NCBI GenBank assembly: GCA_944324235.1
Contig: CALUVN010000013.1
Span: 1 to 44,010, forward strand
Direction of reading: 5' to 3'
Source: Candidatus Gastranaerophilales bacterium
Lineage (GTDB): Bacteria > Cyanobacteriota > Vampirovibrionia > Gastranaerophilales > Gastranaerophilaceae
DNA length: 44,010 bases
This document shows positions 1 to 44,010 of the stretch, one piece after another. Made by a program: the position numbers and the translations under genes. Each line of letters starts with the position of its first letter. Position 1 is the first letter of the stretch. A model generated the notes under the pieces. It had not been told where the DNA came from. It made no database searches and was given only the letters and a program-made list of their open reading frames with translations.

Positions 1-77
1 GAACAAAGTGAGTACATCCGCCACAAACGGTCAATGAAAATAGTGAAAATTTAATAAAAAGTTTATGTCGATGTGGC
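1..77 (+). repeat. Direct repeat copy 1 (truncated tRNA-Leu 5' end plus its upstream region)
   Basis: This 77-nt stretch is identical to 124-200. Its last 11 nt are the first 11 nt of the tRNA-Leu gene that follows copy 2, but here the tRNA is cut off and replaced by unrelated sequence. The unit period is 123 bp. The left end coincides with the window edge, so the repeat may extend further upstream. It looks like a tandem duplication of the tRNA promoter region that left a dead tRNA stub. Confidence 0.9.
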
Positions 78-82
78 AAGGA

Positions 83-118
83 CTCCGTTTTTTTTGATTA
101 AGTATCAAAAAAATGGAG
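83..118. repeat. Hairpin between the two repeat copies
   Basis: The left arm CTCC-G-T8-GAT (83-98) and the right arm ATC-A7-T-GGAG (104-118) form a long, imperfect stem around a 5-nt loop. It fills most of the spacer between the duplicated tRNA leader regions. It could terminate transcription from the first tRNA promoter copy or be a small insertion. Only the dyad is directly visible; the function is inferred. Confidence 0.55.
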
Positions 119-123
119 GGTAC

Positions 124-200
124 GAACAAAGTGAGTACATCCGCCACAAACGGTCAATGAAAATAGTGAAAATTTAATAAAAAGTTTATGTCGATGTGGC
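124..200 (+). repeat. Direct repeat copy 2 (intact tRNA-Leu upstream region)
   Basis: Exact copy of 1-77. It contains the A/T-rich upstream sequence and runs 11 nt into the functional tRNA-Leu gene. A possible -10 element (TTTAAT) lies about 17 nt before the mature tRNA end and is present in both copies, so transcription might start twice. Confidence 0.9.
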
Positions 201-271
201 GGAATCGGTATACGCGCACGTTTGAGGGGCGTGTGGAGAAATCCTTGGGGGTTCAAGTCCCCCCATCGACA
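190..271 (+). tRNA. tRNA-Leu (anticodon GAG)
   Basis: A complete class II tRNA can be folded by eye. The acceptor strands GTCGATG (190-196) and CATCGAC (264-270) pair perfectly and are followed by discriminator A271. The D arm is GCG/CGC. The anticodon stem CACGT/GCGTG encloses the loop TTGAGGG, giving anticodon GAG (reads CUU/CUC). There is a long variable arm (GGA...TCC). The T arm is GGGGG-TTCAAGT-CCCCC. CCA is not encoded. The long variable arm and GAG anticodon identify leucine. Confidence 0.95.
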
Positions 272-372
272 TTTTTCATTTTTAAAGGTGTTTTTCTGCT
301 ATTGTTGAATTTGGAAAGTTTAAGTAGCCTCTAATCCTTTCTTGATAAAAATAATTATAAGGAGATTATCAA

Positions 373-723
373 ATGCGTGTAAATTCAATCTCAAATCAAA
401 ATTTCAACGGTCATTTTTTGCAAACTAATGCGTTGAAAGCTTTAAGAACATCTTTGAGTGCTGGTGATAATACTGTTTTGGATAAACAATTTAAGCTGAT
501 GGAAAAGGTTAAAGATGGTAGAGTTTTCGGCTATGAAACTTTTCCTAAAAATGAAGATGGAAATACTTCAAGAATTTATGAATTGGTAAAATTTCATGGG
601 AAAGAGTATAAATTAACAAAATTCAGTGCTCCTAAAGAGGATTATCATTTTCTTTTTAATTCCCTTCATAATGAATATAGATATAATCTTGTGACAGGCA
701 TAAATTTGGATATCAACGGGTAA
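373..723 (+). CDS. Small hypothetical protein with N-terminal Asn/Phe tag
   Basis: This 116-aa protein belongs to no family I recognise. The start is supported by AAGGAG about 9 nt upstream of the ATG. The first 15 residues (SISNQNFNGHF region) are Asn-rich and end in a Phe-centred motif that recurs in other small proteins of this window. The rest is charged and soluble-looking with several aromatic residues and no signal peptide, membrane segment or cysteines. It stands alone between the tRNA and a convergent minus-strand gene. The tag suggests a lineage-specific family. The function is unknown; confidence refers to it being a real gene. Confidence 0.75.
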   Translation: MRVNSISNQNFNGHFLQTNALKALRTSLSAGDNTVLDKQFKLMEKVKDGRVFGYETFPKNEDGNTSRIYELVKFHGKEYKLTKFSAPKEDYHFLFNSLHNEYRYNLVTGINLDING

Positions 724-852
724 ATTCTTTTGCTGCAGCCTGCTGGTTTTTGATGTCTTTTGTGGGCTCGGTTAAGAATGCATCTCTGTAAAGAAATCAG
801 AAGTAATTTAAGAATAAAGTGGCATAAGAGTATATATCTTAAAAGGTTATGT

Positions 853-1437
853 TTATTTAAGTTTCCTTATTCTATTTTTGAGTTTATTAAATATAGCATG
901 GAATATGGTTTTGTATTTTGCACATTCAGGATCTAATAAATACAGCTTTCCATCTCTTGATATTCCAATTTGTTGAATATCATAGTCATAAAAGTCAAAA
1001 GTTTTATAACCTTTTTGCTTGATTGCTTGTTTCACATCATAAACAAATTCCTGGGACAATCCGTGCTGGAATAATTTTTCTTCTAAATAATAATGCATTT
1101 TCCCGATTTTGCCTTTTGCGTATACAGGTACATCAAATGTCTCGTGTGGACGGTTCATTGGGAAATGATTTCCTATAGATAATTTAAGAATTTTTCCATC
1201 TTGTGTTTCAAATGCTGCTGCTGTGGAGCCTAAGCCGGCTAAACATCGTACTTTTTGAGATGATAATTCTAAATTTTTAGATGTTTCTTTAATAAAAGTG
1301 TCAAAATTTTCATTATTATCTGTTACTCTGATTTTACGCAATGCTTCAATAAGCGATATATTGTCAGAAAATGCTTTAAAGTTGATATTTGATAAATTGG
1401 TGTTTTTATTAGTTCTATTAAAATTATTTATAATCAT
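853..1437 (-). CDS. Small kinase-like hypothetical protein
   Basis: This 194-aa protein begins with an Asn-rich tag (NINFKAF at about residues 17-23), as in the 373-723 protein. Its core resembles the ends of a protein-kinase fold: a Gly-rich-loop-like GLGSTAAAF (about 68-76), then DGKILKLS with a possible ATP-binding Lys, and later DGKLYLLDPECAKY (about 162-175), where the Asp could act as the DFG-type metal ligand. No clear HRD-type catalytic loop is seen, and the protein is much shorter than a normal kinase. It may be a degenerate kinase or pseudokinase. The C-terminus is Lys/Arg-rich. No Shine-Dalgarno is visible. The kinase relationship is an inference. Confidence 0.65.
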   Translation of the reverse strand: MIINNFNRTNKNTNLSNINFKAFSDNISLIEALRKIRVTDNNENFDTFIKETSKNLELSSQKVRCLAGLGSTAAAFETQDGKILKLSIGNHFPMNRPHETFDVPVYAKGKIGKMHYYLEEKLFQHGLSQEFVYDVKQAIKQKGYKTFDFYDYDIQQIGISRDGKLYLLDPECAKYKTIFHAIFNKLKNRIRKLK

Positions 1438-1547
1438 ATATGTTATTATTAAATAACACCGCTAAAAATAAAATTTGCTATTTAATAAATATATCAAAGA
1501 TACTTTTGATATTAGTTGCCAAAATAAAAAGATTTTTATTTTACATT

Positions 1548-2438
1548 TTAATAATACTGATCAAAGACAACATCGCAAGGAGATGTTTCTTCAGTACATC
1601 CGGTTTTGCAGCAAGGTTGTACTGTAGGATTTGTTTCACAGGATTCAGGGCAAGTTGTAGCCGGTAAACCGTTATTGAGTTGCGGCGGAGTCGGGTATGA
1701 TACTTTCAGAGGGCTATCTGCGGGCAAATCATTACTGAAATTCAATGACATCATTTCTGTACTGTCAATATTATCCCCCCACGCAACGTGCTTAGCATCC
1801 CAGTAAGACATCGGAGTGGAGTTGTACCCATCCTTGCAGCACATGCAGGCAGGAAATGAAACAGTAGCTGTAACATATCTTGTATCAATTTCCGGCGGAC
1901 CTATCGGTATAACATCGGCGCTTTCGGTTACAATAAACGCAACTACATCACAAGCCTTTTTTTCGCTCCATACAGTGGAATTTGGCGGTCTTTCACCTGT
2001 CAAATCCACATATACAATAAAGTATTTAATAGGTGTATCAACACCGTAGTCATCTTCTTCAGTGTGTTCATATTGTTTTGTAATATAAAATCTCATAGCA
2101 TTACTTGCGATAAAATGAGGTTCAATGTCTGTAAAATTTGTTGTTTGATTTGTTGCAAGTTCGCCGTCAGCTATATCACAATTCGTGTATGAAGTATTCA
2201 TATATTCTATCAATCCTTCACAGAGTTTTTTAGGTGTGGAAAAGAAGGTGTCTTCAGAGTTATCAATATATGCATTATAAGAAGCATTGGCAACGGATTC
2301 AAATGCACGTGCATATAAAGATCTAAGGGCTTTTTCAAAAGGTTTTACAGTCATAATGGCAATCATAGCAATAAATGCCATAATAGACATTGTTATCAAT
2401 ATTTCTCCGAGTGTCATCCCAAGTTTTTTATTTGTCAT
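1548..2438 (-). CDS. Type IV prepilin-like protein, Cys-rich C-terminus
   Basis: This 296-aa protein has a class III prepilin signal: a short basic leader ending in KKLG, then MTLGEILITM with Glu at +5, followed by about 20 hydrophobic residues. The +1 residue is Met, not the usual Phe. Such proteins are cut and N-methylated by a PilD-type peptidase and assembled into pili or pseudopili. The C-terminal third has Cys clusters (CMCC near 200, CPESC and QPCC near 265-280), probably disulfides or a metal site. The start is backed by GAGGA upstream. It is divergent from the pilin operon across a 144-nt shared promoter region, so the two are likely functionally linked. Confidence 0.85.
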   Translation of the reverse strand: MTNKKLGMTLGEILITMSIMAFIAMIAIMTVKPFEKALRSLYARAFESVANASYNAYIDNSEDTFFSTPKKLCEGLIEYMNTSYTNCDIADGELATNQTTNFTDIEPHFIASNAMRFYITKQYEHTEEDDYGVDTPIKYFIVYVDLTGERPPNSTVWSEKKACDVVAFIVTESADVIPIGPPEIDTRYVTATVSFPACMCCKDGYNSTPMSYWDAKHVAWGDNIDSTEMMSLNFSNDLPADSPLKVSYPTPPQLNNGLPATTCPESCETNPTVQPCCKTGCTEETSPCDVVFDQYY

Positions 2439-2545
2439 ACGTATTCCTCAACCCTTAACATAATAATATACATATTATTTCATATTATTTAAAATAAGTA
2501 AAGTATTTAATGAATATTTATTTAATGTAACAAATTATAAAAAAG

Positions 2546-2576
2546 TTGTTAATATTTGTAAAAAATGTGATATAAT
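2546..2576 (+). promoter_or_regulatory. Promoter of the pilin operon, extended -10, apparently leaderless
   Basis: A perfect extended -10 (TG at 2568-2569, then A and TATAAT at 2571-2576) ends 6 nt before the ATG at 2583. The best -35 is TTGTTA at 2546-2551, with a long 19-nt spacer. Transcription would start at or within a base or two of the ATG. No Shine-Dalgarno is present. Confidence 0.6.
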
Positions 2577-2582
2577 AATAAT

Positions 2583-4463
2583 ATGCGAGGTATAAAAAGA
2601 TTCAATAAAAAGTTAGCTGCATTTTCATTGGCAGAGATGTTACTGGTATTACTCATAATGTCGTTTTTATCAGTGGCAATCGCGCCATTTGTAACCAAAA
2701 AAGTAAAAAAAGATACATTAAGACAACCCCATGGCAGATTTGAGTGTTTTTGGGACGGAGACAGACTTGTTCAGTACAAGGTACTTGAATCAGGCACCGG
2801 AGTTGAAGAAGACAGGACTGCTACAGGTTATTGTGAATTTGAACCGGCAGCTCGTGCGACATTTTATCTAGTACAAGGTGTTGGCGGCGGCGGTGGTGGC
2901 GCTTTTGCTGCACTAGCTCCAAATATAAAAACTTTTACTGCAAAATATACTGACAGGGATGAAGCAAATCAGACTGTTGACGCTGGTTATTATATTCCTT
3001 GTTCAAGGTTGAAAAATGACTCAAATCAAGTGAGAACTGAGTATTATGCAGCATGTACAGGCCATATAAAGGATAGTTTTAGTGACAGTTCAGCTCCTTC
3101 AGAAACTTCTTCTAAATGGGCCTGGGTAAATGAAATATGGAATGATCCGGCATATACACCAACAAGAACATATAAAATTTGTTCCGGACATGGTGCCGGC
3201 GGCTGGGGTGTTGGTGCATGGGTTCTTGTAGATGATGGAGTAAGCGGTTGCGTTAATCCTGACGGGTCCGCAAATGCATCACCGATTTTCCCTGAATCAA
3301 GCGACCCTGCAGATGATTTAGATCCTTGTTATGATTATCCTGATGCACGGGGCGGACAAGGCGGTGATGGCGGCTGTGTCGAAATTACAGTAACATTGCC
3401 GCAAGGTTCATTGGTTGAACGCGGAAATTTAAATTATGGTTTCACTGTCGGATACAAAGATAATGGCCCTGATATATACGCAACATACGGTATTGAAAGC
3501 TGTCTTGTCACAGGAGGAAAAGTAGGCGAAGACGGTGAAGATTCACGTGCTAACGGCAACTGGGTTCCTGGTGCGGATGGCGAAGATGCCACATTGTCAG
3601 TCTTTAATACAACAGACACATTGGATTCAGTACCATATACTTGTACCGGTGCACTTACTACAGGTTCTGTCGGCGGCGACGGCGGCGACGGCGGTATGTG
3701 GAATCCTAATGCCTTGCCTTGGACACTTACTTACGGCGGTTCAAATTCAAATAATTCATTTGAGTTCAGTAAGTCTTTTGTTCCTATATCCTACGAATAC
3801 AAAAGAGCATATAACTATTACGGAATGGCCGGTGGTGCTGGTGAATACAATATGATGTTTTTCCCTGAAATAACTCAGAAGATAAAAATAGTCCCGGGTA
3901 AAGCAGGAAAAGGCGGTACAGGTACTCTTGACGACCAGCAAGGACAGGCCGGCGGTGCTACAACGGCTACATTTGCAAACGAAACTACACCATTTTTATC
4001 TTTAGCAGGTGGTCGAGGCTCAAAAACTAAAATGGCAGGAAATTATTTTAACTTGTATTCCCAAGATCCGGTGTATAACAATGATACATCTATGGTTACA
4101 GCCAGAATTGGTGAATATTCAGACTTCGTAGCTGCAATTTCAGCAGATGAAGGTACAAATCTTCAAAGTATTATTCCTGATGATGCAAAACCGGGAAGAG
4201 GCGGAGACGGAGGATATACGGTACTTCGTGATACACGTAACGGCGGAAAGCGTGCATTTGACGGGCATGATTTTACAACAGCAGGTGATGAACGTTTTGA
4301 ATATGGCGGGGACGCTCTAGAATTGCCTGTAAATTCTGCCAAGGAAATTGTTTGTCACGACCATGGTCCATTGTTGCCGGAATACAGGCTTAAAATCGCC
4401 GGTGAAGAAACATACTGTCCTGGTGAAGATGGTGAAGACGGAGCGGTAATTATTATATGGTAA
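2583..4463 (+). CDS. Prepilin with large glycine-rich adhesin-like domain (paralogue 1)
   Basis: This 626-aa protein starts with a prepilin signal: leader ending KKLAA, then FSLAEMLLVL with Glu +5 and a hydrophobic helix to about residue 37. A conserved block follows: HGRFECFW (about 50-57), a second Cys (about 84), an aromatic strand, then six Gly at 101-106. The body has many GGxGG runs, a block GEYNMMFF...VPGKAGKGG, and ends DGAVIIIW. This layout (aromatic strand, Gly run, VxPGxGG, DGAVxI end) matches the glycine-rich domain of phage tail-fibre and other secreted proteins (Gly_rich_2 type), here on a pilin stalk. First gene of a four-prepilin operon. It probably acts at the cell surface; adhesion is inferred. 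Confidence 0.85.
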   Translation: MRGIKRFNKKLAAFSLAEMLLVLLIMSFLSVAIAPFVTKKVKKDTLRQPHGRFECFWDGDRLVQYKVLESGTGVEEDRTATGYCEFEPAARATFYLVQGVGGGGGGAFAALAPNIKTFTAKYTDRDEANQTVDAGYYIPCSRLKNDSNQVRTEYYAACTGHIKDSFSDSSAPSETSSKWAWVNEIWNDPAYTPTRTYKICSGHGAGGWGVGAWVLVDDGVSGCVNPDGSANASPIFPESSDPADDLDPCYDYPDARGGQGGDGGCVEITVTLPQGSLVERGNLNYGFTVGYKDNGPDIYATYGIESCLVTGGKVGEDGEDSRANGNWVPGADGEDATLSVFNTTDTLDSVPYTCTGALTTGSVGGDGGDGGMWNPNALPWTLTYGGSNSNNSFEFSKSFVPISYEYKRAYNYYGMAGGAGEYNMMFFPEITQKIKIVPGKAGKGGTGTLDDQQGQAGGATTATFANETTPFLSLAGGRGSKTKMAGNYFNLYSQDPVYNNDTSMVTARIGEYSDFVAAISADEGTNLQSIIPDDAKPGRGGDGGYTVLRDTRNGGKRAFDGHDFTTAGDERFEYGGDALELPVNSAKEIVCHDHGPLLPEYRLKIAGEETYCPGEDGEDGAVIIIW

Positions 4464-5419
4464 AGATTTCTCAACATAAAAAAATAGCCTTTTCTATGCT
4501 GGAAGCCTGTATAACAATGTTTATGGTTGCAGTATTCACAGCGGCAGCTACAAATATTTTTACCCAGAAACACCAGAAGGTCGCACACACTACAAGCCAC
4601 GGTGCATTTGAATGTTATTACAATGAAGAAGGCGCATTATGTCAGCGTTCAGCCTCAGAGGGAATATACCAAAATCCTACCTGCGGAATAGTGGAATGCT
4701 CATTCAGACCTTCAAGAGCCGCAGAATATTTCGTTGTTAACGCAATAGGCGGCGGTGGCGGCGGTAATACTGCCGGTTTGGGCGGTACATCAGGTGAATA
4801 CAGAACATTCTTTATTCCGTCAATAGCTAAAGAATTACGTATAGTTCCGGGCGTTGCAGGACTTGCCGGCTCAAGCCCGACTGCAGGTTCTAATACTGAA
4901 GTCAGAAATACTGACGGTGAAATTCTGTTGATTGCATACGGCGGGAAGGCCGGTTTTGTTAATACCACTTCTTATATAAATACTATTAAAGCAGAAGAAA
5001 TATTTTCTTGTTCTTTGTACTTTGAAGATGGGTCTACAGCACTCGAAACATGTGCGGAAAAAGGAACGAACCCTTCTTGCAGCGTAGGAACGAGTTCTAT
5101 TACAGCGAACTATTGCCGTGCAATGACTTCTCGGTCATTACCTACAAATAGTGATTTGTTCTTTGATTTGGACGATAATTTGTATTTTGCGGACAGTTCA
5201 ATGCGTACTGCCGCAAACGGTGTCAAAATGTACCTTTACGTGCGCGATGAGGTTTTGAATTTTAATGATACGGTCAATGAAGATCCTTCAAAGTTAAATG
5301 AATATCTGGATGCTGCCCAGCTTGGCGACGATATTGATGTACGTGATGCCGGAACCGGCGGCCGAGGCGGAGCCAGCGCAGAAAACGGCAAATCCGGAGC
5401 AGTTTTAATTGTTTGGTAA
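4457..5419 (+). CDS. Prepilin with compact glycine-rich domain (paralogue 2)
   Basis: This 320-aa protein is the short member of the glycine-rich prepilin family. The prepilin signal is HKKIA then FSMLEACITM with Glu +5. It keeps the family marks in order: HGAFECYY (about 48-55), a Cys pair near 76-81, AEYFVVNAIGGGGGG (about 89-103), GEYRTFF (about 113-119), IVPGVAG (about 128-134), and a C-terminal SGAVLIVW. It lacks the large central insertions of its neighbours, so it probably shows the minimal domain. Its ATG overlaps the end of the previous gene by 7 nt (ATGGTAA), which implies translational coupling. There are about eight further cysteines near 190-220. Confidence 0.85.
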   Translation: MVKISQHKKIAFSMLEACITMFMVAVFTAAATNIFTQKHQKVAHTTSHGAFECYYNEEGALCQRSASEGIYQNPTCGIVECSFRPSRAAEYFVVNAIGGGGGGNTAGLGGTSGEYRTFFIPSIAKELRIVPGVAGLAGSSPTAGSNTEVRNTDGEILLIAYGGKAGFVNTTSYINTIKAEEIFSCSLYFEDGSTALETCAEKGTNPSCSVGTSSITANYCRAMTSRSLPTNSDLFFDLDDNLYFADSSMRTAANGVKMYLYVRDEVLNFNDTVNEDPSKLNEYLDAAQLGDDIDVRDAGTGGRGGASAENGKSGAVLIVW

Positions 5420-5446
5420 CAATAATAAAATTGAGGATAGTTATAT

Positions 5447-7342
5447 ATGTTTAAATTGCGTGATACAAAATTAGGTTTTTCTTTAGTTGAAATGATGCTT
5501 TTATTGCTGATTTTATCATTAATGACAGCAGCATCAGTTCCTATCTTATCGCGTAAACACAGAAAAGCTCCGGTAAAGGCTTTTCATGGCCGTTATGCGT
5601 GCTTCTGGAACGGTAATCAATTGTGGGAACAACAATATTCAGGTGAAAACATAATCAAAGACGGTGCAGTAGCTCAATGTAAATTTGTTGCGCCTAAAAA
5701 AGCAAATTATTTCTATATCCAGATTGTAGGCGGCGGCGGTGGCGGCGGCAATGCAGGATATTACAAGCCTGAAGACAGAACTGCTTTGCGTGTTACAAAT
5801 ACTCTTACCGAATCTGCGCGTTATTATGTCCATACAGGTAAAGCGTCTTCAAGTTTGTCTCAGTTTGATTTGACCGAAGAACAGTTTAATGATTTTGTCG
5901 GAACTAAATACACTTATCTTGCCGTAGGTTCAACAAAAGGAAATTATTGTAGTGAACACGACAGAGAAGAAGACAAATCAATGCAATGTGAGAGTTTTAA
6001 CTATAACTCAGGTATCTATCGTTGTGCGGATGCAAATGATACAAAAAAATATTTACCAGAGTTTACAACAAGGGATGCCTGTTTGGCTGGTAATATAACA
6101 GATCCGGCAACAGGAGAGCAGCAAATTATACATGTTTGGATTGAAGACGTAACTCAAGGTCCTTGTGAGAATGAACGATACGGAGATGCCGGGCCTGTTG
6201 TTTATACTAACGCAGAACAAATAAGATTCGGTTTGCATACAAATTATTTCACTGATTGGAGTGATTCAACAACGTGGAATTCATCTTCTAATCATAATAA
6301 CAGTGGTGAGTTCGCCGGTTTTAGAAATGAAATGGGGGATAAGATTTCTTCAGATATAGAGCGTGCTCTCGGCGGTAAAGGCTACAGAAAATATTTTAAA
6401 TTCAATACTGAAAATATAGTAGAGAATATGGCTGAATCTCAGGGTGGCGAAGGCGGTGAAAAAGCTATATGCCGCGGAGCTGCAGAAGATCCGCGACAAA
6501 CTTGTGCATGTTATGCGGATTCAGTTTATCTTACACCGGATGACGGCGGTGCTGTCTCAGGCCGTGAAACTGAGCCTACTTCCTCAGAAGTTTGTCTGGG
6601 TGCAGATGCAAACTGTCTTGTAAAAGTAACTGCAGATACTCCTAAGTTTGGACGTAACGAATACTATCAATCTCAAAATATGAAATATGGAATGGGCGGT
6701 CAGGCAGGTGAATATAAAACATTCTTTGCCAGAGAAATTGACCCTGATACTATAATTTTACCGGGTAAAGGCGGTCAAGCCGGAGCAATGTCTGATGATA
6801 CAACATCTTACGGCTCGGACGGTGAAGCGTCTCAAATGGGTAATATGATTGCTGATGGCGGTGTCGGCGGTGTCGGTAACAGAAATACAGGTAAACTGCG
6901 CCTCCCGACAAAAGACGATCCGGAATACATTGCAAACGGTAATAAAAAATATGCTCAGGGCGATCCGGGTGCGGTTTCCGCTTTCCAATTTGAGGCGAAC
7001 CTGCTCGGTATAAAAAATCCTAGAGAATCTGAATTTGATTATGCTAACTTTGGTTCAGGCGGTAACGGCACTACAGTTACAAACTTCTGCTGGGAAGGAT
7101 ATTATAAAAACGTATTCACCGGCGCATTCAATCCTGACAAAGGTGAAAATGCTGATATAGAATATAAAACTCAATATCCATGGGCAGAAGTTACTTGTAA
7201 TGCTCCTGGCTCGGCATATCCTTGGGTTGGCGATACAACTCAAAACAATAATACGTCCGGATATTATAACGGCGCAGTTGTTGTAGAATCCGGCAACGAA
7301 GCTCAAGACGGTTACACAGGTGCAATTCTAATAAGCTGGTAA
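5447..7342 (+). CDS. Prepilin with large glycine-rich adhesin-like domain (paralogue 3)
   Basis: This 631-aa protein has a canonical prepilin signal (TKLG then FSLVEMMLLL, Glu +5), HGRYACFW at about 47-54, and seven Gly at 95-101. A long Cys-containing insertion covers about 110-400. After it the family block returns (GGQAGEYKTFF...ILPGKGGQAG near 420-450), then GGVGGVG runs and a C-terminal TGAILISW. GAGGA lies about 10 nt before the ATG, which is 27 nt after the previous stop. The long insertion between conserved blocks suggests a variable, ligand-facing region displayed from a fixed glycine-rich scaffold. That last point is inference. Confidence 0.85.
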   Translation: MFKLRDTKLGFSLVEMMLLLLILSLMTAASVPILSRKHRKAPVKAFHGRYACFWNGNQLWEQQYSGENIIKDGAVAQCKFVAPKKANYFYIQIVGGGGGGGNAGYYKPEDRTALRVTNTLTESARYYVHTGKASSSLSQFDLTEEQFNDFVGTKYTYLAVGSTKGNYCSEHDREEDKSMQCESFNYNSGIYRCADANDTKKYLPEFTTRDACLAGNITDPATGEQQIIHVWIEDVTQGPCENERYGDAGPVVYTNAEQIRFGLHTNYFTDWSDSTTWNSSSNHNNSGEFAGFRNEMGDKISSDIERALGGKGYRKYFKFNTENIVENMAESQGGEGGEKAICRGAAEDPRQTCACYADSVYLTPDDGGAVSGRETEPTSSEVCLGADANCLVKVTADTPKFGRNEYYQSQNMKYGMGGQAGEYKTFFAREIDPDTIILPGKGGQAGAMSDDTTSYGSDGEASQMGNMIADGGVGGVGNRNTGKLRLPTKDDPEYIANGNKKYAQGDPGAVSAFQFEANLLGIKNPRESEFDYANFGSGGNGTTVTNFCWEGYYKNVFTGAFNPDKGENADIEYKTQYPWAEVTCNAPGSAYPWVGDTTQNNNTSGYYNGAVVVESGNEAQDGYTGAILISW

Positions 7343-7362
7343 TTAAGAAAGGTGTATAAATT

Positions 7363-8058
7363 ATGTTAAAAACTAAAAAGGCATTTACATTGGCAGAACT
7401 TATGGTTTGTTTGTTACTTATTTCAGTATTGGCAACTATTTTGCTTCCTGCGATTATTCAAAACAAGCCTAATAAAAGTAAAGTGCTCTTCAGAAAAACA
7501 TACTACATTATAGAACGTGTTGTCAGCGAACTGATAAATGATGAGGATATTTATCCTAATAATGAAGAAGAAGGCCTTATGGGATTTGCAAACTATGGAG
7601 AAGTCACTTATGCAGGTAATGATTACAGCGGTGTTACTAAATTTTGTAATCTGTTTTTTGAAAAATTGAATACAACTTCTGCATCTCCGCGTTGTGTCTC
7701 TTCTGCTGAAACCCCTAGTGCAACCCCTACTTCCGCAGAAAATGAAGGTTCTTTTATGACTAATGACGGTGTTATCTGGTATTTACCTGCAACAAAACGT
7801 TTTGCATCAGAGAATTATGAAGCTATACCTGAGAGTGATGATGGTACGGGGCATATAATTCCGGGAACTCCTGGCGGTGCTGTAGAACAGGAAGTCCATG
7901 TTGATGTTAACGGAATTACAAAACCTAATTGCTTTTACGACGTTGATACTTGTTCTGAGCCGGACAGATTTACAGTTTATGTAAGATATGATGGCAAAGT
8001 TCGAGTTGAAGGTGAGAAAGAGCGTGAATATTTGATGTCGAATTCAACTCTTAAATAA
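7363..8058 (+). CDS. Type IV prepilin/pseudopilin without glycine-rich body
   Basis: This 231-aa protein has the leader MLKTKKA then FTLAELMVCLLLISVL, with Glu +5 and a hydrophobic N-terminal helix. The rest is an ordinary pilin-like globular domain with four cysteines, a Thr/Ser/Pro-rich stretch near 105-125, and a C-terminal strand FTVYVRYDGKVRV typical of pilin-like proteins. It has none of the Gly runs of the three preceding genes. It is last in the operon, 20 nt after paralogue 3, with AAGGTG upstream. It may be the fibre-forming or initiating subunit that carries the larger glycine-rich subunits; the role is inferred from position. Confidence 0.85.
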   Translation: MLKTKKAFTLAELMVCLLLISVLATILLPAIIQNKPNKSKVLFRKTYYIIERVVSELINDEDIYPNNEEEGLMGFANYGEVTYAGNDYSGVTKFCNLFFEKLNTTSASPRCVSSAETPSATPTSAENEGSFMTNDGVIWYLPATKRFASENYEAIPESDDGTGHIIPGTPGGAVEQEVHVDVNGITKPNCFYDVDTCSEPDRFTVYVRYDGKVRVEGEKEREYLMSNSTLK

Positions 8059-8065
8059 ATTTTCC

Positions 8066-8095
8066 AAGGCCTTGAAATTATTTCAAGGCCTTTTT
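8066..8095 (+). terminator. Intrinsic terminator of the pilin operon
   Basis: A perfect 12-bp stem (8066-8077 with 8081-8092) closes a 3-nt loop and ends in a short T run, 8 nt after the stop codon of the last pilin gene. Confidence 0.9.
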
Positions 8096-8101
8096 CAATA
8101 T

Positions 8102-8129
8102 TTGAAAATTTCCTTTTACGTGCCATAAT
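8102..8129 (+). promoter_or_regulatory. uvrA promoter, apparently leaderless
   Basis: TTGAAA (8102-8107), a 16-nt spacer and CATAAT (8124-8129). The -10 ends 6 nt before the uvrA ATG, so the transcript would begin at the start codon. No Shine-Dalgarno is visible between the terminator and the ATG. Confidence 0.6.
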
Positions 8130-8135
8130 AAAATT

Positions 8136-10964
8136 ATGTTGGACAGGATTATAATAAAAGGCGCAAAAGAGCATAACCTGAGGGACGTATCGCTGGAACT
8201 TCCGAAAAATGAACTGATTGTTTTTACAGGCGTTTCAGGTTCCGGAAAAAGTTCTCTTGCTTTTGATACTATTTTTGCGGAAGGTCAAAGACGCTATGTC
8301 GAAAGTCTTTCTGTTTATGCAAGACAGTTTTTGGGTCAGCTTGACAAACCTGATGTCGAATATATTGACGGGCTTTCCCCTGCAATTTCCATTGACCAGA
8401 AATCAACAAGCAACAATCCGCGTTCTACCGTAGGTACTGTTACTGAAATTTATGATTACCTGAGACTTTTGTACGCGCGCGTCGGCACTCCTTATTGCCC
8501 GAATTGCGGAGAACCTGTCAAGCCGCAGTCTATCGATGAAATAGTCAATAATATAATGGCACTCGGTGAAGGTACTAAGATTCAAATTCTTGCACCTGTT
8601 GTAAGGGGTAAAAAGGGAGAATTCCAATCCATATTTGAAGAACTCCGTCAGGAAGGTTTTGTCCGTGTTAAAGTCGACGATGAAGTTTATAACCTAGATG
8701 AAGACGATATTGAATTAAGCAAAACAAAAAAACACACAATTCAGGTTGTAGTAGACAGAATTGTCGTTAAGGATTCCGCTCAATCGCGTATCGCAGACAG
8801 TGCCCAGATTGCACTCAAAAAAGCGGACGGGATTATGGTTGTGGATGTGATTGGTGATAAGGAAATTATTTTCAGCGAAAAACTTGCCTGCCCTAAATGT
8901 AATTTAAGCTTTGAAGAACTTGCCCCGCGGATTTTTTCATTCAATAATCCTTACGGAGCCTGTGAAAGATGTTCAGGATTAGGTGCGGATTTCGTTATTG
9001 ACCCTAATCTTGTTGTTCCTGACAGAAAAAAATCTATCTCAAACGGTGCGATTTACCCGTGGTCAAAAACATCAACAAATTATTACGATGATGTTTTGAA
9101 ATCAGTTTGTGAACATTACGGTATTAATATGGACACTCCGTTTGAAGATTTACCGGACTCTCAGCAGCAAATTATTCTCTACGGCGGCGACGACCTTGTT
9201 AAATTCCGTGTAATGAAATTCGGTACTCACAGGTATGAAACCAAATATCATAGATTTTCCGGTGTAATTCCGTTTCTGGAAAAACGCTATAACGATTCTA
9301 CAGCAGAATACTGGCGGGAAGAAATTGAGAAATATATGGTTACAACACCTTGCCCTGCATGCAACGGTGCCAGATTAAAACCGTTCCCGCTCGCCGTCAA
9401 AATTTTGGACAAAAATATATATGATTTTACTCTGATGTCGATTGATGAGGCTATTGAGTTCGTATCAGATTTGTATCTTGAATTAAGTGAATATCAAATT
9501 CAAATCGCAAGGCAAATCCTTGACGAAATCCGTGCACGTCTGAAATTTTTAAAAGATGTCGGTTTGGGCTATCTGAACCTTGCCCGTATGGCAGGCACGC
9601 TCTCCGGCGGCGAAGCTCAGCGTATAAGACTCGCAACTCAAATAGGCAGCGGACTTTCAGGGGTTTTATATGTTCTTGATGAACCTTCAATCGGACTTCA
9701 CCAGCGTGATAATGACAGGCTTATTAAAACACTGATTAAACTTCGAAATCTTGGCAATACTCTGATTGTTGTTGAACACGATGAAGAAACAATGCGTAAC
9801 GCTGATTATATTGTTGATATCGGGCCAAAGGCGGGGATTAACGGCGGTAAAATTATTGCACAGGGAACTCTTGACGATATTGTTAAATGCAAAAGCTCGC
9901 TTACAGGACAATATCTAAGCGGGGAAAGGTTTATTCCAATCCCTGACAAACTCCGTGAAGGCAACGGGGCAGTGCTTTCTGTAAAAAATGCTCATCTGAA
10001 TAACCTTAAAAATATCAATGTAGATATTCCGCTTGGTAAAATTGTAGTGTTAACAGGCGTTTCAGGTTCAGGTAAGTCAACCCTGATGCAGGATCTTATT
10101 TCTGAATACGCGCTGCACGTGCTCCGCGGTAACAAACCAAAACCGCAGGGTGTGGATGAAATTACAGGTTTTGAAAATATTGATAAAGTTATTTCCATAG
10201 ACCAGTCGCCGATTGGTAGAACTCCACGTTCAAACCCTGCAACTTACACGGATGTCTTTACGCAGATAAGAGAACTTTATGCTAAAACCAATGAATCAAA
10301 AGTTCGCGGTTATAAAGCCGGAAGGTTTAGTTTTAACGTTAAAGGCGGACGCTGCGAAGCATGTAAAGGCGACGGTGTTATTAAGATTGAAATGAACTTC
10401 CTCTCCGATGTTTATGTCAAATGTGATGTCTGCAAAGGTAAACGCTATAATAGAGAAACTCTTGAAGTTAAATATAAAGGCAAAACCATATCAGACGTCC
10501 TTGATATGAGTGTCAAAGAGGCGCTGGAATTTTTTGACAGTATTCCGTCAATTAAAAATAAGTTGAAAACGCTGAATGACGTAGGGTTGGATTATATCAA
10601 ACTCGGGCAAAGTGCAACTACACTTTCAGGCGGGGAGGCTCAGCGGATTAAGCTGGCTTCCGAACTTAATAAGCGAGCAACAGGCAGAACGCTTTATCTG
10701 CTTGATGAACCGTCGGTTGGTCTGCACTGGTATGATTTGGATAAACTTATTAAAATCCTGCACAGGCTTGCAGATCAGGGAAACACAATTCTTGTGATTG
10801 AGCATAACCTTGACTTAATAAAAGTGGCAGATTATATTATAGATTTAGGGCCGGAAGGCGGCGCCGGCGGAGGTCAGGTTGTGGCAGCCGGAACTCCGCA
10901 AGAAGTAGCTAAAGTTCCGGAGTCTTATACCGGACAATATTTAAAATGTATTTTCTACAAGTAA
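8136..10964 (+). CDS. uvrA: Excinuclease ABC subunit A
   Basis: UvrA is the damage-sensing ATPase of nucleotide excision repair; it loads UvrB at lesions. The 942 aa match the usual length. Visible in order: Walker A GVSGSGKS (about 32-39), zinc-binding CPNC and a second CPKC...CERC module (about 250-280), ABC signature [11 protein letters not shown] and Walker [10 protein letters not shown] in the first half, a second Walker A near 641-648, a CEAC...CDVC zinc module, and a second [11 protein letters not shown] with LDEPSVGLH. The start at [10 protein letters not shown] fits the family N-terminus exactly. The gene is probably transcribed alone or with the exported protein 13 nt downstream. 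Confidence 0.98.
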
Positions 10965-10977
10965 AGGAACTCAATGT

Positions 10978-11637
10978 ATGAAAAAATGGTTATTTTGGTT
11001 ATCAGCAGTATTTTTAACTTCATCTGTTTCTTTTGCTGCGGAGGTTTTGCAGGTGGAATCTCTTACTAAATTTTCGACTGCGGAATATCCGTCTGAAGTA
11101 CGTGTAAAAGCTCTTAATGACATAGACTTAGCGCCTGATATAAATATAAAAGAAGGGTACACTCTGACAGGGAAGCTTGTCGATGTTGCCTCTCCAAAAA
11201 GATTGAAACGTGATGCAAAGTTTTCGTTTATGCCAATGTATTATGTTGATAACAACGGTAAAACTACTATGATAAAAGATCCGTTTGAAGGCAGATACAC
11301 AAAAGATATAGAGATAGATAAAGGTCAGCTTGCAAAATCTGCAGCACTTGGCGTTGGCAGTTACTTTGTGCAGGGATTGAGCGTTGGCTATTATGCTGTT
11401 GAAGGCGCGGTTAAAAATGAATCCGATAACAGATTTAAATCGTCAGTAAAATCAATATATAAACATTCTCCGTTATCTTATGTCGAAAAAGGACAGGATA
11501 TAGAAATTAATGTTCATGATGTTTTCGGGTTGAAGTTCAAGGTTGAAGATGAACCTGTTCAGGAAGTCGCCCCCGGAAAATTCAGAGCAGGAAATTTTGA
11601 ATATAAAATGGATAGTGAAAATAATCCCGCAAATTAA
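10978..11637 (+). CDS. Exported hypothetical protein
   Basis: This 219-aa protein has a clear Sec signal peptide: KK, a hydrophobic core to about residue 18, then SFA before AEV (likely cleavage near 20-21). The mature part contains IKEGYTLTGKLVDVASPKRLKRDA (about 58-81), a beta-rich segment and a mid-region hydrophobic or amphipathic stretch around AALGVGSYFVQG. It has no cysteines or lipobox. It probably lies in the periplasm or outer membrane. I do not recognise the family. AAAGGAA upstream supports the start. It follows uvrA by 13 nt, probably by read-through, and is bounded by a terminator. Confidence 0.8.
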   Translation: MKKWLFWLSAVFLTSSVSFAAEVLQVESLTKFSTAEYPSEVRVKALNDIDLAPDINIKEGYTLTGKLVDVASPKRLKRDAKFSFMPMYYVDNNGKTTMIKDPFEGRYTKDIEIDKGQLAKSAALGVGSYFVQGLSVGYYAVEGAVKNESDNRFKSSVKSIYKHSPLSYVEKGQDIEINVHDVFGLKFKVEDEPVQEVAPGKFRAGNFEYKMDSENNPAN

Positions 11638-11661
11638 TAATTTTAAGTTGATTTATAATTG

Positions 11662-11696
11662 AAAAACTCCTCTGATAATCTCAGAGGAGTTTTTTA
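11662..11696. terminator. Bidirectional terminator between the exported protein and tsf
   Basis: The 10-bp stem ACTCCTCTGA/TCAGAGGAGT is flanked by A5 on one side and T6 on the other, so it can end transcription of both convergent units. Confidence 0.9.
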
Positions 11697-11715
11697 GTTG
11701 TTATTTAAAGTTTAA

Positions 11716-12579
11716 TTAGCCGTTGATTTGGCTCATAACTTCTTCAGCAAAGTTATCCTGACGTTTTTCAAGACCTTCACCGAGAACGAATCTTGTGAAT
11801 GCTTTGATTGTCAATTTACCTTCGATTAATTGAGCGATTGTAACGTCCGGATTTTTAACAAACGGTTGTTCAAGAAGGCATCTTTCAGCCATAAGTTTGT
11901 TAACACGGCCTTCAACGATTTTACCTCTGATAGCTTCAGGTTTCTTTTGAAGGTCTTCTTTACCCATTTCGATTCTTGTTTCTTCATCGATAACAGATTG
12001 CGGAATTTGTTCTCTTGAAACAAATTGCGGAGCAGATGCTGCAATGTGAAGACAAATATCATTCATCAATTCATCATCTTTTTTATCTGTTTGAAGAAGA
12101 ACGCCTGTTTTGCCGTTGTGGATGTATGTAGCAACAGCGCCTTCATATCTTACAAATCTTCTGAAAGTGATTTTTTCACCGATAGAAGCGATTTTTTCTT
12201 TGATGATATCAGCAATAACTTTTCCGCATTGAGGGCAAGTTGAAGCGAGTAATGCATCAACATCAGCAGGGTTTGCTTTTGCAACAAATTCAGCGAGGTT
12301 GTTAGTCAGAGCTTTGAATTCATCATTTTTAGCAACGAAGTCAGTTTCGCAGTTAACTTCAACCATAGCGCCGCAATCGTCTTGAACGTAAGAACCTACA
12401 AGACCTTCTGCTGCAATTCTGCCCATTTTCTTTTCAGCAGAAGCAATACCTTTTTGGCGGAGCAATTCCATAGCTTTTTCCATATCACCGTCAACTTCAA
12501 CGAGGGCTTTTTTAGCATCCATCATGCCTGCGCCTGTTTTATCGCGGAGTTCTTTTACCATTTGAGCTGTAATAGTCAT
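11716..12579 (-). CDS. tsf: Elongation factor Ts
   Basis: EF-Ts is the guanine-nucleotide exchange factor for EF-Tu. The N-terminal UBA-like domain (VKELRDKTGAGMMDAKKAL, about 9-27) and the exchange motif VNCETDFVAKNDEF (about 73-86) are intact. AGGAG precedes the ATG. It is second in the rpsB-tsf operon, 66 nt after rpsB. One oddity is CPQCGK at about residues 114-119, within the segment before the conserved IASIGEKI helix: a CxxC not expected of most EF-Ts proteins. The 287-aa length is normal. Confidence 0.97.
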   Translation of the reverse strand: MTITAQMVKELRDKTGAGMMDAKKALVEVDGDMEKAMELLRQKGIASAEKKMGRIAAEGLVGSYVQDDCGAMVEVNCETDFVAKNDEFKALTNNLAEFVAKANPADVDALLASTCPQCGKVIADIIKEKIASIGEKITFRRFVRYEGAVATYIHNGKTGVLLQTDKKDDELMNDICLHIAASAPQFVSREQIPQSVIDEETRIEMGKEDLQKKPEAIRGKIVEGRVNKLMAERCLLEQPFVKNPDVTIAQLIEGKLTIKAFTRFVLGEGLEKRQDNFAEEVMSQING

Positions 12580-12606
12580 TTTAAATTCTCTCCTTTTTTT
12601 AAGTGG

Positions 12607-12625
12607 GGAGCGGAAATTCCGCTCC
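12607..12625 (-). promoter_or_regulatory. Hairpin in the rpsB-tsf intercistronic gap
   Basis: A strong GC-rich stem (GGAGCGG with CCGCTCC, 5-nt loop) lies between rpsB and tsf. On the coding strand it is followed by A-rich sequence, not a U run, so it is not a standard terminator. It may set the rpsB:tsf ratio by processing or by protecting an mRNA end. Confidence 0.6.
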
Positions 12626-12645
12626 TCAGATAATAAATAATTTAA

Positions 12646-13407
12646 TTATACTTCAACGCTTTCAACGCCGGCATCTTCAGGTTTAATTTCTTCGATTTTA
12701 GCGGTTTTGTTAGCGTTGTTTTCTTTTAATTGTTTACCTTCAAGAACAGCGTCAGCCAGTTTAGAGGTAATCAATTTGATTGAGCGGATTGCATCATCGT
12801 TACCAGGGATGATGTAATTAATGCCATCCGGATCTGCATTTGTATCTGCAAGGCAGATTACAGGAATATTCAATTTGTTAGCTTCCTGAATAGCGATTAA
12901 TTCTTTTTTCTGGTCTACGATAAAGATTAAGTCAGGCAGACCTCTCATTTCTTTAATACCGCCTAAAGTTTTGCTCAATTTAGAGATTTGTCTGTTAATT
13001 TGAGCAATTTCTTTTTTAGGTAATTTGTCAATATGACCGCTTTCAACAAAGTCTTCAAGTTCTCTTAATTTGTTAACTCTTGAGCGGATTGTATCAAAGT
13101 TGGTAAGCATACCGCCTAACCATCTTCTGTTGATATAATAAGCGCCTGCTCTTTTAGCTTCTTCTGCAATTACTTCTGCAGCTTGTTTTTTAGTACCTAC
13201 AAAGAGGATGTTTTTATTACGTGCTGCATAATCTCTTACTATAGCGTATGCTTCATCAAGCAAATCAGTAGTTTTACGTAAATCAAGAACGTAAATACCG
13301 TTTCTTGCACCGTAAATATACGGTTTCATTTTAGGGTTCCATCTTTGTGTTTGGTGTCCGAAGTGTACACCTGCTTCTAAAAGTTCAATCATAGATGCTA
13401 CCGGCAT
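12646..13407 (-). CDS. rpsB: 30S ribosomal protein S2
   Basis: S2 is a late-assembling protein of the 30S subunit. The 253-aa sequence has the family signature throughout: the [17 protein letters not shown] segment near 10-26, [12 protein letters not shown] near 93-104, and [12 protein letters not shown] near 140. The start is supported by AAGGAG 6-7 nt upstream of the ATG. It heads an operon with tsf, as in most bacteria. The acidic C-terminus (about 230-253) is a variable tail. Confidence 0.98.
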
Positions 13408-13556
13408 CGTTTTTCTCCTTTATGTTAATGTATTGTACTACGGGCTAAACCGTCCCATTCAGTATTTTGCGGAGTTTAAGTTTTGTTGGTAAACGTACTG
13501 TGAAGTGTTACGTTTCCGGCTTTTACCGCCGCTGCCTGAACTAGGGCAAAACCTAT
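13408..13556 (-). promoter_or_regulatory. Structured rpsB 5' leader
   Basis: About 150 nt of transcribed leader lie between the predicted start site and the rpsB ATG. Small stems are visible: AAACGTA/TACGTTT (13491-13497 with 13509-13515), CGGC/GCCG (13517-13520 with 13528-13531) and TGCC/GGCA (13533-13536 with 13545-13548). This is a plausible site for autoregulation by S2, as known for rpsB in other bacteria, but I cannot match it to a named leader family. Confidence 0.5.
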
Positions 13557-13562
13557 CGGACT

Positions 13563-13589
13563 AGTATAACCAATATTATGATATAACAA
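13563..13589 (-). promoter_or_regulatory. rpsB: rpsB-tsf promoter
   Basis: On the minus strand, TTGTTA (13584-13589) and TATACT (13563-13568) are 15 nt apart, or 16 nt if TTTGTT is used as the -35. Transcription would start near 13556, giving a long leader. The region between this and the MCE gene start at 13702 is A/T-rich with no other gene. Confidence 0.6.
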
Positions 13590-13701
13590 ACATAAATATA
13601 TTCAAATCAAATATTGATTTTTATTAAGTTTATGGGGGATAAAATTTTTACCTTGTTCGGCAATTTATTCAAATTTTAATGAATATTATACTGACGTCGT
13701 T

Positions 13702-14616
13702 ATGATGGAAAAAATTAAAAACTTTTTTTTAAGATTTAAAGTACATGTTTATGTTGTGTTTATCCTGATTCTTGCATTGTGGGGGCTGCATAATATGATG
13801 CACAAACATATTATTGCAGAATTTACCGAACTCGCGCCTTTTTCGAGAAATATGCCTGTTTATTACAAAGGTTTCAAGGTTGGTAAATCCATAAGTATAA
13901 AGCCGAATAAAAATTATACGGCAACGAGAATAAAGTTAGTTCTGTACCCGATGGACTTGATTTTACCGGCAAATATAATTGCAAGGGTGAAGAAAAGGGA
14001 CAAAGAGTTTGACTATATTGAGATTGAGTATCCTTCGAGTCCTATGATAAGAAAATTGCGCAGCGGTGATATTATAGAGGGTAAGACATCGCTTGATTTT
14101 AAAGATATTTTGCAGCAGCAGGCGGATTCAGGTGCGCTTGATGAGGTTGGGGATAAGCTTTCGGATGTCCTTGACAGTGTTAAAAATACAAGTGATGCCT
14201 TAACACAGTTGTTTGAAGTTTTGCAGGTTACAGTTGAACAAAATCAACAAAATATTAAAATTACGACTGATAATCTTGCTCAAATGTCTAAAAATGTAAA
14301 TAATCTTACTTATAAAGTTGATGATTCAATGACAGAAAAGCAGCTTAAAAATATTTCAAACCGCTTGAGTCTTACAAGCAATCATCTCGAACGGACTACA
14401 AGAAATCTTGAAAATATTACAAAAAATATTAATGCTTCCACTCAATCGTTAAACAGTACAATGAACGGAATAAATAGTTCAGTTCAAAATGTCAGTGGCA
14501 TTACCTGTGATGTGAGAAAAATTACTTACGGTTTATCCAACACTATGCAAAAGAACTTTTCCGGTTTCCGCCTGCTGTTTGGCAAGGCTGTTGATATCCC
14601 AAAAGCTTGTAAATAA
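13702..14616 (+). CDS. MCE/MlaD-family lipid-transport protein
   Basis: This 304-aa protein has an N-terminal membrane anchor (about 14-30) and one MCE/MlaD domain (about 38-125; APFSRNMPVYYKGFKVGKS is the typical opening strand pair). A long helical region follows with repeated Asn/Ser/Thr heptads (about 140-290), as in MCE proteins that form periplasmic hexameric lipid channels. Such proteins work with MlaE/MlaF-type permease and ATPase subunits, which are not in this window. Either Met of MM may be the start. No strong ribosome site is seen. A small C-terminal segment carries two cysteines. Confidence 0.85.
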   Translation: MMEKIKNFFLRFKVHVYVVFILILALWGLHNMMHKHIIAEFTELAPFSRNMPVYYKGFKVGKSISIKPNKNYTATRIKLVLYPMDLILPANIIARVKKRDKEFDYIEIEYPSSPMIRKLRSGDIIEGKTSLDFKDILQQQADSGALDEVGDKLSDVLDSVKNTSDALTQLFEVLQVTVEQNQQNIKITTDNLAQMSKNVNNLTYKVDDSMTEKQLKNISNRLSLTSNHLERTTRNLENITKNINASTQSLNSTMNGINSSVQNVSGITCDVRKITYGLSNTMQKNFSGFRLLFGKAVDIPKACK

Positions 14617-14666
14617 TTCTGATTTATGAAATAATTCTTGCATAAATAATTTTCGGGATTAGTTCA

Positions 14667-16364
14667 ATGAAGTGTATCAAAGATTTTGCTGCAAGTTATA
14701 AGGCGGATATTATTGCTCTGTTGTTTCTTGTAACTGTATATTTATTAATAGTAATAATGCAGTGGGGCTATTGGGGAAATCTTTTTACAGACTGCGGGAG
14801 AGAAGCTTTTTTACCGGCAGTAATACTTAAAGGCAAGATTCTCTTTAAAGATGTTTTTGCTATGTACGCACCGCTGCCTTATCAGATTAATGCCTTGTTG
14901 TATATGGTTTTCAAACCGGATTTCAATTTGATGCAGATAATTGGCGTCATTTCTTCATTATTTATACTTGCAGGACTTTATCGTATTTGCAGATTTTTTA
15001 CTTCTCCGTTGTATTCCTGTGTTTTTGGAATATTTGTTCTCGGAGTTTTTATGTTAAGGAGTTTTACTTGTATAAATTACGTATTTCCTTATTGTTATGC
15101 AATTATATATGCTCTGGCCGGCGCAATATATTTTACGCTTTTCTCTTTAATGTATATTGAACAGGATAACAAGAATTGCATGTATGCGGCAGGATTTTTT
15201 ATGGGAATATCTGTGGCATGTAAGCCGGAATTTATTTTATGCTACATTCCGTTTTTAGTGTTGATGTTATATAAAAAAATAGGGCTTAAAGCGCTTGTGC
15301 TTTATTTAATACTGTTTATTCTGCCTTCTTTATTGAGCTGGGGAATATTGTTTTTGCAAGGTTTTACATTTGAAGATTTAAGCCGTTATTTTGTGTTTTT
15401 ACAAAACTTTTTTGCGTCTGATGAACAGAAATTTTTTAATGAATTTACTGCGTATAATTGGAATTTAAATAAATTTTTGTCAGTTTCTTTAAATTTTGTC
15501 ATATTTGTACTTTATGCTGCTATAAATATTTCACTTATTTATGTTTTTGCAAAGACAAATAATCTTTTTTTTAAAATAGTTATTGCCTGTATATTATATG
15601 TTTTAAATTTAACCTTCTTAAGTACATCAGGTGCATATCGCAATTTGAATCTTTTTTCCTGGATAGGTTTGTCTCTTATTTTTGTATGTATATTTTTGTT
15701 GTATAAGCTTCATAAAAATTTTGATAAAAAATTATTTATGTTGTTGTTTTTGTCAATTACTGCAATAACAGCATGTTTGCGAACAAATCTTTTACTTTTT
15801 TCTGATTACGCTATATATCTTGCACTGCTGCCTGCAGCTGCAAATTTTATATTTATTGATTTTTATATTAAGAATGACAGGTTTAAAAATTCCGTAATGT
15901 GTTTTTTGATAATTTCGTCTATATTTATGCTGGGATTGTCAATTCATATGAAGAAAAAGTTATTCATACCTGTGCAAACTCCGCTTGGCAGGCTTTATTC
16001 TTTCCCGAAAGATACTGAGCTATTTGAAAATGCATTGAAATATACACTGGAGAATACATCTGCTGATGATACAGTATTAATGTTGCCTGAAGGAGTTTTG
16101 CTAAATTTTGTAACCGGACGAAATACAAATACAAAATTATATCACCTGATTCCGAACCATATTGCCGCATTGGGAGAAAAAAATATTATTACTGAACTTC
16201 AAACAAACCCGCCTGATTATATATACATAGCGGATATAGATTATTATATGTATGGCAAGTCTTTTATATGTAAAGATTTTGGTGTAAATTTCTGCAATGC
16301 CGTATATGAAAATTATCAATTACAGAAAAAGTTTGACGGGTTGGAAATTTATAAACATAAGTAA
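14667..16364 (+). CDS. GT-C fold membrane glycosyltransferase (GT39/GT83-like)
   Basis: This 565-aa multi-pass protein has about 11-12 membrane segments and a C-terminal soluble part. The first external loop has FTDCGREAFLP (about 38-48), the acidic motif where GT-C enzymes of the ArnT/PMT type place their catalytic Asp, followed by YAPLPYQINALLYMVF. Such enzymes transfer sugars from polyprenyl-phosphate donors to lipids, glycans or proteins on the outer face of the inner membrane. The acceptor cannot be predicted. It lies 50 nt after the MCE gene and is possibly co-transcribed. Codon use is very A/T-rich with many Phe and Ile codons. Confidence 0.85.
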   Translation: MKCIKDFAASYKADIIALLFLVTVYLLIVIMQWGYWGNLFTDCGREAFLPAVILKGKILFKDVFAMYAPLPYQINALLYMVFKPDFNLMQIIGVISSLFILAGLYRICRFFTSPLYSCVFGIFVLGVFMLRSFTCINYVFPYCYAIIYALAGAIYFTLFSLMYIEQDNKNCMYAAGFFMGISVACKPEFILCYIPFLVLMLYKKIGLKALVLYLILFILPSLLSWGILFLQGFTFEDLSRYFVFLQNFFASDEQKFFNEFTAYNWNLNKFLSVSLNFVIFVLYAAINISLIYVFAKTNNLFFKIVIACILYVLNLTFLSTSGAYRNLNLFSWIGLSLIFVCIFLLYKLHKNFDKKLFMLLFLSITAITACLRTNLLLFSDYAIYLALLPAAANFIFIDFYIKNDRFKNSVMCFLIISSIFMLGLSIHMKKKLFIPVQTPLGRLYSFPKDTELFENALKYTLENTSADDTVLMLPEGVLLNFVTGRNTNTKLYHLIPNHIAALGEKNIITELQTNPPDYIYIADIDYYMYGKSFICKDFGVNFCNAVYENYQLQKKFDGLEIYKHK

Positions 16365-16377
16365 GAAGAAATAAAAA

Positions 16378-16800
16378 TTATGCGTAATAATCAATTTTCT
16401 TTTTCTGTTTGATATTTTCCGCTTCAGCTCTAATGTTTCTGGCTTGAGCTGCGACTCTAAAATCCTGTCCTGAAGGGTCTGCAGGTGCCATAGCTGCTCT
16501 GACTACTGTGTTTGCGTCGTCAATTGTTTTTTGAGGGTTGTCAGGACGGAGTACCGGCATCATTATTGCAACGTGTCCGCCGACAGGAATTCCTTCTTCA
16601 TTCGTTTCTATAACGATAGCTCCTGCAAGAGGCCCGCCTGCAGCTTTATGTGCGCTTTCGTGTGCATAAATATCGCGGTAGTTTTTGTTAATCAGTGCCT
16701 GACGGGCATCATTATTCTGCTGTTGTTGATATTTTTGAACAGCCTGAGTTCTCATTATCGGATTTGACGCAAAACTTATTGCACTGACACCACTAACCAT
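16378..16800 (-). CDS. SprA-related putative metalloprotease, short form
   Basis: This 140-aa protein has IYAHESAHKAAGGPLAG at about residues 44-60. HESAH fits the zinc-metalloprotease HExxH pattern. With the later VGGHVAI and the VRAAMAPADPSGQDFRVAAQA block (about 99-118), it matches the SprA-related family (PF12118), whose activity is largely uncharacterised. No signal peptide is seen. The N-terminal ISFASN segment resembles the tag of other small proteins here. AAGGAG upstream supports the start. It is convergent with the glycosyltransferase gene, 13 nt apart. Family members are often longer, so this is a minimal version. Confidence 0.85.
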   Translation of the reverse strand: MVSGVSAISFASNPIMRTQAVQKYQQQQNNDARQALINKNYRDIYAHESAHKAAGGPLAGAIVIETNEEGIPVGGHVAIMMPVLRPDNPQKTIDDANTVVRAAMAPADPSGQDFRVAAQARNIRAEAENIKQKKKIDYYA

Positions 16801-16866
16801 AATTTATACTCCTTATCTTTCACCTGCTACAATTATAGCATAACTTTTAAAAACTTGCAAGCTGTA

Positions 16867-17136
16867 TTAAACCAATTCTAAATTTTTTGTAATAAACGGA
16901 TTGATAAAATTACATTTTTCATCATTTGCGAGTTTGCATTTTATTCTTCCGTCAGGGTATTTCCCCGAGTGGTAAACGGAAGTTAAAACCATTACTTTAG
17001 CCGCGTCAAGTATGTTCATTGATGTCAAATCCATAACAATTTCAGATGAATTTACCCCCGATAAGCATTTTTTGACTTTTGTCGAAAGTTCTTCCTGTCC
17101 TTCTATTTTAAACTCTATATAATTTGATTTTTTCAT
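16867..17136 (-). CDS. Small STAS-like protein
   Basis: This 89-aa protein has the central segment EIVMDLTSMNILDAAKVMVL (about 32-51), which has the hydrophobic strand, Asp, Ser/Met-N and helix pattern of STAS/anti-sigma-factor antagonist domains. The usual phosphorylatable Ser is not clearly placed. No membrane segment or signal peptide. The gene is divergent from kdsD with 112 nt between. There is no Shine-Dalgarno; a weak -10-like GATAAA sits 7 nt before the ATG. The STAS relationship is a tentative pattern match. Confidence 0.55.
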   Translation of the reverse strand: MKKSNYIEFKIEGQEELSTKVKKCLSGVNSSEIVMDLTSMNILDAAKVMVLTSVYHSGKYPDGRIKCKLANDEKCNFINPFITKNLELV

Positions 17137-17212
17137 ATAAATGTTTATCGTCGGAATTTATAAAAAAGTTAAAAATTTTGATACATTTAGTACTTTTAAA
17201 GGATATTTATTG

Positions 17213-17218
17213 TATAAT
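17213..17218 (+). promoter_or_regulatory. kdsD operon -10 element
   Basis: A perfect TATAAT lies about 30 nt before the kdsD start. The -35 is weak (TACTTT near 17191). The leader would carry the GGGGAG ribosome site at about 17237-17242, 6 nt before the ATG at 17249. Confidence 0.5.
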
Positions 17219-17248
17219 TAAAATAGAAAATACAAAGGGGAGTACTGT

Positions 17249-18223
17249 ATGGTTATGGCTGCAAAAACTATCACTGATATAGCAAAAGAAGTATTAAAAA
17301 TAGAAGCCGATTCAATTATAAGATTGATAGACACTATCGGTGAAGAATTTGATAAGGCTGTTGAAATTTTATACAACTCAAAAGGCCGCGTAATAATTAC
17401 AGGCATGGGAAAATCAGGACTCATAGGCAAAAAAATTGCCGCAACCCTGACATCAACGGGCACTCCTTCATATTTTCTTCATCCTGCGGAAAGCACTCAC
17501 GGTGATTCCGGAATTATTACAAAAGACGATGTCGTAATCGCAATCTCAAACAGCGGTGAAACTCAGGAATTATTAAACCTCCTGCCGCTTATTAAACGTT
17601 TCGGGGTTACTATGATAGGGATGACAGGCAACAAGAATTCAACACTTGCCGCGGCAAGCGATGTCGTAATAGATATTTCAGTTGAAAAAGAAGCCTGCCC
17701 GCTTAACAAAGCCCCGACGGCAAGCACTACGGTTACTCTTGCAATGGGTGATGCTCTGGCTGTTTGTCTTCTGGAAAAAAGAGGTTTTACAAAAGAAGAT
17801 TTTCTTGTGTTCCACCCGTCAGGAGCGCTCGGCAAAGGTTTTACTTTCCGTGTAAAAGATTTGATGCTAACTGGCGACAAACTGCCTATCGTTAATGAAA
17901 ACGAAGAATTCACTGATGTTATTGAAATAATTTCAAAATACAAACTCGGTATGGCTATGCTTGTAAATTATAACGGAGATTTGACCGGTATTCTTACTGA
18001 CGGTGATATAAGAAGAACTCTCATTAAACACCAGAATGTATTGAATTTAAAAGTAAAAGATGTTATGACTATAAATCCGAAAGTGATTTCGGCTAACGAT
18101 TACGGTGCAAGTGCTCTCCATTTAATGGAAAAATATTCAATCACTGCGCTGGCTGTAGTTGATAACGGCAAGCCAATCGGCGTAATACATATTCATGATT
18201 TATTGAAAGCAGGTATCGCATAA
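17249..18223 (+). CDS. kdsD: D-arabinose 5-phosphate isomerase
   Basis: The enzyme interconverts ribulose 5-phosphate and arabinose 5-phosphate, the first committed step to Kdo for lipopolysaccharide. The 324 aa comprise a SIS domain (about 35-190: GMGKSGLIGKKIAATL, HPAESTHGDSG, ISNSGETQEL) and two CBS domains (about 205-322) ending HIHDLLKAGI. Length and order match KdsD/KpsF. GGGGAG precedes the first ATG; a second Met three codons on is less well placed. It overlaps kdsC by one base (TAATG), so the two steps are translationally coupled. Cytoplasmic. Confidence 0.96.
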   Translation: MVMAAKTITDIAKEVLKIEADSIIRLIDTIGEEFDKAVEILYNSKGRVIITGMGKSGLIGKKIAATLTSTGTPSYFLHPAESTHGDSGIITKDDVVIAISNSGETQELLNLLPLIKRFGVTMIGMTGNKNSTLAAASDVVIDISVEKEACPLNKAPTASTTVTLAMGDALAVCLLEKRGFTKEDFLVFHPSGALGKGFTFRVKDLMLTGDKLPIVNENEEFTDVIEIISKYKLGMAMLVNYNGDLTGILTDGDIRRTLIKHQNVLNLKVKDVMTINPKVISANDYGASALHLMEKYSITALAVVDNGKPIGVIHIHDLLKAGIA

Positions 18224-18759
18224 TGGACAGATTAGAATTAATTGAAAGAGCTAAAAAGATTAAAATGATGGCATTTGATGTTGACGGCGTTATGACAGAC
18301 GGCAGTATAACTTATGATGAAAACGGCGTTGAGTATAAAACATTTAATGCAAAAGACGGACACGGACTCGTCAGAATGTCTAAAGCCGGATTCGTAACCG
18401 CAATTATTACCGCAAGAAATAACGGAACAGTCACTCACCGTGCTGAAAATCTTAATATTACGGAGTTATGTCAGGGACAGAAGTTTAAACTTCCTGCACT
18501 CGACGCTTTGAAAGAAAAATACAATCTTTCTTACGATGAAATTTCTTATATGGGTGATGATTTACCTGATGTTTGCGTTCTTGAAAAAGTCGGGCTTGCC
18601 TGCTGTCCTGCTGATGCCGTTGACGAAGTGAAGGCACTTTGTAATTTTGTTTCAACCAAAAACGGAGGCAGAGGTGCAGTGCGTGAACTTTGTGATTTTG
18701 TACTTGATGCGCAGGGCATTAAAAAGGAATACATAATTTGCGAAGGCAAAAACAGATAA
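18223..18759 (+). CDS. kdsC: 3-deoxy-D-manno-octulosonate 8-phosphate phosphatase
   Basis: This HAD-family phosphatase converts Kdo 8-phosphate to Kdo. The 178 aa match KdsC. Motif I is FDVDGVMTDG with the nucleophile and acid Asp at 19 and 21; motif II is the Thr in IITARN; motif III is the Lys in QGQKFKL; motif IV is MGDDLPD. The conserved C-terminal GGRGAVREL, which closes over the active site in KdsC, is present. Coupled to kdsD by a one-base overlap. kdsA and kdsB are not in the window. Confidence 0.96.
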   Translation: MDRLELIERAKKIKMMAFDVDGVMTDGSITYDENGVEYKTFNAKDGHGLVRMSKAGFVTAIITARNNGTVTHRAENLNITELCQGQKFKLPALDALKEKYNLSYDEISYMGDDLPDVCVLEKVGLACCPADAVDEVKALCNFVSTKNGGRGAVRELCDFVLDAQGIKKEYIICEGKNR

Positions 18760-18773
18760 AAGGAGTTAAATAA

Positions 18774-19136
18774 ATGTACGAAATAAAAACACAGGCTTTT
18801 TTCGCAGCGGCACACCACCTTCTGAACTATGAGGGAGAATGTGAAAACCAGCACGGTCATAACTGGATGGTTGAGGCTTACGTAAAGGGCGAAACTCTTG
18901 ATAAGAGCAATATTCTTATTGATTATAAAGTACTTAAAAGAGAACTTAACGCGGTTCTGGATTTGCTTGACCATAAGGATATAAATGATTTGCCGGAATT
19001 TAAAGGCGAAAGCCCTTCAAGTGAAATGATTTCTGCTTTTATTTACCACAAGTTAAAAGAAAAAATTGTGCAGCTGAGTAAGATTACAGTATGGGAAACT
19101 CAAACATCTTGCTGCAGTTACTACGAAGAAGAATAG
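18774..19136 (+). CDS. queD: 6-carboxy-tetrahydropterin synthase / PTPS family (QueD-like)
   Basis: QueD makes 6-carboxy-5,6,7,8-tetrahydropterin for queuosine/7-deazaguanine synthesis. The 120 aa contain the zinc ligands His14, His27 and His29 (AAHHL and HGHNW), catalytic Cys23 (ECENQHGH), the substrate-binding Glu in VWETQT near the C-terminus, and LLDHKDIN for the Asp-His relay. AAAAGGAG precedes the ATG. It follows kdsC by 14 nt and is probably in the same transcript, though the pathway is unrelated. No other que genes are here. A related pterin role (true PTPS) cannot be excluded. Confidence 0.88.
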   Translation: MYEIKTQAFFAAAHHLLNYEGECENQHGHNWMVEAYVKGETLDKSNILIDYKVLKRELNAVLDLLDHKDINDLPEFKGESPSSEMISAFIYHKLKEKIVQLSKITVWETQTSCCSYYEEE

Positions 19137-19153
19137 AAAAAGGATAACAGAAA

Positions 19154-19993
19154 ATGAATTTAATACAGGCCGTTTTAATGGGAATAGTACAGGGATTGAG
19201 CGAATTTTTACCTATATCAAGCTCTGCCCACCTTGTTTTTACCTCAAATTTTTATAAAGTTTTCAAAGGGATTGAAATAGTTCAGCATTCAAACGAAGAA
19301 GTATTTTGCGATATAATGCTCCATTTCGGGACATTGATTGCAGTTTTAATATTTTTCAGAAAAGATATCATCGCGATACTCAAAGCTTTTTTCACGGCGT
19401 TAAAAACAAGAGATTTTTCAAACAGAGAAGCAAAGCTCGGGGTATATATCATTATTGGTACAATATTAACAATAATTCTTGCACTGCCACTTCAGGAGTT
19501 TGCCGAAAAATTGGTATTCTCTCCTGCGATAGTCGGAATTTTGCTTGTATTGACAGGAATTATGTTATTTGTCAGCGAATATTTTTCCAAACATCATGAG
19601 AAGAAAAATGAACTTACTTTGAAAAATGCAATTTTAATAGGTCTGGCACAGGGGCTGGCTGTATTGCCGGGGTTGTCCCGTTCCGGCTGGACGATGGCAA
19701 CAGGGCTGTTTTCCGGATTAGACAGGGTTACGGCGGCTAAGTATTCATTCCTGCTCAGTATTCCGATAATTTTAGGTGCATCTATGCTTTATCCTGTGAT
19801 AAAAATTGATTTGCATGAGGCTGTAACTTATAACTGGATAGCAATTTTCTGGGGAACATTTTCATCAGGCATTGTCGGATATTTATGTATTAAATATTTT
19901 ATGAAGTTTTTGAGTAAATTTTCTCTGTCAATTTTTGGATATTACTGCGTGATAGCAGGTTTAATAACAGCAATATTCTTTTATATGAACTAA
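19154..19993 (+). CDS. uppP: Undecaprenyl-diphosphatase (UppP/BacA)
   Basis: This integral membrane enzyme dephosphorylates undecaprenyl diphosphate, recycling the lipid carrier used for peptidoglycan and O-antigen; overproduction gives bacitracin resistance in other bacteria. The 279 aa have about eight membrane segments and both family motifs: QGLSEFLPISSSAHL (about 14-28) and the second-half GLAQGLAVLPGLSRSGWTM (about 163-181). AAGGA lies upstream, 17 nt after queD. Its stop codon overlaps the stop of the opposite-strand TPR gene by 4 nt. Confidence 0.97.
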   Translation: MNLIQAVLMGIVQGLSEFLPISSSAHLVFTSNFYKVFKGIEIVQHSNEEVFCDIMLHFGTLIAVLIFFRKDIIAILKAFFTALKTRDFSNREAKLGVYIIIGTILTIILALPLQEFAEKLVFSPAIVGILLVLTGIMLFVSEYFSKHHEKKNELTLKNAILIGLAQGLAVLPGLSRSGWTMATGLFSGLDRVTAAKYSFLLSIPIILGASMLYPVIKIDLHEAVTYNWIAIFWGTFSSGIVGYLCIKYFMKFLSKFSLSIFGYYCVIAGLITAIFFYMN

Positions 19994-21540
19994 ACAGAGG
20001 TAAGCGCGTCGGCTTTTTCAAACATTTTTTTTGCTTCGGCAGGTTTGTTGAGGTTTTGGAGTGCGCATCCTTTTAAATAAAAAGCCTCTGCGTTATTTCG
20101 GTCTAAAAATATTGCCTGATTGGAATATTCAAGGCATTCATGCCACATTCCGATTTGTGAATAACAGTATGCGGCGGCAACAAAATTACAAACATTCGCG
20201 CTGTCAATTTCGATAACTTTTTTGAAAATGACAACAGCTTTTTTTGCTTCTCCGAGCATTGTTAATGCCTGTGCTTTATAGTAAAGCAAAACAGGGTTAT
20301 CCTTGTTAAGCATCAGGCCGGTATTGGCATATTCGAGTAATTTTTTGTAATTTTCAACCAACGCATAGCACTCGCAAATATCTTCAAAGTTTTCAGGATC
20401 AGTCGGGTCCATCTGTATTACACGCTTGAACGATTCAATCGCCGGCGTATATTGTCCAAACCGTGAAAGTACAAAACCTTTCAAATAATAGGCATAAGAA
20501 TCATCCGGATTTACTGCTATTGCAATGTTTGCATATTTAAGGGCTTTATTATAATCTTTAAGGTTTGTATAAAGGTAAGAACATTTTGTGTAGAATTCAC
20601 TCACGCTTGAATTTGCTTCAATCGCTTTTTTGCATGCTTCAAGCGCAGCTTCGTGTTTTTCCATGTCGGTTAAAATTTGACACTTCATAAAACTGTTGTT
20701 TGCGTCGTCTTTGTTAAAAATTAAAGCCTGATTAACATATTCCAGTGCCTTATGATAACGCTTCATGTTATACGCAGCAAGCGCCATGCCGCCATATATA
20801 ATATCATCCTGATGCCCTAAATCTATACATTTTTTCAAAAATTTTATCACATTTCCGTTTTGATTCAGGGCAACATAAATTTTTGCGAGCAGATAGTAAG
20901 CTTCGTAATCTTTATCGTAAATATTAACGGCTTTTTGTGCGTGTTTAAGAGAGTGCTTGTAATCCCCTGTTATAAAATATAAATCGGCGAGCTGCAGGTT
21001 TAGCCCATATTTGTCGCAATAACCTTTATCATCGGCTATATGCATATTTTCAATCGCGCTTTCAATATCATTAATATAAAAATAAATACATGCTTTCGTA
21101 TAATAAAAATCAGGAGTATCCGCGTGAATTTTTTCAATTCTTTTAATGAGCATGTCTCTTTCTTTTTCCATGCCGCAAGAGTTAAAAAGTGAAATTAAAA
21201 TCCTGATAATGATGTAGTTGTCTTTGCAAAGTTTTAAAGCTTTCAGTCCGTATTTACAGGCATTTTTCTCATCATTCAAAAACAGATAAGCGTAAGCAGC
21301 TCTTGCAATTCCGTAAGCGTAATCAGGTTTCATGTTAACGGCTTTTAAAGCCTCTTCAAGAGCCTGTTTTTCTCTTTCGGTGCGGAGATAAACTTTAGAA
21401 AGATAAGCATGCAGCTGTGGAGTGTCATGCCCCGATTTTAATTCCGATAATATATACTTTTCAGCCTCAGCATCATTTGTGGTGCTGAGTATCATTACGG
21501 CGGATTCGTAAGTGTCATTTATGTTATCGTACATGCACAC
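19990..21540 (-). CDS. Long TPR-repeat protein
   Basis: This 516-aa protein is made almost wholly of tetratricopeptide repeats: about 14 degenerate 34-residue units, clear examples being YNKALKYANIAIAVNPDDSYAY and EAKKAVVIFKKVIEIDS. TPR solenoids are protein-binding scaffolds. There is no signal peptide or membrane helix, so it is probably cytoplasmic. Unusually rich in Cys and Tyr in the helix faces. The ATG used has only a weak GAGAG upstream; a second Met two codons on is possible. Partner and role cannot be read from the sequence. Convergent with uppP. Confidence 0.9.
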   Translation of the reverse strand: MCMYDNINDTYESAVMILSTTNDAEAEKYILSELKSGHDTPQLHAYLSKVYLRTEREKQALEEALKAVNMKPDYAYGIARAAYAYLFLNDEKNACKYGLKALKLCKDNYIIIRILISLFNSCGMEKERDMLIKRIEKIHADTPDFYYTKACIYFYINDIESAIENMHIADDKGYCDKYGLNLQLADLYFITGDYKHSLKHAQKAVNIYDKDYEAYYLLAKIYVALNQNGNVIKFLKKCIDLGHQDDIIYGGMALAAYNMKRYHKALEYVNQALIFNKDDANNSFMKCQILTDMEKHEAALEACKKAIEANSSVSEFYTKCSYLYTNLKDYNKALKYANIAIAVNPDDSYAYYLKGFVLSRFGQYTPAIESFKRVIQMDPTDPENFEDICECYALVENYKKLLEYANTGLMLNKDNPVLLYYKAQALTMLGEAKKAVVIFKKVIEIDSANVCNFVAAAYCYSQIGMWHECLEYSNQAIFLDRNNAEAFYLKGCALQNLNKPAEAKKMFEKADALTSV

Positions 21541-21655
21541 TCTCTTTCATTAAATATTATCGGCAAAAAAATTGAAAACTTTAATGTAATTTTTTTATTT
21601 TTGTATTATAATTTTTACGCAAATGTATTTTGTTTAAAAATTAATCGTTTTCAGA

Positions 21656-21732
21656 CTTTTTAGGGATTAATGACTTTGTAAAAAAATGTTAAATTATTTA
21701 AAAGACATGGCAAAAAAAATCTTTTAGGGATT
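21656..21732 (+). promoter_or_regulatory. Paired TTTTAGGGATT repeats upstream of the 21764 operon
   Basis: CTTTTTAGGGATT (21656-21668) and CTTTTAGGGATT (21721-21732) are near-identical direct repeats 65 bp apart, in the 223-nt gap before a three-gene operon. GGAGTAAAG then precedes the ATG at 21764. They may be binding sites for one regulator. The rest of the gap is A/T-rich without a gene. Confidence 0.45.
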
Positions 21733-21763
21733 TTGAACTAACTAGATTGTATGTGGAGTAAAG

Positions 21764-22795
21764 ATGATATCAGCAGTAAATAGCACCAATAATAATATTC
21801 ATTTTTCTTCGGGGGGGAACGCATCTGAGAAGAAGCTTGCCTATACAAAAGACACGTTGTTGAAAAATAATATATTTACAAGAACACGTATAGGATTTGA
21901 TAAACTTACAAATGCATTCACGGTATATCCGGCCAAAGGGTTAAAGGGAAGTAAAAATGCTAATTTCTATGAATTTTTGACAATGGGGACAGTTCCATAC
22001 TTAATCGGAAGTGTCATGTTGATGTCAGTATTCAATTCCGTTAACACAAAATACGCATCGGATTCCGTAAGAGGTGCATGCCGTCTGGGAAGAAAAATGG
22101 GGCTCGGTGTACTGTTTTACGGATTAATGAAAGGAATATCCAAACCGTTTGTAACAACACCTGTCAAATGGTTTACCGGAGTTGACACCCAGCTTCCGTA
22201 CGCAAAAGTCAACTATGAACTCCCTGAAGATATCAACGATACTGATATAACAAGTATTGAATATCACAAAGTCTTTGAAAGCGTTGAATTCCCTAGATGG
22301 GATTTGTTATACGGCGATGAAACAAAAGGCGAAAAACGCAACTGGCGCTATGATAAAATAGCAAAAAGATTGGGACTCGGAACTAATCTGAATGATTCCG
22401 ATCAGGAAGTTAAACCTCTTATAAAAGAAATAGTCGTTAAAACATCCGCAGCAACAAATATTTCACAATACTTATGGGCCGCAAGCGGCGTTGCATTTGC
22501 ATTCCAAAAACCTTGGGAAAAATTCTTTAATGTAATGAATTTCAAATTCTGGAAACCTGAACAGTTTGCCAAATCCGCAGAACAATTCGGAAGAAGCTTT
22601 GTAGAAAGTGCAAAATCATTATATTTTGGCAACGGTTCAAGTTTTATAAATCGTCATGGCGGTAAAATGCTTCTATATACCGCACTGGCATCATCCGTAA
22701 TCGGTGTTATGAACGCTGTAACAAGCAATAACAAACCGTCAAGACTTGATTCGGCAGATATTATCGAAAAAGATAGAAAGTATGTGGTGAACTAA
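21764..22795 (+). CDS. Membrane-associated protein of unknown function (related to next gene)
   Basis: This 343-aa protein opens with the Asn-rich tag (NNNIHFSSGG at about 9-18). Hydrophobic segments lie near 77-95, 115-128 and 232-250, and one near the C-terminus at about 305-320. The middle has FPRWDLLYGDE (about 183-193), RYDKIAKRLGLG and a downstream amphipathic/hydrophobic block ending AFAFQKPWEKF. The next protein has a parallel block (FKPWDLYSEEK, TGDRLGVP, then a hydrophobic segment ending LEKP). So the two look like diverged paralogues. No known domain recognised. Its last base overlaps the next start codon (TAATG). Confidence 0.85.
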   Translation: MISAVNSTNNNIHFSSGGNASEKKLAYTKDTLLKNNIFTRTRIGFDKLTNAFTVYPAKGLKGSKNANFYEFLTMGTVPYLIGSVMLMSVFNSVNTKYASDSVRGACRLGRKMGLGVLFYGLMKGISKPFVTTPVKWFTGVDTQLPYAKVNYELPEDINDTDITSIEYHKVFESVEFPRWDLLYGDETKGEKRNWRYDKIAKRLGLGTNLNDSDQEVKPLIKEIVVKTSAATNISQYLWAASGVAFAFQKPWEKFFNVMNFKFWKPEQFAKSAEQFGRSFVESAKSLYFGNGSSFINRHGGKMLLYTALASSVIGVMNAVTSNNKPSRLDSADIIEKDRKYVVN

Positions 22796-25377
22796 TGACA
22801 AGCCTGATTAATAACTATATTAATAATCCACATTCAAACATCCGTCAGCAAAATACAAATACAGGTCTGCCGGTAAATACAAACGTTGAAGAGCTTGATA
22901 CAAGAAACTTCCTTAAACCGCTTAAAGGTCAGGGCAGACTTGTCAGAGGTAATATCTTTGAAGCTCCCGGTGTTATGATAAAAGATATGGCATATGATAC
23001 CAGAGCTTTGAAACATGCTCTTAAAGGTAATGCAAATGACCATGAACTCGGAAAAATTAATGATACAGGTATGAAGCTCGGCGGACTTGCCATTGCTGCG
23101 TATCTGTTCACTAAAAAACAAGCTCCAATGCAAAAGGCAATGGAATTTGTAGGTCTTGCATCGTTCTTTGCATCAATGGCAATATGGCCTAAAATTGCAA
23201 TCCAGCTGCCTGCTAAATTAATACACGGTATAAATGTCCAACAAGAATATATTGACAGTTTCGGCAGAAAGAAACCTTTCCACCTTGATCCGCAATTCAA
23301 ACCTTGGGATTTGTACAGTGAAGAAAAAATATATAAAACAGGTGACAGGCTTGGAGTTCCTAAAAATATTCCGAACAGAAAAGCTTTCATTCAGGAAAAA
23401 GCTAACAAAATAGCAACTCAAAGCAATACATTATGGATGTTAACTGCAGGTGTCGCAACTCCTATTTTGAGCGGTCTAATTTGTAATAAACTTGAAAAAC
23501 CGGTACAAAATCTTATAGGTATGTATAATACTTATCGTGCCGATCAAATTTTTGAAAAATTTGACGAGTATGTCGAGGTCGCTAATAAAAAACAAACCCA
23601 GAAATTTATTAACCGTACTATTGAAATGAATAAAGGTCAGATAATAGATGAGACTCTATATAGAGAAATTCTGGATATATTCGCAGGCGATTTCGGTCCT
23701 GTTACAAAAGTAGGTTTAGATAAAGACCTGAGAAATCTTTTATTTAACAACAAATATGAAATTAACAGTGTAACAGTAGAAAATCTGATTACAGAGATAA
23801 ATAAAAAACTGAAAGGCACACCTTACGAAGCCTATAAATCAGTAATAGTACCTGAAAAAGCAAAACTTATTGAACAATTAACTCAAAAGGGCATCTTTGG
23901 AAAAGAACATGATATAAAAGATATCAGAAAAATTTCCAGAGAAATACAGGTGATTTTCAGAGATAATATTCTGGCATATAATAAGGAACACCCTGCAGCC
24001 CCTATTAATTGGACGGACTTTGCTAACAGACTCGGCAATACTGAAATAAATAAAGCCGGCCCGATTGTTAAAGGTTTAACAAGTACGTCAGCATCAAGAA
24101 TGACTCCAGAAGTTCAGGCTTCATTGAAAGCAATGGCAAAAGTTTTTGATAAATTAAATGCCGTTAAAAATGTTTTGAGTAAATATGCTTATCTGAAAGT
24201 TGCAGCAGCGCCGGAAACAGAACTTGCTAATTACTGGAACAATACGGCAGATTCTTTGATTGATTTATTCAAAATCACACCGGAAGAAATAAAAAATACA
24301 AGATATGACAGCGAACTTGTATACAAACTTATTCGCGAAAAGATGACCCAGATTGCTACTTCAAGCGAAGAAGATTATACAAAATTCATGACCGCTTTAG
24401 GTAAAAAAGTTGCCAAAATTAACGATATTCTGAAAACAAGTGATAATGAAGTCGGCATTTCGGAAAAGAAAACAGCAGGTTTTGCAAGTAAAGTAGATTC
24501 AGCAATTAATAGTGTAGCATCCGAACTGGATACGGATACATTAAAAATGCCTAACTTCTTACGTCGTCTTGTCGGCTTGTCTAAAGTCGAACAACAGGGT
24601 GATAAAAAGGTTTCATATATCATATACACAGGCGGCACATATGTAGATACACTTAAACGTGCAGTTTCAGACAGAATGCTGGGCGTTGAAAGTTCATTCC
24701 TGCGTCTGATTAATGCGGTTGATTTGATGCGCAGAATTGCAACTGATCAAAATGTTAACCAAATTCAGCTTATGCATAACGGTTACGCGACAGAAACAAA
24801 AGAAGAATTGCTGGAAGCCGCTGTTCGCGGAGTATTTAATGACCACAGCGCTGATTTTGCAATAAAAGGTTACACAAAACGTAATGTTAATCCTGAAAGA
24901 GGCGACGGTAATATTTTAAGACGTGCCGGTCGTGTAATCTACAGATTCCTGAATAAAATTCCTGAAGATGAAAAAATTGATATCCCTATGGATGAAGGGT
25001 TCTTCCAGGAAAAAATGAAGTTGACGTTCGGTAATCCTCCTCATAAAGATACGCAGAACGCTCTGGCTATAAATATTCTGGAAAAATTGGAAGCTTATAA
25101 GGCTAACGTACTTGATATATTAGGTAACGATTTTAATTTCGCAAAACCTGATCACGTAATAAGCGGAGCTAAAAAATTCCTATCTCCGAAATATAAATTT
25201 AATATCTGCGGAATTTCAATTACGGAATTGTTCTCGAATTTATTTAACCAAAAATATAATACTAATAAATGGTTTAAGACATTTGTAAGTGTATTTGCAT
25301 CTCTGTATGCGGTATCAGTAGGTTCGCAGTTCTTCTTCGGTAAACTTAAAACCCCTGAACCTGTAAAAAAAGGATAA
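22795..25377 (+). CDS. Large membrane-associated protein of unknown function
   Basis: This 860-aa protein has an Asn-rich N-terminus (about 1-30) without a signal peptide. Hydrophobic segments lie near 92-104, 116-130 and 220-235, and a C-terminal one at about 835-852, before a short Lys-rich tail. The first 250 residues share the order PWDLY, DRLG, membrane segment, EKP with the preceding protein. The remaining ~580 residues are charged and helical, as in a long cytoplasmic or periplasmic domain. No catalytic motif or family is recognised. Coupled by a one-base overlap to the previous gene and only 3 nt before the GH13 gene, so the three are almost certainly one unit. Confidence 0.87.
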   Translation: MTSLINNYINNPHSNIRQQNTNTGLPVNTNVEELDTRNFLKPLKGQGRLVRGNIFEAPGVMIKDMAYDTRALKHALKGNANDHELGKINDTGMKLGGLAIAAYLFTKKQAPMQKAMEFVGLASFFASMAIWPKIAIQLPAKLIHGINVQQEYIDSFGRKKPFHLDPQFKPWDLYSEEKIYKTGDRLGVPKNIPNRKAFIQEKANKIATQSNTLWMLTAGVATPILSGLICNKLEKPVQNLIGMYNTYRADQIFEKFDEYVEVANKKQTQKFINRTIEMNKGQIIDETLYREILDIFAGDFGPVTKVGLDKDLRNLLFNNKYEINSVTVENLITEINKKLKGTPYEAYKSVIVPEKAKLIEQLTQKGIFGKEHDIKDIRKISREIQVIFRDNILAYNKEHPAAPINWTDFANRLGNTEINKAGPIVKGLTSTSASRMTPEVQASLKAMAKVFDKLNAVKNVLSKYAYLKVAAAPETELANYWNNTADSLIDLFKITPEEIKNTRYDSELVYKLIREKMTQIATSSEEDYTKFMTALGKKVAKINDILKTSDNEVGISEKKTAGFASKVDSAINSVASELDTDTLKMPNFLRRLVGLSKVEQQGDKKVSYIIYTGGTYVDTLKRAVSDRMLGVESSFLRLINAVDLMRRIATDQNVNQIQLMHNGYATETKEELLEAAVRGVFNDHSADFAIKGYTKRNVNPERGDGNILRRAGRVIYRFLNKIPEDEKIDIPMDEGFFQEKMKLTFGNPPHKDTQNALAINILEKLEAYKANVLDILGNDFNFAKPDHVISGAKKFLSPKYKFNICGISITELFSNLFNQKYNTNKWFKTFVSVFASLYAVSVGSQFFFGKLKTPEPVKKG

Positions 25378-25380
25378 GAT

Positions 25381-27138
25381 ATGATTAATTCAACAAATTT
25401 ACTGGCACAAAAATTAAATATTCAAAAAACAACAGCAGAGAACAACGGCGTTACTAAACCTGCTGCCTCTACAAACCATTCTCCTGTTGTAAAATCAGGT
25501 TTGTTGGCATCATATCTCGCAAACAGAGCAATGATTAATGCTCCTCTGGTGAAAAAAACATCTGCAGTGCAGCTTGAATCGGCTGCTCCTGTTAATTACC
25601 ACAACAATTTAAGAACTTTATTCAAAAATAATAATGCAAAAATTTTGATGATAATTCCGAGATGCTTTAATGCTAATGACAAAAACGGAAATGATTACAT
25701 CGACGGTGATGAAGAACACGGAACATTTAAAAATGCAGTGAAACGTCTTGATGAGATAAGCACCGGCAGATTTAACACAATACACGTTCTGCCGATAAGT
25801 ACTCCCGGCAAAATAAAAGCTATGGGAACTGCAGGTTCTGTATATGCGCCGCGAGATATACTTGAAATTGATCCAATGCTTCTTGATAAAGATGATCCGC
25901 GTTCTCCGCGTGAACAGTTCAAGGCATTTGTTGACGAGTGTCATAAACGTGGTATTCACGTAATGCTGGATTTACCGAGCTGCGCATCATACGATTTGTT
26001 TATAGAACGGCCGGAGCTTATGGCAAAAGAACGTGACGGATTGGCTAAAACTCCTCAGGGCTGGAATGATATCAGAATGTTTCAACCTTGGAAGGATGAA
26101 GGTAAAAGAACTCTTAATCCTAAACTTCTTGAATATCACAAACAATTTATTGATATGTGTATAGAAGCAGGTGTAGACGGTATCAGAGCTGACGTTGCCA
26201 GAGCGAAACCTACTGAATTCTGGGATATTTTAATTCCGTATTCCCGCAGTAAAGATCCGGAATTTGCTTGGCTGGCAGAAACTTATACTTATGAAGATGC
26301 ATCTCCGCAGGCAAATATGCCGTTTGACCGACCAATGGATGCATTGCGTGCAGGATTTGACTCTTATTACGGACAGTTCCATATTTTCCACGAATGGGCA
26401 ACCGCTAAACAATTTATGGATTATGTAATTGAAAATTTGGATATGTCTTATAAACTTGATAAAGGTAAATCCTTGATTGGTTCTTTCGGAACTCACGATG
26501 ATATATCTCCTATGTTCCACGGCGGAGTTGATTATTGCAATATGACAACGGTATTACAATCAACTTTACCTATGCTTAATCCATATTACGTTGACGGATT
26601 TGATTCAGGTGATTATTACACTTATGGTTACGCAAATAAATTCTCAACATCCACAATGACAGATAACCATATTATGGATGTTCACCACGGCCGTCCAGAT
26701 ATTTTCAACCTTTCAAGAAGACCAGGAGGCAGCCATCCGGAGATTGGAAACTTCAGAAAACTTGCGTTTGAGTTCAGAGATAATCCTAAATATAACGATA
26801 TTATAACGAAAGGTTCTCTGATAGAACTTGATAAAGAAGGCGATAAAAACGATCAGATTATTGCCTATGCACGCCACCTCAACGGCAAAACTCTTCTTGT
26901 TGTTGTAAACAAAAACGTAGACAGAGCAGTCGCATGTACTGTCAAAGTTCCTACATTAAAAGCAAGTCAGGATATGCTCAACCTTCTTCCGTCTTACGGT
27001 AAAGAAAGTATTATACAGGCTGCAGACGGTGAGGTCAGAATTGATTTAGGCCCTGCAAGAGGTCATGTATTTGAAATAGATACTCCATACATCGAAAACC
27101 ATGTAGATCCTAATAAAATTCATAAACAAAATCTATAG
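25381..27138 (+). CDS. GH13-family enzyme, GlgE-like core
   Basis: This 585-aa protein is an alpha-amylase-superfamily (TIM-barrel) enzyme. After a ~75-residue tag-like N-terminus there is IIPRCFNAND with a calcium-loop-like D-x-N-x-N-x-Y-I-D-x-x-E (about 100-111), then VDGIRADVARAKP with nucleophile Asp271, WLAETYT with acid Glu300, and GTHDD with His372/Asp373. The LDLPSCASYD segment (about 196-205) lacks the usual Asn-His of region I and is closer to the matching GlgE (maltosyltransferase) segment, as is RADVARAKPTEFW. No signal peptide. It could be a hydrolase or a glucan transferase. AAGGA precedes the ATG. Third gene of the operon. Confidence 0.88.
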   Translation: MINSTNLLAQKLNIQKTTAENNGVTKPAASTNHSPVVKSGLLASYLANRAMINAPLVKKTSAVQLESAAPVNYHNNLRTLFKNNNAKILMIIPRCFNANDKNGNDYIDGDEEHGTFKNAVKRLDEISTGRFNTIHVLPISTPGKIKAMGTAGSVYAPRDILEIDPMLLDKDDPRSPREQFKAFVDECHKRGIHVMLDLPSCASYDLFIERPELMAKERDGLAKTPQGWNDIRMFQPWKDEGKRTLNPKLLEYHKQFIDMCIEAGVDGIRADVARAKPTEFWDILIPYSRSKDPEFAWLAETYTYEDASPQANMPFDRPMDALRAGFDSYYGQFHIFHEWATAKQFMDYVIENLDMSYKLDKGKSLIGSFGTHDDISPMFHGGVDYCNMTTVLQSTLPMLNPYYVDGFDSGDYYTYGYANKFSTSTMTDNHIMDVHHGRPDIFNLSRRPGGSHPEIGNFRKLAFEFRDNPKYNDIITKGSLIELDKEGDKNDQIIAYARHLNGKTLLVVVNKNVDRAVACTVKVPTLKASQDMLNLLPSYGKESIIQAADGEVRIDLGPARGHVFEIDTPYIENHVDPNKIHKQNL

Positions 27139-27158
27139 GCACACATTAAATAAACAAC

Positions 27159-27200
27159 AAAAGGAATGCAGACTAAAATTTTTGTCTGTATTTCTTTTTT
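27159..27200 (+). terminator. Terminator of the GH13 operon
   Basis: AAAGGAATGCAGAC and GTCTGTATTTCTTTT form a long stem with G-U pairs around a TAAAATTTTT loop, followed by a T run. It lies about 20 nt after the GH13 stop codon. Confidence 0.8.
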
Positions 27201-27208
27201 GTTTGGTA

Positions 27209-27214
27209 TATAAT
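27209..27214 (+). promoter_or_regulatory. panD: panD -10 element
   Basis: TATAAT lies 21 nt upstream of the panD ATG, directly after the GH13 terminator, and is followed by GCGAGG as a possible ribosome site. No good -35 was found, since the terminator stem occupies that region. Confidence 0.5.
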
Positions 27215-27235
27215 TATTAGGCGAGGTATAAGACA

Positions 27236-27583
27236 ATGTTACAAGAATTTTTACATTCAAAAATACACAGAGCCACAGTCACAGATGCAAATTTAAATTA
27301 TGTAGGCTCAATTACAATAGACGAAAAATTAATGCAGGCTGCCGAAATAAAAGAATGGCAAAAGGTTGATATTCTGGATATCAATAATGGTGAAAGATTT
27401 CAGACTTATGTCATAAAAGGTCAGCCGAACTCAGGTGAAATTTGCCTGAACGGTGCTGCAGCAAGAAAAGTTCAACCGGGTGATAAAGTAATAATTGTGT
27501 CATACGCATATTACACTCCGGAAGAAATCGAAACTCACAAACCGGTCATCGTTATGGTTGACGAGAAAAATAAACAAATATAG
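27236..27583 (+). CDS. panD: Aspartate 1-decarboxylase
   Basis: PanD decarboxylates aspartate to beta-alanine for pantothenate and CoA. It is a pyruvoyl enzyme made as a 115-aa proenzyme that cuts itself between Gly24 and Ser25; the YVGSI site is present. Other conserved parts are the [18 protein letters not shown]-terminus, the NGER segment, and [13 protein letters not shown] (about 76-88). Length is typical. The gene has its own promoter and terminator, so it is a single-gene unit; panB and panC are not nearby. Confidence 0.97.
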
Positions 27584-27608
27584 AAGTTTTATTCCAAAAC
27601 TATTAACT

Positions 27609-27640
27609 AAAAAACTCTGAAATAATTTTCAGAGTTTTTT
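27609..27640. terminator. Bidirectional terminator between panD and yajQ
   Basis: The stem ACTCTGAAA/TTTCAGAGT with a TAAT loop is flanked by A5-6 and T6. It serves the convergent panD and yajQ genes. Confidence 0.9.
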
Positions 27641-27663
27641 CAGTTACGTAAAATTTTATTTTG

Positions 27664-28164
27664 TTATCTGTAATTTGTAAACTGAAGCGGGTAATCATAT
27701 TTATCTTCGTTTGAACGCAGCATTTTAATTACTGCCTGCAGGTCATCCTTATCTTTACCTGACACTCTGACCTGATCACCTTGAATTGAAGCTTGAACTT
27801 TCAGTTTGGTGTTTTTGATATCAGCAACGATTTTTTTTGCTAAATCTTGATTAAGTCCTTTTTTTAGATTGTAAACCTGTCTTACATTTCCGCCAAGAGC
27901 ATTTTCTACAGGCTGCGGATCAAGAATTCTGATACTGAGATTTCTTTTCACCAGTTTTGATTGAAGAATATCATAAATATTTTTCAACTTCATATCGTCT
28001 GAAGTAGTGACAATAATAGCTTTGTCTCCGTCCAGAGTAACGTCGGAATTGGAATCTTTCAAGTCAAAGCGAGAAGAAATATCACGTTTGACCTGATCAA
28101 GTGCATTCAAAAGTTCTTGTTTGTCAAACTCGGAAACAACATCAAAACTGCAATCTTTAGCCAT
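27664..28164 (-). CDS. yajQ: YajQ-family nucleotide-binding protein
   Basis: This 166-aa cytoplasmic protein matches the YajQ family throughout: CSFDVVSEFDKQELLNA at the start, SRFDLKDS, VQASIQGDQVRVSGKDKDDLQ (about 124-144), and a C-terminal YPLQFTNYR. Members have been reported to bind cyclic di-GMP, GTP or RNA; which applies here cannot be told. GGAGGG lies upstream of the ATG. Single-gene unit, convergent with panD. Confidence 0.95.
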   Translation of the reverse strand: MAKDCSFDVVSEFDKQELLNALDQVKRDISSRFDLKDSNSDVTLDGDKAIIVTTSDDMKLKNIYDILQSKLVKRNLSIRILDPQPVENALGGNVRQVYNLKKGLNQDLAKKIVADIKNTKLKVQASIQGDQVRVSGKDKDDLQAVIKMLRSNEDKYDYPLQFTNYR

Positions 28165-28200
28165 AGACCCTCCTTATCTTAGTTTAAGACTATTATAACA

Positions 28201-28228
28201 CAAAAAACCGCAGAATTGTCCTGCGGTT
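28201..28228 (-). terminator. Terminator of the small membrane-protein gene (minus strand)
   Basis: On the minus strand AACCGCAG and CTGCGGTT form an 8-bp stem followed by T6. It lies downstream of the 28267-28593 gene and just upstream of yajQ. Confidence 0.85.
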
Positions 28229-28266
28229 AAACGAATATATAATAAAAATCAAGGGGAACAAGCAAT

Positions 28267-28593
28267 TTAAGGTGTTGCAGGCGGTTTGCTTTTTTTGAAA
28301 AGACCTGCAAGTTTGCCTAGTCCTTTAAAAATAGGCTTGGCACATAAAATACCGGCTATGATAAGCGGAATTTGAACCATTTTCCAATTATCTTTTTTCT
28401 CACGTTTTTGGTATGATTCAAAAGTATCTTTAGGCGGTTGGTCAAAAATTTTAGTTCCGTTGAGATAATTAGTGCACATGTAAGGATTCATAAAGCCTGC
28501 ACCCATATAAGGCATCGGTGTAAATCCCATTGTCATTGCACCTAAATCCCTGTCAATTACGGGAGTATGAATATTAAACATACTATTTTCCAT
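28267..28593 (-). CDS. Small single-pass membrane protein, hypothetical
   Basis: This 108-aa protein starts at the Met of MENSMFN, placed by GGAG about 9 nt upstream; an in-frame Met 7 codons earlier (MCNWRKI) has no ribosome site. The N-terminal half is Met/Pro/Gly/Tyr-rich (MGFTPMPYMGAGFMNPYM). One hydrophobic segment (VQIPLIIAGILCAKPIF) lies at about 73-90, followed by a Lys/Pro-rich tail. No known family. A single-gene unit with its own terminator. Confidence 0.7.
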   Translation of the reverse strand: MENSMFNIHTPVIDRDLGAMTMGFTPMPYMGAGFMNPYMCTNYLNGTKIFDQPPKDTFESYQKREKKDNWKMVQIPLIIAGILCAKPIFKGLGKLAGLFKKSKPPATP

Positions 28594-28749
28594 AATTTTT
28601 CTCCAGTTACACAACCTTACATTTATATAAAGTATTTTTTAACTGAAAAATTTACTTTTAGTTAACTTTTGTAAAGAAGTTGATTTTTTGATTTTTAGTG
28701 GATAATATCGTTACATTTCTTAAATAACGGCTGTAAAACTAGCAAAATT

Positions 28750-28780
28750 TTTCATATAGCGCTTTAATACCTATATGAAA
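28750..28780. promoter_or_regulatory. Perfect 10-bp inverted repeat over the 28775 gene start
   Basis: TTTCATATAG (28750-28759) and CTATATGAAA (28771-28780) are exact inverse complements around an 11-nt centre. The right arm contains the ATG (28775). The centre holds TTTAAT (28763-28768), a -10-like hexamer ending 6 nt before the ATG. It looks like an operator dyad covering the promoter, or a start-hiding hairpin if transcription begins upstream. Confidence 0.75.
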
Positions 28781-29554
28781 CCAAGTGCAATTACATCAAA
28801 TTTAGAAAATGCCGCAAATAAAATCTGGCATGCAAAGAGAAAAATGGAATGGTCGGGGAAAAATCCTATCAGATTTGAAAAGTACCCGATACAAACTAAA
28901 ACAGGTTTAAATTATTTGACATTCAGTTATCCTGATGACGGCGGACCTCTGGAAGCTTTGATTTCTGTTGAACATCCCGTAGGGTTTGAATATGGAACAG
29001 AACGTATTCTTTTTAATATATTTGATAATTATATGTTCGGTAAAGAAATTTATGTCGGGGAAAATTATCAGGATTGCGGTATGAGGATAGGGGAAATTTT
29101 AAAACTATCCAGTATAATGCTTTTGATTAAAAATAATTATAATAAAATAAAACTTTATTCGACAAACCCTTCGGTTTTATTTCAGGCGAAATATAAATTT
29201 GAGCCGGAGATAACAAGATTTTCAGAAAGAAAAGCCTCTCTTCGCTCAATATTAAATTCACGCGAGCCTAATATGCGTGCTCTCAAGCTTAAGGCAAGTG
29301 AACTGTTGACAGAGGTTAATAAGATTGATGTAAACAGTAAGGATACATCAGCTCATACCGGATTATTTCAGGAAATAAACAAGACTGTTAATGAATTTAT
29401 GCAGCAGATGTTTAAGAACAGCCATAGAATTACGGACGCAAGACAGCCTTTTACATCAGGTTTTGGTATGGTATTAACTAAAGAAAAAGTTCTGCAAAAT
29501 AAGGACTTCTTTAATAACCTGTACCAGAAACACGATATTGATTTTCAAATTTAG
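28775..29554 (+). CDS. Hypothetical protein, possible GNAT-like core
   Basis: This 259-aa soluble protein has no signal peptide or membrane segment. The section IGEILKLSSIMLLIKNNYNKIKLYSTN...QAKYKFEPEI (about 109-150) has the order of a GNAT acyltransferase end (helix, beta strand, then a bulge and 'LYxxxGFE'-like motif), but no acyl-CoA loop is clear. Treat this as a weak idea. There is no Shine-Dalgarno; the start sits inside a perfect inverted repeat. The stop codon overlaps the antiporter gene's stop on the other strand by 4 nt. Confidence 0.75.
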   Translation: MKPSAITSNLENAANKIWHAKRKMEWSGKNPIRFEKYPIQTKTGLNYLTFSYPDDGGPLEALISVEHPVGFEYGTERILFNIFDNYMFGKEIYVGENYQDCGMRIGEILKLSSIMLLIKNNYNKIKLYSTNPSVLFQAKYKFEPEITRFSERKASLRSILNSREPNMRALKLKASELLTEVNKIDVNSKDTSAHTGLFQEINKTVNEFMQQMFKNSHRITDARQPFTSGFGMVLTKEKVLQNKDFFNNLYQKHDIDFQI

Positions 29555-30867
29555 AAAATATAAATTGCCAGAATTGCAAATATTATAAGCGGTATGTTGT
29601 AATGTAAAAATGTAGGTACGCAGGTATCCCAAATGTGATTGTGCTGCCCGTCAGCATTCAACCCTGAAGTAGGTCCAAGAGTTGTATCGGATGCCGGAGA
29701 TCCAGCATCGCCGAGTGCTGCGGCAGCCGCAAGAAGAATAATTGTTGCAGCAGGACTTAAACCAAGATTAATACATATCGGTACAAATAAAACTGCAAGA
29801 ATAGGAATTGTTCCGAAGGATGTTCCGATTCCCATAGTTATAAATAATCCGATAAACAGCATCAAACTTGAAGCTGCCAATTTATTGTGAGCCATCAGAG
29901 GCATAAGTGCATTTACGAGTTCATCAATTCCGCCTGTTTGTTTTAAAACCATTGCAAATCCTGCGGCGACCAGCATAACAAATGCAACATAACCCATAAG
30001 ACCAACGCCTTCGTTTATAAGTTTGTCCATTTTTTGGTGGTCAATCGCTCCTGTCCCGAAAATTATGCAAAGCCCGACAAGCGCACCGAGCGGTAGAGAA
30101 TTTGTTAACAGCTGCACGCCTAAAGTTGCAAATGCTGCAAATAGAGTTATATAATGGCTTTTTTCAAGTTTTAAAGATTTGTCAGAACAAGGATTTTCAC
30201 ATACGGAAGCCAGCGGCATATCTTTATATTCGCGGGGTTTTCTGTAGCTGATAAAAACAGCAATCAAAAGACCTACAACCATTGCAAGTCCGAGAAACCA
30301 TGTAGATTTCCAGATTTCGTTTTTTGCAATGGTCATACCGTTTTGTATAATGTTATCTGCAATCAGACCCTGAAATATAAGCCCGAAACCTGCAGGTATT
30401 GCAATATATGGAGCTTTTAACCCGAATGCCAGCGCACAGGCTGCAGAACGTCTGTCTAATTTTAATTTGTTCATAACAGACAGCAGCGGCGGGATTAGTA
30501 TCGGAATGAACGCGATGTGCACAGGAATTAAGTTTTGCGATAACACGGCAATTCCTGCAAGAATTGCCAGTAATAAATATTTGTTATCTTTAATAACCAG
30601 TGCAATTTTTTGTGACAATAGCGGAGCTAAGCCCGTATGTGTCATAGCAGCGGCAAATGCACCGAGCAGAATATAGCTGAGAGCTGTTTCGGAATTTCCT
30701 CCCATCCCTGAAATAAAGGTATTCATAACTTCCTGCACCGGCATTTTGCCTGCAAAACCTGCTGCAAGTGCTGATAATATTAATGCCAGAAGTACGTTTA
30801 TTCTGCATAAGCACAATACACACAATAATACTACTGAAATTACTATAGGGTTTAAAATTATTTCCAT
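29551..30867 (-). CDS. Na+/H+ antiporter family protein (NhaC-like)
   Basis: This protein has 438 aa from the Met of MEIILNPIVIS, chosen because the 14 earlier residues (Lys/Arg-rich) do not fit the family start; neither codon has a strong ribosome site. About 11-12 membrane segments. Family marks include ILLGAFAAAMTHTGLAP (about 65-81), SQNLIPVHIAFIPILIPPLL near 105-125, and the C-terminal GIGTSFGTIPIL...ALGDAGSPASDTTLGPTSG (about 355-410), the conserved ion-transport region of this antiporter group. Probable role: sodium or proton balance, or solute exchange. Ion specificity is not readable. Confidence 0.88.
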   Translation of the reverse strand: MEIILNPIVISVVLLCVLCLCRINVLLALILSALAAGFAGKMPVQEVMNTFISGMGGNSETALSYILLGAFAAAMTHTGLAPLLSQKIALVIKDNKYLLLAILAGIAVLSQNLIPVHIAFIPILIPPLLSVMNKLKLDRRSAACALAFGLKAPYIAIPAGFGLIFQGLIADNIIQNGMTIAKNEIWKSTWFLGLAMVVGLLIAVFISYRKPREYKDMPLASVCENPCSDKSLKLEKSHYITLFAAFATLGVQLLTNSLPLGALVGLCIIFGTGAIDHQKMDKLINEGVGLMGYVAFVMLVAAGFAMVLKQTGGIDELVNALMPLMAHNKLAASSLMLFIGLFITMGIGTSFGTIPILAVLFVPICINLGLSPAATIILLAAAAALGDAGSPASDTTLGPTSGLNADGQHNHIWDTCVPTFLHYNIPLIIFAILAIYIF

Positions 30868-30939
30868 ACTATATTCTTTTATGTTATCTCGCTTTAAAAA
30901 GAATAACATAAAAATTTTTAGTTTTACATTTAGAAAATT

Positions 30940-31485
30940 TTAAACGATATATTTATTTAAATGCAGAGTTAGGTTAACTTTAAAAGTTTCGATGTCAGGG
31001 ATTCTCAAAACATCGTACAGTGCAAAAGTTTGTATTCTTTCCATCCCGCAATATTCCTGAGTTTTGTGGAATGGAATAAAAATATCGTCACTGTTTCTTC
31101 CGTCAAAGAATCCTTTGTTGTTTTCAAATGAATTTTCAGGCGCGCTCCATGTAAGAGACAGCATGTATTTTTTGTCGGTTAGTTTTCCGCCTCTTCCGTA
31201 TGAATCTGCACTTTCAAAAAATACCCCGTAATTATAAACGTCATCTATATATTTTTTTAGTATCCACGGAATAGAATACCAGTTGACAGGTGATTGGAAT
31301 ATGATTATATCTGCCCATAAAAATTTGTCTCTCTCTTCCCGTAAATCGTATCCGTGTTCAACTATTGTCGTTTTAATTTCGTGTTGTGCGGACAGTATTT
31401 TTATAATTTCATCAAAAAGAGTTTGGTTAAGTTTTCCTTTTGCATAAGAGTAGTATTTATGTCCGTTAATTACAAGAATTTTCAT
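30940..31485 (-). CDS. mdaB: NADPH:quinone reductase, flavodoxin-like fold
   Basis: This 181-aa protein follows E. coli MdaB closely in order and length: ILVINGHKYYSYAKGKLNQTL (flavin-binding loop near the N-terminus), FLWADIIIFQSPVNWYSIPW (about 56-75), KKYIDDVYNYG, KKYMLSLTWSAPENSFE (about 104-120), and a C-terminal IPDIETF. MdaB is an FAD-containing two-electron quinone reductase that guards against quinone redox cycling. No clear ribosome site. It stands 72 nt upstream of the antiporter gene on the same strand and could be co-transcribed with it. Confidence 0.9.
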   Translation of the reverse strand: MKILVINGHKYYSYAKGKLNQTLFDEIIKILSAQHEIKTTIVEHGYDLREERDKFLWADIIIFQSPVNWYSIPWILKKYIDDVYNYGVFFESADSYGRGGKLTDKKYMLSLTWSAPENSFENNKGFFDGRNSDDIFIPFHKTQEYCGMERIQTFALYDVLRIPDIETFKVNLTLHLNKYIV

Positions 31486-31542
31486 ATTTTAAATCTTAAG
31501 GAAATATAGTTATTAATTTATCCCTCTTGCGGGCAATATGTA

Positions 31543-31571
31543 TTGATAAATAATTTTCAAAGTTTTATAAT
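31543..31571 (+). promoter_or_regulatory. Near-consensus promoter of the 31593 gene
   Basis: TTGATA (31543-31548), a 17-nt spacer, TATAAT (31566-31571). Transcription would start about 15 nt before the ATG, just long enough to carry the AAAGGAG site. This is among the best sigma-70-type promoters in the window, implying strong expression of a very small protein. Confidence 0.75.
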
Positions 31572-31592
31572 ACTTTTGAAAGGAGATATGGT

Positions 31593-31796
31593 ATGTATCA
31601 CGTTTATACGGAAAAAAATCACTCTGAATTTACAAGAAGTTTAGTAATAGAAACTCCTGATTATGATTTGGCTATGGAAAAAGCTGAAAAAGCAATAGAA
31701 GGTAAGCCGGAATTAAGATATATAGTCGAAGAAACAGACGGCTCAATGAACAGTTACGGTGAACTCGTTGCAACGGTTGTTGCCGAAAGCGACTAA
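31593..31796 (+). CDS. Small acidic hypothetical protein
   Basis: This 67-aa protein is preceded by a strong ribosome site (AAAGGAG, 8 nt) and a near-consensus promoter, so it is likely well expressed. The sequence is acidic and soluble: two strands, a helix (DLAMEKAEKAIEG, about 29-41), then LRYIVEETDGS and a final strand VATVVAES. It looks like a small alpha/beta single-domain protein with no Cys or membrane segment. Not recognised. Upstream and divergent from mdaB. Confidence 0.75.
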   Translation: MYHVYTEKNHSEFTRSLVIETPDYDLAMEKAEKAIEGKPELRYIVEETDGSMNSYGELVATVVAESD

Positions 31797-31888
31797 TTTG
31801 TACATCCAAATTTTAATTAATATCAGCTATTAAATTGATTTTTCCTAAAATTTAATATATAAAGTTATTAATTGGGAGAAGTTAGTAA

Positions 31889-32791
31889 ATGAGAAGAAAG
31901 TTCATCGGTGTGTTAAACGGTGCGATAGCTGCTGCAAGTTACGGGACAAATCCGCTTTTTGCACTGCCGTTATATTCAGGCGGCATCGGTGTGAATTCTG
32001 TGCTGTTTTACCGTTATGCTTTTGCTGTTGCCATCTATTGGCTGTGGTTGAAATTTGTCAAAAAAACTTCTCTAAAAATTACAAGACAGGAATTTTTTCC
32101 GCTTTTTATAATGGCAATGTTTTTTTCACTGTCATCTTTGACTTTGTTTGAAGCTTTCAAATACATAGAAGCCGGTATAGCATGCACAATTCTTTTTATC
32201 TATCCTGTTCTTGTTGCAGTTATAATGGCATTGTTTTTTCATGAAAAAATTACAAAAACCGTTGTGTTTTCCATACTTTTGACATCATTAGGCATAATCC
32301 TTTTATACAAAGGCGGAAACGCAGGAACAAGTTTGAATTTACACGGAGTTGCAGTCGTTTTTGCCTCTGCACTTTTATATGCCCTCTACATCGTAGGTGT
32401 GAAAAATATTAAGGCACTTAAACATATAAAAACAGATAAGTTAAGTTTTTATGTAATGCTTTTCGGACTTTTGATATACATATATAATTTGAAATTCTGC
32501 ACACAATTACAAATTATAAATCAGCCTCATTTGTGGTTGAATGCTATTGCACTGGCTCTGTTTCCGACAATTATATCACTTGAGACAATTACTGTTTCAA
32601 TAAAATTAATAGGTTCTACAACAACTGCAATTCTCGGGGCGTTAGAACCTTTAACCGCAATATTTTTCGGGGTGGTCGTTTTTCACGAACAATTAACCGT
32701 GAGAATTTGTATAGGGGTTATGTTGATTTTAACGGGAGTTATTCTTATTGTTACCCGTAATAATATTAAAAAACTCTGTCATCATAACTAA
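31889..32791 (+). CDS. EamA/DMT-superfamily permease
   Basis: This 300-aa protein has ten predicted membrane segments in two EamA repeats (about 5-140 and 152-288). Typical features are the first-helix GAIAAASYGTNPLF, the fourth-helix end IEAGIACTILFIYPVLVA, the second-repeat ALEPLTAIFFGVVVFHEQLT near 250-270, and GVMLILTGVILIV before a Lys/His tail. Drug/metabolite transporters export metabolites or amino acids; the substrate is unknown. GGGAGAAG precedes the ATG. It ends 84 nt before the NifU-like gene, which has its own promoter. Confidence 0.92.
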   Translation: MRRKFIGVLNGAIAAASYGTNPLFALPLYSGGIGVNSVLFYRYAFAVAIYWLWLKFVKKTSLKITRQEFFPLFIMAMFFSLSSLTLFEAFKYIEAGIACTILFIYPVLVAVIMALFFHEKITKTVVFSILLTSLGIILLYKGGNAGTSLNLHGVAVVFASALLYALYIVGVKNIKALKHIKTDKLSFYVMLFGLLIYIYNLKFCTQLQIINQPHLWLNAIALALFPTIISLETITVSIKLIGSTTTAILGALEPLTAIFFGVVVFHEQLTVRICIGVMLILTGVILIVTRNNIKKLCHHN

Positions 32792-32811
32792 GTTTAAGGC
32801 TCTCATTCTCC

Positions 32812-32840
32812 TTGACTTGTAATTTTTACCAAAGTAAAAT
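32812..32840 (+). promoter_or_regulatory. Strong promoter with dyad upstream of the NifU-like/GGGtGRT pair
   Basis: TTGACT (32812-32817), a 17-nt spacer, TAAAAT (32835-32840): close to consensus. The spacer and -10 hold an imperfect palindrome, GTAATTTTTAC-CAAA-GTAAAATTTAC (32819-32844), where a repressor could bind. The leader carries GAAGGGAG before tandem ATGs at 32876 and 32879. Confidence 0.75.
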
Positions 32841-32875
32841 TTACTTGTATATAACGTGAAGGGAGTACAAAAAAG

Positions 32876-33580
32876 ATGATGGATCGTATACAACTTACAC
32901 ACGAAGTAGAAGAAATGTGCTGCGTAAAACGCGGCGTAAAAGGCGAACCTGCTCCGATTCCTCAAGAAGGTGAATGGACCAAGGTTAAAAAAATTGAAGA
33001 AATTTCAGGTTTGACACACGGCTGCGGCTGCTGTGCACCTCAACAAGGTACTTGTAAATTAACATTGAACGTTAAAGACGGTATAATTCAAGAAGCTCTT
33101 GTTGAAACTCTCGGATGTTCAGGTATGACTCACTCAGCTGCTATGGCTGCTGAAATCCTTCCTGGTAAAACTATCCTTGAAGCTTTGAACACAGACCTCG
33201 TTTGCGACGCAATTAACGTAGCAATGAGAGAATTATTCCTGCAAATCGTTTACGGCCGTACTCAAACAGCATTCTCTGATAAAGGTTTGCCGGTAGGTGC
33301 AGGTCTTGAAGATTTGGGTAAAGGTCTTCGTTCTCAAGTAGGTACAATTTTCTCTACTAAACAAAAAGGCCCTAGATACCTTGAAGTTGCAGAAGGTTAT
33401 GTTCTTGAATTAGGTCTTGATAAAAATGATGAAATTATCGGATACAAATTCGTTCACCTCGGCAAATTCATGGATGCCGTTAAAAAAGGAACAGACCCGA
33501 AAGAAGCTTTGGAAAAATTCACAAGCACTTACGGAAGATTTGACGAAGCTGTCAAAAAAATTGACCCAAGAAAAGAGTAA
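32876..33580 (+). CDS. NifU-like iron-sulfur cluster scaffold protein (partner of GGGtGRT)
   Basis: This 234-aa protein is longer than plain IscU/NifU. It has an N-terminal CC (about 15-16), HGCGCCAPQQGTC (about 49-61), and LGCSGMTHSAAMAAE (about 80-94), which matches the NifU/IscU GCxxxxxSA core, then the DAINVAMRELFLQI helix. The C-terminal ~100 residues are specific to this subfamily. It is paired with a GGGtGRT gene 23 nt downstream. The extra Cys cluster suggests cluster or metal handling. Either of two tandem Met codons may be the start. Codon choice (many GGT, CGT, GAA, CTT) suggests high expression. The exact client is unknown. Confidence 0.88.
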   Translation: MMDRIQLTHEVEEMCCVKRGVKGEPAPIPQEGEWTKVKKIEEISGLTHGCGCCAPQQGTCKLTLNVKDGIIQEALVETLGCSGMTHSAAMAAEILPGKTILEALNTDLVCDAINVAMRELFLQIVYGRTQTAFSDKGLPVGAGLEDLGKGLRSQVGTIFSTKQKGPRYLEVAEGYVLELGLDKNDEIIGYKFVHLGKFMDAVKKGTDPKEALEKFTSTYGRFDEAVKKIDPRKE

Positions 33581-33603
33581 TTTTAAGTTAAGAGGAAATA
33601 AAA

Positions 33604-34608
33604 ATGAGTATTAAATTTGAAGGACAAGACAGACGTCAGGCAAAATTAAATAAAATTCTGCCTGAATACGGTTTCAAGTCTTTGGAAGATGCAAAAGCAT
33701 TATGCGATTCCAAAGGTATTGACGTAGACGCAATCGTTAAAGGAATTCAGCCTATCGCATTTGAAAATGCTGTATGGGCTTACACACTCGGCGCAGCTAT
33801 TGCAATCCAAAAAGGCGCTAAAGATGCAGCTGAAGCAGCTTCTTTAATCGGTGAAGGCTTACAAGCTTTTTGTGTACCTGGTTCAGTTGGTGACACAAGA
33901 AAAGTAGGTCTTGGTCACGGTAACCTTGCAGCTATGCTTTTGAGAGAAGAAACTAAATGTTTCTGCTTCCTCGCAGGCCACGAATCTTTCGCAGCTGCTG
34001 AAGGTGCTATCGGTATTGCAAGAAACGCTAATAAAGTTAGAAAAGAACCTTTGAGAGTTATCTTGAACGGTCTTGGTAAAGACGCTGCTTATATCATTTC
34101 AAGAATCAACGGTTTTACTTCTGTTGAAACTAAATATGATTACAAAACAGGCGAATTAAAAATCGTTAAAGAACAGGCATTCTCAGACGGCGAAAGAGCA
34201 AAAGTTAAATGCTACGGTGCTGATGATGTATCAGAAGGTGTTGCAATTATGATTCATGAAGGCGTTGACGTTTCTATTACAGGTAACTCAACTAACCCTA
34301 CCCGTTTCCAACACCCTGTTGCTGGTACTTACAAAAAATGGTGCTATGAAAACGGAAGAAAATACTTCTCAGTAGCATCAGGCGGCGGTACAGGCAGAAC
34401 TCTTCACCCTGATAACGTTGCAGCAGGTCCTGCTTCTTACGGTATGACTGATACTATGGGCAGAATGCACGGTGACGCTCAATTCGCAGGTTCTTCTTCA
34501 GTTCCTGCACACGTTGAAATGATGGGTATCATCGGTATGGGTAACAACCCTATGGTTGGTGCTACCGTTGCAGTTGCTGTAGCTGTTGCAGGCGCTTTGA
34601 ACAAGTAG
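33604..34608 (+). CDS. GGGtGRT protein family member
   Basis: This 334-aa protein has the family-defining FSVASGGGTGRTLHPDN segment at about 255-271. Other conserved-looking blocks are PGSVGDTRKVGLGHGNLAAMLL (about 98-119), LAGHESFAAAEGAIGIA, the His/Asn-rich TGNSTNPTRFQHPVAG, and MGRMHGDAQFAGSSSVPAHVEM near the end. Cytoplasmic; no signal peptide or long hydrophobic segment apart from the Ala/Val-rich C-terminus. The family (PF14057) has no assigned function to my knowledge. Paired with the NifU-like gene. AAGAGGAA precedes the ATG. A terminator follows 22 nt after the stop. Confidence 0.93.
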   Translation: MSIKFEGQDRRQAKLNKILPEYGFKSLEDAKALCDSKGIDVDAIVKGIQPIAFENAVWAYTLGAAIAIQKGAKDAAEAASLIGEGLQAFCVPGSVGDTRKVGLGHGNLAAMLLREETKCFCFLAGHESFAAAEGAIGIARNANKVRKEPLRVILNGLGKDAAYIISRINGFTSVETKYDYKTGELKIVKEQAFSDGERAKVKCYGADDVSEGVAIMIHEGVDVSITGNSTNPTRFQHPVAGTYKKWCYENGRKYFSVASGGGTGRTLHPDNVAAGPASYGMTDTMGRMHGDAQFAGSSSVPAHVEMMGIIGMGNNPMVGATVAVAVAVAGALNK

Positions 34609-34630
34609 TTTAAAGTTAATCAAACATAAC

Positions 34631-34664
34631 AAAAAGAGCGGCTCATTTGAACCGCTCTTTTTTT
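34631..34664. terminator. Bidirectional terminator after the GGGtGRT gene
   Basis: AAAAGAGCGG and CCGCTCTTTT form a strong 10-bp stem with a 10-nt centre, flanked by A and T runs. It serves both the plus-strand GGGtGRT gene and the minus-strand His-rich gene. Confidence 0.9.
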
Positions 34665-34681
34665 GTTGTCTTTTAAGTCTT

Positions 34682-35047
34682 TTATAAGTTTTGTATTGCT
34701 CTTTCCAGAGCTTCTGTTTCGGTAATTCCGTTTGCAGCTGCGTATTCTTTCAATTTATTGATAGATTCTTCACTTAGTCTTCTGTTAAACGGGATTCTCG
34801 GATTTTCGCATTTTCTGCCGGCGTTTTCACGTTTGCCGCCCCAGCCGCCTTTGCCGTGGCATTTGCCGCGGCCTTCTCCTCCGTGACAATGATGTCCTTC
34901 TCCTTCACTATGACAGTTGTGCTCCCCGTGGCAGTGCCCTTCACTGTGGCAGTGATGCTCTCCGTTGTGTTCGCAGTGTCCGCCGTGGTGGCATCCCTCT
35001 CCGTGGTTGCGGCATCCTTCGTGAAAATTTTCTTCGTTATCAAACAT
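34682..35047 (-). CDS. His/Cys-rich protein with ribbon-helix-helix-like tail
   Basis: This 121-aa protein starts at MFDNEEN, placed by AAGGAGG 8 nt upstream; an upstream in-frame start lacks a ribosome site. Residues about 8-65 are extremely rich in His, Cys, Gly and Glu, with repeated HCH/HGE units, as in nickel, zinc or copper-binding proteins. A Gly/Lys/Arg stretch ending GGKRENAGRK follows, then RRLSEESINKLKEYAAANGITETEALERAI (about 88-117). That tail has the spacing of a CopG/Arc-type DNA-binding domain. It could be a metal-responsive repressor or a metal store. The RHH call is a pattern match and not certain. Confidence 0.8.
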   Translation of the reverse strand: MFDNEENFHEGCRNHGEGCHHGGHCEHNGEHHCHSEGHCHGEHNCHSEGEGHHCHGGEGRGKCHGKGGWGGKRENAGRKCENPRIPFNRRLSEESINKLKEYAAANGITETEALERAIQNL

Positions 35048-35221
35048 TTTAATCGCCTCCTTTATAATAATTATAACTCTTGATTTTGAATTTGTCAATA
35101 CATAATCAAAATAAAATAAAAGATAATTTTGTTACAATTTTTAATTTATTTACATCATTAGACAGTGGTTGTATTATTATATAAGTGAAGATTGATAAGA
35201 GTTGTTTTTTCAGGAGGAAAT

Positions 35222-36547
35222 GTGACTGAAAAATTTTATATAAAAGGCGGCACCCCTTTAAAAGGCGAAGTATCAATAGGTGGAGCAAAAAATTCAGTAT
35301 TGAAATTAATGGCAGCTGCAATATTGGCAAAAGGTGAAACAAAGATTTACAATGTACCGGATTTGACGGATGTTGAGATTATGCTCAGTGTGATAGAACA
35401 ATTGGGCGCAAAAACAACTTATAATAAGGCTGAAAAGTCATTATCAATAGATGCAACAGATATCACCAGCGTAACCGCAAAGTATGAATTAGTGAGCAAG
35501 ATGCGCGCATCTTTTATAATACTAGGTGCACTGGTTACAAGGTGTAAAGAAGCTATAGTAGCACTTCCTGGCGGGTGTGCTATAGGTGAACGACGAGTAG
35601 ACTTCCATATTAAAGGTCTGGAAGCTCTGGGCGCAAAAATAAAGATTGAAAACGGCTATGTTCATGCAAAAGCGAATAAGTTAGTCGGTACAGACATATA
35701 TTTAGACTTACCGTCAGTAGGTGCAACCGAAAACTTGATGCTTGCAGCAGTTCTTGCAGAAGGTTCTACAAGAATTCAAAATGCCGCGCAAGAACCTGAA
35801 ATCGTTGACCTTGCAAACTTTTTGAATGCAATGGGTGCCGATGTCAGCGGAGCAGGCACATCCGAACTTGTTATAAACGGAGTCAAACAGGCTGACCTTC
35901 ATCCGATTGAATACACAACAATTCCTGACAGAATTGAGGCCGGAACTTATATGGCAGCCGTAATAGCTACAAAAGGAAAAGCTATTATAAAAAATGTATT
36001 TCCTGCACATTTAACATTTTTCACCGATAAATTGTTAAAAATGGGCGCAAATATCAAACTTGTAGACCCGACAACTCTGGAAGTCAGCTGCAAAAACAGA
36101 TTAAATTCAATAAATTTTGTGACCCAGCCTTATCCGGGATTCCCTACAGACCTGCAGTCAATGGCAATGGCATTATTGACAACTGCAAACGGGGTTGGGA
36201 TTATTACGGAAAGTTTGTACGAAAACCGTTTTATGCAGGTGCCTGATTTAAGAAGGATGGGTGCTGATATCCATCAGGACAGAAATCACGCTATTATCAA
36301 AGGTGTAAAAAAATTGACAGGAACCACCTTGACCGCAAGTGATTTGAGAGCGGGAGCTTCTCTTGTTGTTGCGGCGTTGATGGCTGAGGGAAATTCTGTT
36401 ATCGAAAAATTACATCATATAGATAGAGGATACGAAAATTTCGAAACTAAGTTAAGATTGTTAGGAGCGAAGATAGAGAGAAAAGATGATGAAATAATTT
36501 CTCCTGTTGACCTAACGGAGGGTATTAGGAATGAATCCTACTTATAA
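35222..36547 (+). CDS. murA: UDP-N-acetylglucosamine 1-carboxyvinyltransferase
   Basis: MurA transfers enolpyruvate to UDP-GlcNAc, the first committed step of peptidoglycan synthesis and the fosfomycin target. This start is a GTG with AGGAGG (35212-35217) just upstream; a longer in-frame TTG start at 35192 would put that site inside the gene. From GTG the protein is 441 aa. Key parts: GAKNSVLKL (Lys-Asn pair), catalytic Cys119 in PGGCAIGER (the Cys that fosfomycin modifies), IPDRIEAGTYM, YPGFPTDLQ and ENRFMQVPDLRRMGAD. Its end overlaps the next gene by 17 nt. Confidence 0.96.
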   Translation: MTEKFYIKGGTPLKGEVSIGGAKNSVLKLMAAAILAKGETKIYNVPDLTDVEIMLSVIEQLGAKTTYNKAEKSLSIDATDITSVTAKYELVSKMRASFIILGALVTRCKEAIVALPGGCAIGERRVDFHIKGLEALGAKIKIENGYVHAKANKLVGTDIYLDLPSVGATENLMLAAVLAEGSTRIQNAAQEPEIVDLANFLNAMGADVSGAGTSELVINGVKQADLHPIEYTTIPDRIEAGTYMAAVIATKGKAIIKNVFPAHLTFFTDKLLKMGANIKLVDPTTLEVSCKNRLNSINFVTQPYPGFPTDLQSMAMALLTTANGVGIITESLYENRFMQVPDLRRMGADIHQDRNHAIIKGVKKLTGTTLTASDLRAGASLVVAALMAEGNSVIEKLHHIDRGYENFETKLRLLGAKIERKDDEIISPVDLTEGIRNESYL

Positions 36548-36872
36548 ACGATGGTATGATCACGATCCACTGCTATTAGAGGTAATTGAACTTTTGAGAA
36601 ATTACCAGACCGAGTTGCGTGCGCAAGCTGAAATATTTTTACAAAAAATAGAAGAAAAGGTTTCAAAAGAAACGGTTGATAAATTTTACGCGATGGTGAA
36701 ACCTGTAAATGCAAACAACCGCTGGTATGATAAAGACCCTGTAATTTCCAGAACAGTTGAAATTTTGAGGATAGTTCCTCCGGAAGCTCAAAAAATCTGC
36801 GCTCAGAACTTTATCAAAACGCTCAAAGAAATGGGGATTGAATACGAAAGCCCTAATAAAGAAAATAAATAA
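36531..36872 (+). CDS. Small protein with two RWYDxDP repeats, coupled to murA
   Basis: This 113-aa protein is an internal duplication. Each half begins RWYDHDP or RWYDKDP (about 7-13 and 64-70) and continues with a helix of matching pattern (VIELLR / TVEILR, then A...F...L). No known family; soluble, with no signal peptide. The start overlaps murA by 17 nt and has GGAGG 10 nt upstream, inside the murA end, so expression is tied to murA. That suggests a cell-wall or regulatory role, but this is inference only. Confidence 0.82.
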   Translation: MNPTYKRWYDHDPLLLEVIELLRNYQTELRAQAEIFLQKIEEKVSKETVDKFYAMVKPVNANNRWYDKDPVISRTVEILRIVPPEAQKICAQNFIKTLKEMGIEYESPNKENK

Positions 36873-36878
36873 ATTTTA

Positions 36879-36910
36879 AAAAGACTTTCCTAAATCAGGA
36901 AAGTCTTTTA
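36879..36910 (+). terminator. Terminator of the murA operon
   Basis: A perfect 13-bp stem AAAAGACTTTCCT/AGGAAAGTCTTTT with a 5-nt loop lies just after the RWYD-repeat gene. The T tract is part of the stem. Confidence 0.85.
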
Positions 36911-36917
36911 GTATACA

Positions 36918-36923
36918 TAAAAT
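36918..36923 (+). promoter_or_regulatory. -10 element of the XRE gene, leaderless arrangement
   Basis: TAAAAT ends exactly 6 nt before the ATG at 36930, with no Shine-Dalgarno between. The -35 would lie in the preceding terminator and is not consensus, so an activator or an alternative start is possible. Confidence 0.45.
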
Positions 36924-36929
36924 TTCATT

Positions 36930-37139
36930 ATGGGAAAATATATAATACAAAAAATCAGTGACAATATTAAAAAATATAGAACTCAAAATCACCTGACGCA
37001 GGAGGTACTTAGCGAACGTGCATGCATATCAAGTGATTATTTGTCGGAAATTGAAAGAGGTAAAAAGATTCCAAGCTTGAAACGGCTTATCAAAATAGCT
37101 GAAGCTCTAGAAATTGAACCTTATTTATTGTTGATGTAG
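36930..37139 (+). CDS. Small XRE-family transcriptional regulator
   Basis: This 69-aa protein is essentially one helix-turn-helix domain of the Cro/C1 type: IKKYRTQNHLTQEVLSERA (about 13-31), then recognition-helix region ISSDYLSEIERGKKIPSLKRLIKIAEAL (about 33-60). Such small regulators bind DNA as dimers. No ligand domain. It could control itself and mfd, which starts 92 nt downstream. Some similar proteins are antitoxins or phage-type repressors, but no toxin or phage gene is adjacent. Confidence 0.9.
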   Translation: MGKYIIQKISDNIKKYRTQNHLTQEVLSERACISSDYLSEIERGKKIPSLKRLIKIAEALEIEPYLLLM

Positions 37140-37194
37140 TTTGGAAACGGATTAATCTTTCCTGCCTTTTGTGCATATTTTAGCGGAAACTAAA

Positions 37195-37223
37195 TCGACT
37201 TTGGCTGATTTATATGCTAAAAT
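37195..37223 (+). promoter_or_regulatory. mfd: mfd promoter, extended -10, apparently leaderless
   Basis: TCGACT (37195-37200), a 17-nt spacer, extended -10 TG-C-TAAAAT (TG at 37215-37216, hexamer 37218-37223). The -10 ends 7 nt before the ATG at 37231. This argues for starting mfd at that ATG and not at the in-frame GTG at 37171, which lies upstream of the promoter. Confidence 0.6.
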
Positions 37224-37230
37224 ATGTTGT

Positions 37231-40200
37231 ATGTTTGAAGTGAAATTTACGGAGCATAACGAGAGTTTCAGCCAGTTCAGGTATAATCTGATGCATTCGT
37301 TTTCGTTTGCCGTCACAGGTTTGACATCTGTACTGCGGCTTGTTTTGCTTACGAAAATTCGCGAGATTACAAAAAAGAAGGTCTTATTTGTTACTTCAAC
37401 AGAACAAAATGCCCTCAGATACCAGAATGACCTGAAAAAAGCGTTTGACATTGATGCTAAGCTCTTGCCGTTCCAGAATATTTCAATGTACGAAAGTGTT
37501 ATGCCGAATGTCTACGATTACGCGGAACAGATAGAGATTTTGCGGGAAAAACCTGACCTTGTTATAGTTCCTGTCAAAACTCTTTTAGAAAAATTCCCGC
37601 ACGAGGGATTTTTTGAGATAAATAAGATTAGGCTTAAAGTCGGGGATGAGATTGATATAAAAGATTTTGCCCGAAAGGTTACACATCTTGGCTACAAGCG
37701 CGCAACAATGGTTAGCGATATATCAGAATTCAGTATCCGCGGAGATATAATCGACATCTACGGAATTGATGAAATGCCGGTCAGAATTGAACTCTGGGGC
37801 GATGAAATTGTCGACATAAGGTATTTTAATAACGAAACACAAAAATCCGTAAAAAAAGCCAAAGAAATTGAAATCCTACCTGTTTATAAATTCGTTCTTG
37901 AGGATATGAACACAGGTTTAAGTGAAGAAGAGGGCTATTTTGAGGGGATAGGAGTTTACCAGAATTATTTTAATTCAAACCTTGTGAGCGTTCTGGATTA
38001 TTTCAAGGATTACATAATAGTTTACGATGAAGCCCCTGAAATTTACGCTAAATACCAGTTTATGGACGATGAGTACGATAAGCTTGCGGAAGAAAACCTA
38101 AAATCAGGGTTAAACAAAGAGTTGAAAGGCAGAAATCATTTTACATTCAACGAATTTCTTCAAAAGTCAGCTTGTTTTGTAAAAGTCGGTTTTAACAACT
38201 TCCTCGATAGTGAAATGGATGAAATTGTTGAATTTGACTCTCAGCCTGTAAAAAATTTCGCGGCAAATCTTGACGATATCGCCGATTTTATAACCTCAAA
38301 ACACGGTTATAAAGTAATTATAGCAACCGACTATCCCGAACGCGTCAAAGAGATTCTGAATGAAAGAGAAATTTTTGATGTAGAATACACAGAACTTCTC
38401 TCCTCACACGGCGCGGTGCTTGAAGATTGTAAGACGGTTATCCTGACAGACAGAGAACTTTTTAACAAACGAACAAAAGAAATTACCGCAACAAAACGCT
38501 CATATTACAAAGAAAAACCTGAGTATATAGAAAATATCAATGATATTCAGGAAGGCGAATACGTAGTCCATTCAGTTCACGGTGTCGGAATATATATGGG
38601 CTTGAGCAAGCAGGAAATCGACGGGCAGTTGAAAGATTACCTGACTATAGAATACGCTGCCAAAGACCGCCTGCATATTCCCGCAGAACAAATTAATATG
38701 CTCTGCCGCTATAGGGGCTCTGGTTCTGTCAAACCTAAACTTTCCAGAATGGGCGGTAAAGATTGGGAAAACACCAAAACACGTGTTAAAAAAGAAGTTG
38801 AACAAATTGCCTATGATTTGCTCAGACTGTATGCAAGACGAAAAATGCAGCAGGGAATACAATTTCTCCCAGATACAACATGGCAGGTTGAGATGGAAGA
38901 AGCCTTTGAATATGTGGAAACTCCTGACCAGATGCGGGCTATCGTCGAGGTTAAAGCTGATATGGAAAGCGACAAACCTATGGACAGACTTATTTGTGGC
39001 GATGTAGGTTTCGGCAAAACAGAAGTTGCCATGCGTGCTATTTTTAAAGCCGTAACATCAGGAAAACAGGTTGCCGTCATCGTTCCTACAACAATTCTGG
39101 CACTTCAGCATTTTCAAACGATGTCCGAACGCTTCAAACCTTTCGGGGTGGAAGTCGAACTTATGTCGCGTTTCAGAAGCCACAAAGAACAAAAAGAAAC
39201 TATCAAAAATCTCGCAACCGGCAAGTGTGATGTTGTTATAGCGACCCACAGACTGCTTCAGGACGGGATTGTTTTTAAGGATTTAGGGCTTCTTGTAATT
39301 GACGAGGAACACCGCTTTGGTGTCCGTCATAAAGAAAAATTAAAACAACTGCGCGAAAATATTGATATTATAACAATGTCGGCAACCCCAATCCCGCGTA
39401 CACTTTATATGTCGCTTTCCGGGATTAAAGATATGTCTGTGATTAATACCCCGCCGAAAAACAGGCTTCCTATTAAAACATACGTCGGCGAGTGGAACGA
39501 AAATATGGTTAAAAATGCCATAGTCCATGAACTTGACCGCGAAGGACAGGTTTTCTATCTTTATAACAGGGTCGAAACCATAGAAGAATTCAGACTACAG
39601 CTGCAAAAACTCGTTCCTAATGCCCGTATCGGTATCGGCCACGGACAGATGGATGAAAAAACTTTAGAGCAGGTCATAATAGACTTTGCAAATCATGAAT
39701 ACGATGTTCTTCTCGCAACAACCATTATTGAAAACGGAATTGATATTCCAAACGCAAATACAATGATAATTCATGATGCGGACAGATTCGGTCTGGCTCA
39801 GCTCTATCAGCTAAGAGGCCGCGTCGGGCGTTCACAAAGACAGGCCTACTGCTATTGTTTCTACAAGAAAAGCAAAGAAATTACAAAAGATGCAATTCAG
39901 CGTCTGAAAGCAATAAAAGAATTTACAACACTCGGCAGCGGTTACCAAATAGCACTGAGAGACGTCGAAATCCGCGGTATCGGCAATATTCTCGGTACAA
40001 AACAACACGGGCACATGATTAATGTCGGGTTTGATACATATTGCCAGTTGCTGGAAGAAACAGTTCATGAACTTCAGGGTGAAAAAGTTGAAAAATCAAA
40101 TCCTGCAATCGTCGATATAAATGTAACGGCATTTATTCCTGATGACTGGGTAGGTTCTGCCGAGCAGAAGATGATAGAATACAAACGTCTTGCCGATGTT

Positions 40201-40581
40201 AAATCCGATGTTGAACTCGATTGTATTGTGGATGAGTGGAAAGACAGATTCTCCAAACCTCCTGAAAGTGTTGAAAACCTTATTAAATTAATAAAAATCA
40301 GACTGTCAGCAACTGAGGTTAATATTTCTCTAATCAGGGAAACAAAAGAAAATATCCGTATCTATACTCCGTTTACCCAGCCGGAATGGAATATCATCCG
40401 TGCAGCACTTCCGGGTGAGATACTCAAAAAAGTAAAATTTACAATCGCCCCTGCATCCTGTCAGGAGGGTAAATCTATACTGCTGTTGAATAATGCTTAT
40501 ATGAACTTTAATGAAGTATTTAACTTTTTAACCGATTTGTTCTATTATATGTATAAAGTTAGTCATGAATTTACTTATTAA
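37231..40581 (+). CDS. mfd: Transcription-repair coupling factor
   Basis: Mfd removes RNA polymerase stalled at DNA damage and recruits UvrA, which is also in this window. From the ATG chosen here it is 1116 aa, normal for the family. Order: UvrB-like N-terminal module (about 1-330), RNA-polymerase-interacting domain (about 440-530, beginning GEYVVHSVHGVGIYMGL), helicase motor with Walker A GDVGFGKT (about 590) and DEEH (about 691), second RecA lobe with TTIIENGIDIPNANT and QLRGRVGRSQRQAYCY, and the C-terminal regulatory domain (about 970-1110). The start was moved 20 codons downstream of the longest frame because of the promoter position. Confidence 0.96.
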   Translation: MFEVKFTEHNESFSQFRYNLMHSFSFAVTGLTSVLRLVLLTKIREITKKKVLFVTSTEQNALRYQNDLKKAFDIDAKLLPFQNISMYESVMPNVYDYAEQIEILREKPDLVIVPVKTLLEKFPHEGFFEINKIRLKVGDEIDIKDFARKVTHLGYKRATMVSDISEFSIRGDIIDIYGIDEMPVRIELWGDEIVDIRYFNNETQKSVKKAKEIEILPVYKFVLEDMNTGLSEEEGYFEGIGVYQNYFNSNLVSVLDYFKDYIIVYDEAPEIYAKYQFMDDEYDKLAEENLKSGLNKELKGRNHFTFNEFLQKSACFVKVGFNNFLDSEMDEIVEFDSQPVKNFAANLDDIADFITSKHGYKVIIATDYPERVKEILNEREIFDVEYTELLSSHGAVLEDCKTVILTDRELFNKRTKEITATKRSYYKEKPEYIENINDIQEGEYVVHSVHGVGIYMGLSKQEIDGQLKDYLTIEYAAKDRLHIPAEQINMLCRYRGSGSVKPKLSRMGGKDWENTKTRVKKEVEQIAYDLLRLYARRKMQQGIQFLPDTTWQVEMEEAFEYVETPDQMRAIVEVKADMESDKPMDRLICGDVGFGKTEVAMRAIFKAVTSGKQVAVIVPTTILALQHFQTMSERFKPFGVEVELMSRFRSHKEQKETIKNLATGKCDVVIATHRLLQDGIVFKDLGLLVIDEEHRFGVRHKEKLKQLRENIDIITMSATPIPRTLYMSLSGIKDMSVINTPPKNRLPIKTYVGEWNENMVKNAIVHELDREGQVFYLYNRVETIEEFRLQLQKLVPNARIGIGHGQMDEKTLEQVIIDFANHEYDVLLATTIIENGIDIPNANTMIIHDADRFGLAQLYQLRGRVGRSQRQAYCYCFYKKSKEITKDAIQRLKAIKEFTTLGSGYQIALRDVEIRGIGNILGTKQHGHMINVGFDTYCQLLEETVHELQGEKVEKSNPAIVDINVTAFIPDDWVGSAEQKMIEYKRLADVKSDVELDCIVDEWKDRFSKPPESVENLIKLIKIRLSATEVNISLIRETKENIRIYTPFTQPEWNIIRAALPGEILKKVKFTIAPASCQEGKSILLLNNAYMNFNEVFNFLTDLFYYMYKVSHEFTY

Positions 40582-40599
40582 AAAAGAAAGAGAGACATT

Positions 40600-41754
40600 A
40601 TGAAGGGAAAAAAATTACTGATAACTCTTGCAGCATCAGCTGTTTTATTCGCAGGCTGCGGTCTGAAGTCAGGTGAAACAATCATAAAAGTTAACGATAC
40701 AAACATCACTCAGGCTCAATATGACAAAATGTTTGATAAACAAGTCGGCAACTCTATGATTTCCCAGCTCGGTATCAATGTTAAGGACGGTAAAAACACT
40801 TTCCTGTATAATCTCATTAAAGAACGTGTTGTTAATGAACTTATCGTAAAAGCTTTATTAGATCAGGAAATTGCAAAACGCGGCATCAAAGTTTCAAAAG
40901 ATGATGTTGACGATGCAATAAAAGAAATCGTTGATAAAGTAGGTTCAAAAGAACAATTAAATAATATTTTAAAGAAAAACGGAGTTTCATCAAGCCAGTT
41001 TAAAGCTGATTTAACCGAAGAAATTAAGATGAAAAAATTGGCTAAAGAACTCGGAAATTCAGATGTAACTGATGCGGAAGCTCAAAAATTCTATAACGAA
41101 AATATTGATAAATTTAAATATCCTGAAAGAGTCAGAGCTTCTCATATCCTGATTTCGGCAAACCCTGCTGAAATAGGCGAAATAATTAAATCAGACCCTA
41201 AAAATAAAGAACTTGCAAATGAAGATGTAGCAGCAAAAGTTACAGAAGAAATGAATGCTAAAAAAGCTAAAGCGGAAAAACTTTTAGCTGAAGCTAAAGC
41301 AGATACAACTCAGTTCGCAAAGTTAGCAAAAGAAAATTCTGATGATACAACAACTGCTGTTAAAGGCGGCGATTTAGGTTTCTTTGCAGCACAAGAAATG
41401 GTGCCTGAATTCTCTAAAGCAGCATTTGCTCTGAGACCAAATTCACTTTCAGGCATTGTGCAAACTCAATTCGGCTATCACATTATTTTTGTAACCGACA
41501 GAATGGCTGCAGGTCAAGAACCTTTTGAAAAAGTTAAAAACGAAATTAAAGGCTATCTGACTAACCAAAAACAATTACAACTTGTTGATAATCTTGTTGA
41601 ATCAATGAAGAAAACAGCAAAAATTGAATTTGTAAACAAAGAATATGACCCGTCATCTATTAGAAATGACATCCAAAAACAACTTAAAGAAGCAGCTCCA
41701 AATGGTGCAAATCCGGCATTTGCTCCGGAAGTAGCTCCGCAGCCAAACAAATAA
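40600..41754 (+). CDS. PpiC/SurA-type peptidyl-prolyl isomerase lipoprotein
   Basis: This 384-aa protein has a lipoprotein signal: KGKK, hydrophobic core, lipobox LFAGC with Cys20 as the lipidated residue. A SurA_N-like helical chaperone domain (about 25-165) is followed by a parvulin rotamase domain (about 175-310: ASHILISA, FAKLAKENSDD, GGDLGFFAAQEMVPEFSKAAF, QTQFGYHIIFV) with a long acidic/Lys-rich insertion after ASHILISA. The C-terminus is Pro/Ala-rich. It is expected to help fold exported or outer-membrane proteins, like SurA or PrsA. It follows mfd by 18 nt (GAAAGAGAG ribosome site) and is probably co-transcribed. Confidence 0.92.
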   Translation: MKGKKLLITLAASAVLFAGCGLKSGETIIKVNDTNITQAQYDKMFDKQVGNSMISQLGINVKDGKNTFLYNLIKERVVNELIVKALLDQEIAKRGIKVSKDDVDDAIKEIVDKVGSKEQLNNILKKNGVSSSQFKADLTEEIKMKKLAKELGNSDVTDAEAQKFYNENIDKFKYPERVRASHILISANPAEIGEIIKSDPKNKELANEDVAAKVTEEMNAKKAKAEKLLAEAKADTTQFAKLAKENSDDTTTAVKGGDLGFFAAQEMVPEFSKAAFALRPNSLSGIVQTQFGYHIIFVTDRMAAGQEPFEKVKNEIKGYLTNQKQLQLVDNLVESMKKTAKIEFVNKEYDPSSIRNDIQKQLKEAAPNGANPAFAPEVAPQPNK

Positions 41755-41780
41755 CAGAAGCAAATAAAAGTTAATAATTA

Positions 41781-41822
41781 AAAACAGGACAACTTTAAAA
41801 TTAAGTTTGTCCTGTTTTTTTT
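41781..41822. terminator. Bidirectional terminator between the PpiC gene and rnpB
   Basis: AAAACAGGACAA and TTGTCCTGTTTT form a strong stem with A/T-rich centre, followed by T8 on the plus strand and T runs on the minus strand. It ends both convergent transcripts. Confidence 0.85.
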
Positions 41823-41831
41823 GTAAAAAAA

Positions 41832-42168
41832 TAAAGCAGTTCATAAGCCGTGTTCTGTTTCTAAATAATCATCTGTCTGGTATTGAAATTACTTTCAATC
41901 TCAAGCGGTAAGTTTGAAGTGGGCGGACAGCCTTTATAGCCTTCAGGTTAACCTTGCATTCTACCGGGGGTTGCCTGGCCGATACTTCTCAGTAATCGCC
42001 GGTGAGCTCTTACCTCGCCGTTGCACCATTGCCTGAAAAATCAGGCTGTATATTTTCTGTGGTCCTATCCACCGACTCGCGTCGTCCGGAGTTTCTCCGG
42101 CGGTCTGTCCTTGAATGCACGGACTTTCCTCACCTGATAATTTCAGGCGCGATTATTCGGCTGCTTTA
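41832..42168 (-). ncRNA. rnpB: RNase P RNA (bacterial type A)
   Basis: The catalytic RNA that trims tRNA 5' ends. On the minus strand the hallmark GAGGAAAGTCCG lies about 40 nt from the 5' end. The closing P1 helix is visible: AAAGCAGCCG at the 5' end with CGGC...CTGCTTT at the 3' end. The universal 3'-side ACAGAACACGGCTTATG segment and central GGCAACCCCCGGTAGAATGC segment are present. Length about 337 nt. Ends were set from the P1 pairing and may be off by a few bases. An open frame on the opposite strand here is accidental. Confidence 0.95.
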
Positions 42169-42191
42169 TTTAATTTTCAAAATCTAAACGA

Positions 42192-42220
42192 ATACTAGCA
42201 TGGCTGTTCGGTTTTTGCAA
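42192..42220 (-). promoter_or_regulatory. rnpB: rnpB promoter
   Basis: On the minus strand TTGCAA (42215-42220), a 17-nt spacer and an extended -10 TG-C-TAGTAT (hexamer 42192-42197). The start site near 42185 gives a precursor with about 17 extra 5' nucleotides. Confidence 0.75.
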
Positions 42221-42225
42221 ATTAA

Positions 42226-42245
42226 ATGTAAAAAATTTTTTACAT
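42226..42245. repeat. Perfect 20-bp palindrome upstream of rnpB
   Basis: ATGTAAAAAATTTTTTACAT is self-complementary over all 20 bases and sits just upstream of the rnpB -35. The nonamer ATACTAGCA flanks it on both sides (42192-42200 and 42244-42252). The rest of the gap to the next gene at 42386 is A/T-rich with no gene seen. Confidence 0.8.
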
Positions 42246-42385
42246 ACTAGCAAAATAATTTATTTAGATGAGTTAATATATTATTCAATCGGGTATAGTT
42301 TAGTAAACACGATGTAAATATAATAATGACTAATACTTGATTGAAGGCGTGTAGAAGTAATTCTATACAAAATGAGGGTTAAGAT

Positions 42386-42763
42386 ATGGTCGATAACAGA
42401 TCAGCAGGATTTTTCGGAGTGGGAGGCGCGTTTAACTTCAAAAGCGGCGACATTTCGGGGACTGCAGCAAGAACTCAAGATGATAAAATGGGGCAAGGCG
42501 GAGAATACTTCGCACAGCCAAACGGTGAAGAAGAAACCGAACCTCGCGCAAATGAACAGTATATGGATAGAAGTGCTGTTTTGCGCGCAACCTTGAATTC
42601 GCTTGCAATGATGAATGTCGCAAATGTTATTAACGCCAAAAAGCAAGCAATTGCAAAAGACGAAGAAGAGCGTAAGAAGAAAAATAAACATCAGAATTAT
42701 CAAAAAGAAGAGTTTAAAGAAGATTTTCAACCTGAAGAAGATGTTGATAACGAATTGTATTAA
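42386..42763 (+). CDS. Small charged hypothetical protein with Gly/Phe N-terminus
   Basis: This 125-aa protein has GAGGG about 8 nt before the ATG. The N-terminus is Gly/Phe-rich (GFFGVGGAFNFKSGDISG, about 8-25), and the Phe-Asn-Phe-Lys-Ser part resembles the tag of other small proteins here. A predicted helix (SAVLRATLNSLAMMNVANVINAKKQA, about 63-88) is followed by a very Lys/Glu-rich tail, likely coiled or disordered. No signal peptide, membrane segment or cysteine. Not recognised. The arginase-family gene follows 60 nt later. Confidence 0.72.
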   Translation: MVDNRSAGFFGVGGAFNFKSGDISGTAARTQDDKMGQGGEYFAQPNGEEETEPRANEQYMDRSAVLRATLNSLAMMNVANVINAKKQAIAKDEEERKKKNKHQNYQKEEFKEDFQPEEDVDNELY

Positions 42764-42823
42764 TTTATCATGGGTCATGGTTTGACTTTTAGCTTATTTA
42801 CGTGTTTTGCGGAGTCAGAAAAT

Positions 42824-43696
42824 ATGAATAAATCGAAAACAATAAGGGTTATTTATCCTCAATGGCAGGGTGGTAATGTCGCACGTATCCTTCCCGAGTT
42901 AACGCCGGAGGACGCATCAAAAGGTTATATTCTTGGTGCGCATCTGTTGAATTTTCTTGCTCCTGAAACTGAAAATAAAATTATTACAATTCCGATTTCC
43001 GATGATATCAACAGGGTGGAAGAAAACGGTATAATAGGTTATAAAGAGATTTTTTCCCAGACCGTCGCGGCTTTAAAACTTATAAGGGATGCAAATCCCG
43101 AAAAAATTATAGTGTTGGGCGGAGAATGTTCGGTGAGTGTTGTTCCGTTTACTTATCTTGCTGAAAAATACGATAATGATATCGCAATGGTTTGGATTGA
43201 CGCGCATCCTGACATAACTCTTCCTGAGGATAAAACATACAACGGATACCATGCTATGGCTGTTACGGCAATTATGGGTAAAGGAGACAAGGGGATTATA
43301 TCAGTGCTGCCTGCTTTTATACCTGAGGATAGAATTTTATTTGTCGGGCTCAGAGACTGGGAGCGTCAGCAAATTAAAGACAGGCAAAAAGACTACGGGG
43401 TTAAACATCTGACACCACGTGATGTTTCCAAAGACAGTCATAAAATTCTGGACTGGCTGAAATCTACAGGCGCAAAGCATGTTGTTATTCATTTTGATAT
43501 GGATGTTTTAGACCCGAATGAAATTATTGCGGCAGTCGGAGTTGTTCCTGGCGGAATGAAAATAGATGAAGTCACAAGAGTGATTAATGATATTGCAAAA
43601 GAATATGATGTTGTCGGGCTTACTGTTGCTGAACCAATGCCACGCATTGCAATTAAATTAAAAAACATGTTAAACCAATTACCGTTGATAAAATAG
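42824..43696 (+). CDS. Arginase/agmatinase-family enzyme with altered metal motif
   Basis: This 290-aa protein starts at MNKSKT, placed by GGAG 10 nt upstream; an in-frame ATG 18 codons earlier has no ribosome site. Ureohydrolase motifs: WIDAHPDITLP (DAHxD, about 124-134) and HFDMDVLDP (DxDxxDP, about 222-230), which together supply most ligands for the two manganese ions. The first motif reads LGGECS (about 100) where arginases have GGDH, so the His ligand to one metal is replaced by Cys. Activity on arginine, agmatine or formiminoglutamate is therefore uncertain; it may be a different hydrolase. Cytoplasmic. Confidence 0.88.
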   Translation: MNKSKTIRVIYPQWQGGNVARILPELTPEDASKGYILGAHLLNFLAPETENKIITIPISDDINRVEENGIIGYKEIFSQTVAALKLIRDANPEKIIVLGGECSVSVVPFTYLAEKYDNDIAMVWIDAHPDITLPEDKTYNGYHAMAVTAIMGKGDKGIISVLPAFIPEDRILFVGLRDWERQQIKDRQKDYGVKHLTPRDVSKDSHKILDWLKSTGAKHVVIHFDMDVLDPNEIIAAVGVVPGGMKIDEVTRVINDIAKEYDVVGLTVAEPMPRIAIKLKNMLNQLPLIK

Positions 43697-43699
43697 TAA

Positions 43700-43841
43700 T
43701 TTTATGTGTTTTACAGGATTGTAATGAATGTAATAGATTTAATTTTTTAATTGTATGTTCCCGATAACGTCTCTGGAAAATTCCTTTTTCACGCTTATTT
43801 TTATATCCGCTTTTCAAATCGTCGGTTGGGCAGCCTACAAT
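43700..43841 (-). pseudogene. Remnant of a REP-associated tyrosine transposase (RAYT, Y1_Tnp)
   Basis: On the minus strand two pieces of a RAYT/IS200-like C-terminal region are readable. GYKNKREKGIFQRRYREHTI is encoded by 43808-43749, and YYIHYNPVKH by 43735-43706 in another frame. In RAYTs the QRRxxEHTI motif is followed about 11 residues later by DYIHYNPVKH; here only 13 nt separate them, so a deletion has caused a frameshift. A stop lies at 43844-43842, and no HxH motif or catalytic Tyr helix is left. Identification is by recall of these motifs. Confidence 0.8.
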
Positions 43842-43860
43842 TTAGTTTATATCCGACGAT
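43818..43860. repeat. Inverted repeat beside the RAYT remnant
   Basis: ATCGTCGG (43818-43825) and CCGACGAT (43853-43860) are exact inverse complements with a 27-nt loop. TTATATCCG occurs twice (43801-43809, 43847-43855). It may be a REP-like palindrome left with the decayed RAYT. From 43861 to the window end I see only A/T-rich DNA without a gene. Confidence 0.5.
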
Positions 43861-44010
43861 CCGGACGTTAAAATATAGGTACAACAATTGTAAAAGGACA
43901 CATGGTTTGATTATTTTGGGCAACATAAATTTGAATATTAAATAAATGAGCAAATTTGCAATTTTAAGAATATAAAGTTACTGTCATAAAAACAAATTAA
44001 AATATATAAG

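Follow-up and report, generated by a model that had tools for sequence, protein, structure and literature searches.

Three adjacent genes near one end of the window, the 44,010-nucleotide stretch of a Candidatus Gastranaerophilales contig analysed here, raise the question of what proteins that join a prepilin N-terminus to a glycine-rich body might do. An initial annotation of the sequence had described products of 626, 320 and 631 aa, and open reading frames of these lengths, here called A, B and C, lie at the predicted places, all on the forward strand (Table 1). The range that it assigned to them, 2583-8058, does contain A, B and C, but also takes in a fourth prepilin gene (D) without a glycine-rich body.

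Table 1. Coordinates of the prepilin genes, and of the parts of A, in the window.
Feature	Position	Strand	Content	Evidence or remark
Gene A	2583..4463	+	626 aa; prepilin N-terminus, predicted TNF-like/glycine-rich head, variable insertion of ~280 residues	
A residues 1-40	2583..2702	+	Leader, AF/SLAE site, prepilin helix	N_methyl 15 bits; E18; helix 16-33
A residues 45-122	2715..2948	+	First half of head core, HGRFEC...C84...GGGGGG	pLDDT >90 across most of 51-110
A residues 123-401	2949..3785	+	Hypervariable insertion	Mostly absent from orthologues; occupancy 0.07-0.5 across most
A residues 402-626	3786..4460	+	Second half of head, GGAGEY...VPGKAG...terminal GAVIIIW	Gly_rich_2; pLDDT
A/B overlap	4457..4463	+	ATGGTAA, 7 bases (A end, B start)	Sequence
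Gene B	4457..5419	+	320 aa, smallest member; prepilin helix 9-36, head 48-320	
Gene C	5447..7342	+	631 aa; prepilin and head with large insertion	
Gene D	7363..8058	+	231 aa; ordinary-looking prepilin without glycine-rich head	N_methyl over cut-off
Gene E	1548..2438	-	296 aa; divergent prepilin upstream of A, without head	N_methyl weak

The 7-base overlap between A and B recurs at 25 of 44 loci, a nucleotide arrangement suggesting that translation of the two genes may be coupled. Another prepilin gene is found within 1.5 kb downstream at 20 of 47 loci (one of them a truncated C), and a divergent prepilin gene within 1.2 kb upstream at 18 of 47. The neighbours of the three genes are chromosomal, such as the uvrA-like ORF at 8136-10964. 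Further upstream, a 194-aa ORF on the reverse strand (853-1437) looks by eye like a small divergent kinase (GLGSTAAAF, ILKLS, LYLLDPE) and has no Pfam match. The same ORF and several unrelated ones (373-723 on the forward strand, and others at loci L067, L073 and L079) open with an N-terminal NF(N/K/R)(G/A) motif, as in SISNQNFNG and NLSNINFKA; the density of the motif over the first 40 residues is about four times that in other parts, and some of its 12 matches are clearly unrelated.

Each of A, B and C begins with a short basic leader, an (A/G)F(S)xxE site and a hydrophobic helix, so that the class III prepilin N-terminus with its Phe and its Glu at +5, as originally proposed, is present in all three. 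The Glu at +5 is invariant or nearly so in the orthologue alignments of A, B and C, drawn from about 45 species; E18 of A is unchanged among 44 orthologues. The Pfam N_methyl model (cut-off 21.2 bits) matches A (15 bits) and C of the window below its cut-off and has no reported match in B, and within the wider A-B-C family its best match is at 6.8e-8. The predicted helices comprise 18-28 residues (B 9-36, A 16-33) and run directly into a TNF-like body through a basic link region of low confidence. Because the helix is short and is followed by this weakly predicted basic linker, the models suggest that these proteins may lack the four-stranded sheet on which the long alpha-1 helix of a type IV pilin packs, the head being hung on the helix. 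The same short helix, poorly predicted linker and lack of a visible pilin beta-sheet in the models would also suit proteins in which the prepilin signal is a membrane anchor only, the heads acting in the periplasm or on the surface outside any filament. In pilus filaments, Glu at +5 serves subunit docking; its invariance in all three orthologue sets, and the presence of other prepilin genes close by in most loci, speak against a simple anchor and make it improbable.

Beyond the helix, the three proteins share the same ordered blocks: HGxF/YxC, another Cys with xF after it, a strand that closes on a run of Gly (six in A and B, seven in C), GEYxx(M/F)F, (V/L)PGxxG and, at the C-terminus, GA(V/I)(I/L)I(I/V/S)W. 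The presence and order of these blocks agree with the initial annotation; its spacing of three residues between GEY and FF holds for A, but in B and C the FF lies two residues past GEY. Both head Cys, the residues of the Gly run and the last Gly, Ile and Trp are invariant or nearly so among orthologues from about 45 species, and on this alignment evidence the shared blocks are therefore not due to chance. The insertions behave differently, as had been anticipated, with low occupancy and low within-genus identity around a conserved fold core: residues 221-240 and 341-360 of A have 8-10% identity to same-genus species (the lowest within-genus identity in the insertion being 0.08), whereas its helix and first head half have 63-95%. 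The long insertion of A and C sits between the Gly run and GEY; that of B lies in the region from mid-head to the C-terminal strand. Orthologues of A span about 350-730 aa and those of C about 540-1116 aa; those of B, mostly 290-400 aa, are the most constant in length. A short subunit of constant length is what would be expected if one or more of the three were the major pilin, building a shaft coated with glycine-rich heads as a sheath or biofilm matrix. Proteins of 700-1116 aa, which A and C reach, would be hard to pack along a shaft, and the genome has many small prepilins of ordinary type at other places that make better major pilins, so that such a shaft is very unlikely.

AlphaFold2 models of A and B, built from alignments of 44 and 47 sequences, respectively, predict a TNF-like plus glycine-rich fold for both bodies. 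The model of B has a mean pLDDT of 84.2, with most of the head core above 90; that of A has a mean of 72.3, with core segments near 51-110, 411-480 and 611-626 mostly above 90 (81-97 over 401-490 and 94-95 over 611-626) and a poorly predicted insertion. Structural comparison with VIA-align gave only three strong matches: the tail fibre gp24 of cyanophage Pam3 (PDB 7ypx and 7yfw; Z 11.8 over 128 residues with rmsd 2.3 for B; Z 12.1 over 160 residues with rmsd 3.0, and Z 11.3, for A), the tail tip of mycobacteriophage Bxb1 (PDB 9d93, chain Q; Z 10.3 for B and 10.7 for A) and the glycine-rich (TG) domain of ALK/LTK (Z 7.3-8.8 for B and 7.0-8.5 for A). The next structural match scored 4.2 for B and 3.9 for A, and this gap makes the match credible; separate models of two paralogues led to the same leading structures. 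Foldseek found no match in the PDB at E <0.001 (best E 0.012), and against a viral library it matched phage glycine-rich and minor tail proteins at E of about 1e-5 for B and about 1e-4 for A. As the Foldseek PDB scores are weak, the fold assignment rests on the second look with VIA-align, the viral library and Pfam. Sequence searches against solved structures returned pilin N-termini or chance matches only, with no match to solved glycine-rich domains. The compact bodies of A and B, with their high core pLDDT and their phage matches, agree with the phage-tip-like glycine-rich body that the initial annotation had proposed, and neither model took the form of a plain pseudopilin with disordered Gly linkers. 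For C, the head is recognised through homology and through the Gly_rich_2 matches of its orthologues.

Pam3 gp24 consists of helical, TNF-like and glycine-rich domains, with a conserved stem and a variable distal tip, and resembles C. elegans ALK (PMC9608196). Its likeness to A-B-C lies in the predicted TNF-like sandwich with glycine-rich loops and in the division into a conserved and a variable part. However, gp24 trimerises through a helix bundle at its N-terminus and has a chaperone, gp25, whereas A-B-C have a prepilin helix, and no chaperone gene was recognised near them. The Bxb1 protein is likewise a phage tail component and not a pilin. The ALK/LTK domain, although alike in its TNF-like plus glycine-rich fold, belongs to the ectodomain of an animal receptor kinase, binds a cytokine and has no sequence match found to A-B-C.

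Support independent of the models comes from sequence families. The curated cut-off of Gly_rich_2 (PF21722), 24.3 bits, is not reached by the window proteins (20.1 bits for A, 14.1 for C, no match for B), the match in the second half of A lying at 3813-4286 (E 6e-5). It is passed by orthologues of A (25.0 bits) and C (31.9 bits) and by another family member (69.5 bits), which bears out, for orthologues of A and C, the Gly_rich_2-type body that had been proposed; altogether 10 of 20 family members match (best 5.6e-19). A PHROG family of tail-fibre-assembly proteins matches 6 of the 20 (best 1.6e-20), and PHROG tail fibre and minor tail protein families match some members, PHROG names being annotations and not tests. 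The strongest Gly_rich_2 matches are very glycine-rich relatives (17-22% Gly), single or paired, in other genera of the bacterial family (L046-L048, L053 and L055), and these relatives may form the nearest connection to the domains found in phages.

Relatives of the three proteins occur in 13 of 59 related genomes, almost all of them from the same bacterial family, and usually in tandem. Scanning one genome for each species yielded 48 loci, from entries titled Gastranaerophilales, Melainabacteria or uncultured. By ORF extraction, 39 of 47 loci contain all three genes, without exception in the order A-B-C, and this fixed order extends over about 45 Gastranaerophilales species. One of the 39, L080, has C on the opposite strand; at several of the other loci the set is cut by a contig end or C is elsewhere. 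In a tree built on the initial 105 residues of the mature proteins, in which the columns are few and the inner forks unsure, a single branch sets apart each of A (93/91), B (98/88) and C (100/99); as judged from these sequences the three are therefore ancient paralogues that have been retained together. A helix-free model of the head, which in the window finds the first head half of A at 1.9e-20 and C at 5585-5746, matches 62 of 386 genomes in a sample limited to Cyanobacteriota, every one of them from the window's own family and together representing 13 of 142 genera; outside that family it found no head in this sample. Elsewhere in the order, other genera and families gave weak matches to the full B profile (1e-6 to 1e-8), which are probably due to the prepilin helix alone, since the helix-free model gives none outside the family. 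Gly_rich_2 occurs outside the family in a few cyanobacterial proteins, and the ORFs readable there have no prepilin N-terminus.

In one lineage C appears mobile: it is inverted beside A-B in L080 (11211-14021, reverse strand), and in the genome of L088 it lies on another contig (L051, 1203 aa), with an ORF that by eye is photolyase-like following A-B in L088. An invertible element was considered for the reversed C of L080, and the inverted pairs found were short, imperfect and not convincing. A phage or prophage origin was also considered: a scan of viral contigs with the B alignment gave no relative, and tblastn of A against phage records gave none. With chromosomal neighbours and an order conserved across species, A-B-C do not look like tail fibre genes of a phage or prophage.

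In the same genome, genes for a secretin (PilQ) and a PilB-type ATPase adjoin those for two PilC-type proteins; a prepilin peptidase (Peptidase_A24) and two ATPases of the PilT type are encoded as well, and the A-B-C cassette lies on a different contig from the genes of the pilus machine. Pilus genes have been reported earlier in the Gastranaerophilales group (PMC5877343). At L114 (9588-12875), a short-chain-dehydrogenase-like ORF separates two PilC-like genes of the pilus machine locus. PilY1 (PF05567) had no matches in 39 relatives and likewise none in the control genomes, so that this result does not establish that PilY1 is missing. Because only one secretin is encoded, it cannot separate a pilus from a type II secretion system, and A, B and C might instead be pseudopilins of a machine of the latter kind, whose pseudopilus tip recognises secreted cargo, so that the heads would bind substrates and not surfaces. 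GspH is weakly matched by four family members, and a trio of large minor subunits is reminiscent of the GspI-J-K tip; but the two PilT-type ATPase genes speak for pili that retract, the nearest folds belong to receptor-binding tips, and hypervariable insertions suit surface recognition better than fixed cargo, which leaves a secretion role with little likelihood.

The preferred reading, to which we give a probability of roughly 0.6, is that A, B and C are minor type IV pilins showing an adhesive head, most likely at or near the pilus tip. We infer leader processing, entry into a type IV pilus, the tip position and ligand binding. The prepilin peptidase would trim the leaders, and the N-terminal helix, of about 25 mature residues, would enter the inner membrane and then the pilus core, the PilB/PilC/PilQ machine exporting the three proteins. 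In place of the usual pilin head, a TNF-like beta-sandwich would project its glycine-rich loops and long variable insertions, much like the tip of a phage fibre; the conserved sandwich would be the scaffold, and the variable loops would bind a surface (a glycan, mucin or another cell), with pilus extension and PilT retraction leading to attachment and pulling. An obligate heterotrimer of one A, one B and one C, joined via the TNF-like domains into a torch-shaped pilus cap like the trimeric Pam3 fibre, is an attractive but doubtful extension by analogy, attractive because the TNF-like domains of gp24 are trimeric and there are exactly three ancient paralogues in a fixed order. If true, it would be a phage-fibre-like head presenting three different, fast-evolving binding surfaces.

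A prepilin N-terminus joined to a Gly_rich_2/TNF-like head, a domain not specific to type IV pili, places A-B-C among the modular pilins, an idea already known that they extend. The modular pilins PilB (vWA) and PilC (lectin) of S. sanguinis likewise carry an adhesion-type domain on a type IV pilin N-terminus (PMC8179133, PMC9934059). The module of S. sanguinis PilB is, however, grafted on a complete small pilin, whereas the head of A-B-C seems to replace the pilin head, and A-B-C differ further in that three paralogues share one head. Among modular pilins 264 domain architectures have been counted (PMC8179133), and the word glycine is absent from the main text of that study. In agreement with the initial annotation, no published link between pilins and this domain turned up in a literature search, supplements and most of the subscription literature lying outside that search. 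The combination of a prepilin with a glycine-rich head is thus a real, conserved and apparently undescribed architecture, which adds to the domains that evolution has placed on pilins.

The predicted fold is rare and would connect the recognition of hosts by phages with receptors of animals and pili of bacteria. The Gastranaerophilales, gut-dwelling relatives of cyanobacteria, are widespread and for the most part uncultured. Even so, the head could be produced in soluble form and screened for ligands with no need to culture the bacterium, and the conserved three-pilin set, with its phage-fibre/ALK-type head, is a concrete candidate for attachment in the gut.
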